DNA from: Gilvimarinus sp. DA14
GTDB lineage: Bacteria > Pseudomonadota > Gammaproteobacteria > Pseudomonadales > Cellvibrionaceae
Length of the DNA: 64,000 bases
Reading direction: 5' to 3'
NCBI RefSeq assembly: GCF_024204685.1
Contig: NZ_CP100350.1
Coordinates: 1,838,501 to 1,902,500, forward strand
The notes beneath the pieces are model-generated. The model was not told the origin of the DNA, did not search any database, and saw only the letters and a list, made by a program, of their open reading frames with translations. Of the stretch, positions 1 through 64,000 are shown in pieces (position 1 is the stretch's first letter; every line of letters begins with the position of its first letter). The position numbers were made by a program, and so were the translations under genes.

Positions 1-2163
1 GAGCTGGACGAGCCCGCCCTCGGCTACCAGTACGGTCTGACGGGTTTGGCCATCAACGAGCGGCTGGATGATCTCACTCTCAGAGCGCGCGTCATCTATG
101 TCTACGCCATGTTCATCCATCACTGGAGCAACCACTGGTCGAGCCTCACCCCCTGGTTCCGCAAAGGCATTGAGGCGGGCTACCAGTCCGGCGACCTGCT
201 CTATCTGGCCTACAGCGCACAAGACTGCGTGATCTGGGACCCGGGCCTGGATCTGGAAACCGCACGCCAACAGCACGAAGAGAACCTGCAAATTGTGCGC
301 GAATGCGCCTATCAGGACTCGCTCGATTCCAGCACACTCTTTTTGCAGTTGCAGCGCAACCTGCTCGGTGACACCAAGTCCCCGTTCAGCTTGAGCAGTG
401 ACGATTTCGATGCGCAACACTGTCTCGAGCAAATGAGCGAGCGCCGGTTCATGACCGGCATCGCCAACCATCATATTTACAACGCCGAGATCAACCTGCT
501 CTACGGCGACTACGAACAGGCACTGACGTTTGTCAAAAAGCAGGATCCGCTGATCCGCTCGGCCATGTCGCTGCCGCAACTGGTGCGTTTTTACATCGTA
601 GCCAACCTGACGCTCACCACACTCTACCCGGGCATGAATACCGCCGAGCAAAAAACCACGCGCCAACGACTGGAAAAGGATCTGGCCAGGGTGACCCGCT
701 GGGCGGATAACTGCGAGGCCAACTTCCGCCACCTGCAAATGCTAATGAGTGCGGAACTGGCCCACCTGGACGGTAACTACGAGACGGCACTGACCCACTA
801 CGACGTCGCCATTGACGGCGCCCGGACTAACGGCTTTTTGCGCGATGAAGCCACCGCCATGGAGCGCGCCGCGCGCCACCTGTTAGCACAGGGCAAGGCG
901 CGCTCGGCCGAGGGTTATTTACGCGGCGCCCACGGCGTTTACAACCGCTGGGGCGCCAGACGCAAAGTGGTCCAGCTGGAGGAGCAATACCCGGTACTGC
1001 GCGAGTGGCGTCAGGCTCCAGCGGGAGATTCGCCGACCCCACTGTCCCATCTGGATCTCGCCTCAGTCATGAAAGCCTCGCGGGAAATCTCCGGCGAGAT
1101 GGTGCTCGATCAGTTGCTGCAAAAAACCCTGGCCATTTTGCTGGAAAATGCCGGCGGTCAGTGGGGCTGCATAATCGTACGACAGCAAGGCCGGTACGCC
1201 GTGGAAGCCACCCTCCCGGCCCCGCAAAGCCCACCTTCATCGGAGCTGCCCAATCACACACTGGTGAACGACCGTCAGGGTAAGGCCATCGCCCTGCCGA
1301 TGAGCATTATCAGCCAGGTCTTTCAAAAGGGCGAAGCGATTGTGCTACACGACGCCTGCGCCGAGGGCCCCTTTATTCACGACCCCTACTCGGTCAATCG
1401 GCGCCCGCATTCGGTGCTTTGTGTTCCCATTAAGAGAGCGCATTTTGAAGCGGCGGTTTATATGGAAAACAACCTGGCCGAGGGCGTGTTCACCGAAACC
1501 CGGGTGGAGCTCATTCACCTGCTGGCGGCACAAGCCGCCGTTGCCACTGAAAACGCCAGCCTCTACGCGCAGCTTCAGGATTACTCACACACACTGGAAG
1601 AGAAAGTGGCCGAACGCACGGCCACCCTCGAGAAAGTCAACAACGAACTGCAGAAACTGGCAGACCGGGACGGGCTGACGGGCCTAACCAACCGGCGTTC
1701 CGGCAATGCCTACTTTGAAAACACCTGGTTGCGCCTGCGGCGCGAGGGTCAACCGCTGTCAGTGATCATGCTCGATGTGGATCACTTCAAGCACTTTAAC
1801 GACACCTACGGCCACCAGAGAGGCGACGAGTGCCTGATTTCGGTTGCCAAAACACTACAGGCACAGATGCAACGCGTCACCGACAAAGTCGTGCGCTACG
1901 GCGGCGAGGAATTTATGCTGATACTGCCCAACACGGATCGGGCCGGGTCAACACGTATCGCCGAAAACACCCGCCGCGCCATCGAAACGCTGGCGATTGA
2001 ACACAATGGCTCCCCCACACATAACTGCATCACGGTCAGTCTGGGCGTTGCCACCATCATCCCCGGCAAAAACAACTCCATTAAACAACTGGTGTACGCC
2101 GCGGATCAGGCGCTCTACCTCGCCAAACAAAGAGGGCGAAATCAGGTGCAAGTCGCCGACTAA
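1..2163 (+). CDS. C-terminal part of a large multidomain GAF-GGDEF signalling protein (diguanylate cyclase), cut by the left edge
   Basis: The frame is open from base 1, so the gene begins outside the window; the TTG at 46 is not convincing as a real start. The visible part has about 330 helical residues resembling the TPR-like region of big ATPase-type sensors, a GAF-like domain (about 335-505, counted from base 46), a coiled coil (about 510-545) and a C-terminal GGDEF domain (545-705). The catalytic motif is GGEEF and is preceded by RVTD five residues upstream, which matches the RxxD inhibitory I-site. This supports c-di-GMP synthesis under product control. In known relatives the missing N terminus is often a Ser/Thr kinase plus an AAA ATPase, but that part cannot be seen here. 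Confidence 0.8.
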   Translation, partial: ELDEPALGYQYGLTGLAINERLDDLTLRARVIYVYAMFIHHWSNHWSSLTPWFRKGIEAGYQSGDLLYLAYSAQDCVIWDPGLDLETARQQHEENLQIVRECAYQDSLDSSTLFLQLQRNLLGDTKSPFSLSSDDFDAQHCLEQMSERRFMTGIANHHIYNAEINLLYGDYEQALTFVKKQDPLIRSAMSLPQLVRFYIVANLTLTTLYPGMNTAEQKTTRQRLEKDLARVTRWADNCEANFRHLQMLMSAELAHLDGNYETALTHYDVAIDGARTNGFLRDEATAMERAARHLLAQGKARSAEGYLRGAHGVYNRWGARRKVVQLEEQYPVLREWRQAPAGDSPTPLSHLDLASVMKASREISGEMVLDQLLQKTLAILLENAGGQWGCIIVRQQGRYAVEATLPAPQSPPSSELPNHTLVNDRQGKAIALPMSIISQVFQKGEAIVLHDACAEGPFIHDPYSVNRRPHSVLCVPIKRAHFEAAVYMENNLAEGVFTETRVELIHLLAAQAAVATENASLYAQLQDYSHTLEEKVAERTATLEKVNNELQKLADRDGLTGLTNRRSGNAYFENTWLRLRREGQPLSVIMLDVDHFKHFNDTYGHQRGDECLISVAKTLQAQMQRVTDKVVRYGGEEFMLILPNTDRAGSTRIAENTRRAIETLAIEHNGSPTHNCITVSLGVATIIPGKNNSIKQLVYAADQALYLAKQRGRNQVQVAD

Positions 2164-2229
2164 AAACGCGCAGCCAATCGGCTTGGGGTAGCGGTGGATG
2201 CAGGGACAGTTCGTTCCCCGCTCCCAAAA

Positions 2230-3138
2230 TTAAAACGGATTTAACCAGGCCGCTCCTCTTACCCCACTGGAATCCCCGTGCACAGCCTGTTTGATCTCGG
2301 TGTCGCACTCCCCACCAAAAACATAATTGGGTAAGATTGCAGGCACCTGCTGGTAAATTTCATCGATATTCGACGCCCCTCCTCCCAACACAATCACATC
2401 AGGGTCCATGACGTTAATCACCGCTGCCAAGGCGCGGGCCAGTTGGTCCATATACGCCGTCATAACCTCTATAGCAGCAGCGTCACCCGCACGCCAAAGC
2501 TCGACGACCTGCGCGGCGTCCAGTGTTTTGCCCGTGGCTAAACGGTAGGTTATGCCGATGCCTGTGCCGGATAAAAAAGTCTCTTGGCAACCGAACCGAC
2601 CGCAATAACAAGGGCGGGCGTTTAGCTGGGCATCCCGCGTCCACGGCAGAGGATTGTGCCCCCACTCACCGCCCACACCATTGGGCCCCGCAAAAGGCGC
2701 GCCACGATAACAAACCCCACCGCCGCAACCTGTACCCAAAATAGCGGCAAACACAAAATCGTAACCGGCACCTGCGCCATCGGCGGCCTCGGATACCGCC
2801 AGGCAGTTCGCGTCGTTGGTCACCTTTACGTCGCGGCCCAACCTCTGCGACAAATCTACTTGTAACGGCTGACCGTTCAGCCAGGTGGAGTTTGCGTTTT
2901 TTACCAGGCCAGTTTGCCGCGATACAGTACCGGGAATTCCCAGCCCCACCGGCAGCAAATCGCAGCCGGCCGCCGCTTCGGCATCTGCCACGAGGGTTGC
3001 TAGATCATCCAAGGTGCGCTGATAATCATCCCGCGCGGTGGGAATACGCTTGCGGAACAGCTCTCGACTATCCTCGCCCAGCAGTATCACCTCGGTTTTT
3101 GTACCCCCTAAGTCAATGCCTATTCTGTAGCTTGTCAT
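2230..3138 (-). CDS. mak: Fructokinase of the ROK family
   Basis: ROK-family sugar kinase that phosphorylates fructose with ATP in the cytoplasm. The N-terminal phosphate-binding motif IGIDLGGTKTE, the middle ANDANCLAVSEA and GTGCGGGV stretches, and the ROK zinc site (GEWGHNPLPW followed by CYCGRFGC) are all present. The closest family I recognise is E. coli Mak: the STWLNGQP stretch and the C-terminal HGDSSGVRGAAWL match it closely. I place the start at the ATG at 3138 (MTSYRIG), because the 20 residues available upstream of it are not family-like. It is divergent from the PilZ gene. Other ROK substrates such as glucose or mannose cannot be excluded. Confidence 0.88.
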   Translation of the reverse strand: MTSYRIGIDLGGTKTEVILLGEDSRELFRKRIPTARDDYQRTLDDLATLVADAEAAAGCDLLPVGLGIPGTVSRQTGLVKNANSTWLNGQPLQVDLSQRLGRDVKVTNDANCLAVSEAADGAGAGYDFVFAAILGTGCGGGVCYRGAPFAGPNGVGGEWGHNPLPWTRDAQLNARPCYCGRFGCQETFLSGTGIGITYRLATGKTLDAAQVVELWRAGDAAAIEVMTAYMDQLARALAAVINVMDPDVIVLGGGASNIDEIYQQVPAILPNYVFGGECDTEIKQAVHGDSSGVRGAAWLNPF

Positions 3139-3245
3139 AAAAGCCCTAATACCCTGTACGCTTAAAAAAGCGAAATTATAACAGGCGGCGATCAACAACT
3201 TGTTCAGCTACAATGCAATGATTACTTTCACAATAAGGCTCAACC

Positions 3246-3611
3246 ATGTCCGGTCACGAAAGACGTCGCTTCACCCGAATTCCTTTCGACCTCGATACTC
3301 AACTATCTCAGGGGGGCAACCAGTGGCGTGCCGAACTGCGAGATATATCCCTTAACGGTGCCCTGGTTGCCGGGCTCGATGCAGCCCAACTTGACTCCGC
3401 ATCCCCCATTCAATTGGCAGTCACCTTGTCAGACCAGGCAGTGATTACCATGCAAACTACCTTGGCCCACCACAGCGATAGCGAACTGGGTTTGGCCTGC
3501 CAATCCATGGATTTGAACAGCATGCAGCACCTGCGCCGCATGCTTGAATTAAACTTGGGAGATCCCTCCGCCGCTGAGCGCGAACTGCGCGAGCTGCTCA
3601 CGGCAGAGTAA
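3246..3611 (+). CDS. PilZ domain protein (c-di-GMP receptor)
   Basis: A single-domain PilZ protein of 121 residues. The N terminus has RRRFTRIPF, matching the RxxxR part of the c-di-GMP binding loop, followed by DISLNGALV, matching the (D/N)xSxxG part. PilZ proteins bind c-di-GMP and act as small adaptors on motility, polysaccharide or pilus machinery; the target here is unknown. An AAGG ribosome binding site lies 7 bases before the ATG. It sits 1 kb from the C terminus of a diguanylate cyclase, with the mak gene on the opposite strand between them, so any functional link is only inferred. Confidence 0.88.
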   Translation: MSGHERRRFTRIPFDLDTQLSQGGNQWRAELRDISLNGALVAGLDAAQLDSASPIQLAVTLSDQAVITMQTTLAHHSDSELGLACQSMDLNSMQHLRRMLELNLGDPSAAERELRELLTAE

Positions 3612-3801
3612 AAACGCACCTCATTTAATTTCACCCAACTTTTGATCGGCTAGCGGAGAAAATATCCAAACCGATTAACAGTCTTTCCTCCTTCCCCCCT
3701 CAGCCCTAGGCATCTAGCTTAGTCCGCGGCGGGGGTCCTTCACCCCTAAGCCTCCTCTTCTACCCCCCAATCCACCGGTGTTATTCCCCTCGTGCAAACT
3801 C

Positions 3802-3807
3802 TATAAT
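3802..3807 (+). promoter_or_regulatory. Candidate sigma-70 -10 box for leuA
   Basis: A consensus TATAAT lies 38 bases before the leuA ATG. No good -35 box is seen 16-18 bases upstream. The implied leader is only about 30 nt, too short for a leader-peptide attenuator. The rest of the 3612-3844 gap is pyrimidine-rich on this strand and holds nothing else I recognise. Confidence 0.45.
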
Positions 3808-3844
3808 GCCTAATTGATTCAACCGTGATTATTTAGGCAAGGCC

Positions 3845-5392
3845 ATGACCGCTAAAGACAAGCTGTATATTTTCGACACTACCCTTCGCGATGGGGAACA
3901 GAGCCCCGGCGCTTCGATGACCCGTGACGAGAAAATCCGCATCGCCAAGATGCTGGAAAAAATGCGGGTTGATATTATCGAGGCGGGCTTTGCCATTGCC
4001 AGTAAAGGCGATTTTGAATCCATTCAGGCGATCGCCCAGGCGGTGAAAGACAGCACTATTTGTTCCCTGGCCCGTGCGGTGCCGGGCGATATTGAACGCG
4101 CCGCCGAAGCGATCAAGCCCGCTAACAGCGGGCGCATTCACACCTTTATTGCCACCAGCCCCATCCATATGCAGTACAAGCTGAAGATGGAGCCACCCAA
4201 GGTGCTGGAGCAAGCGGTTGCTGCGGTAAAACTGGCCCGTAATCACACCGATGATGTGGAGTTCTCACTGGAAGACGCCAGCCGCTCAGAATTTGAGTTT
4301 ATGTGCAAAATTATCGAAGCGGTTATTGACGCCGGCGCGCGTACTATCAACCTGCCCGACACAGTTGGCTATGGTGAACCGGGGGAATATGGTGCGATGT
4401 TTGGGCGTTTAATTAACGCCATACCCAATGCTGACAAAGCGATTTTCTCTACCCATTGCCACAACGATTTGGGCCTTGCGGTGGCCAACTCGCTGGCGGC
4501 GGTGATGCACGGTGCCCGTCAGGTAGAGTGCACCATAAACGGCTTGGGCGAACGCGCCGGTAACGCGGCGCTAGAAGAGATTGCCATGGCCGTGCGCACC
4601 CGCCAGGACATGATGCCGGTACACACCGACCTGGACGTCAGTCACATTGTGCCCACGTCGCGTTTGGTATCCAGCATTACCGGCTTTGCTGTGCAGCCCA
4701 ACAAAGCCATAGTGGGCGCCAACGCCTTCGCCCACGAATCCGGCATTCACCAAGACGGGGTGCTCAAGCACCGCGAAACTTACGAGATTATGCGTGCCGA
4801 GGATGTGGGCTGGAACACCAACAAACTGGTACTGGGCAAACACTCCGGCCGCGCCGCTGTTAAAGCGCGCTTTGAAGCGCTGGGCATTACCTTCGACAAC
4901 CCCGAAGCGCTGAGCGCCGCTTTTGAACGCTTTAAAGATCTAGCCGACAAGAAACACGAGATTTTTGACGAAGACCTACAGGCGCTGGTCAGCGATGTGA
5001 AGCCGCAATCGGTACCCGAAACCTATAAGCTTGGCGACCTGGAAATCGTTTGTAAAACCGGGCAACAGCCCACAGCCAAATTGAGCCTTAAAATCGACGG
5101 TGCGGTACAACAGGCCGAAGCCACAGGCAGTGGCCCGGTAGACGCTACCTACAAGGCCATCGAAAGCCTGGTAAAAAGCAATGCTACGTTAAAACTCTAC
5201 TCGGTGAATGCCATTACCCAGGGGACAGACTCTCAGGGCGATGTCACCGTGCGTCTGGAAAAAGGTGGCCAAATTGTCAATGGCGTGGGCGCGGATACCG
5301 ACATTGTCACCGCCTCTGCCAAGGCGTATTTGCACGCGCTCAATTTACTCGCGGCGCCCGAGCGCTCGCATCCCCAGCGCGAGGGCATTTAA
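3845..5392 (+). CDS. leuA: 2-isopropylmalate synthase
   Basis: First committed enzyme of leucine synthesis: acetyl-CoA plus 2-oxoisovalerate gives 2-isopropylmalate. At 515 residues it is the usual length for the bacterial type. The catalytic TIM barrel starts with [12 protein letters not shown] (residues about 10-21) and contains the metal-binding THCHNDLG motif (about 202-209), followed by GLGERAGN. The substrate/regulatory region shows HESGIHQDG, and the C-terminal third (from about 380) is the leucine-sensing dimer domain. An AGG ribosome binding site lies 8 bases before ATG. The holD-like gene follows after 6 bases, so they may be co-transcribed. The ilvIH genes of the same pathway face it 1.4 kb downstream. 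Confidence 0.96.
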
Positions 5393-5398
5393 AAGCGT

Positions 5399-6178
5399 AT
5401 GAACGAACGGCAGCGCCATCAGTATTTAAGCGCCCTGGGGATAGACAGTTTTGTTCCCCGGGTAGTACTGCCCTATGCACCCGAGCCTGTGCTATGTGAA
5501 CTGCCACTTGCCGCCCAGGATTTACCTCCAGCAGCGGAGGCGGCGCCGCCGCACAACGAGGCCACAAGGCTGCCCACTGCAAACACCGACGCGCCCACGT
5601 CACACGAACGAACACCGAGCAAAGTAGGTAATGTGCTGGATGATATGGGTATCACCCAGTCCAGCAAACCAGTGCGCAAAGAGCCGCTTCAAGTCAACCT
5701 GCCGAAAGCGCAAACTGGCGTAGCCCCTGTACATCTACATTTATGGCGGCCGAGCCCAAAATTGTTGATTATCGATGAGCACACCCCTGGCAGCGCCCTG
5801 CCCACCGAAACACTGCTCAGCAACATTTTGCGCCTGTGCCGCGAGCAGAATACCCCGCTTAGTAATCCCGAGCGCATGCGCTGCCCCTTGAATGAACAAC
5901 TGGCGAAGATGTACAGTGAAGATGACCTACGAGAAGAACTACAAGCCTGGCTTGGTGAGGAGCTAGCTAAGCAACAAGAACCCGAGCTGTGGTTGATGGG
6001 CGGCGATGCCGCACAGTGGTTTGTTAGCCCCCACACAAAAGTCGACACTTTCGCCAAAGCCACACTCAATTTAACCGGCACGCAACAACTGCCCGCCCTG
6101 GTTTTGCCAAGCCTGAGCGAACTATTGCAAAAACCCCAGTTAAAACGCCAGTTGTGGAACGCCCTGCATGCCGTTTAA
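5399..6178 (+). CDS. holD: Probable DNA polymerase III psi subunit, extended HolD-like protein
   Basis: Assigned mainly from context and its two ends. It overlaps rimI by 11 bases; in E. coli holD also directly precedes and overlaps rimI. The N terminus (RQRHQYLSALGI, then VPRVVLP) resembles the psi N terminus, which binds the clamp-loader complex. The C terminus (LPSLSELLQKPQLKRQLW) resembles the end of psi, where ALTDLRANPTARAALW occupies the same place. The protein is 259 residues, against about 137 in E. coli. The extra length is a Pro/Ala-rich low-complexity linker at about 30-110 that looks disordered. The ORF has no recognisable catalytic motif. Without a profile search this is a reasoned guess; it could be an unrelated lineage-specific protein. 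Confidence 0.55.
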   Translation: MNERQRHQYLSALGIDSFVPRVVLPYAPEPVLCELPLAAQDLPPAAEAAPPHNEATRLPTANTDAPTSHERTPSKVGNVLDDMGITQSSKPVRKEPLQVNLPKAQTGVAPVHLHLWRPSPKLLIIDEHTPGSALPTETLLSNILRLCREQNTPLSNPERMRCPLNEQLAKMYSEDDLREELQAWLGEELAKQQEPELWLMGGDAAQWFVSPHTKVDTFAKATLNLTGTQQLPALVLPSLSELLQKPQLKRQLWNALHAV

Positions 6179-6677
6179 ACCACTCGACGCGCAAACCCTG
6201 CTCGGTCCATGCCCAGCCCCGCAAGGCCAAAACATTACTTTAAAACCGCTGAGTGAAACTCAGATAGACGCCCTTTGCAAAATTGAAAACCGCGCTCATT
6301 CTCACCCCTGGAGCCGCAAATTATTCGCCGACTGTCTGCACACCCGCCAGCACTGTATTCTTATTTACGTTGAGCAAACCCTGGCCGGTTATTTTGTGGT
6401 GACCAGCGCTGCTGGCAGTGCAGAGCTTTTAAATGTCGCCGTCGACCCCGGGCAGCAAGGCAAAGGGCTGGCCTATGCCGCGCTGTCAAAATTGCTTCAC
6501 AAGCTGGATGGTATTGCCGATACCCTTTATCTGGAAGTGCGCGAATCTAATCTGCCGGCTATTGCCTTATATCAAAAACTCGGTTTTGCCGAGGTCGGAC
6601 TGAGACCGAACTATTATCCTGCGAACAAAGGGCGCGAGGATGCGGTGATTATGGCTTATAGCTTTGTAGGCGAATGA
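6168..6677 (+). CDS. rimI: Ribosomal protein S18-alanine N-acetyltransferase
   Basis: GNAT-fold acetyltransferase that modifies the N-terminal alanine of ribosomal protein S18. The family N-terminal signature IENRAHSHPWSRKLFADCL is present at about 44-62, the acetyl-CoA loop appears as VDPGQQGKGLAYAAL, and the C-terminal part has LEVRESNLPAIALYQKLGF, which is typical of RimI. At 169 residues it is about 20 longer than E. coli RimI, owing to a leading extension (MPFKPLDAQTLLGPC) before the GNAT core. The start at 6168 lies inside the end of the upstream gene, giving translational coupling. Confidence 0.92.
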   Translation: MPFKPLDAQTLLGPCPAPQGQNITLKPLSETQIDALCKIENRAHSHPWSRKLFADCLHTRQHCILIYVEQTLAGYFVVTSAAGSAELLNVAVDPGQQGKGLAYAALSKLLHKLDGIADTLYLEVRESNLPAIALYQKLGFAEVGLRPNYYPANKGREDAVIMAYSFVGE

Positions 6678-6720
6678 TGGATGGGAGCCGCCTTGCGGTG
6701 CTGCCATTGTTTAACGGCTG

Positions 6721-6754
6721 AAAAAGAAAAACGGCTCCGCGCGATGCGGAGCCG
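6721..6754 (-). terminator. Rho-independent terminator of ilvIH
   Basis: A perfect 9-bp stem (CGGCTCCGC, loop GCGAT, GCGGAGCCG, 6732-6754) is followed on the minus strand by a T-rich tract, the complement of aaaaagaaaaa at 6721-6731. It lies 10 bases beyond the ilvH stop. The plus-strand side lacks a T tract, so it serves ilvIH rather than rimI. Confidence 0.9.
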
Positions 6755-6764
6755 GGTAGGCAAA

Positions 6765-7256
6765 TTACAGGCTAAGCACCTTCTCGCCTCGGGCAATACC
6801 CGAAACACCAGAGCGAACCACTTCTAAAATAGAAGCATCGCCCACGGCTTGTAAGAAAGCGTCCAGCTTATCGCTGGTGCCGGTAATTTGGATAATGTAC
6901 AAGCTGGCAGTCACATCCACGATCTGGCCGCGAAAAATATCAACACAGCGCTTAATTTCAGCGCGCTGAGCTCCGGCAGCTTTTACTTTAATCAGCATCA
7001 CTTCGCGCTCGATGTGCGCGCCTTCGGTCAAATCCACCAGCTTTACCACATCAATTAACTTGTTCAGGTGCTTGGTAATTTGCTCGATTTTATGATCATC
7101 ACCAATGGTGGTCAGAGTCAGACGAGACAATGTCTCGTCCTCCGTTGGCGCCACAGTCAGCGACTCAATGTTGTAACCACGCTGTGAAAACAAACCCACC
7201 ACCCGTGAAAGAGAACCGGGGGCGTTTTCCATCAATACAGAAATAATTCGTCTCAT
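6765..7256 (-). CDS. ilvH: Acetolactate synthase small (regulatory) subunit
   Basis: Regulatory subunit of acetohydroxyacid synthase; it confers valine feedback control on the catalytic subunit. The N-terminal ACT domain begins RRIISVLMENAPGSLSRVVG and includes FSQRGYNIESLTVAPTED, both hallmark stretches. At 163 residues it matches the E. coli IlvH type. It follows ilvI with only one base between stop and start. A GGAG ribosome binding site lies within the end of ilvI. The terminator at 6721-6754 closes the operon. Confidence 0.96.
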   Translation of the reverse strand: MRRIISVLMENAPGSLSRVVGLFSQRGYNIESLTVAPTEDETLSRLTLTTIGDDHKIEQITKHLNKLIDVVKLVDLTEGAHIEREVMLIKVKAAGAQRAEIKRCVDIFRGQIVDVTASLYIIQITGTSDKLDAFLQAVGDASILEVVRSGVSGIARGEKVLSL

Positions 7257-7257
7257 T

Positions 7258-8991
7258 TTATGTGCGCTCCGTCTTGCTCAACCACATATCGCGCATAGAG
7301 GCGCCGGCAATTTGCATGGGGTAAACATGCTCGGAAGTATCGACTGCTATGTCCATAAAGACCACCCGATCTTTCATGGCAAAGCACTCTTCCATTTTTG
7401 CCTTCAGCTCTTCTTTTTTCGTGACACGAATACCCACGTGGCCGTAGGCCTCCATCAGCTTGACGAAGTCTGGCAGTGAGTCTTCATACAGGCTTTCGGA
7501 ATAACGGCTGTCGTACTGCATGTCCTGCCACTGCCGCACCATGCCCAGGGCCTGGTTGTTGAGGCAGATAATTTTCACCGGCAGGTGATACTGCTTAAGC
7601 GCCGACAACTCTTCGATGCACATTTGAATACTGCCTTCGCCGGTCACACAAGCCACCACCGCGTCGCGATGGGCCATTTGCACGCCCATCGCCGCAGGCA
7701 GACCAAAGCCCATGGTGCCCAGGCCACCCGAGTTGATCCAGCGACGCGGCTTATCAAACAGATAGTACTGCGCAGCAAACATCTGGTGCTGCCCCACATC
7801 AGAGGTAATGTAGGCGTCACCACCAGTGACCTCGTGCAGGGTTTTAATCACGTCCTGCGGCATGATTTTTTCACCGCTGTTGTCGTAACGCGGTGCGGTG
7901 TAAATACCGTGGTTTTCACGCCACTCGTCAATTTGCTCCCACCAGTTTTTCACCGCCGAGGCATCGGGCTTTTGCTCGCTCTCTAGAATCAGCGCCAGCA
8001 TTTCACTCAATACGCTGTCTACCGCACCCACTATGGGGATATCCGCGGTAACGGTTTTAGAGATAGACGCCGGGTCTACATCAATATGAATGATCTTGGC
8101 ATTAGGGCAAAACTTGTTCACCGCATTGGTCACGCGGTCATCAAAGCGCGCGCCCACGGCCAATATGGCATCGGCGTGGTGCATAGCCATATTCGCTTCA
8201 TAGGTACCGTGCATTCCTAACATGCCCAAAAACTGCCGATCAGACCCGGGATAGCAGCCCAACCCCATCAAGGTGTTGGTAACCGGGTAATTCAACTTGC
8301 GAGCGATGTCGGTTAGCAGCTCAGAGCCGTTACCCTGCACAACGCCACCGCCGGCGTAAATGACCGGGCGCTTGGCATCCAGCATCAACTGCACAGCTTT
8401 TTTAATTTGCCCCGCGTGGCCGCGAGTAGCCGGCGTGTAAGAGCGGATTTTGACCTTTTCCGGATACTCGTACGGATAGGTATCAAACGGGTTGGTGATA
8501 TCTTTGGGGATATCGATTACCACAGGCCCAGGCCGACCGGTGCGGGCAATGTAATAAGCCTTTTTCACCACTTCGGGAATATCGCGCGCGTCGCGCACCA
8601 TAAAGCTGTGCTTTACGATGGGGCGCGAAATACCGACCATGTCGGTTTCCTGAAAGGCGTCTTCGCCAATGCGCTCTGAGACCACCTGACCCGACAGCAC
8701 CACCATTGGAATAGAATCCATATAAGCGGTAGCAATACCAGTAATGGCATTGGTTGCACCCGGGCCAGAGGTGACCAGTACAGTGCCCACCTCGCCGGTC
8801 GAGCGCGAATAGGCATCCGCCGCATGAGTGGCCGCCTGCTCGTGGCGCACCAGAATATGTTTGACGTCTTGCTGCCGGAAAATAGCGTCGTATATGTGCA
8901 GCGCAGCGCCACCGGGGTAGCCGAAAACGGTTGTTACGCCTTCGTCCCGCAGCGCGCGAATTAACATATCGCCGCCTGATAGCATTTCCAC
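7258..8991 (-). CDS. ilvI: Acetolactate synthase large (catalytic) subunit, biosynthetic
   Basis: ThDP-dependent enzyme making 2-acetolactate or 2-acetohydroxybutyrate for valine, leucine and isoleucine. Seen: the N-terminal pyrimidine-binding domain with FGYPGG and the catalytic Glu region ([13 protein letters not shown]), the central FAD domain, and the C-terminal ThDP domain. The ThDP motif reads TGEGSIQMC, with GEG instead of GDG and Cys where Asn is common, followed at the usual distance by [17 protein letters not shown] use the GTG at 8991: a GGGG ribosome binding site is 7 bases from it but 13 bases from the ATG two codons in. It forms an operon with ilvH. Confidence 0.95.
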
Positions 8992-9033
8992 GTTATTTCC
9001 CCTTTATACTGCTGAATAAAATAAATACGCCCC

Positions 9034-9042
9034 ACTATAGCA
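9034..9042 (-). promoter_or_regulatory. Candidate extended -10 promoter of ilvIH
   Basis: On the minus strand TGCTATAGT gives an extended -10 (TGn plus TATAGT). The -35 region at 17 bases is weak, which is usual for extended -10 promoters. The leader would be about 35 nt, leaving no room for attenuation. Confidence 0.4.
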
Positions 9043-9378
9043 GAGCGCCAACGCCTGTTGCCGCCGCAATAGCAGAGCTAATTGAATATCAGGATTCCCC
9101 AAGTTACGCGCTGGTAGCGACTGCGGTTTCTTGGGCAGGCGGCATCGGTGGATGCGCCTACGCGGTGCGGATGGTTCAACAAGCGGGTGACTTGCTGGCG
9201 CGGCCGAAGCTGCCGAGGTTGTCGGCGGGCCTGCGAGCCATCTAGCGAGACTGGGTATTGTCTCAGCATATGCCATAAAGTCAAGATTTTAGGGCAGTTT
9301 TTGCTCTATCAAAAGGGCTGCAAAGCACCGATGTCACAAATCCCACAGCCGGTTTCACACCCGTTAGATAAATAAGGT

Positions 9379-9384
9379 TATAGT
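9379..9384 (+). promoter_or_regulatory. Candidate -10 box of the DUF4124 gene
   Basis: TATAGT lies 32 bases before the ATG, with TTCACA upstream at a long spacing of 19 bases. This is a weak candidate. Confidence 0.3.
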
Positions 9385-9416
9385 GCCAGTCGGATAACGA
9401 ACAACTTGGTGGGGCT

Positions 9417-9860
9417 ATGATTTCAAAAAAAGAGCACTCAGCACCGGCAGGCAAATGGCTGTTGGGCTTTGTTTTTACAGCACTGTGTTTGGGCGGGCTT
9501 GCCACTCAGGCAGCCGAGACCTTTTATAAGTGGGTTGATGAGGATGGCAATACCCATTTTGGCACCCGCCCGCCAAATGGTGTTAAAAGCACCGCCATTC
9601 AACCCAAAACCGGCCACAGCGAGCCGGTGGACTATTCTCACATGACACCCGAACAGCAGAGCGCTCAGAGCTCCAGCGCCCAGGCAGAAGCGCAAAAAGA
9701 CCCCGAGCGCTGTGAAGCGGCACGTCAAAACGCAGAAGTACTGGGACGCGGCGGCCGCGTGCGCGAGCCTACCGACGACGGTAGCTTCCGCTATCTCAGT
9801 GAAGAAGAGAAAGCAGACAGACTCCAGCAGGCACAGGAAGCGATTGAGCAGTCCTGTTAG
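9417..9860 (+). CDS. Exported DUF4124 domain protein
   Basis: A 147-residue protein with an N-terminal hydrophobic export segment (about 13-32, LLGFVFTALCLGGLATQA) and, directly after it, the DUF4124 signature FYKWVDEDGNTHFGTRPP. The remainder is polar, Gln/Glu-rich and probably helical, ending in a single Cys. DUF4124 proteins are small periplasmic or envelope proteins of unknown function, common in gammaproteobacteria. The stop codon overlaps the first unit of a 7-bp tandem repeat; because the stop precedes the repeats, changes in copy number cannot change this protein. Confidence 0.85.
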   Translation: MISKKEHSAPAGKWLLGFVFTALCLGGLATQAAETFYKWVDEDGNTHFGTRPPNGVKSTAIQPKTGHSEPVDYSHMTPEQQSAQSSSAQAEAQKDPERCEAARQNAEVLGRGGRVREPTDDGSFRYLSEEEKADRLQQAQEAIEQSC

Positions 9861-9963
9861 AACGCAGAACGCAGAACGCAGAACGCAGAACGCAGAACGC
9901 AGAACGCAGAACGCAGAACGCAGAACGCAGAACGCAGAACGCAGAACGCAGAACGCAGAACGC
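9859..9963 (+). repeat. 15 perfect tandem copies of the heptamer AGAACGC
   Basis: The 105 bases are exactly 15 copies of AGAACGC without a mismatch, plus a partial AG after them. They begin inside the TAG stop of the DUF4124 gene and end 37 bases before the terminator shared with clpB. An open frame crosses the repeat (7-residue period), but it has no other support as a gene. Perfect identity suggests recent slippage or expansion. Confidence 0.97.
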
Positions 9964-9999
9964 AGTTTATTGCAGCCCTTGTTGCTGTTGAGTTCAAGT

Positions 10000-10030
10000 A
10001 AAAAGCCGCCCCAAATGAGGCGGCTTTTTT
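10000..10030. terminator. Bidirectional rho-independent terminator between the DUF4124 gene and clpB
   Basis: AAAAA-GCCGCC-CCAAATGA-GGCGGC-TTTTTT: a 6-bp GC stem flanked by an A run on the left and a T run on the right, so it can stop transcription in both directions. It lies between the convergent DUF4124 gene (plus) and clpB (minus, stop at 10058). Confidence 0.93.
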
Positions 10031-10057
10031 ATTGCTTTGGTGTCTTTTAACACTCGC

Positions 10058-12706
10058 TTAATGGACCTGACGAGCGCGGAATACGATTTGATCGCCCTGC
10101 AAAACCGCCTCAATGGTATCGCCCGGTGCGAACTTTCCGGCCAATATATCCTGCGCCAGAGGATTCTCAATATTTTGCTGAATCGCCCTTTTCAATGGCC
10201 TAGCTCCATAGACCGGGTCGTAACCCGCTTCGGCCAGCTTGTCCATCACCTCATCGGAAATATCCAACGCCATGTCTTTATCCGCCAGGCGTTTTCCCAG
10301 CTGCTCCACCTGAATGTCGGTAATCCCGCGAATTTGATTTTTCGCCAGCGGGTGAAATACCACCGCCTCATCCACACGGTTGATAAACTCGGGGCGAAAA
10401 TGCTGGCTGACCACCTCCATCACTGCGTCTTTCATCGCCGCGTAGCGATTTTCGTTGTTGGTGGAATCCGACAAGCCGCCGTCACCGTCAAAGCTCACAG
10501 TATCGAAGGACTTATCCTCGGCTAAATCCTGAATGCGATCCGAGCCCAGGTTGGATGTCATGACCACCACGGTGTTGCGAAAATCCACGGTGCGGCCCTG
10601 GCCATCGGTCAGGCGGCCGTCATCCAACACCTGTAGCAGAATGTTAAAGACATCCGGGTGCGCCTTTTCAATTTCATCCAGCAACAGCACCGAGTAAGGC
10701 CGACGGCGCACCGCCTCGGTTAAATAGCCGCCCTCTTCATAGCCGACATAGCCTGGCGGCGCACCGATCAAACGCGCTACCGAATGCTTTTCCATAAACT
10801 CGGACATATCAATGCGCACCATCGCGTCTTCGGTATCAAACAGAAACGACGCCAAGGCTTTGCACAGTTCGGTTTTACCGACCCCCGTGGGGCCTAAAAA
10901 CAGAAAAGAGCCATTGGGCCGGTTAGCATCCGACAAGCCCGCACGCGAGCGGCGCACCGCATTGGATACCGCCACCACCGCCTCGTTCTGACCGATCACC
11001 CGCTGGTGCAAAGCATCTTCCATTTGCAGCAGTTTTTCGCGCTCGCCCTCGAGCATTTTTGCCACTGGAATACCGGTCCACTTGCTCACCACCTCGGCAA
11101 TTTCTTCATCACCCACGCGGTTGCGCAGCAGCTTCATCTCCATCATGTCGACCTGGCTGGCCATATCCAGCTGCTTTTCAAGCTCGGGGATAATGCCGTA
11201 CTGCAACTCAGACATGCGACCCAAATCCCCTGCCCGACGCGCTGCATCCAAATCCTGGCGCGCTTGGTCAAGACTGCTTTTAATCTCCTGCGAACCATGC
11301 AAAGCCGCTTTTTCGCTGCGCCAGATTTCTTCCAGCTCGGCGTATTTACGTTCCAAGTCATCGATATCCGCTTCGATTTTCTCTAAACGTTTACGGCTGG
11401 ATTCGTCCTCATCTTTTTTGACCGCTTCGCGCTCGATTTTCAACTGAATCAAGCGGCGCTCCAACCGGTCCATTTCTTCGGGCTTGGAATCAATTTCCAT
11501 ACGGATACGGCTGGCGGCTTCGTCGATCAAATCAATCGCTTTGTCGGGAAGCTGGCGGTCGGTGATATAGCGCTGGGACAGTTTTGCAGCAGCGATGATG
11601 GCCGAGTCGGTAATATCTACACCATGGTGCAGCTCATAGCGCTCTTTTAAGCCCCGCAAAATCGCAATAGTGTCTTCCTCGCTGGGCTCGTCCACCAACA
11701 CTTTTTGAAAACGGCGCTCCAACGCAGCGTCTTTCTCAATAAACTGACGGTACTCGTCAAGTGTTGTGGCGCCCACGCAGTGCAGCTCGCCTCGCGCCAG
11801 CGCGGGCTTTAACATATTGCCAGCGTCCATGGCACCCTCGGCTTTACCGGCGCCGACCATGGTGTGCAGCTCGTCGATAAACAGGATGATGCGACCTTCC
11901 TGTTTGGAAAGCTCATTCAGTACGGATTTAAGGCGCTCTTCAAAGTCACCGCGAAATTTTGCGCCGGCCAACAGCGAGCCTAAATCCAATGACAACAGGC
12001 GTTTGTTTTTTAATCCCTCGGGCACTTCACCATTGACGATGCGCTGCGCCAGCCCTTCAACGATAGCGGTTTTACCCACCCCGGGCTCGCCAATCAATAC
12101 GGGGTTGTTTTTAGTGCGGCGCTGCAATACCTGTACGGTACGGCGGATTTCATCGTCGCGGCCAATCACCGGATCCAGCTTGCCCGCTTCGGCGCGAGCG
12201 GTTAAGTCGACGGTGAATTTCTCCAGCGCCTGGCGGTTTCCCTCGGCATCGGCATCGTCTACGGTTTCGCCACCGCGCACGGCTTCCACTGCCTGCTTTA
12301 AACGCTCGGTATTACCGAACTGTTGCAGCAATTTGCCCAGCTCGCTGTCTTTGTCGTCCATCGCGGAAATTAACAAAGACTCACTGGAGACAAATTTATC
12401 ACCCGCCTTTTGCGCGTAGCGATCGGCAAGATTCAACAGGCGCGCCAGCTCCTGCGACATACGCACATCGCCGGACGGACTTTGTACTTTCGCTAACCGA
12501 TCCAACGACTTGTTGAGTTCATTGCGCAGACCTTTTACATCAAAGCCCGCTTGGGATAGTAAAGGCTGAACCGTGCCGCCCTGCTGATCCAGCATAGCCA
12601 GCATCAAATGGGAAGGTTCAAGTTGAGTATGGTCGCGACCTACCGCCATCGACTGGGCATCGGAGAGCGCCAGCTGCAACTGATTGGTTAAACGGTCTAT
12701 ACGCAT
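10058..12706 (-). CDS. clpB: ATP-dependent disaggregase ClpB
   Basis: Hexameric AAA+ chaperone that works with DnaK to pull proteins out of aggregates. Domains in order: N domain (1-150), first ATPase with Walker A GEPGVGKT (about 205), the coiled-coil M domain (about 405-525) and the second ATPase with Walker A GPTGVGKT (about 604). At 882 residues it is about 25 longer than E. coli ClpB. The extra part is an acidic, Ser/Asp/Gly-rich insertion at about 727-750, between [11 protein letters not shown] and [11 protein letters not shown], in the second ATPase domain. It has its own heat-shock type promoter and the 10000-10030 terminator, so it is probably a single-gene unit. Confidence 0.97.
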
Positions 12707-12746
12707 GGGTGTAATGCCTCAATAACGCTTGAATAGTCTGGTTATT

Positions 12747-12775
12747 AAAGTAGGGGCGATTGAGGGGAAATCAAG
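12747..12775 (-). promoter_or_regulatory. Candidate heat-shock (sigma-32) promoter of clpB
   Basis: On the minus strand CTTGATT (12769-12775) is followed after 12 bases by CCCCTACTTT (12747-12756). This resembles the sigma-32 pattern CTTGAAA - 11 to 16 bases - CCCCATnT. It lies 41 bases upstream of the clpB start, as expected for this heat-shock gene. Confidence 0.65.
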
Positions 12776-12781
12776 TTATTC

Positions 12782-12809
12782 GTCTGACGTCAGACATGGG
12801 ACGTCAGAC
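12782..12809. repeat. Four tandem heptamers between pgeF and clpB
   Basis: Reads GTCTGAC, GTCAGAC, ATGGGAC, GTCAGAC: four 7-base units, three close to GTCNGAC. The first two form a 14-bp palindrome. It sits just upstream of the clpB promoter and 4 bases from the pgeF stop. Related units occur at 28944-29007 and 30615-30642. Confidence 0.75.
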
Positions 12810-12812
12810 AAA

Positions 12813-13571
12813 TTATTTAATCCATATCGCGGTAGCCATGCGCCCTGTGTTTTTGCCGTCACGGCGGTAGGAGTAAAATTGTTCGCTGTCGCGATAGGTG
12901 CAAAAATCGCCGCCGTAAATCTGTGTCACGCCGCAAGCATTTAGCGAGGCTCGCGCCAGAGCGTAGAGGTCGGCGTAAAAGTGCATGGGCTTGAGCCCGG
13001 GGCGCATAGCCGCAGCTATGGCGTCCGTGTGGGTGTCGGACTGGGCATGCTTAAAAAACGCCTCCAGCACATCCACTCCCACCTCGAAATGTTCCGGGCC
13101 GATAGCGGGGCCGAGCCAGGCCATCACATCGTCTGCTTGAGCATTAAGCTTATCCAGCGCGCGGGGAATAATTCCGCGCGCCAGCGAACGCCAGCCTGCA
13201 TGCACAGCAGCTACTTCATCACCCGACTTACTGCACAATAACACCGGCAAGCAGTCTGCGGTCAGAACCACGCAAGGCAGCCCCATCTCGCGGCTGTAAC
13301 TACCATCGGCAGTGCGAACCAGGCCATCGTCTTGCGCCTTAAGCACTTTTACGCCGTGTATTTGCTCCAACCATTGCGGCTGTTTGTGCCAACCACAATG
13401 GGCCGCCATCGCCTCACGATTGGCCTCAACCGCCTGGGGAGAGTCCTCCACATGCAGGGCTAAATTGTTACTGGCGAAGGCTCCACCACTGTTGCCGCCC
13501 TTACGGGTGGTGACCACTGCTCCAACAGTCTGTGGCGCTGGCCACTGGGGCGTTATAAAAGAATCAGTCAC
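12813..13571 (-). CDS. pgeF: Purine nucleoside phosphorylase / polyphenol oxidase family protein (YfiH)
   Basis: A 252-residue Cu-oxidase_4 (laccase-domain) protein. Members of this family act on purine nucleosides (adenosine and inosine phosphorolysis, adenosine deamination) and have also been linked to peptidoglycan editing. The zinc/active-site features are present: TADCLPVLLC with the metal Cys, and VHAGWRSLARGI with the His. The gene overlaps the end of rluD by 8 bases; rluD-yfiH is a conserved pair in proteobacteria, and clpB follows in the same direction as in E. coli. Confidence 0.92.
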   Translation of the reverse strand: MTDSFITPQWPAPQTVGAVVTTRKGGNSGGAFASNNLALHVEDSPQAVEANREAMAAHCGWHKQPQWLEQIHGVKVLKAQDDGLVRTADGSYSREMGLPCVVLTADCLPVLLCSKSGDEVAAVHAGWRSLARGIIPRALDKLNAQADDVMAWLGPAIGPEHFEVGVDVLEAFFKHAQSDTHTDAIAAAMRPGLKPMHFYADLYALARASLNACGVTQIYGGDFCTYRDSEQFYSYRRDGKNTGRMATAIWIK

Positions 13572-14517
13572 TATCGTCCTCCAGCGCGGCCAATAACTGC
13601 AGCATATCCTCGGGCAAGGGAGCCTGCCAGCTCATGAGCTCTTCTGTGAAAGGGTGAACTAACCCGAGGCTTGCGGCGTGCAGTGCTTGGCGGGGAAATT
13701 CGCGCAGCGTTTGCAACAGCTCGGCGGACGCTCCCTGGGGTTTGCGAAAACGGCCGCCGTATACAGGGTCGCCCACCAGTGGATGATTAATATGAGCCAT
13801 GTGCACGCGAATTTGATGAGTGCGCCCCGTCTCCAGCTTAAGGCGCAAATGAGCATGGTGCTTAAACCTCTGTAATACTCGGTAGTGAGTAACAGCCTCT
13901 TTACCGCTGATGGGCACCACCGCCATCAGTTTACGCTGCTTAGGGTGGCGCCCAATGGGCGCGTCCACCTTGCCACCACCGGTAAACTGACCGATAGCAA
14001 TAGCTTCATACTCACGGCTGACACTGCGCGCTTGCAGTTGCGACACTAGGTTGTGGTGTGCCGCCAGGGTTTTCGCCACCACCATTAACCCTGTGGTGTC
14101 TTTATCCAACCGGTGCACAATACCCGCCCGAGGCAGCTGCGCCTGATCGGGGTTATGGTGCAAAAGCGCATTGACCAGGGTGCCGCTGTAATTGCCCGCC
14201 GCTGGATGCACCACAAGCCCCGCCGGTTTATTCACAACTAAAAGGTGCTCATCTTCAAAGACGATATCCAGGGCAATGTCTTCTGCCTCCCAGGTATCGT
14301 CGCTGGCAAGTTCTGCCTGCAGCGCCAGAGCCTCGCCACCTAGTAGCTTGTCCTTGGGTTTGCCGGATGCACCGTTAACGGTTAACTGCCCGGCTTTGAT
14401 CCACTCTTTTAGCCGCTCGCGGGAGTAATCGGGGAACAAGAGTGCCGCCACCTGGTCAAATCGCTGCCCCCGACACTCGGGTGGCACTGCGGCGGCAAGC
14501 TCAATGGTATTACTCAT
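13564..14517 (-). CDS. rluD: 23S rRNA pseudouridine synthase RluD
   Basis: Makes pseudouridines 1911, 1915 and 1917 in helix 69 of 23S rRNA. The N-terminal S4 RNA-binding domain (about 17-75, with RLKEWIKAGQLTVNG) is followed by the synthase domain with the catalytic Asp in HRLDKDTTGLMVVAKT and a conserved GRTHQIRVHM stretch. At 317 residues the length is normal. It is divergent from bamD, the same arrangement as in E. coli, and translationally coupled to pgeF. Confidence 0.96.
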   Translation of the reverse strand: MSNTIELAAAVPPECRGQRFDQVAALLFPDYSRERLKEWIKAGQLTVNGASGKPKDKLLGGEALALQAELASDDTWEAEDIALDIVFEDEHLLVVNKPAGLVVHPAAGNYSGTLVNALLHHNPDQAQLPRAGIVHRLDKDTTGLMVVAKTLAAHHNLVSQLQARSVSREYEAIAIGQFTGGGKVDAPIGRHPKQRKLMAVVPISGKEAVTHYRVLQRFKHHAHLRLKLETGRTHQIRVHMAHINHPLVGDPVYGGRFRKPQGASAELLQTLREFPRQALHAASLGLVHPFTEELMSWQAPLPEDMLQLLAALEDDSD

Positions 14518-14588
14518 CCGGTTTCTCTCGTTTATACAGGGGCGCCGCTTTGGCTTGCCCCCCGACTGTGTTTAAATAGCGCCCTACT

Positions 14589-14602
14589 GGGTCAAATGAC
14601 CC
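14589..14602. promoter_or_regulatory. Palindrome between rluD and bamD
   Basis: GGGTCA-AA-TGACCC is a perfect 6-bp inverted repeat with a 2-base centre in the divergent promoter region. It could be an operator or chance; no protein is known to me for it here. Confidence 0.3.
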
Positions 14603-14647
14603 GGACTCTGTGATGCGAGATGATAACGAATTGTGAGCTATAACCCT

Positions 14648-15550
14648 ATGCGAGCGTCTGTTTTTCTTCTGAGTGGCCTGTTGGTGTTGCTGCTCAGCGC
14701 CTGTTCATCCAATGGTGACCGGCAGGACTTTACCTCTGAGGCCGATTTGTACGAGCAGGCCATGAGCCAGATGAGCAGCAGCCGCTGGGACAGCGCCATC
14801 CGCTCGCTGCAACTGCTGGAGGAGCATTTCCCCTTTGGTAAATACGCCGAGCAAGCGCAGCTGGAGCTGATTTACGCCTACTATCGCTCTGGTGACCCTG
14901 ACGCCGCTACCGTTTCGGCTGATCGCTTTATTCGCCTGCATCCGCAACACCGCAACGTAGACTATGCCTATTATATGAAGGGCTTAGCGGCTTACGACAA
15001 AGACGAAAACTTCTTGGCCACCATTATGCCGCTGGACCAGACCCAGCGTGACCCGGGAGCGGCGCGTGAATCTTTGGCTTACTTTACCCAGCTGCTAAAC
15101 CGCTACCCCGACAGCCCTTACGCCCAAGATGCGAAAAAGCGCATGCTCTATCTGCGCAACCGCCTAGCGCGCTACGAAATTCACGTCGCTAACTACTACT
15201 TTAAGCGCGGCGCCTATCTGGCATCGGTAAAGCGAGGCCAATATGTGCTGGAAAATTACCAAGGCACCCCCGCCGTACCCGACGCCTTGGCTGTGATGGT
15301 GCAGGGTTACCACCTGCTGGAAATGGATGAACTGTCGGATCGCAGCCTGGCGGTATTGCGCCTTAATTACCCGGATCACCCGGCGTTTGATAATGACGGC
15401 GACTTTAACTTTCAGCACGGTGATGTGGAAGAGCGCAGTTGGATCAGTAAGGCCACCTTCGGCCTGTTCGATAAGCGCGACCCGCGAGGCTTTGACTCCC
15501 GCCGGGTATTTGACCCCCAGTACCAAGACGCACCGCGGGCGACCCAGTAA
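14648..15550 (+). CDS. bamD: Outer membrane assembly lipoprotein BamD
   Basis: Essential component of the BAM complex that inserts beta-barrel proteins. Lipoprotein signal: a short positive start, a hydrophobic stretch, then the lipobox LLSAC with CSSNG after cleavage; the sorting residue is Ser, so it goes to the outer membrane. The rest is TPR-like helical repeats (YEQAMSQMSSSRWDSAIRSL, then FIRLHPQHRNVDYAYYMKGL), typical of BamD. The frame also permits a GTG start at 14633; I prefer the ATG at 14648 because it gives a normal n-region, though neither has a strong ribosome binding site. Confidence 0.95.
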   Translation: MRASVFLLSGLLVLLLSACSSNGDRQDFTSEADLYEQAMSQMSSSRWDSAIRSLQLLEEHFPFGKYAEQAQLELIYAYYRSGDPDAATVSADRFIRLHPQHRNVDYAYYMKGLAAYDKDENFLATIMPLDQTQRDPGAARESLAYFTQLLNRYPDSPYAQDAKKRMLYLRNRLARYEIHVANYYFKRGAYLASVKRGQYVLENYQGTPAVPDALAVMVQGYHLLEMDELSDRSLAVLRLNYPDHPAFDNDGDFNFQHGDVEERSWISKATFGLFDKRDPRGFDSRRVFDPQYQDAPRATQ

Positions 15551-15568
15551 CAATTTGCTGGTTGCAAC

Positions 15569-15589
15569 AAAAAAAGGGGCCGATAGAGC
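15569..15589. terminator. Left half of a bamD/nadE terminator split by the IS element
   Basis: A7 then GGGG and GCCGATAGAGC, ending at the IS boundary. Joined to the right half at 16862-16881, with the duplication counted once, it restores A7-GGGGC-CGATAGA-GCCCC-T6, a bidirectional rho-independent terminator between convergent bamD and nadE. As it stands neither half can form the hairpin alone. Confidence 0.8.
15579..15589 (+). repeat. Target site duplication, left copy
   Basis: GCCGATAGAGC is repeated in direct orientation at 16862-16872, exactly flanking the IS ends. If the outermost C/G pair belongs to the inverted repeats, the duplication is 9 bp (CCGATAGAG); both lengths fall within the range of the IS4 family. 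Confidence 0.92.
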
Positions 15590-16861
15590 ACTGCTGTCCC
15601 ACAGTTTAACCTTCATAATGCGAATCTCATCTGAGGTTCGCATTTTTTGTGTCTGGGCGGGTCTGGCTGGAGTATCTCTCGCAGGCTTCTTCTCTCAAAT
15701 AGATTGAGCTGAAGGACACGTAAGATTCTCTGAACCGTCCAGCCAGCCTTGGCACAGTGCCGAGCGAAAGAAACCAGTAGGTATGTGATCATTGCGATCC
15801 ATAGCTGAGTCAATATGGCGTTCTTCGACAAGCCGACGAAGGCCTTTATTTTTAGATTCTGCTTAATAGCCTTAAAGAACAGCTCTACCTGCCAGCGACC
15901 TTTATAGATGGCTGCAATCGTGGAAGCACTGAGGGAAAAATTGTTGGTTAGAAAGACATACTTCTGGCCACTGTCACGGTCTCGATAGCCAACTCGGCGA
16001 AGCTTGGGGGCTCCACGTTTTAGGGCGTGGGCGCTATTTAGCTGGATGACCTGATCACTTGTAATGCCTTTTTCTTTGATGACTGGCCTGCGCTCCAAAA
16101 CCTTATAAATAGCTTTAGTTCGAAGCCGGGTCACGAAGCTAACCCCTTGATTTGTAAGCTCTCCAAACCATTGGTAGTCGACATATCCTTTATCAAAAAC
16201 GACAATGCTGCCTTTAGGAAACTTAAATTGGCGCCCCTTAACCATGTCGTTTTCATCGCCGTCAGATAACGCAACAAACTCAGGCAGCATGTTGCCATGA
16301 TTAAGCCCCACGCTGAGTTTTACGCCGGCTTTACCCTGATGGCACGAAGCCCACGGAAAAAGATTGAGTGACAGATCAATAATGCTGGCATCCAGCGAGT
16401 AAAGTGGGTTCTTGAATCGAAATCTATGCTGGGACGGTTGCTGTTTGCAACGATGGAGGAGTTTATAAAAAACCGCTTCATAGAGATCGGCAGGCTGATT
16501 TTCATTGAGCCTGGCCAGCGTGGAGCGGGCTATGGGTTTGGCTCCGAGATGGTAAAGCTTACGTTGCTGAGTTGCCAAATTAGATTCTATGTCACGCAGG
16601 CTCTGGCGGCCGGATAGCTGTGACATGGCCATACCCACAAACTGGTCCCAGCGACTGGCCGAGCGTAATTTTTGGCCTGTATGATGCTGCTGCGCTAAGC
16701 CTTCAAATTCATGTCTCGAAAGAGGTTTTAGCAGCTGATGAAATGCGGTGTTATGATGTGACAAAGCCTGAATTCCCTGTTGTTGCTGTGTTTGGTCGCA
16801 CATACATTGTAACAACAGAGGTTCAGGCTTTCTTATTTATTCCAAACTGTGGGACAGCAGT
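15590..16861 (-). mobile_element. Complete IS4-family insertion sequence, 1272 bp
   Basis: Bounded by perfect 18-bp terminal inverted repeats ACTGCTGTCCCACAGTTT (15590-15607, and its reverse complement at 16844-16861), carrying one transposase gene, and flanked by a perfect direct duplication. Perfect ends, an intact transposase and an exact duplication point to a recent insertion and probably an active element. The target was the loop of a transcription terminator. Confidence 0.95.
15613..16803 (-). CDS. IS4-family transposase
   Basis: DDE transposase of about 396 residues from the ATG at 16803 (MCDQTQQQQG); a TTG 12 bases upstream would add four residues. The N-terminal part resembles the DUF4372 domain found in some IS4-family enzymes. 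Catalytic features: first Asp in SLDASIIDL, second Asp in VVFDKGYVDY, and the Y-R-E-K signature in IYKGRWQVELFFKAIKQ. No frameshift or stop interrupts it. It is transcribed in the same direction as nadE, and with the terminator broken it could be reached by nadE read-through. Confidence 0.95.
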   Translation of the reverse strand: MCDQTQQQQGIQALSHHNTAFHQLLKPLSRHEFEGLAQQHHTGQKLRSASRWDQFVGMAMSQLSGRQSLRDIESNLATQQRKLYHLGAKPIARSTLARLNENQPADLYEAVFYKLLHRCKQQPSQHRFRFKNPLYSLDASIIDLSLNLFPWASCHQGKAGVKLSVGLNHGNMLPEFVALSDGDENDMVKGRQFKFPKGSIVVFDKGYVDYQWFGELTNQGVSFVTRLRTKAIYKVLERRPVIKEKGITSDQVIQLNSAHALKRGAPKLRRVGYRDRDSGQKYVFLTNNFSLSASTIAAIYKGRWQVELFFKAIKQNLKIKAFVGLSKNAILTQLWIAMITYLLVSFARHCAKAGWTVQRILRVLQLNLFERRSLREILQPDPPRHKKCEPQMRFAL

Positions 16862-16881
16862 GCCGATAGAGCCCCTTTTTT
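16862..16881. terminator. Right half of the split bamD/nadE terminator, with the right copy of the target duplication
   Basis: GCCGATAGAGC (16862-16872) is the right duplication copy, followed by CCC and T6. On the minus strand the nadE stop at 16889 is 8 bases away, so this was the nadE terminator before the insertion. Confidence 0.8.
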
Positions 16882-16888
16882 GTGTCTG

Positions 16889-18517
16889 CTACTCTCCGGC
16901 TTTCCAACCCGAGGTAATCGGATAACGCCGATCGCGGCCAAAGCCGCGGGTAGTAATACGCGGGCCGATGGGGCTTTGGCGGCGTTTGTATTCGTTGACA
17001 TCCACCAGGCGTACCACCCGGCGCACATCATCGGCATTAAAACCCTCGCGGATAATCTGGTCGGCGCTGTAATCGCGCTCGACGTACAGTGCAAGAATCT
17101 CGTCCAGCACCTCGTAGGGCGGCAGTGAGTCCTCATCTTTTTGATCCGGCGCCAATTCGGCCGAAGGCGGGCGGGTAATCACACTTTCAGGGATAATCTC
17201 GCCATTGCGATTGCAGTGTCGTGCCAGCTCAAACACCAGCGTCTTGGGTACATCCTTAAGTGCATCGAAACCGCCGGCCATATCGCCGTATAGGGTTGAA
17301 TACCCCACGGCCAGCTCACTTTTGTTGCCCGTGGTTAAGACCAAATAGCCCTTTTTATTGGAGATTGCCATCAGCAACACACCGCGACAGCGCGCCTGTA
17401 GATTCTCTTCCGTGGTATCCACCTCGCGGCCGGCAAATTCTTCAGCCAAAGCGCCCATAAAAGCGTCATACATGGGCTCGATACTGATGGACTGATAGCG
17501 CACTCCCAAGGTTTCCGCCTGAGCAGCCGCATCGTTTTTACTGAGATCAGAGGTGTAGCGAAACGGCATCATTACCGCCTCTACCCGCTCGGCACCCAGG
17601 GCGTCCACCGCCAGAGCCAGGGTAAGCGCGGAGTCGATACCACCCGAGAGCCCCAGCACCACGCCGCGAAAACCGTTTTTGTTGACGTAATCGCGCAGCC
17701 CCAGCACCAGCGCCTGATACACCGCCTCCAAGCGCGAGGGCTGTGGCGCCAGCTCAGTCGCCGCCAGCGTGAGTGTATTGCCGTCACGCACCAGAGTGCT
17801 GCAGGCGATATCTTCGCGAAACAGCGGCGAGCGATGACAGAGTTTACCCTGCTGGTCTATCGCCATAGAGCCGCCATCGAAAACCAGCTCATCCTGCCCG
17901 CCCACTAAATTGGTATAAATAATGGGCATGCCTCCCTCAACTGCGCGCTGCGCCAGCAAAGCCTCGCGTTCGCCCGCTTTGCCCTGATGAAAAGGCGAGG
18001 CATTCAGATTGAGCATCAACCGGGCGCCGGCCTCGCGTGCCTGTAACATAGGCTCGCTGTGCCAGATATCCTCACAAATAGTCAGCGCCGTTGGCGTGCC
18101 GTTTAAATCGAACACGCAGTGGGTATCGCCGGGCACAAAATAACGCACCTCGTCGAAAACTTGGTAGTTGGGCAAATGCTGCTTGGCATACTCTGCCACC
18201 AGCTCGCCTCGGTGAATCACCCCGGCCATATTAAACACTCGGCCCGCCACCACTTTGGGATAACCGACCACCAGCGCCAGGGGTAAATTGGCCGACTGCA
18301 GCTCAGCGAGGGCACGATCGATACGCAGCTGCAAACTGGGGCGCAGCAGCAAATCCTCTGGTGGATAACCGGTTAAGGTCAACTCGGGGAAAACAATGGC
18401 ATCCACCGCCTGGCTTTGCATCGCCTTGTGGGCAACCTCAAGCACCTTTAGGGTGTTGCCGGGAATATCCCCTACCAGTAAATTAATCTGCGCCTTAGCG
18501 ATCACCAGATTGTCCAT
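16889..18517 (-). CDS. nadE: Glutamine-dependent NAD+ synthetase
   Basis: Last step of NAD synthesis: nicotinate adenine dinucleotide plus glutamine and ATP gives NAD+. The N-terminal nitrilase-type glutaminase domain shows the Glu in FPELTLTGYPPEDL, the Lys in YAKQHLPNY and the nucleophile in LTICEDIWH. The C-terminal synthetase domain carries the ATP loop GLSGGIDSALTLAL and the conserved TTGNKSELAVGYSTLYGDMAGG. I place the start at the ATG at 18517 (MDNLVIAKAQ), after GAG-rich bases; six residues upstream are possible but not family-like. Its terminator is split by the IS. Confidence 0.95.
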   Translation of the reverse strand: MDNLVIAKAQINLLVGDIPGNTLKVLEVAHKAMQSQAVDAIVFPELTLTGYPPEDLLLRPSLQLRIDRALAELQSANLPLALVVGYPKVVAGRVFNMAGVIHRGELVAEYAKQHLPNYQVFDEVRYFVPGDTHCVFDLNGTPTALTICEDIWHSEPMLQAREAGARLMLNLNASPFHQGKAGEREALLAQRAVEGGMPIIYTNLVGGQDELVFDGGSMAIDQQGKLCHRSPLFREDIACSTLVRDGNTLTLAATELAPQPSRLEAVYQALVLGLRDYVNKNGFRGVVLGLSGGIDSALTLALAVDALGAERVEAVMMPFRYTSDLSKNDAAAQAETLGVRYQSISIEPMYDAFMGALAEEFAGREVDTTEENLQARCRGVLLMAISNKKGYLVLTTGNKSELAVGYSTLYGDMAGGFDALKDVPKTLVFELARHCNRNGEIIPESVITRPPSAELAPDQKDEDSLPPYEVLDEILALYVERDYSADQIIREGFNADDVRRVVRLVDVNEYKRRQSPIGPRITTRGFGRDRRYPITSGWKAGE

Positions 18518-18631
18518 TACTCTACTCTCTACCACTTTAATAACAGCCGGTATTTTCCGCTAAAGCGCGCGATTAAGCAAAGCAGCGCTATGCTGTACAA
18601 TGCCTCAACCCCTGGGCGGCAAATAAAACCT

Positions 18632-20242
18632 ATGAGATCAAGACCGAATACATTAGAACAAGGTTACGACCCCTACCAGCTGCTACGCGTATACACCTAC
18701 TACCGCGTACTCTTAGGCTGCCTGCTCCTGCTGATATTTGAAAGCGACGTACTCACCAACCTGTTGGGCAGCGAACACGACACCTTATTTTTTTACAGCT
18801 GCTGGGGCTACACAGGCCTGAACGTGCTGCTACTTGTGGGACTTTGGCGCAACCGCCAGCCTCCCAGCTTGAAGCAGCGTTTTGTTGCCGTTGCTTTCGA
18901 TATTTGCGCGATCACCCTAATGATGTTTGCCAGCGGCGGCGCCACCAGCGGCCTGGGCTACTTAATGATCGTCTCGGTAGCCGCCGCGGGCATGCTACTG
19001 CCGGCACAACTGGCCATCTTTATGGCAGCTTTAGCCACCCTGGCGCTTATCGGCGAGAGCATTGCCCACCACGCCATCACCGGCATTGATACCAAATCAT
19101 TATTTGCCGCCGGCTCTTTGGGCGCGCTGATTTTTATCACCGCTTTTGCCTTTCAGTATGTGACGGGAAAAATTCGCCGCAGCACCGCCGAGCTGAAAGC
19201 CCAGGCAGAACACGTCGCTCACTTACAAAAACTGGCCCGCCTTATCGTCGAACGCATGCGCACCGGCATTATCGTGCTGAATAAACGCGATGAAATAGAG
19301 CTGGTCAATGACGCGGCGCAATCCTTCCTGGGAATAAACGCCCACCCAGAGCTAAACCTCACCCTCGACAAATTACCGGCAATCCAAGAGCCGCTCGAGC
19401 GCTGGCGCAAAACCCGCGACCCACAGCTGGGCAGCACAGTGGTTAATGCAGCAGCAGGCAGTGCCAGTGAACTAAAAATAAGCCTGGCCAACCTGGAGCT
19501 GGGTAAAGATGAGGATACGCTGGTTTTTATTGAGGACAACCGCGCTATTGCACAACAGGCGCAACAACTTAAACTGGCCTCCCTGGGGCGTTTAACCGCG
19601 AGCATTGCCCACGAGGTGCGCAACCCATTAAGCGCGATATCTCACGCCAGCCAGTTGCTGGGCGAGTCGCCAGACATCAACCCTGCTGACGCTCGGCTGC
19701 TGGAAATAATTGGCCATCAAACCCAACGCGTTAACCAAATTATCGAAAACATTTTGCAGGTTTCTCGTCGCAGCCCCGCCTCTCCCACAACCATCGAGCT
19801 CAACGAGTTTATGAATGAGTTTCTCGCTAACGATTGCGAGCACAACAGCTCCATTGCGCTGCGCTCAGACACTCCTGAAGTTTATGTGCAATTTGACCCC
19901 TCACAGCTACAACAGATACTCTCAAACCTGATCAGCAACGCGCTGCGCTACACCCGAGCAGACAGTCAAGGGCGCCCGGTAACTATTGAGCTGGGTATAG
20001 AGAGTCGGCGCGACACGCCATTTTTAAAAGTAATCGATAACGGGCCGGGGATCGCAGCGGAGAACCGGCGACATATTTTCGAGCCCTTTTTTACCACCGA
20101 AAGCAGCGGCTCTGGTTTGGGCCTGTTTATTTGCAAAGAACTCTGCGAAGCCAATCAGGCTTTTATTGATTACTTGTGCGACGAAGAGCAACCCAGCTGT
20201 TTTACCATTCAATTTGCCCACCCCGATAAGGTACAAAAATGA
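18632..20242 (+). CDS. pilS: Type IV pilus sensor histidine kinase PilS
   Basis: Inner-membrane sensor kinase controlling pilin expression with PilR. Six hydrophobic segments fill the first 180 residues, followed by a PAS-like linker (about 200-300), the phosphoacceptor box with IAHEVRNPLSAI (His near residue 326), and an ATPase domain with N box (LISNALRYT), DNGPGIA and GSGLGLFICKEL. I use the ATG at 18632 (MRSRPNTLEQGYDPY) because the family-like sequence starts there; another in-frame ATG lies at 18590. It overlaps pilR by 4 bases. Confidence 0.92.
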   Translation: MRSRPNTLEQGYDPYQLLRVYTYYRVLLGCLLLLIFESDVLTNLLGSEHDTLFFYSCWGYTGLNVLLLVGLWRNRQPPSLKQRFVAVAFDICAITLMMFASGGATSGLGYLMIVSVAAAGMLLPAQLAIFMAALATLALIGESIAHHAITGIDTKSLFAAGSLGALIFITAFAFQYVTGKIRRSTAELKAQAEHVAHLQKLARLIVERMRTGIIVLNKRDEIELVNDAAQSFLGINAHPELNLTLDKLPAIQEPLERWRKTRDPQLGSTVVNAAAGSASELKISLANLELGKDEDTLVFIEDNRAIAQQAQQLKLASLGRLTASIAHEVRNPLSAISHASQLLGESPDINPADARLLEIIGHQTQRVNQIIENILQVSRRSPASPTTIELNEFMNEFLANDCEHNSSIALRSDTPEVYVQFDPSQLQQILSNLISNALRYTRADSQGRPVTIELGIESRRDTPFLKVIDNGPGIAAENRRHIFEPFFTTESSGSGLGLFICKELCEANQAFIDYLCDEEQPSCFTIQFAHPDKVQK

Positions 20243-21618
20243 GCGACGCCATAACCGCCCTTGTCATTGATGATGAACCGGATATCCGCGAGCTGCTGGA
20301 AATTACCCTGGGGCGCATGCAAATTGAAACTTTTAGCGTAGATACCATTAGTGGTGCCAAAAAGCTGCTACAGGAAAGAGAATTTTCCATTTGCCTAACG
20401 GACATGAAACTGCCTGATGGCAACGGCCTGGAAATTGTCGAGCATATTCAACAGCATCAACCGCGCCTGCCGGTTGCGGTCATTACCGCCCACGGCAATA
20501 TCGATGTCGCCATCGATTCAATGAAAGCGGGGGCATTTGACTTTATCTCGAAACCGGTTGATTTAGGCACCTTGCGTAAGCTGGTCAATAGCGCGATACA
20601 AACCACACAAATCACCACAGAGCCGAGAGACGCCGGGCCGGCTATTACCGGCGAATCTCCGGTGATGCAAAAGCTTAATAACAGCATTCGCAAGCTCGCT
20701 CGTTCACAGGCGCCGGTTTATATCAGTGGCGAATCCGGTGCGGGTAAAGAGTTAGCCGCGCGCTCTATTCATCATTTGAGCCCCAGAGCCAACAACCCTT
20801 TCATCGCCGTTAACTGTGGCGCAATTCCGCGCGAGCTTTTAGAGAGTGAATTATTCGGCCATGTAAAAGGCAGCTTTACCGGCGCCCACCAGGACAAACC
20901 AGGTTTATTTAAAGCTGCCGAGGGCGGTACGCTGTTTTTTGATGAGGTGGCCGACCTGCCCTTAGATATGCAGGTAAAATTACTACGCGCGATTCAGGAA
21001 AAATCCGTACGCCCAGTCGGCGCTACCGGCGAAGTAAAAACCGATGTACGGATATTGTGCGCTACCCATAAAAACCTGGAGGACGAAGTCTCCCACGGCC
21101 GCTTCCGCCAAGACCTGTTCTATCGCCTCAATGTTATTCAACTAAATGTACCGGCGCTGCGCCATCGTCAGGAGGATATCCCACCTCTGGCCAGTCAACT
21201 GCTGCAAAAAATTGCTCAGGCGGCGGACATGCCCGCGCCAAAACTGTCGGCCGGAGCCATCAAAACTCTGCTTAACTATCCATTTCCCGGCAATGTGCGC
21301 GAGCTGGAAAACATTCTCGAACGCGCTTTTACCCTGTGCGACGAAGATATTATCGACGCGGAAGATTTACACTTACCCGAGTCAGCCCCTAAACCCGTAA
21401 GCGCTAACGTCTCTGGCGGCAGCGGCGCGCTGGATTATTATCAGCGCTGCCTGGAGCACAATTCTCTGGATGAATATCTGGAAGAAATCGAGCGGGAGAT
21501 TTTGTGTAATACGCTTGAATCCTGCCGCTGGAATAAAACCCAAACGGCGAAAAAGCTGGGTATTACTTTCCGTTCGCTGCGTTACCGGTTGCAAAAACTG
21601 GGGCTGGATAAAGAATAA
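20239..21618 (+). CDS. pilR: Sigma-54 response regulator PilR
   Basis: Activator of type IV pilin transcription. The receiver domain (1-120) has the phospho-Asp in CLTDMKLPDG and a Lys in FISKPVD. The central AAA+ domain (about 140-370) shows Walker A GESGAGKE, the sigma-54 contact loop GSFTGA (a common variant of GAFTGA in PilR) and LFFDEVADL as Walker B. The C-terminal Fis-type helix-turn-helix includes NKTQTAKKLGITFRSLRYRL. It lies next to a pilin cluster on the opposite strand. A hairpin follows at 21617-21638. Confidence 0.95.
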   Translation: MSDAITALVIDDEPDIRELLEITLGRMQIETFSVDTISGAKKLLQEREFSICLTDMKLPDGNGLEIVEHIQQHQPRLPVAVITAHGNIDVAIDSMKAGAFDFISKPVDLGTLRKLVNSAIQTTQITTEPRDAGPAITGESPVMQKLNNSIRKLARSQAPVYISGESGAGKELAARSIHHLSPRANNPFIAVNCGAIPRELLESELFGHVKGSFTGAHQDKPGLFKAAEGGTLFFDEVADLPLDMQVKLLRAIQEKSVRPVGATGEVKTDVRILCATHKNLEDEVSHGRFRQDLFYRLNVIQLNVPALRHRQEDIPPLASQLLQKIAQAADMPAPKLSAGAIKTLLNYPFPGNVRELENILERAFTLCDEDIIDAEDLHLPESAPKPVSANVSGGSGALDYYQRCLEHNSLDEYLEEIEREILCNTLESCRWNKTQTAKKLGITFRSLRYRLQKLGLDKE

Positions 21619-21638
21619 GGCCCGCTATCGCGGGCCTT
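21617..21638. terminator. Probable terminator between convergent pilR and pilE
   Basis: A perfect 9-bp stem, AAGGCCCGC-TATC-GCGGGCCTT, begins one base before the pilR stop is complete and is followed by a short weak T-rich stretch (ATTTA). It is 27 bases from the pilE stop on the other strand. The T tract is poor on both sides. Confidence 0.65.
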
Positions 21639-21664
21639 ATTTACGAGCAAGATTTCACTACAAA

Positions 21665-22060
21665 CTACCAACACCGCCCGTCATTATCTGGAGTGGCATC
21701 TTTCTGCCCCAGATTGTTCAGTGTCATACTGGTGCAATCTGAGTCTCCAGTTTGAGGCGCCTTGGCCGGAGTAGCAGTCGCGGTAAAGCCAGCGCCACCA
21801 TCCGTTACAGTAACTTCAATATTGTAAAACTCCTCTGCCGAGGTGGTAGTGCCCACCATCGGACAATCGGTAAACGTATTGTTTAAGGTATAGCAACGCT
21901 GCATTTGATGCGCCGCGTTGGTTAAGGATGCTTTTGCATCCGCGCGGTTGGACTTGCGGACGCTCTCCAGGTATGAAGGAATGGCAATGGCGGCAATAAT
22001 TCCCACAATCGCCACCACAATCATCACCTCAATTAACGTAAAGCCTTTTTGTTGTTTCAT
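21665..22060 (-). CDS. pilE: Type IV (minor) pilin PilE
   Basis: Pilin with the prepilin peptidase site at its start: MKQQKG/FTLIEVMIVVAIVGIIAAIAIP, where cleavage follows Gly6 and Glu5 of the mature protein is present. The soluble part has a Cys pair near the C terminus (SDCTS...GRCW), the usual disulfide loop. The start at 22060 has AGGA 6 bases upstream, which decides it over an upstream in-frame codon. Last gene of the pil operon, directly after pilY1. It resembles the PilE encoded at the end of the fimU-pilVWXY1Y2E operon of Pseudomonas. Confidence 0.88.
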   Translation of the reverse strand: MKQQKGFTLIEVMIVVAIVGIIAAIAIPSYLESVRKSNRADAKASLTNAAHQMQRCYTLNNTFTDCPMVGTTTSAEEFYNIEVTVTDGGAGFTATATPAKAPQTGDSDCTSMTLNNLGQKDATPDNDGRCW

Positions 22061-22074
22061 TGTTCTTCCTGCAA

Positions 22075-25000
22075 TTACTGAATTTGACGCCATGATTGGC
22101 GGCCCTGGACAATGCTAGGCTCCCCGGCGCAAATATAGTCCACGGTGCCATCACTATTTTGTTTAATAATCAACTGCCCGCCATCGGCACATATAGCCGA
22201 AGCACCTGGATCGGGATCCGGATCCGAGCCCGGACCAGGTGGTCCGCCACAATCAGGTCCCGTACATGGATCTTTTGGATCAGAAAGCTTAGAGAGAGTA
22301 TCGTCTTCGATCCCACAACCTGCGCTTTCACACTCCTGTCCCGGAGGTGGATATAATCCACCGACACCAGTCAGCCCCATAATCCAACTCTTACCACCAA
22401 AATCGCAAGGGCTATCAGTGGGCACTACCGTCGGGAAGATAAGACGATCAAAGGACAAAATTGGCTTATCGACGACCCGCTCTGCACTCACGGTATCGAA
22501 ATCCAAAACCCAGCCTGCATAACTGTCCCACTCAATCTCATTACCGTTGGGACCCTCCCCTTCATATACACTGCGAATGCCACCGCTTTCGCTGGTGATG
22601 TTTTTTGGGAAAAGGTCACCCGAAGAAACAGTTTCTCCAGTGTCAGCAATACCGTAAAAGCTCTGAACAGAGTCGTCGCTGAGATCGCCAATGGTTAAAT
22701 AACTCCCTGTACCAAAGTACACCATGGTCGCAACTCGCCCATCCTCGTGCTTCCGATAAGGATTTATGCCTAAAATTGGCGATGCCGTAATAGGCTGAGA
22801 ACCCCCTGCTTCAAACAGAGTGTACTCAACCGACAGATCCTGCAGGTCAAATTTATACATATTACCTTGCAGGTCACCGGCGTAAGCATAACGAGACAAG
22901 AAACTGCCACCAACAGCTATCGCAGGCTCACTCAAACCGTTATCACCAGCAATACCTGTATCAATATACTGAGGAGTAAAAGTGCCGTCTAAAGGGATCA
23001 CCACCAGTTGAGCCTTGCCACTTTGACTGTTGTAACCATTACCGCTAATTACAGCCCAGCTGCCATCGGGCATAGGAGCGATTATCGGCGTACCGGTAAT
23101 ATTGCCAATTTCAGGAGCATTGCTTTCTGTCAGCTCAAATAAAACATCATCAGAGCCAAAACTGGATGGATTGGAAACATCCAGTGCAAAAATACCTTTA
23201 GCGCCCGCACCCATTGTGCCGACTAGTATGGTTCTCCATCGACCACCGTAGAATGCATCGCCGATAAAAATCTGACCATCCACAGAGTACTTGTGAGGAT
23301 TTACCGAAGAGCCATAATTAGACGCCGTGCGCCGTCGCATTTGTTCATAGACGTTAGACGGTATATAGGCAAACCGCTCTGTCCCTGTTTCTGCATTGAA
23401 AGCATGCAACATTCCGTCATTAGCGCCAACAAAGACGGTTTTATCACTTTTACTTGCAACATAACTCTCATAGCTATCCGCGCCATTTGCCCCTGAAAAC
23501 GCAAAACCGAAATTTTGCGTACCCGAAAATTTGGGGTTGGAGTTAACAATATCGCCTAGCTTTTCTTCTGGATCTCGTTCCGCCATCCCAGCGACATCTT
23601 CCCCCCTGATCCACCTTACTCTCTGCTCCCCCAAGCCATCCAGACCGAGTGCAGGATCGGGATTTGGTGTTGCGCCACCAAGTAAACTCTTTTGTGTGTC
23701 TGAGAGGTTAGAAAAACTAAACTCTACGGTAGCGTTATCGGCACGAGTCCAAATATTTCGGCTTGATGCTGCAGGAAGACGATTGGCCGCTGACCAAATT
23801 TTACCAGACAAGCCTGAGCTACCTAAATTGGCAGCGATAAGGTCCCCAGTCCAATTGGTCGTATTAAAAGTGGCCTGATAGGCAACCGAATCCGTCCCCA
23901 AGCGGGTCGAGTTAGTCGCCACCGCAGTGGCAGAGCCCGCTCCCTCGGCGAATGCCTCTACCGCCTTGTACAAAGAGGCCTCAAGCTCACGCGGGTCGGT
24001 GGCGAAAAAGTAGGTAGGGTTATCAGAACCGCTTGGTGCGCTGACGTCGTCGCCATTTTCATCGACAGTATCAAAGCCACCCCACCGAGCGGCGTAATAT
24101 AGAGGTTGCTCGAGTGGTTTAGCTGAAGAGCTACCTATATCAAACTCTTGGGTGGTCGCATCCCAATACTGACTGTATCGGTTTTCACAACGCCCTTTAT
24201 AGCTGTCGCGACACTGACATTGATTTGAGCCGCTACTATCACAACTTAATGCGTTAGGGTCAGGGTGATTATAAGAGAACCAGTTAATACCCGAATGGAC
24301 ATGGAAACCGTCCATTGTGGTGCCACTAATTACATAACCAAAACCCATTCGGTTCGGCGTAGACTGAGCAACAACCTGAGTGGTGACCTTAACTTTGTCG
24401 CCGCTGAGCTCGTAGTCAATAACACCCCACATGTCCTGATCAAAGTCACCGCCCTGCTCGCTATCTTCCCAGTTGACATACAGCTTACCGCTATAGCGCG
24501 AGCCAGAGTGATCTTGTTCAATTATTTTAAAATCAACAATTGCGCAGTTAGCGTCTGGGTTAGTAGTGGTATTACGGCATGCCGGTTGAATACTCACAGT
24601 TTTACCTGAAGACCCAGGCACAGGCACATCGACACGCGGTACGGCAGGAGCCAGGGCCACCCCAAAAGTTTGGACAGTCTCTCGATCGTTTGCAATACCA
24701 TTCAATCTCGCATGATAGGCCATACCAGCGATTTGATAACTCCCCCCAAGTCTGGGTGCATCGGGGCAAGTCCCCTTAGCACCCGATAGATTTGAAACCG
24801 TTTTGGCAGTACAAAGCTGGTCTGTATTAGCCCCCGACTCGCCGACAAAGTAGGTTCCACCATGAATCCCCTCTGCCGAGCCCACGCCGTCCGTTAGCGA
24901 ACTTAGATTTTTACCTCCAGCGATATCACTGAAGCCCGCCAGTTGGTCCGAATCGTAAGAACTGGTTGAAGCATTGAACTGCAACACCGCCATAGGCGCG

Positions 25001-26346
25001 CAGTAGTTATCATTGTCGATCGGGTCTTGCCAGTTAACTGTGCCCAGGCCCGATATCCGACCACTATCATCTGTGGAAAAGTTCGGACTTTTGCCAGCTA
25101 AATAGCGCAAAGACTCTAAGTATATTTCCGACTGCGGATTACCCCAGTTCGAACACTTGCCGTCGCTAAAATAGGCCAGCTCCCAACGGCAGTTATCCGA
25201 GCTATTGTACTGTCCCGAACTAAAATCGTAACGAGAAATACGTAGAGCATCCAAAGTGCCTACAATACCCAACCCCCCTCCGGAGGGAGTCTTGAAGGTA
25301 CCATTTGCATTGACTTCATCGGCCATACTGCCGACATTACGACGCAGCACACCACCAGATTTATTAAGGGTATAGGAGCCAGTTATTAAGCCGAAATGAA
25401 TGGTGTCATCTTCACCATAACGCTGCAGTACACCTATGGGTTTTGGTCCATCAGAGTAGGCCTTACAGTTTTCGTTGTTGTCCAAGTCAATATGGTCTGA
25501 ATCACACACCTCTACCATTACTTCCAGGTCAGCCAACCTTGCATCAGTACTCGGGCTTGAGCTGTAGGCATGAATTCCCGAAATAGACGGTTCATTATCG
25601 TTACTACCGGTTCCCCATCGGCACTGCCAACCTTCGTTACTTGCCCAAAGGGAGTAATTACCACGAGCCACATGCATCATTGGAGGAGAGTTAACGTTTT
25701 GTGATTGCTGGTTGCGATTGGACGGGTTGGTGGAGTTACAAATTGTGATACCCGTAGCCGGCGTTCCAGTCTGACCTGCAGTGACTGAATAAGGCGTGAG
25801 CCGATTGATATCCGTGCCGTTGTAAAATTTCGCAAACGAGTGTGCATCCTGAGGAAGCATTGCACGCTCAAGGATGGTTAAGGTGCCGGTATCGCCATTG
25901 CTTGCGCGCTTACCACCATAAAGAATTTTTCGCACCGTATCCATACGGGTCATTGTTGCCCAGTTTAGGAAGTTACCACTCCAGTTTCCAGAGCAGTAAT
26001 GGTTACTGGAACGACCGGCGGGGCGAAAGACATTGCCATCGTGACGATAGCATTTATTACTATCAAAGTAGCCGTAGTATTCGTAGTCATTTTTATAAGT
26101 AGTATCCGCGTAGCCATCCCCATCCAAATCCGAATAGTCATCGTACGCTTTAAAGAACAACTGATGATCGTTAGACATATTCAGCATAACAATCGGCGTT
26201 ACCGGACGGGCCAAAAACAATGGTGACTGCGCCAAGTTAATCGCCTGAACACTGTGTACACTACCCAGTGTTAACACTGCTGTGACTGCGGCCGCGATCC
26301 AACGCATTGGCTGCTTGGTCGTTCTCATAAAATTTATTCTGTTCAT
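22075..26346 (-). CDS. pilY1: Type IV pilus tip adhesin / assembly factor PilY1
   Basis: A 1423-residue exported protein needed for pilus extension and surface sensing. A signal peptide ends near VHSVQA. Close to the start lies DLDGDGYAD (about 70-78), an EF-hand-like calcium loop. The C-terminal half is the PilY1 beta-propeller, recognisable by VFVGANDGMLHAFNAETG, the YSVDGQIFIGDAF stretch and YFGTGSYL. The end carries a Pro/Asp/Gly-rich linker (GPGSDPDPDPG) and several Cys. The start at 26346 has GGAG 8 bases upstream. Base composition looks lower in G+C than neighbouring housekeeping genes (judged by eye). Confidence 0.95.
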   Translation of the reverse strand: MNRINFMRTTKQPMRWIAAAVTAVLTLGSVHSVQAINLAQSPLFLARPVTPIVMLNMSNDHQLFFKAYDDYSDLDGDGYADTTYKNDYEYYGYFDSNKCYRHDGNVFRPAGRSSNHYCSGNWSGNFLNWATMTRMDTVRKILYGGKRASNGDTGTLTILERAMLPQDAHSFAKFYNGTDINRLTPYSVTAGQTGTPATGITICNSTNPSNRNQQSQNVNSPPMMHVARGNYSLWASNEGWQCRWGTGSNDNEPSISGIHAYSSSPSTDARLADLEVMVEVCDSDHIDLDNNENCKAYSDGPKPIGVLQRYGEDDTIHFGLITGSYTLNKSGGVLRRNVGSMADEVNANGTFKTPSGGGLGIVGTLDALRISRYDFSSGQYNSSDNCRWELAYFSDGKCSNWGNPQSEIYLESLRYLAGKSPNFSTDDSGRISGLGTVNWQDPIDNDNYCAPMAVLQFNASTSSYDSDQLAGFSDIAGGKNLSSLTDGVGSAEGIHGGTYFVGESGANTDQLCTAKTVSNLSGAKGTCPDAPRLGGSYQIAGMAYHARLNGIANDRETVQTFGVALAPAVPRVDVPVPGSSGKTVSIQPACRNTTTNPDANCAIVDFKIIEQDHSGSRYSGKLYVNWEDSEQGGDFDQDMWGVIDYELSGDKVKVTTQVVAQSTPNRMGFGYVISGTTMDGFHVHSGINWFSYNHPDPNALSCDSSGSNQCQCRDSYKGRCENRYSQYWDATTQEFDIGSSSAKPLEQPLYYAARWGGFDTVDENGDDVSAPSGSDNPTYFFATDPRELEASLYKAVEAFAEGAGSATAVATNSTRLGTDSVAYQATFNTTNWTGDLIAANLGSSGLSGKIWSAANRLPAASSRNIWTRADNATVEFSFSNLSDTQKSLLGGATPNPDPALGLDGLGEQRVRWIRGEDVAGMAERDPEEKLGDIVNSNPKFSGTQNFGFAFSGANGADSYESYVASKSDKTVFVGANDGMLHAFNAETGTERFAYIPSNVYEQMRRRTASNYGSSVNPHKYSVDGQIFIGDAFYGGRWRTILVGTMGAGAKGIFALDVSNPSSFGSDDVLFELTESNAPEIGNITGTPIIAPMPDGSWAVISGNGYNSQSGKAQLVVIPLDGTFTPQYIDTGIAGDNGLSEPAIAVGGSFLSRYAYAGDLQGNMYKFDLQDLSVEYTLFEAGGSQPITASPILGINPYRKHEDGRVATMVYFGTGSYLTIGDLSDDSVQSFYGIADTGETVSSGDLFPKNITSESGGIRSVYEGEGPNGNEIEWDSYAGWVLDFDTVSAERVVDKPILSFDRLIFPTVVPTDSPCDFGGKSWIMGLTGVGGLYPPPGQECESAGCGIEDDTLSKLSDPKDPCTGPDCGGPPGPGSDPDPDPGASAICADGGQLIIKQNSDGTVDYICAGEPSIVQGRQSWRQIQ

Positions 26347-26382
26347 CGTCTAAACTCCGTGTTGCTTGCGCAAACAGATGGC

Positions 26383-26901
26383 TTAATTTCGGTAAGTGGA
26401 TTGCAAAATAACATTGGCGTCGGTAGAGCCGCCGGTAGAGCGCGAAGTCACTCGGTAGCGCACTTCCATGCCGCGATTGAGCATACTCGCCAGGTCCACC
26501 GGATTACCGTCAACACCGCTTGAATAGAACTTTACTTCTTCGACTAAGTAGGCCGGCCGCTCTCTCACATGATCGATATCTTCTGAATAACTTGCCGCCA
26601 AAGCTGACCAGTTGTTATCAAAGTCTTGCCAAAAAACGGTGCTAGACTGATCCAGCGACTCTTCAAATCCCACTGCTGTACCAATGGGCGGCTCCGGCAC
26701 TTCTAGTTGAAATTCAGCCTCACGAAGGGCCGCCTCGGAAGCCTGAAAAGCCAATTGACGATCGCGCATATTACCGGCCATTTGTTCCTGCAAACCGCTA
26801 CCGCGAATCGCTGACAAACCTAAAATGGTAATGACAAGCACCATAATCAGCCCCACGATTAGCGTGGCGCCCGTTTGCTTATGCTCTATCTGGCGATTCA
26901 T
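26383..26901 (-). CDS. pilX: Minor pilin assembly protein PilX
   Basis: A 172-residue PilX-type pseudopilin. N terminus: a short polar leader, then TGATLIVGLIMVLVITILGLSA. The PilX family often lacks the classical FTLIE, and here too the usual Glu5 is replaced, while Gly at the cleavage position is kept. It continues QMAGNMRDRQLAFQASEAAL, a strong PilX signature. AAGGAG lies 6 bases before ATG. Ten bases separate it from pilW. It primes pilus assembly together with PilV, PilW and PilY1. Confidence 0.9.
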   Translation of the reverse strand: MNRQIEHKQTGATLIVGLIMVLVITILGLSAIRGSGLQEQMAGNMRDRQLAFQASEAALREAEFQLEVPEPPIGTAVGFEESLDQSSTVFWQDFDNNWSALAASYSEDIDHVRERPAYLVEEVKFYSSGVDGNPVDLASMLNRGMEVRYRVTSRSTGGSTDANVILQSTYRN

Positions 26902-26911
26902 AAAAATCTCC

Positions 26912-27946
26912 TTACGGTAGCTTGCTTCTGATGCCGACGGTGGTCGTAAACACCTGGCGAATACGTTTGTCAGTTGCGGTTATTTCTTCGCCGGCAAACT
27001 CAAAAGTTTGCTCATCACTAGTGGCATTATCATCGGGGGTTTGCACTAACACTTCTATCCTCGCCGCTACTGCATTCATCCAATTGGCAACCGCACTATG
27101 CTCTATATAATCATCGGCGGAGCGATTGGCATCGGTGTCCATACCAATTAATACATTGAAATCCTCTACACCACGCAAAAGCTCAAACGCGGGATCAGTA
27201 TCGATTTTCTGATATAAACCCGGGTTGCCATCTGCATCTTCAGCCACATAATAGACAACGGTGTTAATCTTGAAAACTTCGGCACCCTCATCAAAAGTTT
27301 CGATCATATTATCCGGATTGCCGCCCCATGAAGTCCGGGCATTGCCGGGATCGGCACCGGGGCCGTGCCCGAGCTCGACCTCAGCCCCAGACTCCGTAAC
27401 ACTGGTGGCTTGAAACAACATAGCTTTGTCACAATCTGCTACAACAACAATATCGTTTGCACAAATACCACTAGGACAAGCCTGTCCCGGCGGAGTCGTT
27501 AAATCTACAAATACGCTATTGGCCGTATTCGCATTACTGACTGGCGCAGACTCCGAATTAGCGGTGTAGGCGACCAGCACTTGAGTTCCCGCTTTAGGCT
27601 CTGGAGCAAGAGGAATTTCTGCAGGCGGCGTAGCGGCATCGTAAACTTGCAGAGGAACACCAAAGTCGAAGTCAGAACTAAAGGTATGACCATTATTCAA
27701 AGTAGAGCTAATATTCCAATCGGTCGGGTAAGCACAACCCACATACCCTGCCTGACGTAAATCCCGGCTGATAAACTCGACGGCCAGGCGCCCTGTCTCT
27801 TGCAAACGGGATAACCCCTGCTGGGTAGTGAAAACCGTTTTGCTGGAAATAAACATCTGCACCACACCCGTCATCAATACCAGGCCTATGGTGATGGCGA
27901 TCATAAGTTCGACCAACGAGAGGCCGGTTTGCCTATTCCTATTCAT
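26912..27946 (-). CDS. pilW: Minor pilin PilW
   Basis: A 344-residue minor pilin with leader MNRNRQTG and mature LSLVELMIAITIGLVLMTGV; the conserved Glu is at mature position 5. It continues with QETGRLAVEFISRDLRQAGYVGC, which is diagnostic of PilW. It is part of the tip-priming complex in the inner membrane and pilus base. Three bases separate it from pilV upstream. Confidence 0.92.
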   Translation of the reverse strand: MNRNRQTGLSLVELMIAITIGLVLMTGVVQMFISSKTVFTTQQGLSRLQETGRLAVEFISRDLRQAGYVGCAYPTDWNISSTLNNGHTFSSDFDFGVPLQVYDAATPPAEIPLAPEPKAGTQVLVAYTANSESAPVSNANTANSVFVDLTTPPGQACPSGICANDIVVVADCDKAMLFQATSVTESGAEVELGHGPGADPGNARTSWGGNPDNMIETFDEGAEVFKINTVVYYVAEDADGNPGLYQKIDTDPAFELLRGVEDFNVLIGMDTDANRSADDYIEHSAVANWMNAVAARIEVLVQTPDDNATSDEQTFEFAGEEITATDKRIRQVFTTTVGIRSKLP

Positions 27947-27949
27947 TTA

Positions 27950-28354
27950 TTAGATCCTTGAAACATACTCGAATGTGGTTTGCTCAATTTCATCACCCGC
28001 CTGGTTTGCCGTGGGCTCGTTCCAAACCAGCCTAACGGTACAAACTCGTGCGGCACACTCCACCTCACCTTCACCGCCCGGCAATTGTGCGGCCAGGGCT
28101 TCAACATCGGGCTCAACCACGGCACCGCCGGTCACCACGGCGTTGGATGACGAGGAGGCGCGCATTTGCTCGAGTATGTCGTAGGCAATAATATTGGCCT
28201 GGGAGCGCAAATAGGCACTGCTGTTGTATTGCAGCGAACGGGTTTGCAAAGCGGCCAATGCCATCAGGGCGGTAGATAACACCAACACGGTTATCAGCAC
28301 CTCAATCAGGCCGACGCCGGTTTCGCGACCACTGTAGAATTTATCGCTGTTCAT
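27950..28354 (-). CDS. pilV: Minor pilin PilV
   Basis: 134 residues from the ATG at 28354 (MNSDKFYSGRETG, cleavage, then VGLIEVLITVLVLSTALMAL). The PilV signature YLRSQANIIAYDILEQMRA follows the helix. The start overlaps the stop of the fimT-type gene (TAATG), so the two are translationally coupled; the longer open frame upstream is not family-like. Function: minor pilin of the priming complex. Confidence 0.9.
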   Translation of the reverse strand: MNSDKFYSGRETGVGLIEVLITVLVLSTALMALAALQTRSLQYNSSAYLRSQANIIAYDILEQMRASSSSNAVVTGGAVVEPDVEALAAQLPGGEGEVECAARVCTVRLVWNEPTANQAGDEIEQTTFEYVSRI

Positions 28355-28926
28355 TAGGGACACTCCACTTCGTCTACATCCATCATTCCCGCCACACCTA
28401 TGGTGATAGCACGCTGCCTTTCCCCCTGACACCCTTCGACGCGAGCGTTAAGAATAACCGGCGCAGTGTTGGCTGGTCCGCCGATACGGGCCAGCTGACC
28501 AGTGCTGGTGTAGCGCACAAAACTGACATTGGCACCGTCGTTGGTGGCGGTAATAACGGCGTCGTCATGCAAATCATTAATATGTCGCAGCACATCTGTG
28601 GCGGCGGCTAACACAGGAGCGGCCGCAGCGTCGGATGCAGCACCGTCTACAAACATCAGCCAGCCGTTGGTCCAGTCAGCCGCGCAACCCGTGCCATCGT
28701 TGTTACTGGCGCAGAGGCTAACCCGGCGGCCGCGCTTCACCGCTTCGGCTTTAGTGGCCTGCAGCGCGGCGGCGAGCTCCTCACCTAAGGCTTCAGAGCG
28801 ATTGTTAAGTATTAGCGTGGTAAAACTCGGGGCCGCAATAGCAACCAAAATAGCGGCCACAACTAAGGTGACCATCAGCTCAATCAGGGTAAAGCCTCGG
28901 TGCTTACCTGGGTTAATAGATTTCAA
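28354..28926 (-). CDS. fimT: FimT/FimU-type pseudopilin, first gene of the minor pilin operon
   Basis: A 190-residue GspH/FimT-family pilin. Leader MKSINPGKHRG, mature FTLIELMVTLVVAAILVAIAAP. The C-terminal half has the family's SLCASNNDGTGC stretch, and two further Cys close to the end. The start is TTG at 28926: GGGAG sits 8 bases upstream and no ATG fits the leader. Position as the first gene before pilV matches fimU of Pseudomonas; fimT versus fimU cannot be settled by eye. Confidence 0.85.
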   Translation of the reverse strand: MKSINPGKHRGFTLIELMVTLVVAAILVAIAAPSFTTLILNNRSEALGEELAAALQATKAEAVKRGRRVSLCASNNDGTGCAADWTNGWLMFVDGAASDAAAAPVLAAATDVLRHINDLHDDAVITATNDGANVSFVRYTSTGQLARIGGPANTAPVILNARVEGCQGERQRAITIGVAGMMDVDEVECP

Positions 28927-28943
28927 CGAACCACACTCCCTTT

Positions 28944-29007
28944 TGTTTTACGTTCGACCTGTTTTACGTTCGACGTGTTGGACGCTTAACTTGCTGTACG
29001 TTTGACG
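28944..29007. repeat. Four 16-bp tandem units, each two heptamers plus two bases, upstream of the minor pilin operon
   Basis: Units begin at 28944, 28960, 28976 and 28992. The first two differ at one base (TGTTTTACGTTCGACC, then ...GACG). Inside each unit are two heptamers ending in AC: GTTTTAC GTTCGAC; GTTTTAC GTTCGAC; GTTGGAC GCTTAAC; GCTGTAC GTTTGAC. The array lies 18 bases from the fimT start, in its 5' leader or promoter. Confidence 0.75.
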
Positions 29008-29132
29008 CAGCTATTTTCACTTACTATATTTTTCAAACTATCACAGCGCTGGGGCCTTTGCCGCTAGCCGGTGATATGCGGTCATCATGGAAGAATAAAC
29101 GGACGCACCACTCATAAAACAAGGATGCTGCC

Positions 29133-29660
29133 ATGAAATATCAAGGATTTACCCTGATTGAATTAATGGCCACATTGGCCATAACTGCGGTGCTGCTGGC
29201 CATCGCCGTCCCCGCTTTTGAGCGCTTAATACGCGATTTACGCACCGAATCAATAACCTGGACGTTTTTCAACGCCACCCAAGCTGCACGCTCTTACGCC
29301 GTCAAAGCTAACAGCCGGGTAACCATGCTCGCCAACCCTACCTGGGGCGATGGCTGGCAGATTTTTTACGACGCGAACCATAACGGCCTTTACGACGACG
29401 GCGAGCAACTGCTGACCTCCCAAGGGGAGTTCCACGAATCTATAGAGATAAAGGGCAACCGCCCGCTCCAGGATTATGTGTCTTACTTGGGAACTGGGGA
29501 GAGCCGCTGGGCCAGCGGCGATAGAAACACGGCATTTCAGGCCGGTACCATTACCATTTGCCCCGCAGACGAAGGGCCGGGGTATGCGCTGGTATTGTCG
29601 CGCGGAGGCCGGTTTCGTAAGGAATCGCTAGACGAAACCGAATGCGACGATTCAACGTAG
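29133..29660 (+). CDS. Orphan GspH/FimT-family pseudopilin
   Basis: A 175-residue pseudopilin with a very short leader MKYQG, then [22 protein letters not shown] (cleavage after Gly, Glu5 kept). The globular part contains [27 protein letters not shown]; the GWxxFxDxNxNGxxDxGE pattern is typical of FimT/GspH proteins. It is transcribed away from the fimT-pilVWXY1E operon with AAGGA 8 bases before ATG, and its last 9 bases overlap the 3' end of ispH in a convergent arrangement. It is probably an additional minor pilin of the same machine. Confidence 0.88.
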
Positions 29661-30584
29661 CTCTTTAGGCAGAGAAAAACGGATATTTTCCGGAATGCCT
29701 TCCACCTCTTGCGAGTTTTGCGCGCCTTTGCTGACCAAGTGCTCAATTACTTGCTGCACCAATGCCTCGGGCGCGGAAGCTCCGGCGGTGATACCCACCT
29801 GCTTTTTCCCCACAAGCCAGGCATCTTCTATCTGTTCGGGGCCATCCACCAGATAAGCCTCAGCGCCGCAGCGCTCGGCCAGTTCGCGCAGGCGGTTGGA
29901 GTTGGAGCTGTTGGGCGAGCCCACTACCAGCACCAGATCGCTTTCAAGGGCCAGTTGGCGCACCGCGTCCTGGCGGTTGGTGGTGGCGTAGCAGATATCG
30001 TCTTTGCGTGGGCCTTCAATGTGGGGAAACTTGGCCCGCAGCGCTTCGATAATTTTGGCGGTGTCGTCCATGGACAAAGTAGTCTGGGTGACATAGGCCA
30101 GCTGGGTGGGGTCTTTTACCTCCAGCGCGGCGACGTCGTCTTCGTCTTCTACCAGGTAGATGCAGCCACCATTGCTGTCGTCATACTGGCCCATGGTGCC
30201 TTCCACCTCGGGGTGACCTTCGTGGCCAATTAAAATGCACTCGCGCCCCTCGCGGGAGTAACGGGTGACTTCCATATGTACCTTGGTCACCAGCGGGCAG
30301 GTGGCATCGAACACTTGCAACTTGCGGGCCTCGGCCTCGTTGCGCACTGCCTGGGATACACCGTGAGCGCTGAAAATTACGATGACATCGTCGGGCACCT
30401 CACTCAGCTCTTCCACAAACACCGCGCCGCGCTCGCGCAGGCCGTCTACCACATAGCGGTTGTGCACCACCTCGTGGCGCACATAAATCGGCGAGCCGAA
30501 CACATCCAGTGCCCGATTGACGATATCAATGGCTCTGTCCACCCCGGCGCAAAAGCCGCGGGGGTTAGCGAGTTTGATTTGCAT
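29652..30584 (-). CDS. ispH: 4-hydroxy-3-methylbut-2-enyl diphosphate reductase
   Basis: Last enzyme of the MEP isoprenoid pathway, an iron-sulfur enzyme making IPP and DMAPP. The three cluster cysteines are visible: [11 protein letters not shown] (residue 12), [12 protein letters not shown] (about 96) and [13 protein letters not shown] (about 197). The active-site histidines in VRHEVVHN and FSAHGVSQ and the Glu in VEGTMGQY are present. The start at 30584 ([11 protein letters not shown]) is the normal family start; the frame runs on upstream through unrelated sequence. It overlaps an opposing pseudopilin gene by 9 bases. Confidence 0.96.
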
Positions 30585-30614
30585 ATTTAAACCCTTCGGG
30601 TTTTGCAACACCGC

Positions 30615-30642
30615 GTCGGACGTCTGACGCCCGACGTCGGAC
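30615..30642. repeat. Four tandem heptamers between fkpB and ispH
   Basis: Reads GTCGGAC, GTCTGAC, GCCCGAC, GTCGGAC on the plus strand; because GTCNGAC is its own reverse complement, the array looks alike on both strands. It fills half of the 61-base gap between the fkpB stop and the ispH start. Same family as 12782-12809. Confidence 0.8.
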
Positions 30643-30645
30643 GAA

Positions 30646-31095
30646 TTAATGTACCTGCGCCGGTTCGATTTCCAATATCGCCACCTTAAAGACGATATCG
30701 CGCCCGGCCAGGGGGTGGTTAAAATCGACGGTGACTTCGTCATCGTTAAAGTCTACGACAACACCGGGTAGCTCGGCGTTCTGAGCGTCGGCAAACGAGA
30801 GCATCAGGCCTTCACTTAGCTCCAGCCCGGGCTCAAATTCCGAGCGGCTGATAATTTGTAAGTTGTTGGGATTGTGCGCGCCAAAGCCGTCCTCGGGCGG
30901 AATCACAAACTCTTCGCGCGCACCTTCGCACAGGCCGTAAAGCGCCTTCTCAAACCCTTTCAACATTTGCCCGTCGCCCACGGTAAAGGTGGCGGGCGAG
31001 CCTTCAAAGTTCGAGTCCACCATTTCGCCGTCGGGCAGCGACAGCGAGAAATGCAGGGTAACTTTGGTTCCCGGCCCTATCGCTAACTCACGCAT
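30646..31095 (-). CDS. fkpB: FKBP-type peptidyl-prolyl isomerase (SlpA/FkpB)
   Basis: A 149-residue SlyD-like FKBP with the insert-in-flap chaperone domain. Seen: [19 protein letters not shown] at the start, [25 protein letters not shown], and an [18 protein letters not shown] end that matches the FKBP C-terminal strand. It helps protein folding in the cytoplasm. The start at 31095 (MRELAIG) overlaps the end of lspA by 8 bases. The order ileS-lspA-fkpB-ispH matches E. coli. Confidence 0.93.
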
Positions 31096-31639
31096 TGTTT
31101 TGCTCCCCGGATTTTGTCGCACTGTCATCCTGGAAAAAGAGCATATACACAATCATTAAAAACGCCCCAAAACAAATCGCCGAGTCCGCGAGGTTAAACG
31201 CGGGAAAGTAACTGTTTTTGTAGTGGACGGAAATAAAGTCCACCACATAACCAAAGCGCAACCGGTCGATAAGGTTGCCCACAGCGCCGCCCAGCACAAA
31301 ACCTAAAGCGGCGGCTTCAAGCCAGCGTTCGCGGGCGATGCGCAGCAGCCAGATCGTAATGGCTATGCTCATAAACAGCGCAATGCCGGTAAAAAACCAG
31401 CGTTGCCAGCCGCCGGCATCGCTTAAAAAGCTAAAGGCGGCGCCGTGGTTATGCAGCAAGGTCAAGTCAAAAAACCAGGTGACTTCGACCGGACGACCAT
31501 AGGTTAAACCAGCCGTAGCCGCGGCTTTCGACCACTGATCTAACACAATCACCACCGCTGCCAGTAAAAACCACCCCCAGGGGTGTGCGAATCGCTTAAG
31601 CCCTGCGCTTTGTGTATTAGGCCTTTTTGTATTAGGCAT
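31088..31639 (-). CDS. lspA: Lipoprotein signal peptidase
   Basis: Inner-membrane aspartyl protease that cleaves prolipoproteins after lipidation. Four hydrophobic segments; the catalytic aspartates lie in [20 protein letters not shown] and [24 protein letters not shown] near the N terminus is also typical. I use the ATG at 31639, inside the end of ileS, with GAAGAG a few bases upstream; a GTG at 31654 is possible. Its substrates include the many lipoproteins in this window (BamD and those at 35583, 40626 and 41333). Confidence 0.95.
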
Positions 31640-34433
31640 AGTGTCGCTCTTCACCCGCGCCGTCGATATTGTCTACACAGCGCTGACAAATATCCGGATG
31701 AGCCGCCACAGCACCCACGTCGGCGCGGTGGTGCCAGCAGCGCTCGCATTTGGGGTGCTCGGATTTACTCACGCCCACCTTCAATCCTTCAACATCTGTG
31801 GCCACGGCATCTGCCGGGGCGTCATCCAATGCGGCCAAAGACGCGGTGGAGCTGATCAAAATAAAGCGCAGCTCGTCGGCCACTTTTTCCAGCGCTGCCT
31901 TTAGCTCGGCGTCGCAGTAAAGGGTCAATTCAGCGGTCAACGAGCCGCCAATGGCGCCTTCGCCACGCTTGGCTTCCATCACCCGGTTAACGGCGGTTTT
32001 GACCTCGGCAATTTGTTCCCAAAAGGCATCGCCCAGCTCGTCGTCGGCGCCACCGGGCAGCTCGTACCATTCGGCGGTAAAAACAAAGCCCGTGCGCTCG
32101 CCGGGAATTTGCTGCCACATTTCATCGGCGGTAAAACTCAAAATCGGCGCGATCCAGCGCACAAACGCCTCGCTCAAATGATAGAGCGCGGTCTGCGCCG
32201 AGCGGCGCGGCAGTGAGTCGGCCTTGGTGGTGTACTGGCGATCTTTAATAATATCCAGATAAAAACCGCCCAGCTCCACCACACAGAAGTTGTGCAACTT
32301 TTGGTAAATCTGGTGCAGGCTAAAGCTGTCGTAAGCGCTGATCAGCTCTTGCTGCAGGGCTGCGGCGCGGCGCACAATCCAGCGATCCAAGGCGATCATT
32401 TGATCCGCCTCGACCAAATCCGTCGCCGGATCAAAACCGTTGAGGTTAGCCAGCATAAAGCGCGCGGTATTGCGCATACGGCGGTAGGAGTCGGCGGTGC
32501 GCTTTAAAATCTCGTCGGACACGCTCATTTCCGAGCTGAAGTCGGTGGCCGCCACCCATAGGCGCAGCACATCGGCGCCCAGGTCGTTCATCACTTTTTG
32601 CGGCGATACGGTATTGCCGATGGATTTGGACATCTTGCGGCCGTCGGCGTCCACGGTAAAACCGTGGGTCAGCACGGTTTTGTATGGCGCGGTGCCGTTA
32701 ATGGCCATGGCAGTTTTGAGCGATGACTGGAACCAACCACGGTGCTGATCCGAACCCTCAAGATACAGGTCTGCCGGATAGCTGAGCCCCTCGCGCTGGC
32801 GCAGTACCGCGTGGTGGGTCACGCCCGAGTCAAACCAAACATCCAGGGTGTCGGTGACTTTTTCATAGTCGTCGGCATCGCTGCCCAAAAGCGGCGCGGC
32901 GTCCAACTCGTACCAGGCATCCATACCGTCTTTTTCTACCGCTTGGGCCACCTGCTCAATAAGCTCGGCGGTGCGCGGGTGCAGATCGCCGCTTTGCTTG
33001 TGCACAAACAAAGCGATGGGCACACCCCAGGTACGCTGACGGGAGATACACCAGTCGGGACTGGATTCCAGCATGGAATCAATGCGCGCGCGGCCCCAGT
33101 TGGGCACCCACTGCACATTCTCCACCGACTTGGCCACTTCGCCGCGCAGATCGTTCTTGCTCATGCTGACAAACCACTGGGGTGTAGCACGGAAAATCAG
33201 CGGGGTTTTGGTACGCCAGCAGTGAGGGAAGCTGTGAGTCAGTTTGCCTGCATTAAACAGCGCGCCTTTTTCGGTTAACAGATCGATGACTTTTTCATCC
33301 ACCTTGTACACATGTTCGCCGGCAAACACCTCGACAAAATCCCGGTACACGCCATTGTCGTCAATGTAATTCAGCGTGCCTATGCCGTAGTTTTTACCCA
33401 CCGCAAAGTCATCCGCGCCGTGATCAGGCGCCGTGTGTACACAGCCGGTACCGGCGTCCAGGGTCACGTGATCGCCTAAAATAACGGGGACACGACGGTC
33501 GTAAAACGGATGCTGCAACACCAGATGCTCAAGCTTGGCACCGGTAGTGCGGCCGACTACTTTGTAGTCTTCAATGCCCGCGCGGTTCATCACCGACTCC
33601 AGCAGCCCTTCGGCGACTACCAGGCGCTTGTCGCCCACTTGCACCGCCACATAATCCAGCTCGGCATTTAAGCTAACCGCCTGGTTGGCGGGCAGAGTCC
33701 AGGGAGTGGTGGTCCAGATAACCACTTCTAAGTCGCCCTCTCCAGCCAACTCAGCAAACGCGGCACTGGCGGCGCTCTGGTCCACAAAGGCAAATTTTAC
33801 GTCGATACTGAACGAGGTTTTGTCCTGATACTCCACCTCGGCCTCGGCCAGTGCCGAGCCGCCCACCACTGACCAGTACACGGGTTTAAAGCCGCGCTGC
33901 AAGTGGCCGTTTTCAACGATCTTGCCCAGGGCGCGAATAATATCCGCCTCGAACTTATAGTCCATGGTGAGGTAGGGGTTATCCCACTCGCCCAGCACCC
34001 CCAGGCGAATAAAGTCTTTCTTTTGCCCCTCTACTTGGCGTGCGGCATAGGCGCGACATTTTTCGCGGAACGCTTTAACGTCCAGCTTAACCCCGGCCTT
34101 GCCGTGTTTTTTCTCGACATTGTGCTCAATGGGCAGACCGTGACAGTCCCAGCCGGGCACATAGGGGGCGTCAAATCCGCTTAGGGTTTTGCTTTTAACA
34201 ATAATGTCTTTAAGAATCTTATTGACCGCGTGACCAATGTGAATATCGCCATTCGCATAGGGAGGGCCATCGTGCAAAATGTACGACTTGCGCCCTTTAC
34301 GGGATTCACGAATCGCCTGGTACAGGCCCGCTTTATCCCAGGCTTTAAGCATCTGGGGCTCGCGCTGCGCCAAGTTTGCCTTCATGGCAAAGGGCGTATG
34401 GGGCAAATTCAAAGTTGCTTTGTAGTCACTCAT
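31632..34433 (-). CDS. ileS: Isoleucyl-tRNA synthetase
   Basis: Class I synthetase charging tRNA-Ile, with editing of valine. At 933 residues the length is normal. The HIGH motif appears as [15 protein letters not shown] (about 60-75), the KMSKS motif as [10 protein letters not shown], and the C-terminal zinc site as CERCWHH with a second pair CQRC. The editing domain has [12 protein letters not shown]. It lies 12 bases after ribF and overlaps lspA. Confidence 0.97.
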
Positions 34434-34445
34434 GGTCGTTGTCTG

Positions 34446-35387
34446 TTACCCGATCTGTGTTAAGGCCGCGAAAAAGCCGCGCCCCCGGCGAATATCCTGT
34501 TGCAATTGTGCTTTTAAGGCATCTACCGATGCAAACTTTTGCTCGTCTCTGAGCTTGGCGTGAAACTGGATTGCCAGAGCCTCGCCGTAAATATTGCGGT
34601 CAAAATCAAACAAGTGAACTTCCAGCAGCGGCTCAATATCACCCGCCACTGTAGGTTTTACGCCCACATTGGCGACCCCGTGAAAAGTATCACCTTTTAA
34701 TTGCGCGCTAATCACAAACACCCCCGATAATGGCGAGCGAAAGCGCTTTAAGCGCAAATTGGCTGTGGGCACCCCAATCTGGCGCCCCAGCTTTTTGCCA
34801 TGGCCAACGCGCCCGGTAATGGTAAATGGCCTGCCCAAGTAGGCCTCGGCGCGGGCAAAATCCCCCGCCGCCAACAGCTCGCGAATCCGGGTGCTGCTGA
34901 TGCGCTCATCCTCGATGGTGAGGGTGCAGGTATCGGTTACCGTAAAACCCTGCTGCTTACCCACCTGCTCCAGCAAGGTGTAGTCACCGCGCCGGTCGCA
35001 ACCAAAGCGAAAATCATCGCCCACTACCAAGTGTTTAATCCCCAGGCCGTTAACTAGCACGACATCGATAAACTCGGCGGCGCTTAAACTCCGCAGGGCC
35101 TCGTTAAACTGCAGGCAAAGCACCCGCTCTACCCCGGCCTGCTGCAGCGCGATCAGCTTTTCGCGCAGGCGCATCAACCGGGCGGGCGCCTTTTCGCGGG
35201 CGAAATACTCGTGGGGCTGGGGCTCGAACAGAATCACCACCGAGGGCAACTGAAACTGCCACGCCGCCTCGGCCAGCTGACGCAATATCGCCTGATGCCC
35301 CAGGTGAACCCCATCAAAGGTGCCAATGGTGGCCACAGAACCGCGATGTTCCGCGCGCAGATTGTGTAAACCGCGAATGAGATGCAC
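34446..35387 (-). CDS. ribF: Bifunctional riboflavin kinase / FAD synthetase
   Basis: Converts riboflavin to FMN and FMN to FAD. The N-terminal adenylyltransferase domain has IGTFDGVHLGHQAIL, and the C-terminal kinase domain begins at about 185 with GRVGHGKKLGRQIGVPTANL. 313 residues. First gene of the ribF-ileS-lspA-fkpB(-ispH) series. The 195 bases upstream contain no gene that I can recognise. Confidence 0.95.
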   Translation of the reverse strand: MHLIRGLHNLRAEHRGSVATIGTFDGVHLGHQAILRQLAEAAWQFQLPSVVILFEPQPHEYFAREKAPARLMRLREKLIALQQAGVERVLCLQFNEALRSLSAAEFIDVVLVNGLGIKHLVVGDDFRFGCDRRGDYTLLEQVGKQQGFTVTDTCTLTIEDERISSTRIRELLAAGDFARAEAYLGRPFTITGRVGHGKKLGRQIGVPTANLRLKRFRSPLSGVFVISAQLKGDTFHGVANVGVKPTVAGDIEPLLEVHLFDFDRNIYGEALAIQFHAKLRDEQKFASVDALKAQLQQDIRRGRGFFAALTQIG

Positions 35388-35582
35388 TTAAACCAGAGCC
35401 TGCCGAGGGTCAAAAACTAAACGCGCGAGTATACCGTAGGTGCGGGGGGCGGGGGTACCTTTGCAGAGAATTCAACGGCAGGTATTGGCACGCACACCGC
35501 CAAACGCCAGCAAGCAGCCCGGTGTTTAGCGGTGATTAAGAGTTTTGACCCGGTTTTTACATCATCTTGGGGCCAATTAACG

Positions 35583-38069
35583 CTACTGCTCTTCGCTTAG
35601 CGAAAGAATATACGCGGCGATCTTATCCCGGGTTTCCTGGTCCAGAAAGTTATGGGCGGGCATTACATGCTCGCCCCAGCGGCCGCTGCTTCCCTCGGCA
35701 ATAGTCTTGGCGATATAAGCTTTAGGGTCTTCCAGATCACTGTATTTTTGGGTGATCTGCAAAAAGCTTGGCCCCACCGAGGCTTCGCGTTCTTTGTGAC
35801 AGGCGATACAGCTGGTGCTTTTGGTTGCCTCTTTGCCCTCGGCAATAATCAGCTGCGCCTGGTGATTCAGGTCATCGGCATTAGCAACAGCCGCGGCCGC
35901 GGCTGCCTCTTCTTCGGGGGTGGGCAAGGCTGCGTTTTCATCGTATTCGATATAACTCAGTTTGGTGTCGGCGCTGCTGCCCCACCACTGGGTGCCATAT
36001 TCCAACACCCACAGGCGTCCGTCCGGGGTAATTTTCATATCCAGCGGCCCGGCCCACTCAATACCGGGAGCCAGGTCTTCAATTTTGGTGACGTTATCGA
36101 ACGCATCCAAGCTCACCACCTTGACCCAGCTGCGCATAAAGTCGCCAATAATTAATTTACCCTGGTAGTAATCGTCGTACGCCAGATCATCGCCACTTGG
36201 GTACACACCGGCCACCAGGGCATTGCGCCCGCCCTGACCCAGCTCGGGAAAACGCTCGGAACGGGCATAGGGGTACCAAATCAACGCAGGCTGCGCCGGT
36301 GGCAACACTTTTAAACCTGTGTTGCGAGGCGAGAAGTTCTCCACCGCCAGCGGGTTAAACAACTTGCCACTTTCGCCCGCTTGGTAATCGTACATTCGAT
36401 AGGGAATATTATTGGCCAAAACGGCGGGCCAGCCAAAGTAGCCGGGCTCAGTCACCTTGTTAATTTCGTCGTAACCGCGTGGGCCAAACTCCTGGGTATC
36501 GGCTTTACCATCCGGACCTACATCGCCGTAGTAAAGCGTGTCGGTATTGTCATCGATGGCGATGGTATAGGGGTTGCGCGTGCCCATCACGTAAATTTCT
36601 GGGCGGCCGCTTTCATTTGCGGCGAATAGATTGCCTTCGGGGATGGTGTAGCCGCCTTTTTTATCGGGAGTAATGCGCAGAATTTTACCGCGTAAATCCT
36701 GACTGTTAGACGATGTGCGCAGCGCGTCGTGGTAGGTGCCCTCGGGGGTATTGTTCATGGGGCCGGAGTCATTGGACTCGAACGGATTGGAGTTGTCCCC
36801 CAAGGCGACAAACAAATTACCATAGCGATCAAACTCCAGGTTGCCGCCGGTATGACAACAGGTGTTATCGTTGGGAATATCCAGCAGCACTTGCTCGCTG
36901 CTCATATCCAGTTTTTTATCGACTACCGTAAACTGCGATAAACGCTGCAACAATTCTGCTTCGCCGGATTCATCGGCCAGGTTATACATGGCATAAATTA
37001 TCTGGTTATTCGCAAAGTTCGGATCAAAAGCGACAGCCACCAACCCAAATTCAATATTTTTCTTGGGCGCAAACACCTCAAACTCGGCCATGGTGTGCAA
37101 ATCTTGCGTGGACATATCCAACCACAAAAGCTTGCCCTGGCGCTGGCCAATCATTGCCGCAGAATAATCGGCGCTAATGTCAAAGCTGATTGGCTCCACC
37201 AGATTTTTCACTAACACCTTCTGCTTAAAGCGACGCGAATCCGGTTTGGACTTTTCGTAATCCAGCGGCGCGCGATCGGCTAGCGCGTAATCCAGACCAC
37301 CACTTAAGTGTTCGCGAAACAAGGGGTTGGCAAAAGTCTCGGCCGTGTGACCCAGCCCGGTATAAAAAGCCCGGCCACCATCGAACTCGTGGTACCAGGC
37401 AATGGGGTGGTAATCGCCGTGTTTGCCACCTTGGTAGCTGCGTTCATCCACCACCAGCAAGTCGTTGCGCTGCTCCGACAGCGCATAAAAATCGTACCAC
37501 TCATCGGCCAAATAAAATTCGCCAGGCAAATTCTTGGTAGCCGGATGGTGTTTATCCACCACTTTTAAGCGCGCACGCTGAACATTGGAAGGGTCACCCG
37601 GATGAGATTTAAACGCGGCGCCAACCAATCGCTGGTACCAGTGCCAGTTACCCTGGCGGTGCTCGGTATCAGTGGCCGAATGTATGCCGACAAAACCACC
37701 GCCCGCCTGAATATAGCGCTCCATGGCCACCTGTTGCGACGCGCTAAGAATATCGCCCGTGGTATTCACAAATACAATGGCGGCCATTTTTGCCAACTCT
37801 TGATCGGTAAACACACCCGCGTCGTCGGTGGCGACCGGCGCCAATCCTTTCTCTTGCAATAATTCAGTGACCGCTTTTACGCCGGCGGGAATAGAATCGT
37901 GGCGCCAGCCCTCGGTCTTGGAAAACACCAACACCTGACTCAAGCGTTGCGCTTGGTCTGCCGCAGCAGCTTCAGGCTCTGACTTTTCGGTGGCACCGCA
38001 TGAGATAACGGAAAGGCTAAACAGGGTAATGGCAACTAGCGCCAATAGTTGACGAGGATAGATAATCAT
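35583..38069 (-). CDS. Large lipoprotein fusing ThuA, sugar-dehydrogenase-like propeller and cytochrome c domains
   Basis: About 828 residues. The export signal ends in a lipobox (SVISC), followed by a Glu/Ala-rich linker. Residues about 45-290 form a ThuA-like domain (VLVFSKTEGWRHDSIPAG, GGGFVGIHSATDT). Residues about 300-700 resemble the six-bladed propeller of soluble PQQ-type sugar dehydrogenases (NLEFDRYGNLFVALGDNSNP, LRGKILRI, PEIYVMGTRNPYTIA, GYFGWPAV). The last 90 residues form a class I cytochrome c with the heme site CIACH and a distal Met in HVMPAH. It probably oxidises a sugar or polyol at the outer membrane and passes electrons to its own heme. I use the ATG at 38069; a GTG four codons upstream exists. 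Confidence 0.85.
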   Translation of the reverse strand: MIIYPRQLLALVAITLFSLSVISCGATEKSEPEAAAADQAQRLSQVLVFSKTEGWRHDSIPAGVKAVTELLQEKGLAPVATDDAGVFTDQELAKMAAIVFVNTTGDILSASQQVAMERYIQAGGGFVGIHSATDTEHRQGNWHWYQRLVGAAFKSHPGDPSNVQRARLKVVDKHHPATKNLPGEFYLADEWYDFYALSEQRNDLLVVDERSYQGGKHGDYHPIAWYHEFDGGRAFYTGLGHTAETFANPLFREHLSGGLDYALADRAPLDYEKSKPDSRRFKQKVLVKNLVEPISFDISADYSAAMIGQRQGKLLWLDMSTQDLHTMAEFEVFAPKKNIEFGLVAVAFDPNFANNQIIYAMYNLADESGEAELLQRLSQFTVVDKKLDMSSEQVLLDIPNDNTCCHTGGNLEFDRYGNLFVALGDNSNPFESNDSGPMNNTPEGTYHDALRTSSNSQDLRGKILRITPDKKGGYTIPEGNLFAANESGRPEIYVMGTRNPYTIAIDDNTDTLYYGDVGPDGKADTQEFGPRGYDEINKVTEPGYFGWPAVLANNIPYRMYDYQAGESGKLFNPLAVENFSPRNTGLKVLPPAQPALIWYPYARSERFPELGQGGRNALVAGVYPSGDDLAYDDYYQGKLIIGDFMRSWVKVVSLDAFDNVTKIEDLAPGIEWAGPLDMKITPDGRLWVLEYGTQWWGSSADTKLSYIEYDENAALPTPEEEAAAAAAVANADDLNHQAQLIIAEGKEATKSTSCIACHKEREASVGPSFLQITQKYSDLEDPKAYIAKTIAEGSSGRWGEHVMPAHNFLDQETRDKIAAYILSLSEEQ

Positions 38070-38368
38070 TATTCCAAGCACACTTTAGGATAGTTATTAT
38101 TTCGTCGGCCAAGCAAAACCGCCGCGTGACGAACAGCTCGATAAGCCAGTTTGATAATCGAGTTAAAGAGCTGACCCTAAAAGTCTACTTCACCATAAGA
38201 GACTCGTCATTGCACTTTTCAAATATTTAGTCGCCGCTTTACAGAAAATGACAGAAAAACGCCCAGCCGATTACCAGGCCGATAACGCTGTTTCTCGTTA
38301 GCATGTTCGTCAGTTGCGGCCGTTTGTCTACCTTAGAAGACACTCAGCCAAAACTCACTGCCAGGGCG

Positions 38369-39742
38369 CTATTCAATGGCCGCCAGGGCTTCACTCAGAC
38401 TTTTTACGGCAACGATTTCAATACCATCCATTGCTTTGGGAGCATTGCCAATAGGCACAATCGCCCGCTTAAAGCCGTGCTTCGCCGCTTCGCGCAAACG
38501 CTCCTGACCGCTGGGTACGGGGCGGATTTCGCCGGACAGGCCTATCTCGCCAAACACCATTAAATCGTGCGCCAGTGGGCGGTCGCGAAAACTGGAGACT
38601 ATGGCCAATACCAACGCCAAGTCCGCACTGGTTTCGGCCACACGCACGCCACCCACCACATTGACAAACACATCTTGATCGCCAACCAGCACTCCGCCGT
38701 GACGGTGCAGCACCGCAAGCAACATGGACAACCGATTCTGATCCAAACCTACCGCCACCCGACGCGGATTGCCCAGATGGCTGTCATCCACCAGAGCTTG
38801 AATTTCCACCAGCAGCGGGCGGGTGCCCTCCCACATCACCATCACCACCGACCCCGAGGCTACTTCGTCGCCGCGCTGCAAAAAAATGGCGGAGGGGTTG
38901 CTGACCTCTTTCAGACCTTTTTCGGTCATGGCAAACACGCCAAGCTCGTTCACCGCGCCAAAGCGATTTTTATTGCCACGCAGGGTGCGAAACCGCGAGT
39001 CGTGTGAACCCTCCAGCAAAATAGAGCAGTCAATCATATGCTCAAGCACCTTGGGCCCTGCCAGTGATCCGTCTTTGGTTACATGCCCCACCAAAATAAC
39101 CACGGTGCCAGTTTGTTTGGCAAAGCGCGTCAAATAGGCCGCCGCTTCGCGCACTTGCGATACCGAACCAGGTGCCGATTGAATATCGGATAAATGCACC
39201 ACCTGAATCGAGTCCACCACCATCACCTTGGGCTGCAGCTGCTCGGCCGCCTGCCCGATCAGTTCGACGCTGGTTTCCGACAGCATTTGCAGTTTGTCGG
39301 TGGGCAGCCCCAACCGATTGGCGCGCATAGCGACCTGCTGCAGCGACTCTTCACCTGTTACGTAAAGACAACTCAATTGCTCAGCGATTTTGCACAAGGT
39401 TTGCAGCAGCACCGTACTTTTACCCGCGCCTGGGTGCCCGCCTATTAACACCACCGAGCCGGGAACCAGGCCACCGCCCAGCACCCGGTCAAACTCACCC
39501 GTGCCGGTACTCAAACGTGGCAAGTCCTCCAGGCTGATATCCGCCAGAGTCTGCACTTTGGAGCCAGCGCTACCGGCGTAACCACTAAACTGAGCATTGC
39601 GCGCCCCGCCTTTGGGCGCCGGCCCCAATTTCATTTCCACCACCGAGTTCCAGGTACCACACTCGCTGCACTGCCCCTGCCACTTGGAGAAATCGGCACC
39701 ACATTCATTGCAGACGTAAGCGACTTTTTGTTTGCTAGCCAT
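38369..39742 (-). CDS. radA: DNA repair protein RadA
   Basis: RecA-like ATPase that promotes branch migration in recombinational repair. The N-terminal zinc finger is C4 (CNECGADFSKWQGQCSECGTW), Walker A is GGHPGAGKST, the RadA motif KNRFG is present, and the C-terminal Lon-like domain starts about residue 290. 457 residues, normal length. The 287-base gap to the gene downstream in reading direction (38070-38368) holds no gene that I recognise. Confidence 0.96.
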   Translation of the reverse strand: MASKQKVAYVCNECGADFSKWQGQCSECGTWNSVVEMKLGPAPKGGARNAQFSGYAGSAGSKVQTLADISLEDLPRLSTGTGEFDRVLGGGLVPGSVVLIGGHPGAGKSTVLLQTLCKIAEQLSCLYVTGEESLQQVAMRANRLGLPTDKLQMLSETSVELIGQAAEQLQPKVMVVDSIQVVHLSDIQSAPGSVSQVREAAAYLTRFAKQTGTVVILVGHVTKDGSLAGPKVLEHMIDCSILLEGSHDSRFRTLRGNKNRFGAVNELGVFAMTEKGLKEVSNPSAIFLQRGDEVASGSVVMVMWEGTRPLLVEIQALVDDSHLGNPRRVAVGLDQNRLSMLLAVLHRHGGVLVGDQDVFVNVVGGVRVAETSADLALVLAIVSSFRDRPLAHDLMVFGEIGLSGEIRPVPSGQERLREAAKHGFKRAIVPIGNAPKAMDGIEIVAVKSLSEALAAIE

Positions 39743-39754
39743 AATTTGAAATCG

Positions 39755-40021
39755 TTATTGCGGCGGCATACGCCGTAAGTGAATATCTTGCACAACCCGG
39801 ATGGCCGGACGCACGGTGAATAATAGTGACCCGATTAGAAACAACCAAGTGGCGGAGGTCTGAGTAGACTCGGAGAAAAACAGCACGCTGCCGATAACAA
39901 ATAGGACCCCTGCCGCCAAATCGTTGAGCGAGTACCACAAATCATAGCGAGCACTTATCTGACGGTGACGATCACTTTGTTCAGCCAAACGGGCATCGCA
40001 AAAATGTAGTTTTGCGCTCAT
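39755..40021 (-). CDS. Small YrhK-domain membrane protein
   Basis: 88 residues with two hydrophobic segments. The stretch RYDLWYSLNDLAAGVLFVIG, followed by SVLFFSESTQTSATWLFLIG and RPAIRVVQDI, resembles the YrhK-like family, two-helix membrane proteins of unknown function. The gene lies 12 bases upstream of radA in the same direction and may be co-transcribed with it. Confidence 0.75.
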   Translation of the reverse strand: MSAKLHFCDARLAEQSDRHRQISARYDLWYSLNDLAAGVLFVIGSVLFFSESTQTSATWLFLIGSLLFTVRPAIRVVQDIHLRRMPPQ

Positions 40022-40151
40022 ACAACTTTCCCATTTACGTAAATTTTACAAATAACACCTGTGTTGAATCGGTATCTCGCGCTCTGCGCGGCTATTGGCG
40101 CTGGCATCAATGTTGCGTTGCTATAGGCAAAGCGAATACAGGAGTAACTTT

Positions 40152-40616
40152 ATGGCTATGGTACCGAAAACACTCAATGATTTATTGCAAATAACTCAGC
40201 GCTTTCACGCCGAGATGGCGAAACACCTAACTCAGTACAACACGCCGCAAACCGATGAACGTCAGCAGCTATTACTGCAGCATCTGGCGCATAAGGAGCA
40301 AGTGTTGGCCGACACCTTAGCAGAGCTGAAGCTCGACTCAGACTTAGGACCGTTACAAACTTGGTTTTACGAGTATACCGATCGCCACCCCATCGCCGCC
40401 TTTGAACCGTTAGAGATCAATCTGCGTGAGTACGATATAGACAGCGTCGCCGCTCTAACCGCAGATTGGCACGGCGAGCTGGTGGATTTGTTTATTTATC
40501 TGACCGAGCGCGCCGAGAGCGACCGCACGGAAAAACTTGCGCGCGATGTGCTGGCCATTGAAGCCAGCCACGCGCGGCAAATGAGCTACGATATGGCGCG
40601 CAGCAATGATATCTAA
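40152..40616 (+). CDS. All-helical protein of unknown function
   Basis: 154 residues from the ATG at 40152 (MAMVPKTLNDLL), chosen because AGGAG sits 7 bases upstream; the frame is open further but without such a site. The sequence is rich in heptad-like helices (LLQITQRFHAEMAKHL; LLLQHLAHKEQVLADTLAEL; ELVDLFIYLTERAESDRTEKLARDVL) with His/Glu pairs spaced as in four-helix bundles. It could be ferritin-like, but I see no clear diiron ExxH pair set. No signal peptide. I do not recognise the family. Confidence 0.6.
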   Translation: MAMVPKTLNDLLQITQRFHAEMAKHLTQYNTPQTDERQQLLLQHLAHKEQVLADTLAELKLDSDLGPLQTWFYEYTDRHPIAAFEPLEINLREYDIDSVAALTADWHGELVDLFIYLTERAESDRTEKLARDVLAIEASHARQMSYDMARSNDI

Positions 40617-40625
40617 ACAAGCAGG

Positions 40626-41264
40626 CTAATGAGTAGCCGCAGGCTCTACTACGACCAAAGACGGAGCACGAATCTGAAGCTGCCCCCACATAGTCATTAA
40701 AAATGCCACCTCTAGATCGACATTTTGGACTTCCCCGGCTTCAGGCAGAGTAAATGTAACTGCAATGCGTTGCCATGGTGTTTCACCAACGGCAGTGGGG
40801 ATAGGTGTCTTCTCGGACAGCACGCTGCTACGGCCCAACATCGGCGGCGTACCTTTTCTCAGGCCCTTTACCAAGATCTTAAGGGCCGGTTCTGCGATCA
40901 TGGAGCTGTCGTTATTACTAAACATAGTTTTAATGTCGGCGGAAAACTCCAAAGTCCTCCCCATCAAAGGGGCAACGTCCTCCTTGCTAAGTATCTGACG
41001 CAATTTACCCCAGGGTTCTGTTCCGGTACGAGTAATCGTCAATATGCTGCCCGACACGCTCAATTCATAGGAATTATTACCTGCATGCTGTAACAACGCC
41101 CAATGATTTAACTTACCAGCAGTAACATCCGTGAAATTAGCATTTTTTATCACACCTGGGGCCGGTGCGACATAGGTAGCGGAGGCATCTTTACTATGGT
41201 CACAGGCAGGCAAAACAATTGCACATATTAAAGCCAGCGCGAACGGCGGTAGTGATGGTTTCAC
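40626..41264 (-). CDS. Predicted lipoprotein with a jelly-roll-like domain, function unknown
   Basis: 212 residues. Signal LALICAIVLPAC gives a lipobox, with CDHSK after cleavage; Asp at +2 would be an inner-membrane retention signal by the E. coli rule. The rest is beta-rich: NANFTDVTAGKLNHWALL, a pattern that recalls carbohydrate-binding or galactose-binding-like modules (NxxF...W), then FSADIKTM and WQRIAVTFTLPEAG, also common in such modules. No catalytic motif. It lies downstream of the YHYH lipoprotein in the same direction, 68 bases away. Confidence 0.6.
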   Translation of the reverse strand: MKPSLPPFALALICAIVLPACDHSKDASATYVAPAPGVIKNANFTDVTAGKLNHWALLQHAGNNSYELSVSGSILTITRTGTEPWGKLRQILSKEDVAPLMGRTLEFSADIKTMFSNNDSSMIAEPALKILVKGLRKGTPPMLGRSSVLSEKTPIPTAVGETPWQRIAVTFTLPEAGEVQNVDLEVAFLMTMWGQLQIRAPSLVVVEPAATH

Positions 41265-41332
41265 GAGTTAGTTCTCCAAAAACTTACCCAGTCATCTTAA
41301 CAGACTCATGCCCCACACTACGCCACTTGCGG

Positions 41333-42796
41333 TTAATGCGTGTGAATATGTTCCTCTCCACCTATAATATCGTGCCCATGCAGTAAATTTTCCAATGCCT
41401 GCCCCTCGGGCATAAATGAGTCATCCACCGCTGCGCGAAAACAACCCAGTATCCAAGGGTAGGCATCGGTCACGTAATAGCCGTACTGCCCCTCATAGGT
41501 CATGCCATTGCACTCATCCAAATCCCCGGCGCCCTCAATGTACTCGTAATCACCGATAAACTGTCCGTCGTAATTGCCACTGGCCACCGCACCTGTGCCC
41601 GCTTCAGGGGTCTCGTAGCCGGCCACCGCAAGGCGCTCTCCACCATCGTTTTTTAACCGGTAACTGGAGGTAACTGCTCGAATACTACCCGTGTCCTCAA
41701 TGCAGGGGCCGAACACGGGAAAGCCATCGGCGGCAAAACCAATAAGCGGTGAAGGCCCGCTAGCCGAGCTGCACTCGAGCTCAAACAGCGCGCGCGGATT
41801 GCCGTGATAATGGTAACTACCATCCGGTTGCGGATGGGCATTGTGAGCATCGGTACCAAAATAATTTAAAGGCGACATAGGATCGTAACGCCAGGGATTG
41901 CTTTCCTGATCCGGGCCGCAGCCGATCTTTTCTTCGCCTAATGGCTCGTCGCCCACGCCATAACAGGCGGCGGCCAAAAGATCAGCTGTTACACCGTTGA
42001 GAAAAATAACGTTCTTTACACCTACCTGCAAAGGGGTAACTTCGTCGGCGAACTGGGGGTTAACCGGCAGGGTGTACTGCGCAACCACCTCGCTGACATC
42101 CGAGGCAAACTTGGCGGACGCATCGTTAAAGTCGTGATTGGGAATCTGATTCAGACTGAAAGTACAGGTGTCATCCTCAACAGAGACCTGCAATGAACCG
42201 CTAAAGGGCAGAGACCTTTGTATATCCGTCACTTGTGAATAATAGGTACCCTGGTACGAGGTACAGTTTCCGCCACGACGCGCGAGCGTGGCTTCAGTAA
42301 TATCGATGTTATCCGCGAATGCTGTCACACTCGCTGCTGTCGCCTGGGCACTCAACTCGCCTACACCGATCGTCAGAGCAACCTGATATACACCGGGCAC
42401 ATCCGGTGTAAAACTCGGTTGTGCAGTATTAGCGTACTGCAATTGCGCACTACTGTCTGGCGGCGTCTGCACCAGCGACCATTCAAAATTGATAATCACA
42501 TCAGCAAGTGCATCAGACACCACGCTTTGCAGTACCACTTGCTCTCCCACGGCCACCTCGGCAACCGACTGAATGGCCGGTGCAGGCAACTCTTGCGATG
42601 TTTCAGAGCTTGCCGCGGAAGCCGAACTGCTCGAAACGGTATCTGCGCTTTCGCTGGAGCTGGAGACACTACTCTGCGCTTTGATAATTTGCGTCACAGC
42701 CTCGCTGGCAGAACCGCTGGAACCTCCGCAGGCGCCCAGCAGGAGGAAAGAGGCAGAGGCCAGAGCTGTTAATAAACGAGGGTTATTCATATTCAC
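41333..42796 (-). CDS. YHYH-domain lipoprotein with Ser-rich linker
   Basis: 487 residues. Lipobox LLLGAC, then CGGSSGSAS and a Ser-rich linker of about 40 residues, a style typical of Cellvibrio-like secreted proteins. A PKD/Ig-like domain follows (about 75-165), then the YHYH domain with its signature in DGSYHYHGNP (about 326) and GFAADGFPVFGPC. The role of YHYH proteins is unknown; the family is secreted and its conserved His suggest metal binding. Possibly in one unit with the next lipoprotein. Confidence 0.8.
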   Translation of the reverse strand: MNMNNPRLLTALASASFLLLGACGGSSGSASEAVTQIIKAQSSVSSSSESADTVSSSSASAASSETSQELPAPAIQSVAEVAVGEQVVLQSVVSDALADVIINFEWSLVQTPPDSSAQLQYANTAQPSFTPDVPGVYQVALTIGVGELSAQATAASVTAFADNIDITEATLARRGGNCTSYQGTYYSQVTDIQRSLPFSGSLQVSVEDDTCTFSLNQIPNHDFNDASAKFASDVSEVVAQYTLPVNPQFADEVTPLQVGVKNVIFLNGVTADLLAAACYGVGDEPLGEEKIGCGPDQESNPWRYDPMSPLNYFGTDAHNAHPQPDGSYHYHGNPRALFELECSSASGPSPLIGFAADGFPVFGPCIEDTGSIRAVTSSYRLKNDGGERLAVAGYETPEAGTGAVASGNYDGQFIGDYEYIEGAGDLDECNGMTYEGQYGYYVTDAYPWILGCFRAAVDDSFMPEGQALENLLHGHDIIGGEEHIHTH

Positions 42797-42914
42797 GGTC
42801 CTTTAGGCAGTAAAGCCAGGCCTTGGCAATTTTAACGCCACCGTGAAAATCATTTTGTAAAACAATAGGTTGCAGAAAAAAGTCAAAACCTAAACGGGAC
42901 ATCGCTTATAGAAC

Positions 42915-44447
42915 TCACGCGAGCGTGTAGTAACTCCAGCGCCTTTCGCCGCAGCGCTGCAAACGTCCGTCGCGATGCAGCTTTTTCAGTAGATATGAAG
43001 CGCGGTGATGATCCACCCCGAGCAACGCCTGCACCTCGGCATTGTCAATGCGACCGCGCTCCTCCAGCTGCGCCACAATCCGGTCTTCATCGCAGCCCTG
43101 GGCGGCGCGGACTTGTATCGTCTGCTTGTCGGTCGGCTCAGACGCGACTTGCGCTACAGGCTCGAGAAAATGCAAATGCCGTACACCGATATTCTGCCCG
43201 CGACTGGCGATCAGGGCGTATTCGATCAGATTTTTTAATTCGCGCACATTACCGGGATAATGATAAGCGCGCAGCTGCACCAATGCTTCCGCATCGATTT
43301 CCACATTCTCGCGGCCCATCTGTGCGCACAACTGTTCGGCAAAATATTGCACCAGCAGCGGAATATCCACGGCCCGCTCGCGTAAGGGCGGCAGAGTAAT
43401 TTGGTAGCCGGCAAGGCGAAAATATAAATCTTTGCGAAACTCGCCACTACTGACCCTATCGCTCAGCTCGGCGTTGGTGGCCGCCACTATGCGCACGTTC
43501 ACCCGCCGGGAGTTTTTCCCCCCCACCGGCGTGACCAACCCATCTTCCAGCACACGCAGCAACTTTGCCTGCAGGGGTAAAGGCATATCACCTATTTCAT
43601 CGAGAAACAGGGTGCCGCCATCGGCGCGTACAAAAAAACCAGCCCGATCCGCCACCGCACCTGTGTAAGCGCCTTTGGTGTGGCCAAAAAACTCAGCGTC
43701 GGCCAGCTCGGCCGGTATCGCCGAACAGTTAACCGCAATAAATGGCTTGGCGCGGCGCTCGCTGCCATAGTGGATCGCGCGCGACACCAGCTCCTTCCCG
43801 GTGCCGCTTTCCCCCAACACCAACACATTGGTGTTCTGGGCACTTTGCAGCGCGCGCACTTGCTCAAGCAAATCGAGAATGGCGCTGCTTTGACCAATAA
43901 ACGCCTCGATACCCCACTGCGCCGCTTCGCGCTCACTCACCGCCGATAATTGCTCACCAGCTAGATGCAACGCACTTTCCGCCTCAAGACGACGGTCTAT
44001 TTGCTCTTGCAGCTGACGATTAAGACTCAAGAGTTCACGGTTTTGCTCGCGCAACTGCAGCTGCTGCTGGCGAATCGTTAAATGCGTGGTGATTCTTGCC
44101 AGTACCTCTTCTCGCTGCAGAGGCTTGGTAATGTAATCGACGGCCCCCACCGTAAAGCCTTTGACCTTACTGTCGGTATCACCCAGTGCGCTCATAAAAA
44201 TAATCGGAAAGTCGTGACCTTGGGGCAGCTTTTTCAAACGTCGACAGACCTCAAAGCCGTCCATTCCGGGCATCATCACATCCAGCAACACCAGTTCGGG
44301 TTGGCGCAAGCTGGCAACCTCAAGAGCCTGCTCGCCATCGGTTGCCACCGCAAGCTCAAGGCCACTGCTGGAAAGGTAATCCACCAATATATCCAGGTTC
44401 GCGGGTTTGTCGTCGACCACCAGCACTAAAGGTTCGTTATTTTTCAT
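42915..44447 (-). CDS. Sigma-54 activator with receiver domain and an unusual C-terminal winged helix
   Basis: 510 residues. Receiver domain (1-125) with phospho-Asp in LLLDVMMPGMDG and Lys in YITKPLQ; a coiled coil (about 125-185); AAA+ domain with Walker A GESGTGKE, contact loop GAYTGA (Tyr in place of the usual Phe, near 257) and LFLDEIGDM. The C terminus (about 435-510) is not a Fis-type helix-turn-helix: DEDRIVAQLEERGRIDNAEV, then LGVDHHRASYLLKKLHRDGRL looks like a winged helix. It is divergent from a receiver-GGDEF gene whose sigma-54 promoter and repeated sites lie between them. It is probably the activator of that operon. Confidence 0.88.
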   Translation of the reverse strand: MKNNEPLVLVVDDKPANLDILVDYLSSSGLELAVATDGEQALEVASLRQPELVLLDVMMPGMDGFEVCRRLKKLPQGHDFPIIFMSALGDTDSKVKGFTVGAVDYITKPLQREEVLARITTHLTIRQQQLQLREQNRELLSLNRQLQEQIDRRLEAESALHLAGEQLSAVSEREAAQWGIEAFIGQSSAILDLLEQVRALQSAQNTNVLVLGESGTGKELVSRAIHYGSERRAKPFIAVNCSAIPAELADAEFFGHTKGAYTGAVADRAGFFVRADGGTLFLDEIGDMPLPLQAKLLRVLEDGLVTPVGGKNSRRVNVRIVAATNAELSDRVSSGEFRKDLYFRLAGYQITLPPLRERAVDIPLLVQYFAEQLCAQMGRENVEIDAEALVQLRAYHYPGNVRELKNLIEYALIASRGQNIGVRHLHFLEPVAQVASEPTDKQTIQVRAAQGCDEDRIVAQLEERGRIDNAEVQALLGVDHHRASYLLKKLHRDGRLQRCGERRWSYYTLA

Positions 44448-44481
44448 AAGCCACGCACGTTCTGTCTTTGCGAAATCTCCC

Positions 44482-44557
44482 TATAAGCGATTATAAGCGA
44501 ATACTGACACCTTTAAGCGATAACCTTCTTATAAGAGCCCAAGAAAACCATAAGCCA
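44482..44557. promoter_or_regulatory. Ladder of TAAGCGA-like repeats, candidate activator binding sites
   Basis: Copies begin at 44484, 44494 and 44514 (all TAAGCGA), then TAAGAGC at 44532 and TAAGCCA at 44551. Spacings of 10, 20, 18 and 19 bases keep them close to one face of the helix. They lie about 25-100 bases upstream of the -24 element, the usual distance for sigma-54 activator sites, and overlap the likely promoter of the activator gene itself. Confidence 0.6.
44490..44517 (-). promoter_or_regulatory. Candidate promoter of the sigma-54 activator gene
   Basis: On the minus strand TATAAT (44490-44495) is 43 bases from the start codon; a weak -35 (CTTAAA, 44512-44517) sits at 16 bases. 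Both boxes fall inside the TAAGCGA repeats, so the product could repress its own gene. Confidence 0.4.
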
Positions 44558-44580
44558 CTGTTTACAAAGAATATTTATTT

Positions 44581-44596
44581 TGGCCAGGCTTTTGCT
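44581..44596 (+). promoter_or_regulatory. Sigma-54 (-24/-12) promoter of the receiver-GGDEF / TonB receptor / kinase operon
   Basis: TGGCCAGGCTTTTGCT matches TGGCacg-N4-TTGCW; GG (44582-44583) and GC (44594-44595) are separated by exactly 10 bases. Transcription would start near 44607, giving a leader of about 27 nt before the ATG at 44634. Confidence 0.75.
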
Positions 44597-44633
44597 ATAG
44601 CAGTTATTAACACGTTTATCTCTGGATTACGAC

Positions 44634-45560
44634 ATGATGATGACTGCAACTGACCTGAACCAAGAGCCGCAACCGCTGGTATTGCTGGTAGACGATACAC
44701 CCGCCAACCTGGATGTACTGGTTGAACACTTGAGCAAAGAAAATATCGACCTGATGGTGGCCACCTCCGGCCAGGAAGGGCTGGAGTTAGCGCACCAGCA
44801 CCTGCCGGATTTGATTCTGCTGGATGTGATGATGCCTGGCATGGACGGCTATACCATGTGCGAGAAATTGATGGCTGAACCTGACCTGGCCGATATTCCA
44901 GTGGTGTTTCTCACCTCGCGAGACAATGAGCTCGACGTTGAGCACGGTTTGTCCCTGGGCGCCGTAGACTATATTGTCAAACCCTTCTCGCTGCCGATTC
45001 TTAAGGCCCGTGTGCGTAATCATTTGGCGCTAAAGCGCCGCGGCGACCTGCTGACCCAGCTAGCCTGTACCGATGGCCTAACCCGTGTAGCCAACCGCCG
45101 CCACTTCGATCAAACCCTTACTCAGGAATGGGCGCGGGCGCAACGCAGCAACAGCGAACTGGCCCTGGTGATGATCGATATCGACGAGTTCAAACCTTAC
45201 AACGACCGCCTAGGACACACTGCTGGAGATGCCTGTTTACGTCAAATAGCTCAAGCTCTGAAAGCAGCGCTGCACCGCCCCGGGGATTTGTTGGCGCGCT
45301 ATGGCGGAGAAGAGTTTGTCGCCCTGCTGCCCGATACCGACCTGCCGAGTGCCGCACTGATTGCCGAGCAGATGCGCCTAGCCGTGCAGCAATTGCAGCT
45401 CCCACATCCCACCGCATTGGCCCCCGCACAGGTGAGCGTCAGCATGGGCGTCGCCAGCACTTACCCATGCGATCTGCAACAAGCCCAAGATCTTCTCGAG
45501 CTTGCCGACGAACACCTGTACCAAGCCAAGCGTATGGGACGTAACCGCGTTTATTGTTGA
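44634..45560 (+). CDS. Response regulator diguanylate cyclase (REC-GGDEF)
   Basis: 308 residues: receiver domain (about 10-130) with phospho-Asp in LLDVMMPGMDG and Lys in YIVKPFSLP, then a GGDEF domain with the active site RYGGEEF and an I-site RPGD five residues before it. It is a complete, soluble c-di-GMP synthase that should be switched on by phosphorylation. Its receiver is strikingly like that of the divergent activator (both share VDDxPANLD and LLDVMMPGMDG), which suggests a common kinase. Three Met codons in a row leave the exact start open (44634, 44637, 44640). First gene after the sigma-54 promoter; the TonB receptor gene follows after 55 bases. Confidence 0.93.
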   Translation: MMMTATDLNQEPQPLVLLVDDTPANLDVLVEHLSKENIDLMVATSGQEGLELAHQHLPDLILLDVMMPGMDGYTMCEKLMAEPDLADIPVVFLTSRDNELDVEHGLSLGAVDYIVKPFSLPILKARVRNHLALKRRGDLLTQLACTDGLTRVANRRHFDQTLTQEWARAQRSNSELALVMIDIDEFKPYNDRLGHTAGDACLRQIAQALKAALHRPGDLLARYGGEEFVALLPDTDLPSAALIAEQMRLAVQQLQLPHPTALAPAQVSVSMGVASTYPCDLQQAQDLLELADEHLYQAKRMGRNRVYC

Positions 45561-45615
45561 TACACCGCGATAAGGGTACTCTTGCCATCCCAAGTTACGG
45601 ACACTCAAACAACCT

Positions 45616-47697
45616 ATGAATAAGAATCGCCGACAACCATTTGCCGCCCTGATCCTGTGCGCTCTTGCCAACACCGCAAACAGCCAAGCCGACGACCTCA
45701 CGGCTCTTTTGGCAATCCTGGAAGAAGAGACCGCTCTAGCCACCCAAAGTAAAATGAACGCCGACTATGTTCCGGGAATGGTGACTATACTGCACCGCGA
45801 AAACCTGCAAACTCTCGGCTACAGCGATGTCGCTGCGGCGTTAAACCAAGTGGCGGGTTTTCATACTACCGTCAACAACGCTGGCGATGTCCGCACCCTG
45901 GTGCGTGGCGTGGGTGCCACACTCAACTCCAGCAACCTGAAATTAATGGTCAACGGCGTCGCAGTAAACCGGGCTACCGATGGCTCCGCAGACTGGGTGT
46001 TACGCCTGCCACTGGCGCAAATTGATCGCATCGAAGTCATTCGCGGCCCGGGCTCGGCACTTTACGGGGAGTTTGCCTTCTCCGGGACAGTCAACATCAT
46101 CACCCGCAGCGACAACTCAGTCGGTGCCGAAATTGGCAGCAACGACAGCACCCAAATGAATGCCAGCTTTGCCCATCAGTGGGACAACAGCGTATCGCTG
46201 AACGGCACCGTCGCTTATTGGGACAGCGGCAACAGTGGTCTTTACACCAACCCCGACAATTTTGCCGGCTTTGATGCAGGGTTCTCTCCAGGTAAGGTCT
46301 ACGATCACGAACAAGGCGCTACCGTCCTGGCGCAACTGGGCCTGCTGGGCTGGCAGGGCAACATTTATCTGGCCGATGTGGAGCGCGGTCCGGGCTACGG
46401 CGAGAGCGCCGCCATGCCGAGGGAGTTCGAACCACGCAAAGAACAAATCTGGCAGCTCGATCTCATTAAGTCCTGGACGCTCAGTGAGACACTCACCTTT
46501 GCCACCCAGCTGACCCACCTGCAGACCGATTTGGACCATGCTACTTATCTTCCCATCCCCGAGGGAGTCCGTGGCCCCGGAGGGCGCCCAATTCGAGAGT
46601 CTCGCTTTACACAGGAAGGCAATAGTGATCGGGAAACCAATCTCACGTTCAGCGCCCATTGGCATTTGGGAGAAGGCCATCGTATTTACCTGGACACAGG
46701 TTACACCCACAGCGAAGTGACCGATTCATTTCGCCATCAATTTGTTATCGGTGGCCCCATCATCGAAGTGCCCCAAGACGAACTCGCGCTCAGCCCCGGC
46801 ACCCGGCGTGAATATATTCACTTTACGGCGCAAGACCAGTGGCAAATAAATCAGGCAATAGAATTAACCCTTGGCGTGAGATATGACGACTACAGCGACT
46901 GGGGCAGTAACCTTGCGCCGCGCATCGCCGCGGTGTGGCGCGCCTCCGATAACCATATTGTGAAAATGCAATACGCCGAAGCCTTTCGCCCCCCCTCTTT
47001 GGCGGAAAGCGGCGACGTGCGACCCGGCCGCCCAACTGGCAGACCGGACGGTCCGCCAGGAAGGCCAACTCAGGAGCCACCACCCCCGGCACTAACCGAA
47101 GAGCGGCTCAACTCGAGTGAAATCGCCTATATATACAAACGCCCCAGTTTTAAATTCAGCGGCACTGTATTTCACACCACAGTGGAAGATTTAATCGAGT
47201 TCCACCTACAGCCCGGGCAAAGACCCTATTGGCGCAACCGAGGGGATATCGACAGTTACGGCCTTGAGCTCGAGTGGCAACAAAAACTCGGTCGCAGCTG
47301 GGAGTGGAATGCCAATGTCTCTTACGTGGACGCCGAAGATCATTTCGACGTAGATAAAACGCTGCTCGGCTCTATTGCATGGCTCGCCAATGCCGACTTG
47401 GTATGGCACGCATCGCAACACTTCGATCACGCCCTCAAAATTCGCTATGTCGGCAGCCAGGAAGGCTGGGAGCTGGATTTACGCACCCCGGTCACCGAGC
47501 GTTTCCAGGACTACACCAGCTTGGACTATACATTGAGCGTCAATAAGCTATTGCAGGTAAACGGGTTAACCCTACGAGCTTCTGTTCTGAATATATTTTC
47601 CGATCGTCATAACAGTGTGCCCACCCCCGCGCAGTACCCACAGGGCTTGCCCCAGGGTGAACGCACGGTGAACGCGCAGCTGGAGTACCGTTTCTAA
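45616..47697 (+). CDS. TonB-dependent outer membrane receptor
   Basis: 693 residues with a signal peptide (ends near ANSQA). After DDLTALLAILEEETALATQSKMN comes the plug domain (VPGMVTILHRENL, then IEVIRGPGSALYGEFAFSGTVNIIT) and a 22-strand barrel ending in AQLEYRF, with the expected terminal Phe. A Pro/Gly/Arg-rich insertion at about 469-492 (PGRPTGRPDGPPGRP) is probably an external loop. The plug style, without a colicin-receptor-like TonB box, is typical of receptors encoded next to YfiR-like and kinase genes. Substrate unknown. It may import or only sense its ligand. Confidence 0.92.
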   Translation: MNKNRRQPFAALILCALANTANSQADDLTALLAILEEETALATQSKMNADYVPGMVTILHRENLQTLGYSDVAAALNQVAGFHTTVNNAGDVRTLVRGVGATLNSSNLKLMVNGVAVNRATDGSADWVLRLPLAQIDRIEVIRGPGSALYGEFAFSGTVNIITRSDNSVGAEIGSNDSTQMNASFAHQWDNSVSLNGTVAYWDSGNSGLYTNPDNFAGFDAGFSPGKVYDHEQGATVLAQLGLLGWQGNIYLADVERGPGYGESAAMPREFEPRKEQIWQLDLIKSWTLSETLTFATQLTHLQTDLDHATYLPIPEGVRGPGGRPIRESRFTQEGNSDRETNLTFSAHWHLGEGHRIYLDTGYTHSEVTDSFRHQFVIGGPIIEVPQDELALSPGTRREYIHFTAQDQWQINQAIELTLGVRYDDYSDWGSNLAPRIAAVWRASDNHIVKMQYAEAFRPPSLAESGDVRPGRPTGRPDGPPGRPTQEPPPPALTEERLNSSEIAYIYKRPSFKFSGTVFHTTVEDLIEFHLQPGQRPYWRNRGDIDSYGLELEWQQKLGRSWEWNANVSYVDAEDHFDVDKTLLGSIAWLANADLVWHASQHFDHALKIRYVGSQEGWELDLRTPVTERFQDYTSLDYTLSVNKLLQVNGLTLRASVLNIFSDRHNSVPTPAQYPQGLPQGERTVNAQLEYRF

Positions 47698-47722
47698 CGG
47701 CCTAGCAGATGATGACCGAGCC

Positions 47723-48307
47723 ATGAGCGCGCAAGGACGCCAGACATTGAGGCTATCGCTTTGGTTTAAAGCCATGGCTCTGTGTACCCTGCTGTCTCTA
47801 CCGTGCCAAAGCCTGGTGGCCGACAGTTTCAGCGACAGACGCGCGCTGGTGGGTATTAAACTGTTTCGCACGTTAATCAGCGCAGACCTGCAGCTCGCGG
47901 AAAAACAAAGCGCAAACGGCTCCCTATCCATCTACTTTGTCTACGCTACAGACATGGAGCTTGCACGCGAGCATCTGCAACAATGGCAGAAAAACACCGC
48001 TGCGATTCAGCAAATTGAGACCACCGCCACCGTCATCTCACTGCAGGAATACTATCGCACCCAGCCCCTGCCAACCGCCGTATTTATTTCGCAAAAACTT
48101 AACAGCGCCGAGCTGGATGAGTTTATAGAGTACAGCCACAACAAAAAAATTATTACTTTTTCACCCTATGCGGGTGACGTCCAGGCCGGTGTGCTGGCGG
48201 GAATTTCAGTGGCAGCCACCATTAAGCCACTAATCAATACGGCCACACTGCGAACCTCCGAGCTGTCGATCAAAGACTTTTATCTCAAGGTGGCAAAACA
48301 ATTATGA
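47723..48307 (+). CDS. YfiR-like (DUF4154) periplasmic protein
   Basis: 194 residues with an N-terminal export segment (LWFKAMALCTLLSLPCQSLVA). The C-terminal part resembles the YfiR/DUF4154 pattern: a Gly-rich turn (DVQAGVLAGISV), then KPLINTATLRTSELSIKDFYLKVAK, where YfiR proteins have IN...L...G(L/I)...S..LL.LA. YfiR proteins are periplasmic regulators that hold a membrane signalling enzyme inactive. Here it lies between the receptor gene (25 bases upstream) and the kinase gene (4-base overlap), so it may link the two across the periplasm. The family call is moderate. Confidence 0.6.
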   Translation: MSAQGRQTLRLSLWFKAMALCTLLSLPCQSLVADSFSDRRALVGIKLFRTLISADLQLAEKQSANGSLSIYFVYATDMELAREHLQQWQKNTAAIQQIETTATVISLQEYYRTQPLPTAVFISQKLNSAELDEFIEYSHNKKIITFSPYAGDVQAGVLAGISVAATIKPLINTATLRTSELSIKDFYLKVAKQL

Positions 48308-49899
48308 ATATACTCAAGCTGCCTGCCAAGCTGAACACTTTGTACACCAATATCAGCTGGCGAAGTTTCTTGGCGATTAATTGCATCTTTGTGGTGCTGA
48401 CGCTGGCCTTTGTAATCTCGCTGGGCCGCTACTGGTACAACACCCTGCAGCCCAGGCTATACAGCATGGCCGAAACCCAAGCGAGCATTCTGGCACAATC
48501 ACAGGCGACCTTACTTCAGGAGATAGTGCAGCACACCGAAGCCAACTCACTGCCACTGGAACTCTACAACGCCGTGCAAACCATACTGCTGGTAGAAGAC
48601 CCCGCCATTAATGAAAGCTTTGTTCGCGGCCTTAGCCTTGAGTTTGATTACGACAGCATGGCGGTCAAACAGGACTCGCTGAATTTTGTCGAAGGCAAGA
48701 CAAATTGTGAAAGCTGCTTTGCGGCAAATTTTCCACTGCTCGATCAAAACGGGGCACTGGTAGGCATTGCGCATTTCAATCTAAGCGACAGCTACTTTCG
48801 CGCTCTAAGTCGCGATATGCAATCTAAGTTGATCACCGAATCAAGTATCGCGCTGCTGCTGTTATTTACAGTGTGGATAGTAATGCTGGTTATGTTCCAC
48901 CGGCTTAATACCGCCAAGCGTATTATCGAAGATTCTGACCGGGCCAAAACCCGCTTTATGGCTAATGTCACCCACGAGCTACGAACACCGCTAAACGCAA
49001 TTTTGGGTTACACCCAACTTTACAAAAGTGACCCCGACCTCGCCGCTCAGTACCGTGCCGGCATCGAAACCATCGACCGCAGTGCAGAGCATTTGCTACT
49101 GATGATTAATGACATTCTGGATTTCTCCCGCGCCGACGAAGAAAACCTGACACTTAACCCAACGGATGTATCGCTTGCGCTGTTTTTGCAGACCCTCGCC
49201 GAAATGGGACAGATCAGTGCACAACTACAGCAGATAGAATTTTGCACTGACTTCCCCGCCACCCTGCCCAGCGAAGTCAACATTGATGAAAAGCGCCTGC
49301 GCCAGGTGCTACTTAACTTGATCAACAACGCGATAAAGTTCACACCTGAAGGCGAGGTGTGTTTCCAGGTTCAAACTCTGAGTCAGTCGCAACGTCATAT
49401 CCAGCTGCGTTTTTCAGTCAAGGATACGGGGCTGGGCATCGCCGCAGAGGATTTACAGAGAATTTTTATTCCCTTTGTACAAATAGAAAACGCCATTACC
49501 CGCGCAGAGGGATCGGGCTTAGGGCTGGCCATTAGCCAGCGAATTCTGCACTTAATGAACAGCCGGCTGCGGGTTAAAAGTCAGCCAGGCTCGGGCAGTG
49601 TATTTTATTTTGATCTGAACCTGCGCCTGGCTGCCAATGGCAAACAGGTGGATATAGTCACACCCATTCCACCGGAACCGCAAACACTCATATTGCCTAG
49701 CCCCACCACCCTCGAAGCGCTGATTGCGCATGCGCAAAAGCACAATATTCTTGGCTTGCGAAATTGCCTTCGCGATCTGCAAGACGACCCGCAGTATGCG
49801 GATTTTTTGCATACGGTTTCTCCCTACGTGCAAAGCTATCGCTTTAAACCGTTAAAAGAAAAACTGGTCGCTTACTTAAAATCGGCCTCAGCAGAATAA
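48304..49899 (+). CDS. Membrane sensor histidine kinase with periplasmic CxxC
   Basis: 531 residues. A transmembrane helix at about 20-42, a periplasmic sensor region (43-180), a second helix (about 183-205), the phosphoacceptor box VTHELRTPLNAILGY (His near 224), and an ATPase domain (LINNAIKFT, DTGLGIAAED, GSGLGLAIS). The periplasmic part has KTNCESCFAANF with Cys at about 136 and 139, a pair that could bind metal or form a redox switch; it is not a heme motif because no His follows. No receiver of its own, so its partners are probably the two receiver proteins at the head of the locus. Translationally coupled to the YfiR-like gene. Confidence 0.9.
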   Translation: MNILKLPAKLNTLYTNISWRSFLAINCIFVVLTLAFVISLGRYWYNTLQPRLYSMAETQASILAQSQATLLQEIVQHTEANSLPLELYNAVQTILLVEDPAINESFVRGLSLEFDYDSMAVKQDSLNFVEGKTNCESCFAANFPLLDQNGALVGIAHFNLSDSYFRALSRDMQSKLITESSIALLLLFTVWIVMLVMFHRLNTAKRIIEDSDRAKTRFMANVTHELRTPLNAILGYTQLYKSDPDLAAQYRAGIETIDRSAEHLLLMINDILDFSRADEENLTLNPTDVSLALFLQTLAEMGQISAQLQQIEFCTDFPATLPSEVNIDEKRLRQVLLNLINNAIKFTPEGEVCFQVQTLSQSQRHIQLRFSVKDTGLGIAAEDLQRIFIPFVQIENAITRAEGSGLGLAISQRILHLMNSRLRVKSQPGSGSVFYFDLNLRLAANGKQVDIVTPIPPEPQTLILPSPTTLEALIAHAQKHNILGLRNCLRDLQDDPQYADFLHTVSPYVQSYRFKPLKEKLVAYLKSASAE

Positions 49900-50139
49900 T
49901 TGCCCCGCTCGTCGCCCCCCTGCGACTGACTTTAGCCATTGATTGTTAACCGGCCGGCTAGATATTTGCCGCCCGAGGCCCGCTGTATTAGACTTCCCCC
50001 ATTCGGCGGCAAACCCGTCGGCATAATATAGAGAACCGCGCACCCCAAGGATCTGAACCGGCAGCACTTTGTGATTAAGGATTTGCCCCGCGCCCCATAC
50101 GTTTGACTTGAGTATCTGACCAACTTTAGGGACCTGGTA

Positions 50140-51102
50140 ATGGCTTACCTGCACCGGAAGGATGTGCCACTGCGGATTCCTGTCGTCGCGCATCACACTA
50201 TTGGTGCGCTGGAAGGCAAGGTAGACACCTATATCCAAAACCCCTACATCTCACGTCGCCATTTGTGCTTAGAGTGGAGCGGAGAGCTGTGGCAAATAAA
50301 GGACCTGAGCCGCAACGGCACCTGGGTCAATGGCCGCAAGCTGGAGAAGGGAGTTTACTACCCACTGCAAAAAGGTGATCAGATCCAGCTGGCAGGCGAA
50401 GAAGGCGCGTGCTTTGAAGTAGAAGATCTGGCGCCGCCCCGAGATATCTTATTACCCATTGTCTCGCAGAATGGCACACCCGCGATTATTGAACTGCAAG
50501 CGGCCAACCTGATACCCGATGAAGAGCAACCCGAGTGGTACATCTACCAAGAGCCCAACAGCGGCCAGTGGCTGGTGCAGTCGGTAGCAGACAGTAACCA
50601 GCCCGCAAAGCCTCTGCGCCATAACGATATTCTGGAAGGAAGCGCCGGGCGCTGGCAGCTGTTTTGCGCCAGCGCCAGCGCCCCCACGATGGAACGCCCG
50701 AGTCAGGCTTGCATAACCGAGGCGGAGATCCGCTTTGAGGTCAGTCTGGACGAAGAGAGCACCGGGTTGTTAATCCACAGCGAAGGCCAGCGCTATAACC
50801 TGGGTATTCGCGCCCACAATTACCTGCTGCTGCTATTGGCGAGGCACCGCGCCGATGACGCCCGTCAGGGGTTGAGTGAACTCGACCAGGGCTGGGTGAG
50901 CAACGATTTACTGGTCCACGAACTGGGGCTGGAGCCCAATCACCTAAATATCCAAGTTTACCGAGCCCGACAACAGCTCACTAAGACCATTCCGCAGCTC
51001 AACCACGACAAGTTTGTCGAACGCCGAGGCACCACCATGCGCCTGGGGTGCAACAGGTTTTCTATCCACAAAGGTGGTAAAGTAGAACAACAATTGCCCT
51101 AA
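50140..51102 (+). CDS. FHA domain fused to an OmpR-like winged helix
   Basis: 320 residues, no signal peptide. An FHA domain at about 18-100 has the phosphothreonine-binding features NPYISRRHLCLEW and LSRNGTWVNGRKL. The middle part is of unknown fold. The C-terminal 120 residues follow the pattern of OmpR/PhoB winged helices: an initial strand region, YNLGIRAHNYLLLLLARH, NHLNIQVYRARQQLTKTI and FVERRGTTMRLG. It may be a DNA-binding protein controlled by threonine phosphorylation from the kinase encoded 32 bases downstream. GGGA lies 8 bases before the ATG. The 240 bases upstream (49900-50139) hold no recognisable gene. Confidence 0.8.
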   Translation: MAYLHRKDVPLRIPVVAHHTIGALEGKVDTYIQNPYISRRHLCLEWSGELWQIKDLSRNGTWVNGRKLEKGVYYPLQKGDQIQLAGEEGACFEVEDLAPPRDILLPIVSQNGTPAIIELQAANLIPDEEQPEWYIYQEPNSGQWLVQSVADSNQPAKPLRHNDILEGSAGRWQLFCASASAPTMERPSQACITEAEIRFEVSLDEESTGLLIHSEGQRYNLGIRAHNYLLLLLARHRADDARQGLSELDQGWVSNDLLVHELGLEPNHLNIQVYRARQQLTKTIPQLNHDKFVERRGTTMRLGCNRFSIHKGGKVEQQLP

Positions 51103-51134
51103 GGCTTAAGTCCGTTGTTCACTAGCACTTCTGC

Positions 51135-53711
51135 ATGATCGATCAGAACCTACACACCGACTCATTGGTCGCCGGCCGTTATCGCGTTATCAAACGTATT
51201 GGTCAGGGCGGTATGGGCCAAGTGTTTCTGGCGCAAGATGAACAGCTCGACCGCCCGGTTGCCATCAAGCAACTGCGCCACGACGGCGACAACGCCAAAG
51301 CGCTTCACAGGTTTGAGCGCGAGGCTAAGTTCCTCGCCAAACTTAACCACCCCTGTATCGTGCAAGTTTACGATTACATCGCCGAAGTGAGCGGCGGCTC
51401 GCTGGTAATGGAGTATATCGACGGCGTGGATCTGGCGCGCAAGCTGCGCGAAGAGGCTACCTCCCTGGCGCAAAGACTGCAGTGGCTGTATCAGATTATG
51501 GCCGGGCTCGCCTGTGCCCACGCGGCGGGAATTTTGCACCGGGATTTAAAACCCGAGAACATTCTGGTGGGGCGCAATGGCAACGCCAAACTCACCGACT
51601 TTGGCATTGCCCGCGAACAGCAACAAAATACCGAGCTGACTCAGGCGGTGATTGGCAGCTACGCCTATATGTCACCGGAGCAAATTGCCGACGAGCCGCT
51701 GGATTTTAAAAGCGATCTCTTCTCTTTCGGCATCGTCGCCTACAGTGTGCTGCTGGAGCAGCACCCCTTTGGCGCCACCGGCAACACGTTAAAACTGCTG
51801 CAAAGTATCTCCGCAGCGCCCCTAAACAAACAGGCTCTGGATGACAGCAAGCTGCCCGAAGAACTCTGCGATTTGCTGCAGAGCTTGCTGGCCAAAGATA
51901 AATCCCAACGGCCCGACAGCAGCCAACAGGTCTGTGAAAAACTGGCGCTAATCAGCCAGCAGCATCCGTTGTCGGAAACTCTGGAAGGCGGCGCTCAAAC
52001 CGCCGAACTGCCCCCTCTTACCCTGTTTACCCGGCACACGGGGCAGGCAGTGCCACGGCGACATAAGCATAGGCGCCACTGGCTAACGGTTGGCGCTACC
52101 TTACTGATCGCTGCGGTCGCCGGCATTTGGTTTAGCGGCCAGGGTTCCTCACCGGGGCTCATCCCCCAGGCTGTAGCCGTGCTGCCGCCACGCTTTAACC
52201 CCGACGGCGAATTGGCCGAGGCCGATCAACGCCTAATTGGGGGCACTTTGTATCAGGCCGCCCAACAGAGCGTGGTGCAACTGCCGGGAGCCGAAGCCAT
52301 CCCGCGTTTTGAGGTGGACTCCCAGAGCGGAGAACCCTTTCAAATACTCACCGCCCTGGCCGCCAAAGAGCTGATCATTACCGAGGCCTTTTGTAACCTC
52401 ACCTGGTGCGACATCAGCATCAACCGCCTGGCACCGGCCAGCGACAGCCAACGCTTGCAAGTGCTGGCAAGCGCCAACTTTCGCACCACAGTAGATCGCT
52501 ACGCCATGCTCGCCGAGCGGGTGAACCTGCACATCAACAAGCTCTATAACCACGAAGGCGAAATCCAGCTCGACTTACCAGATGAAGCGGAGTACCGGGT
52601 CTTTGCCGAGCAGTATCAACATTATTACAGCGCCGGCGCTAACCCCGCCCAGCTGGATGCCTTAGAGGCGCTAAGCAGCCAAACCAGAAACTGGGCCGAT
52701 GTACAAATTTTGTTTCGCGAGATTGCTTTGGACCTCTACCACGACACGGGTGACGACCAAGCATTGGTGCGCCTGGAGGAGTTCCTGCCAGCCAAGAACC
52801 GCAGCGACACAGAGACACAACTACTGAATCAATTTGCCCTGGCGCGCAGTCAGAACGATTTTGCCCAGGCCCGTCACTGGCTGGAGCGGCTTGAGCAACA
52901 AGGGCTGGAGCAGACGGCACTGACGGAACTGGAGGGCTTGCTGGCACTGTCGGAAGGCAATTACCCGGTGGCGGTGGAGAACTTTAGTTACAGCGTGCAA
53001 CTGCGCCCCAGTGTGCACAATTACTTCCGTCTTTCTATGGCCTCCTGGCTCAACGGCGACATTGAAAGCGCCCGCGAGCACATTGCTAACGCCTACCAGC
53101 TCAACCCCCAAGACCATAAAACCAACCGCTTTCGCGGTTTAATCGCACTCTGGGAAGGCCGCCTGGATGAAGCCAACCAGGCTCTGCGCCAGGCCCTAGA
53201 GAGCGAGCGCAGTGCCATAGTGCTCAACAATCTCGCCGTGGTGTTGCTGCTGCAAGGCGACTACGCCAGCTCACAGAAGCGTTTAAACGAGGCTTTGCAA
53301 ATTGCACCGGGCGACGAGCAGACGCTGTTTAACCTGGCCGATGCGCATAAACTAAGTGGCGACGATGCCACCGCAAACCAACTTTACCAACGTGTTGCCG
53401 AGCAGACCGCGAGCGCCTCTGATGCCTATTCGCTGCGCCTGAACGCCCAGGCGCAAGCACATACCGGCAACCATGTAAGCGCCATTGCTGTGTATCAAAA
53501 AGCGCGCGAGCTCGACCCCGACAGTGGCGACACCCACTACACCGGAGCCTTGGTTTATGCGTTGGCAGGAGAACAGATTTCCGCGCGCCTAGCGGCCCGG
53601 GCGGCCTTAGAGAGCGGGATGGGGCAGGCCTGGTTTGCCCTACCCTGGTTTGACGGGTTATGTGACCAAGCGCAGGGGGCGGATTGTTTAGCGATAGCGC
53701 AAGCTCTCTAA
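51135..53711 (+). CDS. Ser/Thr protein kinase with transmembrane helix and TPR region
   Basis: 858 residues. The kinase domain (about 14-275) is complete: GQGGMGQVFLA, VAIK with the ATP Lys, HRDLKPENILV with the catalytic Asp, DFGIA, and YMSPEQ. A single membrane helix follows (about 315-337). The rest, probably periplasmic, has a strand-rich stretch (about 345-490) and then TPR repeats (about 590-858; LDEANQALRQALES, GDYASSQKRLNEALQIAPGD). The architecture is like CadC- or PknB-like receptors with TPR sensors. It pairs with the FHA-winged helix gene. A perfect 17-bp inverted repeat spans its stop codon. Confidence 0.92.
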   Translation: MIDQNLHTDSLVAGRYRVIKRIGQGGMGQVFLAQDEQLDRPVAIKQLRHDGDNAKALHRFEREAKFLAKLNHPCIVQVYDYIAEVSGGSLVMEYIDGVDLARKLREEATSLAQRLQWLYQIMAGLACAHAAGILHRDLKPENILVGRNGNAKLTDFGIAREQQQNTELTQAVIGSYAYMSPEQIADEPLDFKSDLFSFGIVAYSVLLEQHPFGATGNTLKLLQSISAAPLNKQALDDSKLPEELCDLLQSLLAKDKSQRPDSSQQVCEKLALISQQHPLSETLEGGAQTAELPPLTLFTRHTGQAVPRRHKHRRHWLTVGATLLIAAVAGIWFSGQGSSPGLIPQAVAVLPPRFNPDGELAEADQRLIGGTLYQAAQQSVVQLPGAEAIPRFEVDSQSGEPFQILTALAAKELIITEAFCNLTWCDISINRLAPASDSQRLQVLASANFRTTVDRYAMLAERVNLHINKLYNHEGEIQLDLPDEAEYRVFAEQYQHYYSAGANPAQLDALEALSSQTRNWADVQILFREIALDLYHDTGDDQALVRLEEFLPAKNRSDTETQLLNQFALARSQNDFAQARHWLERLEQQGLEQTALTELEGLLALSEGNYPVAVENFSYSVQLRPSVHNYFRLSMASWLNGDIESAREHIANAYQLNPQDHKTNRFRGLIALWEGRLDEANQALRQALESERSAIVLNNLAVVLLLQGDYASSQKRLNEALQIAPGDEQTLFNLADAHKLSGDDATANQLYQRVAEQTASASDAYSLRLNAQAQAHTGNHVSAIAVYQKARELDPDSGDTHYTGALVYALAGEQISARLAARAALESGMGQAWFALPWFDGLCDQAQGADCLAIAQAL

Positions 53712-53724
53712 ACAATCCGCCCCC
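53675..53724. repeat. Perfect 17-bp inverted repeat over the stop codon of the Ser/Thr kinase gene
   Basis: The left arm 53675-53691 and right arm 53708-53724 are exact reverse complements, with a 16-base loop. The stop TAA (53709-53711) lies in the right arm. It could act as a strong 3' mRNA structure or terminator, but no T tract follows on either strand. Confidence 0.85.
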
Positions 53725-53756
53725 CCCTAAAACGGGTTAACTACCCAGCGCAAAAA

Positions 53757-54245
53757 TCAACCGGGCGGGCGACCCACGCGAACGCCGGGATCAGCTGAGG
53801 TATAAATTGTCGCCTCGCCGGATTTATTATCCCGGTACATTGCCACAAAACTGAAATCCACATCTTCGTTCGAGTCATCGAAGTTGTGAATGGTCAGCAC
53901 CAACTCGCATCCATCCTGAGCAACCCGAGTTTCAATATCGTGCAGCGTGTCACCTTTACCCGGTGCGTAAATCAGCCCATCCTCAATAAAACGCCACTGA
54001 CCTTTTTTATCATCTGTTTTGAGATGAAACACCAGTACCGCTTTTTCATAACGACGGTCATCGGCATCCGACTCAGGGTCAAAGGCCACCGTAATATTTT
54101 GAAAGCTCTTCTTTTTACCCACGCCGTTCATTGGCCAAACCTGCGCGCTGCCTTTCTCGGGTAACTGCGGGCTCAGCTCTATAGAGACGATCTGGGCACC
54201 GCCCTTGGGAACCACTAATTCATAGTTTTGTGTTTTCTTCGCCAT
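53757..54245 (-). CDS. Protein of unknown function
   Basis: 162 residues, no signal peptide or membrane segment. Beta-rich and acidic: ELVVPKGGAQIVSIELSP, FDPESDADDRRYEKAVLVFHLKT and IHNFDDSNEDVDFSFVAMYRD. The overall appearance is of a small beta-sandwich cytoplasmic protein. I do not recognise the family with certainty; the DP-EP family is one possibility. It is convergent with the kinase gene and 36 bases upstream of the next TonB receptor gene in the same direction. Confidence 0.6.
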   Translation of the reverse strand: MAKKTQNYELVVPKGGAQIVSIELSPQLPEKGSAQVWPMNGVGKKKSFQNITVAFDPESDADDRRYEKAVLVFHLKTDDKKGQWRFIEDGLIYAPGKGDTLHDIETRVAQDGCELVLTIHNFDDSNEDVDFSFVAMYRDNKSGEATIYTSADPGVRVGRPPG

Positions 54246-54281
54246 ACATTAATCCTTCTCTAAAGCCTTGATCCTATCGCC

Positions 54282-56540
54282 TTAAAAACGCACGCGCGCA
54301 CTCAAGGTTATGCTGCGAGGACGAGTAATATAATCAAAGCGCCCCTGCTGGCCATATTCAGGTCTGTACCTGCCGCCAGTAATAGCGCGCTCATCAGTGA
54401 TATTGTCGATATCCGCCGCCAGATACCAAGCACCCCACTCTATTCCGGCATGTGCGTTCACAAGGGTATAACCGGATAAGCTCTGATAATCGGCGAAGGT
54501 TTCGTTCAAGGCGGTGGTGGTGTCGCCAACGGTCACCAGCGATACTAGGGTATCCAGCTCAAAAGCGTCAAACGAATGCCGACCATCCAGCGCCAAATTC
54601 CACTGTTCACGAGGCGAGCCCGGCAGGCGGTCATCTTTTTGTGGATAGGCATCCATCACTAATTCGGCGTCGGCGGGTTCATCAATACGAGCATCGTTAT
54701 AGCTGCCGCCAAACTTCAGTCCCCAAGAGGGCGAGAGTGACCAATAGCCTTCTAGTTCAACACCTTGAACCAAAGCGCTGCCCGAATTCACGTTAACGAG
54801 ATAGCCATAATCATCATAGGCGCTCTGCTGAATCTGTTTCCAGTCAATTAAATAGACACTGGCGTTCAGACTTAGGCGCGACCACAGCTCGTTGGTTTTT
54901 ATCCCCAGCTCATAGTGTTCGGCATAGTCTGGGCTGTAGGTGCGATTATTTTCGATCCCGGCGGGCAGTGCATTGCTGCCGCCACGGCGAAAGCCCTCTG
55001 AGTAAACCCCGTACCAGTGCACACCGGCAGTGGTCTCATATTGCGCGCTGGCCTTCCATAAAAAGCCGTCGTCGCTCTCCTCGTCGGCGTCGCAATAGGG
55101 CGTAGGTTCAACCCCATTAAAGCGATCATTCATGGGAAACATCGAGCAGATGGTTAAGTCATCAGTTTGATCGTAGTAGCGCCCACCCAGGGTCACCGTC
55201 CAGTGCTGGCTCAGCTTATGGGAGGACTCGGCAAAAATAGCCGACTCACCCAACTCTTCAATTTGTTCGGCGTAGTAATCGCGCGGCTCTGGCTCATCTA
55301 GCCCCCAGAAGATATCCAACCCAGGGGCTAAATCCACCACCGTGCCATCAATTTTATCTTTGCTGTAATACGCACCGACTAACCACTGCCAGACATCGGC
55401 AGACTCGGGCGAGGTCAAACGCAGTTCAGTGGTGTCTTTACTAACCGTAAAGTCTGAGACAGTTTCAGAGGCAAAGTCTTCATAAGGCGAGTAAAACGAC
55501 GAATCGTAATAAACCTCATCCAGCCACAGTAAATAATCTGTCTGATCGGCGCGGCGCTCGGTCTGATAATCGTAACGGCTTTGTATAAACGTCGCGGTCG
55601 CAAAATCAAAATCGTAACTGGCGGTGATATTCGCCATATGTAACTCGGTATCGGCGGGCTGTAAAAACCGGCTGGAGGCGCCATAGGCATCGCCGGTAAA
55701 AGGCTCATTGCTCGCCTGGCGATCTTCCACGGTGCGATCCTGATAATGGTAGCTGCCATCCAATCGCAGACGCTCGCTGGGCTGCCAACGCAGGCTTAAG
55801 CGCGCCTGCTCGCCCTCTTCGCTGTTAATGTCAGATGCAGGCCCCGCGAGCAGATAATCGTTGTCGATAAACCCGGCTACTTCGTCTTTGCTCAAGACCA
55901 GCCGCGCAGCAAAGTTATCGCCCACGGGAAGGTTGCTGACCAAGGTGGAGGCATAACCCAGATCGTCACTGTGAGCCGTATCGGTAATGCTGGCGCTCAG
56001 CTCTGTCTGATAGTCGCCCAACTGGGGCTTGGCCGTGCTGTAGCGCACAATACCGGCCAGCGAACTGCTGCCGTACAAAGTGCCTTGCGGCCCCTTCAAA
56101 ACTTCTACCTGCTCTAAATCAAGCAATTGCATATCCGGGGGTAAAAAATCCCCTTGCAGCGGGATATTGTCCACGTAGCGGGTAACCGTGCCGCCATTGC
56201 CACCCAGATCGTCTGACGCAACACTGTCATTGCGCAGGCCGCGAATAATTAATGGCGTGGGATTGCGGCTGCCGGTATCGACAATATTAAAACCGGGGGT
56301 CTGGCCTGCCAGCGCGTTCAATGTCAGCGGCTGCTGCCTGTCGAGCCACCACTTTTCATGCACCGACACTGAGCCGGCAAAGCTCGCCTGGGTTTGTTCT
56401 CGTTTACCCGATACGACCACCACTTCATGGATGGTCTCGGTCTGCTTCGTATCCGCTTCACCGGCTGCGTGCACCATAGCCGGCAAAAGTGCCACGACTA
56501 AGACCGGGCCCTGCCCGCGGAAAATAAGGTTTTTTATCAT
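54282..56540 (-). CDS. TonB-dependent receptor, siderophore/vitamin type
   Basis: 752 residues. The signal peptide ends near MVHAA; a TonB box-like ETIHEVVVVSGKR follows; the plug domain has VEVLKGPQGTLYGSSSLAGIVRYST; the barrel ends RSITLSARVRF with terminal Phe. The late-barrel pattern YSPDYAEHYELGIKTNELW and VNAHAGIEWGAWYLAADIDNITDE is usual for this class. It resembles receptors of the FecA/FhuA-like superfamily common in polysaccharide-degrading marine bacteria, but the substrate is unknown. No partner transporter or regulator gene is nearby. Confidence 0.9.
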   Translation of the reverse strand: MIKNLIFRGQGPVLVVALLPAMVHAAGEADTKQTETIHEVVVVSGKREQTQASFAGSVSVHEKWWLDRQQPLTLNALAGQTPGFNIVDTGSRNPTPLIIRGLRNDSVASDDLGGNGGTVTRYVDNIPLQGDFLPPDMQLLDLEQVEVLKGPQGTLYGSSSLAGIVRYSTAKPQLGDYQTELSASITDTAHSDDLGYASTLVSNLPVGDNFAARLVLSKDEVAGFIDNDYLLAGPASDINSEEGEQARLSLRWQPSERLRLDGSYHYQDRTVEDRQASNEPFTGDAYGASSRFLQPADTELHMANITASYDFDFATATFIQSRYDYQTERRADQTDYLLWLDEVYYDSSFYSPYEDFASETVSDFTVSKDTTELRLTSPESADVWQWLVGAYYSKDKIDGTVVDLAPGLDIFWGLDEPEPRDYYAEQIEELGESAIFAESSHKLSQHWTVTLGGRYYDQTDDLTICSMFPMNDRFNGVEPTPYCDADEESDDGFLWKASAQYETTAGVHWYGVYSEGFRRGGSNALPAGIENNRTYSPDYAEHYELGIKTNELWSRLSLNASVYLIDWKQIQQSAYDDYGYLVNVNSGSALVQGVELEGYWSLSPSWGLKFGGSYNDARIDEPADAELVMDAYPQKDDRLPGSPREQWNLALDGRHSFDAFELDTLVSLVTVGDTTTALNETFADYQSLSGYTLVNAHAGIEWGAWYLAADIDNITDERAITGGRYRPEYGQQGRFDYITRPRSITLSARVRF

Positions 56541-56623
56541 TTACTTGCCCCCAAGTTGTTCTAATCGCTGCGGCACTGATACCTCAGCACTGCGGCGCCC
56601 TGAACTTGTTATATAGCGATTAT

Positions 56624-56645
56624 AAAAAAGGCGCCTGTGGCGCCT
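56624..56645 (-). terminator. Rho-independent terminator after parE
   Basis: On the minus strand AGGCGCC-ACA-GGCGCCT is followed by T6. It lies about 40 bases after the parE stop. Confidence 0.92.
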
Positions 56646-56685
56646 AAAACAAACAGCGAAAATTATGCCATAACCAGGCATTAAC

Positions 56686-58584
<1,899 letters not shown>

Positions 58585-58594
58585 TTAAGTGGAA

Positions 58595-59191
58595 TTAACG
58601 AGAGGCCGCTTTTTCAAACGTCCGGAAAAATTCGATGATCTCGCCCAGATGCCGTTCAAACGCCACAAAACTGTGGTCGCCCCCCTCTTCCACCAGCTGC
58701 TTACTACCAGCGTACTTGGCTACCGCTTGGCGGTAATCCAGGGTTTCATCGCCAGTTTGCACCATCAGCCAATAATTGTCGGGCCGGGTAATAGGGGTAG
58801 AGTCGGCCGCGCGAATTTCGTCGACATGGCGGGGCTCCAGGCGGTAGCTATCATCGGTGTGATAGGCGTTGAGGTCAACACCCAAATAATCCGGCATAAA
58901 CTGCCAGGGCGCCACTGCCGGATTCACTAGCACGGCGGGGCGGTTGTAGCGCTCCGCCACCCAGGTGGCCCAGAAGCCACCGAGAGAGCTGCCGATTAAC
59001 CACACGGGCTCGGGCTGTAAAAACTCCATCAGGGCTTTTAATTCGGCCTGGGTTTGCGCCGGATAGGGCGTTAACTGGGGGCAGTGGAAACTCAACTCGG
59101 GTTGCTGTTCGCTCAGCCAGGCTTTCATTTGCCGCGCTTTGAACGATAATGGCGAGCTTAAAAAACCGTGCAAATAGACAATGGCAGACAT
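58595..59191 (-). CDS. yqiA: YqiA-type alpha/beta-hydrolase (esterase)
   Basis: 198 residues. The nucleophile elbow is IGSSLGGFWATWVAERY (Ser in GSSLGG), the early loop is YLHGFLSSPLSFKA, and the end has the catalytic His in EGGDHSFVAFERH. Members hydrolyse short-chain esters of unknown physiological origin. It lies 19 bases before parE and 15 bases after cpdA. Confidence 0.93.
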   Translation of the reverse strand: MSAIVYLHGFLSSPLSFKARQMKAWLSEQQPELSFHCPQLTPYPAQTQAELKALMEFLQPEPVWLIGSSLGGFWATWVAERYNRPAVLVNPAVAPWQFMPDYLGVDLNAYHTDDSYRLEPRHVDEIRAADSTPITRPDNYWLMVQTGDETLDYRQAVAKYAGSKQLVEEGGDHSFVAFERHLGEIIEFFRTFEKAASR

Positions 59192-59206
59192 AAATACTCT
59201 AAGCCG

Positions 59207-60031
59207 CTAATACCCGGCAGACTTATAATCAATCACATAACTTTTATCGGTCACTCGCGAAACACCTGTTTCAAGGCGGCCGTCCGGGTATAAATCGAAC
59301 CAGCGATAACCGGGCATTTGCGTGTCCACGGTAAAGTCATCACAACCAGGCTTAAACTGCACACACGTTGACGGGGTTGCCAGCAGCAATCGCTCATCCA
59401 ATAACCGCTCGAAAGTCTGGTGCACATGGCCCCAGCAAACCGCTTTTACCTGGCTCTGGCTTTCCAGTGCGGCAAAAAATTCGGCGTGGTTGCGCACGAT
59501 ATACTGGTCTATCCATTCGCTGCCCACCGCCACCGGCTGGTGGTGGAGCATAATCAGAGTTGGGGTGTCCGGGTGAGCGGCCAGGGTATCGCGTAAAAAC
59601 GCCATTTCGGCGGCCGCCAGCTCGCCGTGAACATAGCCGGGAACACTGGAATCCAACAATACCAGTAACCAGCCACCCACTAGCATGGTTCGGTGGGCGG
59701 GCTGGGTAACGTGAGCCACCTGATACATGACATCGGCCAGATCGTGATTGCCGGGCAGCCACCCCAAGGGACAGTCGAAGTTGCGTTGCAGGGTATCAAG
59801 AAAGCGGCTGTAGCAATCGGCATCTGGCTCGCTGGCCACGTCACCGGTGCAGACTACGGCCGCTGGGTCAGGCTGCTCGCGGGCGATCAGCGCCAGCACA
59901 TCGGCCAGACTCTGGTCGGTATTCAGGCCCAGCAGTGTGTCCCCGTCGGCCGCGCCCAGGTGGGTGTCAGTGATCTGAATCAAGCGCACAGGAGTTCCGG
60001 TGCTTTGTGTGGATATCGCGCTCGCCGCCAT
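59207..60031 (-). CDS. cpdA: 3',5'-cyclic AMP phosphodiesterase
   Basis: Metallophosphoesterase that breaks down cAMP. The family metal motifs are all present: ITDTHLGA, VCTGDVAS, LPGNHDLADVM, LHHQPV and WGHVHQTF. 274 residues, normal length. AGAGG precedes the ATG closely. In the conserved order nudF-yqiB-cpdA-yqiA-parE; here 156 bases separate it from yqiB, with no recognisable gene between. Confidence 0.94.
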   Translation of the reverse strand: MAASAISTQSTGTPVRLIQITDTHLGAADGDTLLGLNTDQSLADVLALIAREQPDPAAVVCTGDVASEPDADCYSRFLDTLQRNFDCPLGWLPGNHDLADVMYQVAHVTQPAHRTMLVGGWLLVLLDSSVPGYVHGELAAAEMAFLRDTLAAHPDTPTLIMLHHQPVAVGSEWIDQYIVRNHAEFFAALESQSQVKAVCWGHVHQTFERLLDERLLLATPSTCVQFKPGCDDFTVDTQMPGYRWFDLYPDGRLETGVSRVTDKSYVIDYKSAGY

Positions 60032-60187
60032 TACCTCTAATGATCCTTGTTGTTACACCAAATCTGCGTCCATAGCAGAAATTTGACACAACGATAAACG
60101 GTAATAGGCGCCAAATCCAGAGGACGCAAGCACCGCGCAGCAAAACTATGACGCTCACCCCACTTTTTCGGACTTAACGTGCAGCGA

Positions 60188-60637
60188 TCAAGACAGGATA
60201 ATTTCGTGCAGCGAGTGACCATTCTTCAGACAATGGTGTAGCCACTCACCCAAAAAACGATTGAACTGGGATTTTTCGTCGGATTGATACATCTTCTGGT
60301 TGGGGTAGTCGTAGCGAACCTCAAGGCGGCGGTGCCCTTCCCACGCTAAGACTTCGGCAAGCGCCGCATCATGGTAGAGGCGCACCAGCAATTGTGGACT
60401 CTGCAGCCAGTCACTGCCGGTGTCGTCCACCCGACTGACCCGCAGTGTGGTGGTATAGCGCATACGTTCGGTCACCTCGATACGCATCTCCCAGCTGCTG
60501 GCGCCCTGCTCAACGGCAAACTGCCAGCTATCGCGCGCCTCAAAGCCCGGTGTCAGCTTCAGCAGCAACCAGTAGTTGGCCTCACACTGGGCCATGTGCC
60601 GGGGAAAGTCGACTTTGTAGCGCTCTTTAATCGCGAT
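60188..60637 (-). CDS. yqiB: DUF1249 protein YqiB, apparently started at ATC
   Basis: Small cytoplasmic protein of unknown function in the conserved parE-nudF neighbourhood. The body has RYTTTLRVSRV, VRLYHDAALAEVLAWE, YDYPNQKMYQSDEKSQ and FLGEWLHHCL, which match the family. The first ATG (60595) would omit the family's conserved N terminus (as I recall it, xERYxVD....CEANY), yet that sequence is encoded in frame just upstream as KERYKVDF and CEANY. No ATG, GTG, TTG or CTG occurs between there and an in-frame stop at 60656-60658. GAGG at 60647-60650 is 9 bases before the ATC at 60637, making ATC the best start; ATT at 60631 is the alternative. Confidence 0.8.
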   Translation of the reverse strand: MAIKERYKVDFPRHMAQCEANYWLLLKLTPGFEARDSWQFAVEQGASSWEMRIEVTERMRYTTTLRVSRVDDTGSDWLQSPQLLVRLYHDAALAEVLAWEGHRRLEVRYDYPNQKMYQSDEKSQFNRFLGEWLHHCLKNGHSLHEIILS

Positions 60638-60641
60638 GACG

Positions 60642-61274
60642 TTATACCTCTTGCATCAATTGCGGGCGATTCAGTGCCAACCATTGCAACGTAATCAGGG
60701 CCGCCGGATTATTCCAGCGACCGGTGTAAAGGGAGCCGAGTACAGCCTCTGCGCTGAGAACATGCATTTTAATGTCCTCGTGCTCTTCGGGCAGACCGAA
60801 GACGCCTCCAGCATCAGTGAGGTCGCAAAGGCCAATATACAAGTAGAGCTTCTCATCACAGCCGCCGGGGCTGGCGCGGTAGTTACCAATGTAGCGCAAC
60901 TCCACCTCGTGAATACCCGCCTCTTCTACCAGCTCGCGACGGGCGACATCCTCAGCAGTTTCGCCCTCTTCCATCATGCCCGCCACGACCTCAAGACACC
61001 AGGGGCCGGATTCATCGCGCAGCGCACCAATACGAAACTGCTCCACCAACGCCAACTCATCGCGGCGCGCATCGTACAAAAGCACCCCCACGGCCTGAGG
61101 GCGGTAGACAATTTCCCGACTCAAGGGTTCGCCCCAATCGCCATCGGCAAACTGTCGATGGCGCAGGGTGACTTCATCGGCATGAAAAAAGCCCCGGTAC
61201 AGCGGCTTGCGCTCCATTATTTCCACGTCGTCGCGGTCGAATACGGGCGGTGCAATCTCGGGGCTTTTACTCAT
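60642..61274 (-). CDS. nudF: ADP-ribose diphosphatase (Nudix)
   Basis: Hydrolyses ADP-ribose to AMP and ribose 5-phosphate. The Nudix box is complete: GMMEEGETAEDVARRELVEEAGI (split here for length as GMMEEGETAED and VARRELVEEAGI). At 210 residues it matches E. coli NudF, with the typical VGVLLYDARRDELALVEQFR and SPGGCDEKLYLYIG. It lies 6 bases after thiC and its last codons carry the ribosome binding site of yqiB. Confidence 0.93.
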   Translation of the reverse strand: MSKSPEIAPPVFDRDDVEIMERKPLYRGFFHADEVTLRHRQFADGDWGEPLSREIVYRPQAVGVLLYDARRDELALVEQFRIGALRDESGPWCLEVVAGMMEEGETAEDVARRELVEEAGIHEVELRYIGNYRASPGGCDEKLYLYIGLCDLTDAGGVFGLPEEHEDIKMHVLSAEAVLGSLYTGRWNNPAALITLQWLALNRPQLMQEV

Positions 61275-61280
61275 ACTTAC

Positions 61281-64000
<2,720 letters not shown>

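Follow-up and report, generated by a model that had tools for sequence, protein, structure and literature searches.

The locus described here raises the question of what a TonB-dependent receptor, a YfiR-like periplasmic protein and a membrane histidine kinase control when their genes lie beside the gene for a sigma-54 activator. It is found in a window of 64,000 nucleotides from Gilvimarinus sp. DA14 (the whole stretch of DNA analysed). An earlier note on this DNA listed five genes, and the ORF list, the translations and Pfam confirmed all five at their positions. The activator gene (42915–44447, minus strand, 510 aa; Response_reg and Sigma54_activat) is divergent from genes for a PleD-like REC-GGDEF protein (44634–45560, plus strand, 308 aa; Response_reg and GGDEF), a TonB-dependent receptor (45616–47697, plus strand, 693 aa; plug and barrel), a YfiR-like protein (47723–48307, plus strand, 194 aa; assigned by fold comparison of an AlphaFold model) and a membrane histidine kinase (48304–49899, plus strand, 531 aa; HisKA and HATPase_c). 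The cyclase and receptor genes are separated by 55 bp and the receptor and YfiR-like genes by 25 bp, and the YfiR-like and kinase genes overlap by 4 bp. The list was correct as far as it went, but the adjoining gene and a second sigma-54 promoter had been overlooked. Two further genes on the activator strand accompany the locus in Gilvimarinus, one for a 487-aa lipoprotein-like protein with PKD and YHYH (PF14240) domains (41333–42796, minus strand), a putative target, and behind it one for a 212-aa lipoprotein-like protein with no Pfam family (40626–41264, minus strand).

The gene order is retained in two congeners (49–69 % protein identity) and also in other families and orders, and the arrangement is therefore not due to chance. 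The earlier note had staked its proposal on conservation beyond close relatives, and the order does extend that far. Judged from sequence matches, the gene set recurs, rarely, in distant relatives. Of 293 genomes in the order, searches with the DNA-binding domain of the activator matched at least 11 at E≤0.001 and at least seven (self included) at E<1e-19; of 369 genomes in the class they matched at least three (self included). Four of the six strong non-self matches in the order have the whole module. In the other two, L076 and L077, the activator gene is beside one for a hybrid kinase, and no receptor or YfiR-like gene was found there. The weak matches L078–L080 proved on reading not to be activators of this type. 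L018 and L019, the loci of G. algae and G. gilvus, are from the same genomes as G001 and G004 (L013 and L012), and each genome was counted once.

In the receptor tree (of 39 loci, L033, L037 and L052–L056 were left out), the receptors of 17 modules form one branch, with support of 100/99. Twenty loci among L029–L051 encode related receptors, 26–31 % identical to that of the module in the best segment (41 % for L050). In 15 of these 20 the fetched stretch included a YfiR-like gene, commonly together with a kinase or GGDEF gene. No sigma-54 activator was visible on any of the 20 fetched stretches, some of which end at a contig end; L042, L048, L050 and L051 gave weak activator matches (21–76 bits) in short ORFs.

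Sigma-54 control of the divergent operon, also proposed earlier, gains support at the sequence level from a conserved −24/−12 element with boxes upstream, and from one rpoN match in the genome. The predicted promoter of the cyclase-receptor-YfiR-kinase operon, TGGCCAGGCTTTTGCT, is at 44581–44596 (plus strand). Candidate operator boxes precede it at 44481–44538 (plus strand), namely CTATAAGCGA at 44481, TTATAAGCGA at 44491, CTTTAAGCGA at 44511 and TTATAAGAGC at 44529. They form direct repeats, with spacings of 10 and then 20 bp among the first three. A second predicted −24/−12 promoter, TGGCGTTAAAATTGCC (42825–42840, minus strand), lies upstream of the YHYH gene, with a candidate CTATAAGCGA box at 42902–42911 (minus strand) upstream of it. 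Both intergenic regions thus have a promoter preceded by CTATAAGCGA boxes, typically by about 100/90/70 bp, and promoter and box are found in both regions in all three Gilvimarinus.

A strict joint box-promoter test was passed by 11 of 16 cyclase-side regions (L022, L025, L027, L046 and L073 failed). On the target side nine of 16 failed, and the exported-protein gene has the same promoter architecture in the other seven. Across the 17 homologous loci (376,808 bases) there were 21 joint sites, whereas 20 Markov shuffles gave a mean of 0.5 and at most 2; two or more boxes preceded 14 of the sites and none of those in the shuffles. Of 29 spacings between neighbouring cyclase-side boxes, 19 were 10–11 or 20–21 bp. 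The signature was absent (0/20) from the stretches of 386–1531 bp upstream of the related receptors in loci without a visible activator. L026 retains boxes and promoter, on a contig of 12.6 kb where no activator was found. Taken singly, neither TATAAGCGA with one mismatch (13 versus 10.5 expected) nor TGGCNNNNNNNTTGCW (2 versus 2.4) is enriched in the window; it is their combination, placement and conservation that carry the signal. The TATAAGCGANNNNAAGCGA pattern occurs once in the genome, at this locus, and not in the control. These results support the prediction of −24/−12 promoters with upstream activator sites at the targets of the activator. A composite TATAAG-N50-80-sigma-54 pattern was found at three places in the 3.96 Mb genome, against four in a backward control. 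One is the YHYH promoter, and the other two, judged by their matched letters, look like coding sequence. A looser N80-110 pattern gave eight places, two of them at this locus, against eight in the control. As neither count exceeds its control, nothing was learned about further regulon targets.

The activator consists of a receiver (D56, K108), a linker, an AAA+ domain (PF00158, E 2.5e-64) with a GESGTGKE Walker A motif and a GAYTGA loop, and a C-terminal winged helix; GESGTGKE and GAxTG are invariant in 18 of 18 homologues. A Fis-type C-terminal HTH is usual, not universal, in sigma-54 enhancer-binding proteins, and none was among the family matches of this activator in profile searches. The C-terminal domain gave weak MarR/winged-helix profile matches. 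Its model (block means of 86–93 pLDDT over residues 31–84) gave weak Foldseek matches (best E 1.7e-3), many of them to winged helices of MarR, ArsR or Zalpha type. As modelled, the DNA-binding domain is a winged helix that replaces the usual Fis domain. The protein thus resembles NtrC-type REC-AAA+ response regulators in its receiver and its sigma-54-interacting AAA+ domain with GAYTGA loop, and differs from them in the winged helix and in a candidate operator made of direct repeats. A winged helix has been suggested for one Desulfovibrio family, the DVU0151 orthologues (PMC4641369).

The label YfiR-like was upheld by fold, while the Pfam match to DUF4154 is below threshold (17.0 bits versus a cut-off of 24.9). 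Sequence searches found no solved YfiR relatives, and only fold comparison succeeded. The AlphaFold model (pLDDT 92) matched Pseudomonas aeruginosa YfiR chains with target-normalised TM-scores of 0.66–0.78 (E 4.5e-6 to 1.4e-4). By E-value the top matches were substrate-binding proteins of a single domain (6k1x, 8.3e-7); binding proteins of the ABC type (3lft) were matched too. These matches would fit a nutrient-uptake operon with two-component self-regulation, in which the receptor serves for transport and gives no signal by docking, and the YfiR-fold protein acts as a periplasmic binding protein that picks up the substrate after import and offers it to the kinase. The receptor is ordinary enough for this, as the Pfam scan found plug and barrel families and no STN signalling domain. 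However, the binding proteins reach target-normalised TM-scores of only 0.53–0.62, below those of the YfiR chains, and the genes seen to recur in the ORF lists inspected are the five plus those for exported proteins. We regard nutrient uptake as unlikely, though not far-fetched.

The REC-GGDEF protein (GGDEF domain, E 3.3e-52) has an intact GGEEF active site and RPGD I-site and is predicted to be a response-regulator diguanylate cyclase of the PleD/WspR type with an active A-site. C-di-GMP had been put forward as the output of the locus, and this stands in part. A GGEEF cyclase is encoded in 14 of 17 loci, with an RxxD I-site in 12 of the 14, and the cyclase gene comes first in the operon. All this would suit a locus that is mainly a c-di-GMP switch, with the activator merely tuning operon dose. 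However, the output is not constant, as three of the 17 loci (L023, L025 and L027) have a bare receiver of 137–160 aa without GGDEF. In the receptor tree these three sit on two different branches, and they retain activator and boxes. The module of Oceanobacter kriegii is among those with a bare receiver in place of the cyclase. The promoter architecture shared by the exported-protein gene also speaks against a mere c-di-GMP switch, which we consider distinctly unlikely. That the kinase chiefly senses periplasmic redox or metal through its periplasmic CxxC (residues C135 and C138, invariant across all 16 homologues), with the receptor a regulated output rather than an input, is quite improbable: the receptor does belong to the operon bearing the promoter, and none of 19 YfiR-like proteins has a conserved cysteine, whereas P. 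aeruginosa YfiR has two pairs (PMC4655355), but this explains neither the YfiR-like and receptor genes beside the kinase in all 16 loci whose contig reaches them nor the single branch of module receptors.

Both receivers have N(L/I/V)D at the same alpha-1 place in 16 of 16 loci (module receivers only were compared), which fits one kinase serving both. The activator receiver matches that of the module cyclase at 45 % and the most similar receiver elsewhere in the genome, C1:2914986, equally well at 47 %, so cross-talk of kinases is possible.

A YHYH gene is present in eight of the 17 loci, and four others have exported proteins of the S74/YadA-head, GLUG or Lcl_C types. Profile searches gave no function for the YHYH protein or its 212-aa partner (an NCBIfam MalA match was far below the cut-off), and no paper about the family was found by title in the open-licence literature. 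A His-rich GHAHLY partner occurs in four loci, and in L026 the second gene beyond the YHYH gene encodes a MopE-type PF11617 motif. A copper role for these targets was considered, and the evidence was too weak to claim one.

The arrangement suggests that the five genes together may turn on themselves and the neighbouring exported protein. In the reading we favour, and think rather probable, this is a self-amplifying trans-envelope module whose kinase fires the local sigma-54 activator for the operon and the exported protein. A substrate would dock on, or enter through, the receptor and change the state of the YfiR-fold protein, which would gate the sensor domain of the kinase by analogy with the gating of YfiN by YfiB-YfiR in Pseudomonas, where YfiR acts as an inhibitor of its inner-membrane partner and the outer-membrane partner titrates it. 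The ligand and the sense in which the YfiR-fold protein acts are parts that we infer, as are the phosphotransfer, DNA binding and activation that follow. The kinase would phosphorylate the receivers of the activator and of its REC-GGDEF partner, and the winged helices of the activator would sit on the CTATAAGCGA repeats, many in helical phase and mostly 60–115 bp upstream. The bound activator would then switch on both sigma-54 promoters, that of the cyclase-receptor-YfiR-kinase operon itself and that of the adjacent exported protein, here the PKD-YHYH lipoprotein. Synthesis of c-di-GMP would be a frequent parallel output and not the defining one.

HmsCDE reportedly combines an outer-membrane element, a YfiR-fold periplasmic protein, an inner-membrane effector and c-di-GMP. 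The same elements make up YfiBNR of P. aeruginosa, as described in PMC4655355. The module likewise has them. It differs from YfiBNR in having a TonB-dependent receptor instead of the OmpA-like lipoprotein YfiB, a histidine kinase instead of the membrane cyclase YfiN, a cytosolic REC-GGDEF protein as the cyclase, an added sigma-54 activator, and a YfiR-like protein without conserved cysteines. It is best read as a trans-envelope relay of the YfiBNR kind, rewired to act through a kinase, in which c-di-GMP is common as an output but can be dispensed with.

Most known examples of signalling by TonB-dependent receptors are anti-sigma/ECF-sigma systems such as FecA-FecR-FecI, in which cell-surface signalling uses an anti-sigma factor and an ECF sigma factor. 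The gene set here may likewise signal from outer membrane to transcription. However, the receptor lacks an STN match, and a kinase and sigma-54 activator replace the anti-sigma and ECF sigma factors, neither of which turned up in the Pfam scan of 13 proteins from the window. Among the matches listed from the open-licence PMC literature, no description of a TonB receptor-YfiR-kinase set combined with a sigma-54 activator was found; PMC9611778 is unrelated. There is perhaps an even chance that the module represents a third route from TonB receptor to transcription beside FecA/ECF-sigma, in which receptor, YfiR-fold relay and kinase lead to a dedicated winged-helix sigma-54 activator reading helically phased direct repeats. 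Its purpose would be to place one exported or surface protein, often YHYH, outside the cytoplasm when ligand is present, with c-di-GMP an optional co-output.

In that case the module would connect a TonB-dependent receptor with phosphotransfer and with sigma-54 at two neighbouring promoters, and ligand, relay and output could all be tested at one locus. The module would also be an example of a YfiR-fold protein paired with a kinase and not with a membrane cyclase, and would offer a way into the regulation of the YHYH family.

The ORF listing of the window reproduced the five genes described in the earlier note, each with exactly the same boundaries. The gene for the REC-AAA+ sigma-54 activator (42915-44447, minus strand) is divergent from the other four, which are on the plus strand and encode a REC-GGDEF protein (44634-45560), a TonB-dependent receptor (45616-47697), a YfiR-like protein (47723-48307) and a membrane histidine kinase (48304-49899). 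The plus-strand genes are separated by gaps of 55 and 25 bp, followed by a 4 bp overlap. Strong Pfam assignments were obtained for four of the five proteins; the YfiR-like protein, below the Pfam cut-off, was assigned by a fold match. The locus lies in the 1,838,501-1,902,500 stretch of a 3.96-Mb genome. The conserved unit exceeds these five genes. In both Gilvimarinus congeners, a PKD and YHYH (PF14240) gene (41333-42796) and a further gene (40626-41264) travel with the set; identities are 54-55 % and 42-48 % for their respective products and 49-69 % for the five module proteins. A second promoter region is situated between the activator and YHYH genes. Directly 3' of the module (50140-53711) are genes for an FHA-domain protein and then a Ser/Thr kinase with TPR repeats, neither of which was matched in the module-flanking stretches read from two congeners.

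A scan of named genomes returned 39 loci, 12 of which carry the module. Four more were found via the activator DNA-binding domain, bringing the total, with the window, to 17 and extending the gene set well outside Gilvimarinus. The hosts are Gilvimarinus, Shewanella salipaludis, two Bowmanella, Oceanobacter kriegii, Aliikangiella coralliicola, MAGs (Oceanospirillaceae, Pseudomonadales, an unplaced gammaproteobacterium and two Rhodocyclaceae) and four further genomes. All 17 loci include the REC protein and receptor, and 16 each the activator (none was found on the L026 contig) and the YfiR-like protein and kinase (the L022 contig stops after the receptor). The module receptors form one branch relative to 20 other receptors (support 100/99), and a close receptor is present in 3/8 Gilvimarinus genomes, this one included. 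The module is rare, as strong matches to the activator DNA-binding domain were found in just 7 of the 293 genomes of the order, again including this one. It is a variant of a known signalling type, and no description of it was found among the matches listed in literature searches. Relatives of the activator adjoin a hybrid kinase in two compared loci (L076:7653-9236 and L077:8074-9660). Neither 19-kb stretch yielded a receptor or a YfiR-like gene, which suggests that activators of this family also work with other sensors.

Sigma-54 control had been proposed in the earlier note with no promoter named, and predicted promoters and TATAAG-type boxes, recurrent in the homologous loci, can now be placed. 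In the divergent region, a putative promoter (44581-44596, TGGCCAGGCTTTTGCT) accompanies boxes at 44481 (CTATAAGCGA), 44491 (TTATAAGCGA) and 44511 (CTTTAAGCGA). On the YHYH side, there is a candidate minus-strand promoter (42825-42840, TGGCGTTAAAATTGCC) and a single CTATAAGCGA box (42902-42911). Promoter and box are kept at both places in all three Gilvimarinus, while the remaining spacer sequence has diverged. Across the 17 loci (window, L018-L028, L046 and L072-L075; 376,808 bases), which share descent and are not independent trials, 21 sigma-54-like sites are preceded by a box at a distance of 60-130 bp, whereas 20 Markov shuffles gave 0.5 such sites on average and 2 at most. At least two boxes were seen at 14 sites and at none in the shuffles. 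The combination was found in 0/20 related receptor loci in which no activator is visible. The signal carries weight because the surrounding sequence has diverged and this control is empty. Genome-wide counts of the composite patterns showed no excess over controls.

A listing that allowed boxes 30-160 bp upstream gave 21 sites, of which 15 fell in the two intergenic regions of the module, four 3' of the kinase in L074 and L075, one elsewhere in L026 and one at window position 35822, within another gene. A fusion of ThuA, glucose/sorbosone dehydrogenase and cytochrome c is encoded at 35583-38081. On the cyclase side, the box consensus is CTATAAGCGA and 19 of 29 neighbouring spacings are 10-11 bp (11) or 20-21 bp (8). 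A strict joint test was passed by 11/16 divergent regions (not L022, L025, L027, L046 or L073) and 7/16 target-side regions. The genome has one rpoN match. In L021 (Bowmanella denitrificans), two boxes and a by-eye promoter-like site, perhaps an orphaned promoter, lie in the 300 bp that follow the 3' end of the activator gene (below 7149), with no YHYH-type gene behind them.

The c-di-GMP output claimed previously could hold for part of the loci. GGEEF is present in 14/17 REC proteins, 12 of these with an RxxD I-site, but the Oceanobacter (146 aa), Oceanospirillaceae MAG (160 aa) and Aliikangiella (137 aa) proteins are receivers alone, so this output is not constant. Oceanobacter and the MAG group as sisters in the receptor tree, away from Aliikangiella, indicating more than one loss, or gain, of the GGDEF domain. 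The claim also missed the exported-protein genes. A YHYH gene is found in 8/17 loci, 3' of the activator in seven and of the kinase in L026, and its products divide into two visibly distinct subtypes. In four loci whose YHYH protein is of the Shewanella-like subtype, a small His-rich GHAH(L/I)Y partner is encoded 3' of the YHYH gene (L020:4764-5321, L022:4490-5119, L026:8655-9164 and L073:12335-12820; GHAHLY type); this partner matched no Pfam family. In the place of the YHYH gene or under boxes, L027 has a run of three S74/YadA-head proteins and L072 a 2186-aa GLUG protein; L074 and L075 have an 872-874-aa Lcl_C protein under the extra sites 3' of the kinase. Genes for exported proteins are the recurring feature, and we infer that these proteins are the main output.

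The C-terminal 84 residues of the activator are predicted to form a winged helix (pLDDT block means of 86-93 for residues 31-84; weak Foldseek matches, best E 1.7e-3, include many winged helices), whereas a Fis domain is typical of its class. According to a Desulfovibrio study, one other family may also carry a winged helix (PMC4641369). All 18 homologues compared keep the activator phosphoacceptor D56 and also K108. The receiver alpha-1 helix helps to set partner choice, and among module receivers N(L/I/V)D occupies the same alpha-1 place in both proteins in 16/16 loci, which fits a shared kinase. However, another receiver in this genome (C1:2914986) is equally similar (47 %), weakening the case for exclusivity.

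The YfiR-like protein scored 17.0 bits against a Pfam cut-off of 24.9, and 11/19 homologues reached E 0.01; the profile has one match in this genome. Its model (pLDDT 92) nevertheless matched P. aeruginosa YfiR structures (target-normalised TM-scores 0.66-0.78), which supports the label. A ligand-binding role is also possible, since substrate-binding proteins of Rhodothermus gave the best E-values in that search (TM 0.53-0.62). The 19 YfiR-like proteins share no conserved cysteines, whereas a periplasmic CxxC in the sensor part, possibly a redox or metal site, is found in 16/16 kinases (residues 135-138 here, window 48706-48717). This is the opposite of P. aeruginosa, where YfiR has two cysteine pairs (PMC4655355). 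The receptor has an Arg/Pro/Gly-rich stretch at about residues 465-492 (47008-47091, RPGRPTGRPDGPPGRPTQEPPPP), much shorter in two congeners.

The observation in the earlier note is thus confirmed, and its interpretation was right on sigma-54 and gene conservation and incomplete on output. The established portion of the scheme consists of the set of components, their folds, their conservation and the DNA sites. By analogy with YfiB-YfiR-YfiN, the receptor would take the place of YfiB and the kinase that of YfiN, and a relay from receptor through YfiR-fold protein and kinase to activator is most likely. Ligand at the receptor would relieve, or load, the YfiR-fold protein, and this change would activate the kinase, which would phosphorylate the activator and its partner receiver. 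The phosphorylated activator would then switch on its own operon together with the gene for the exported protein.
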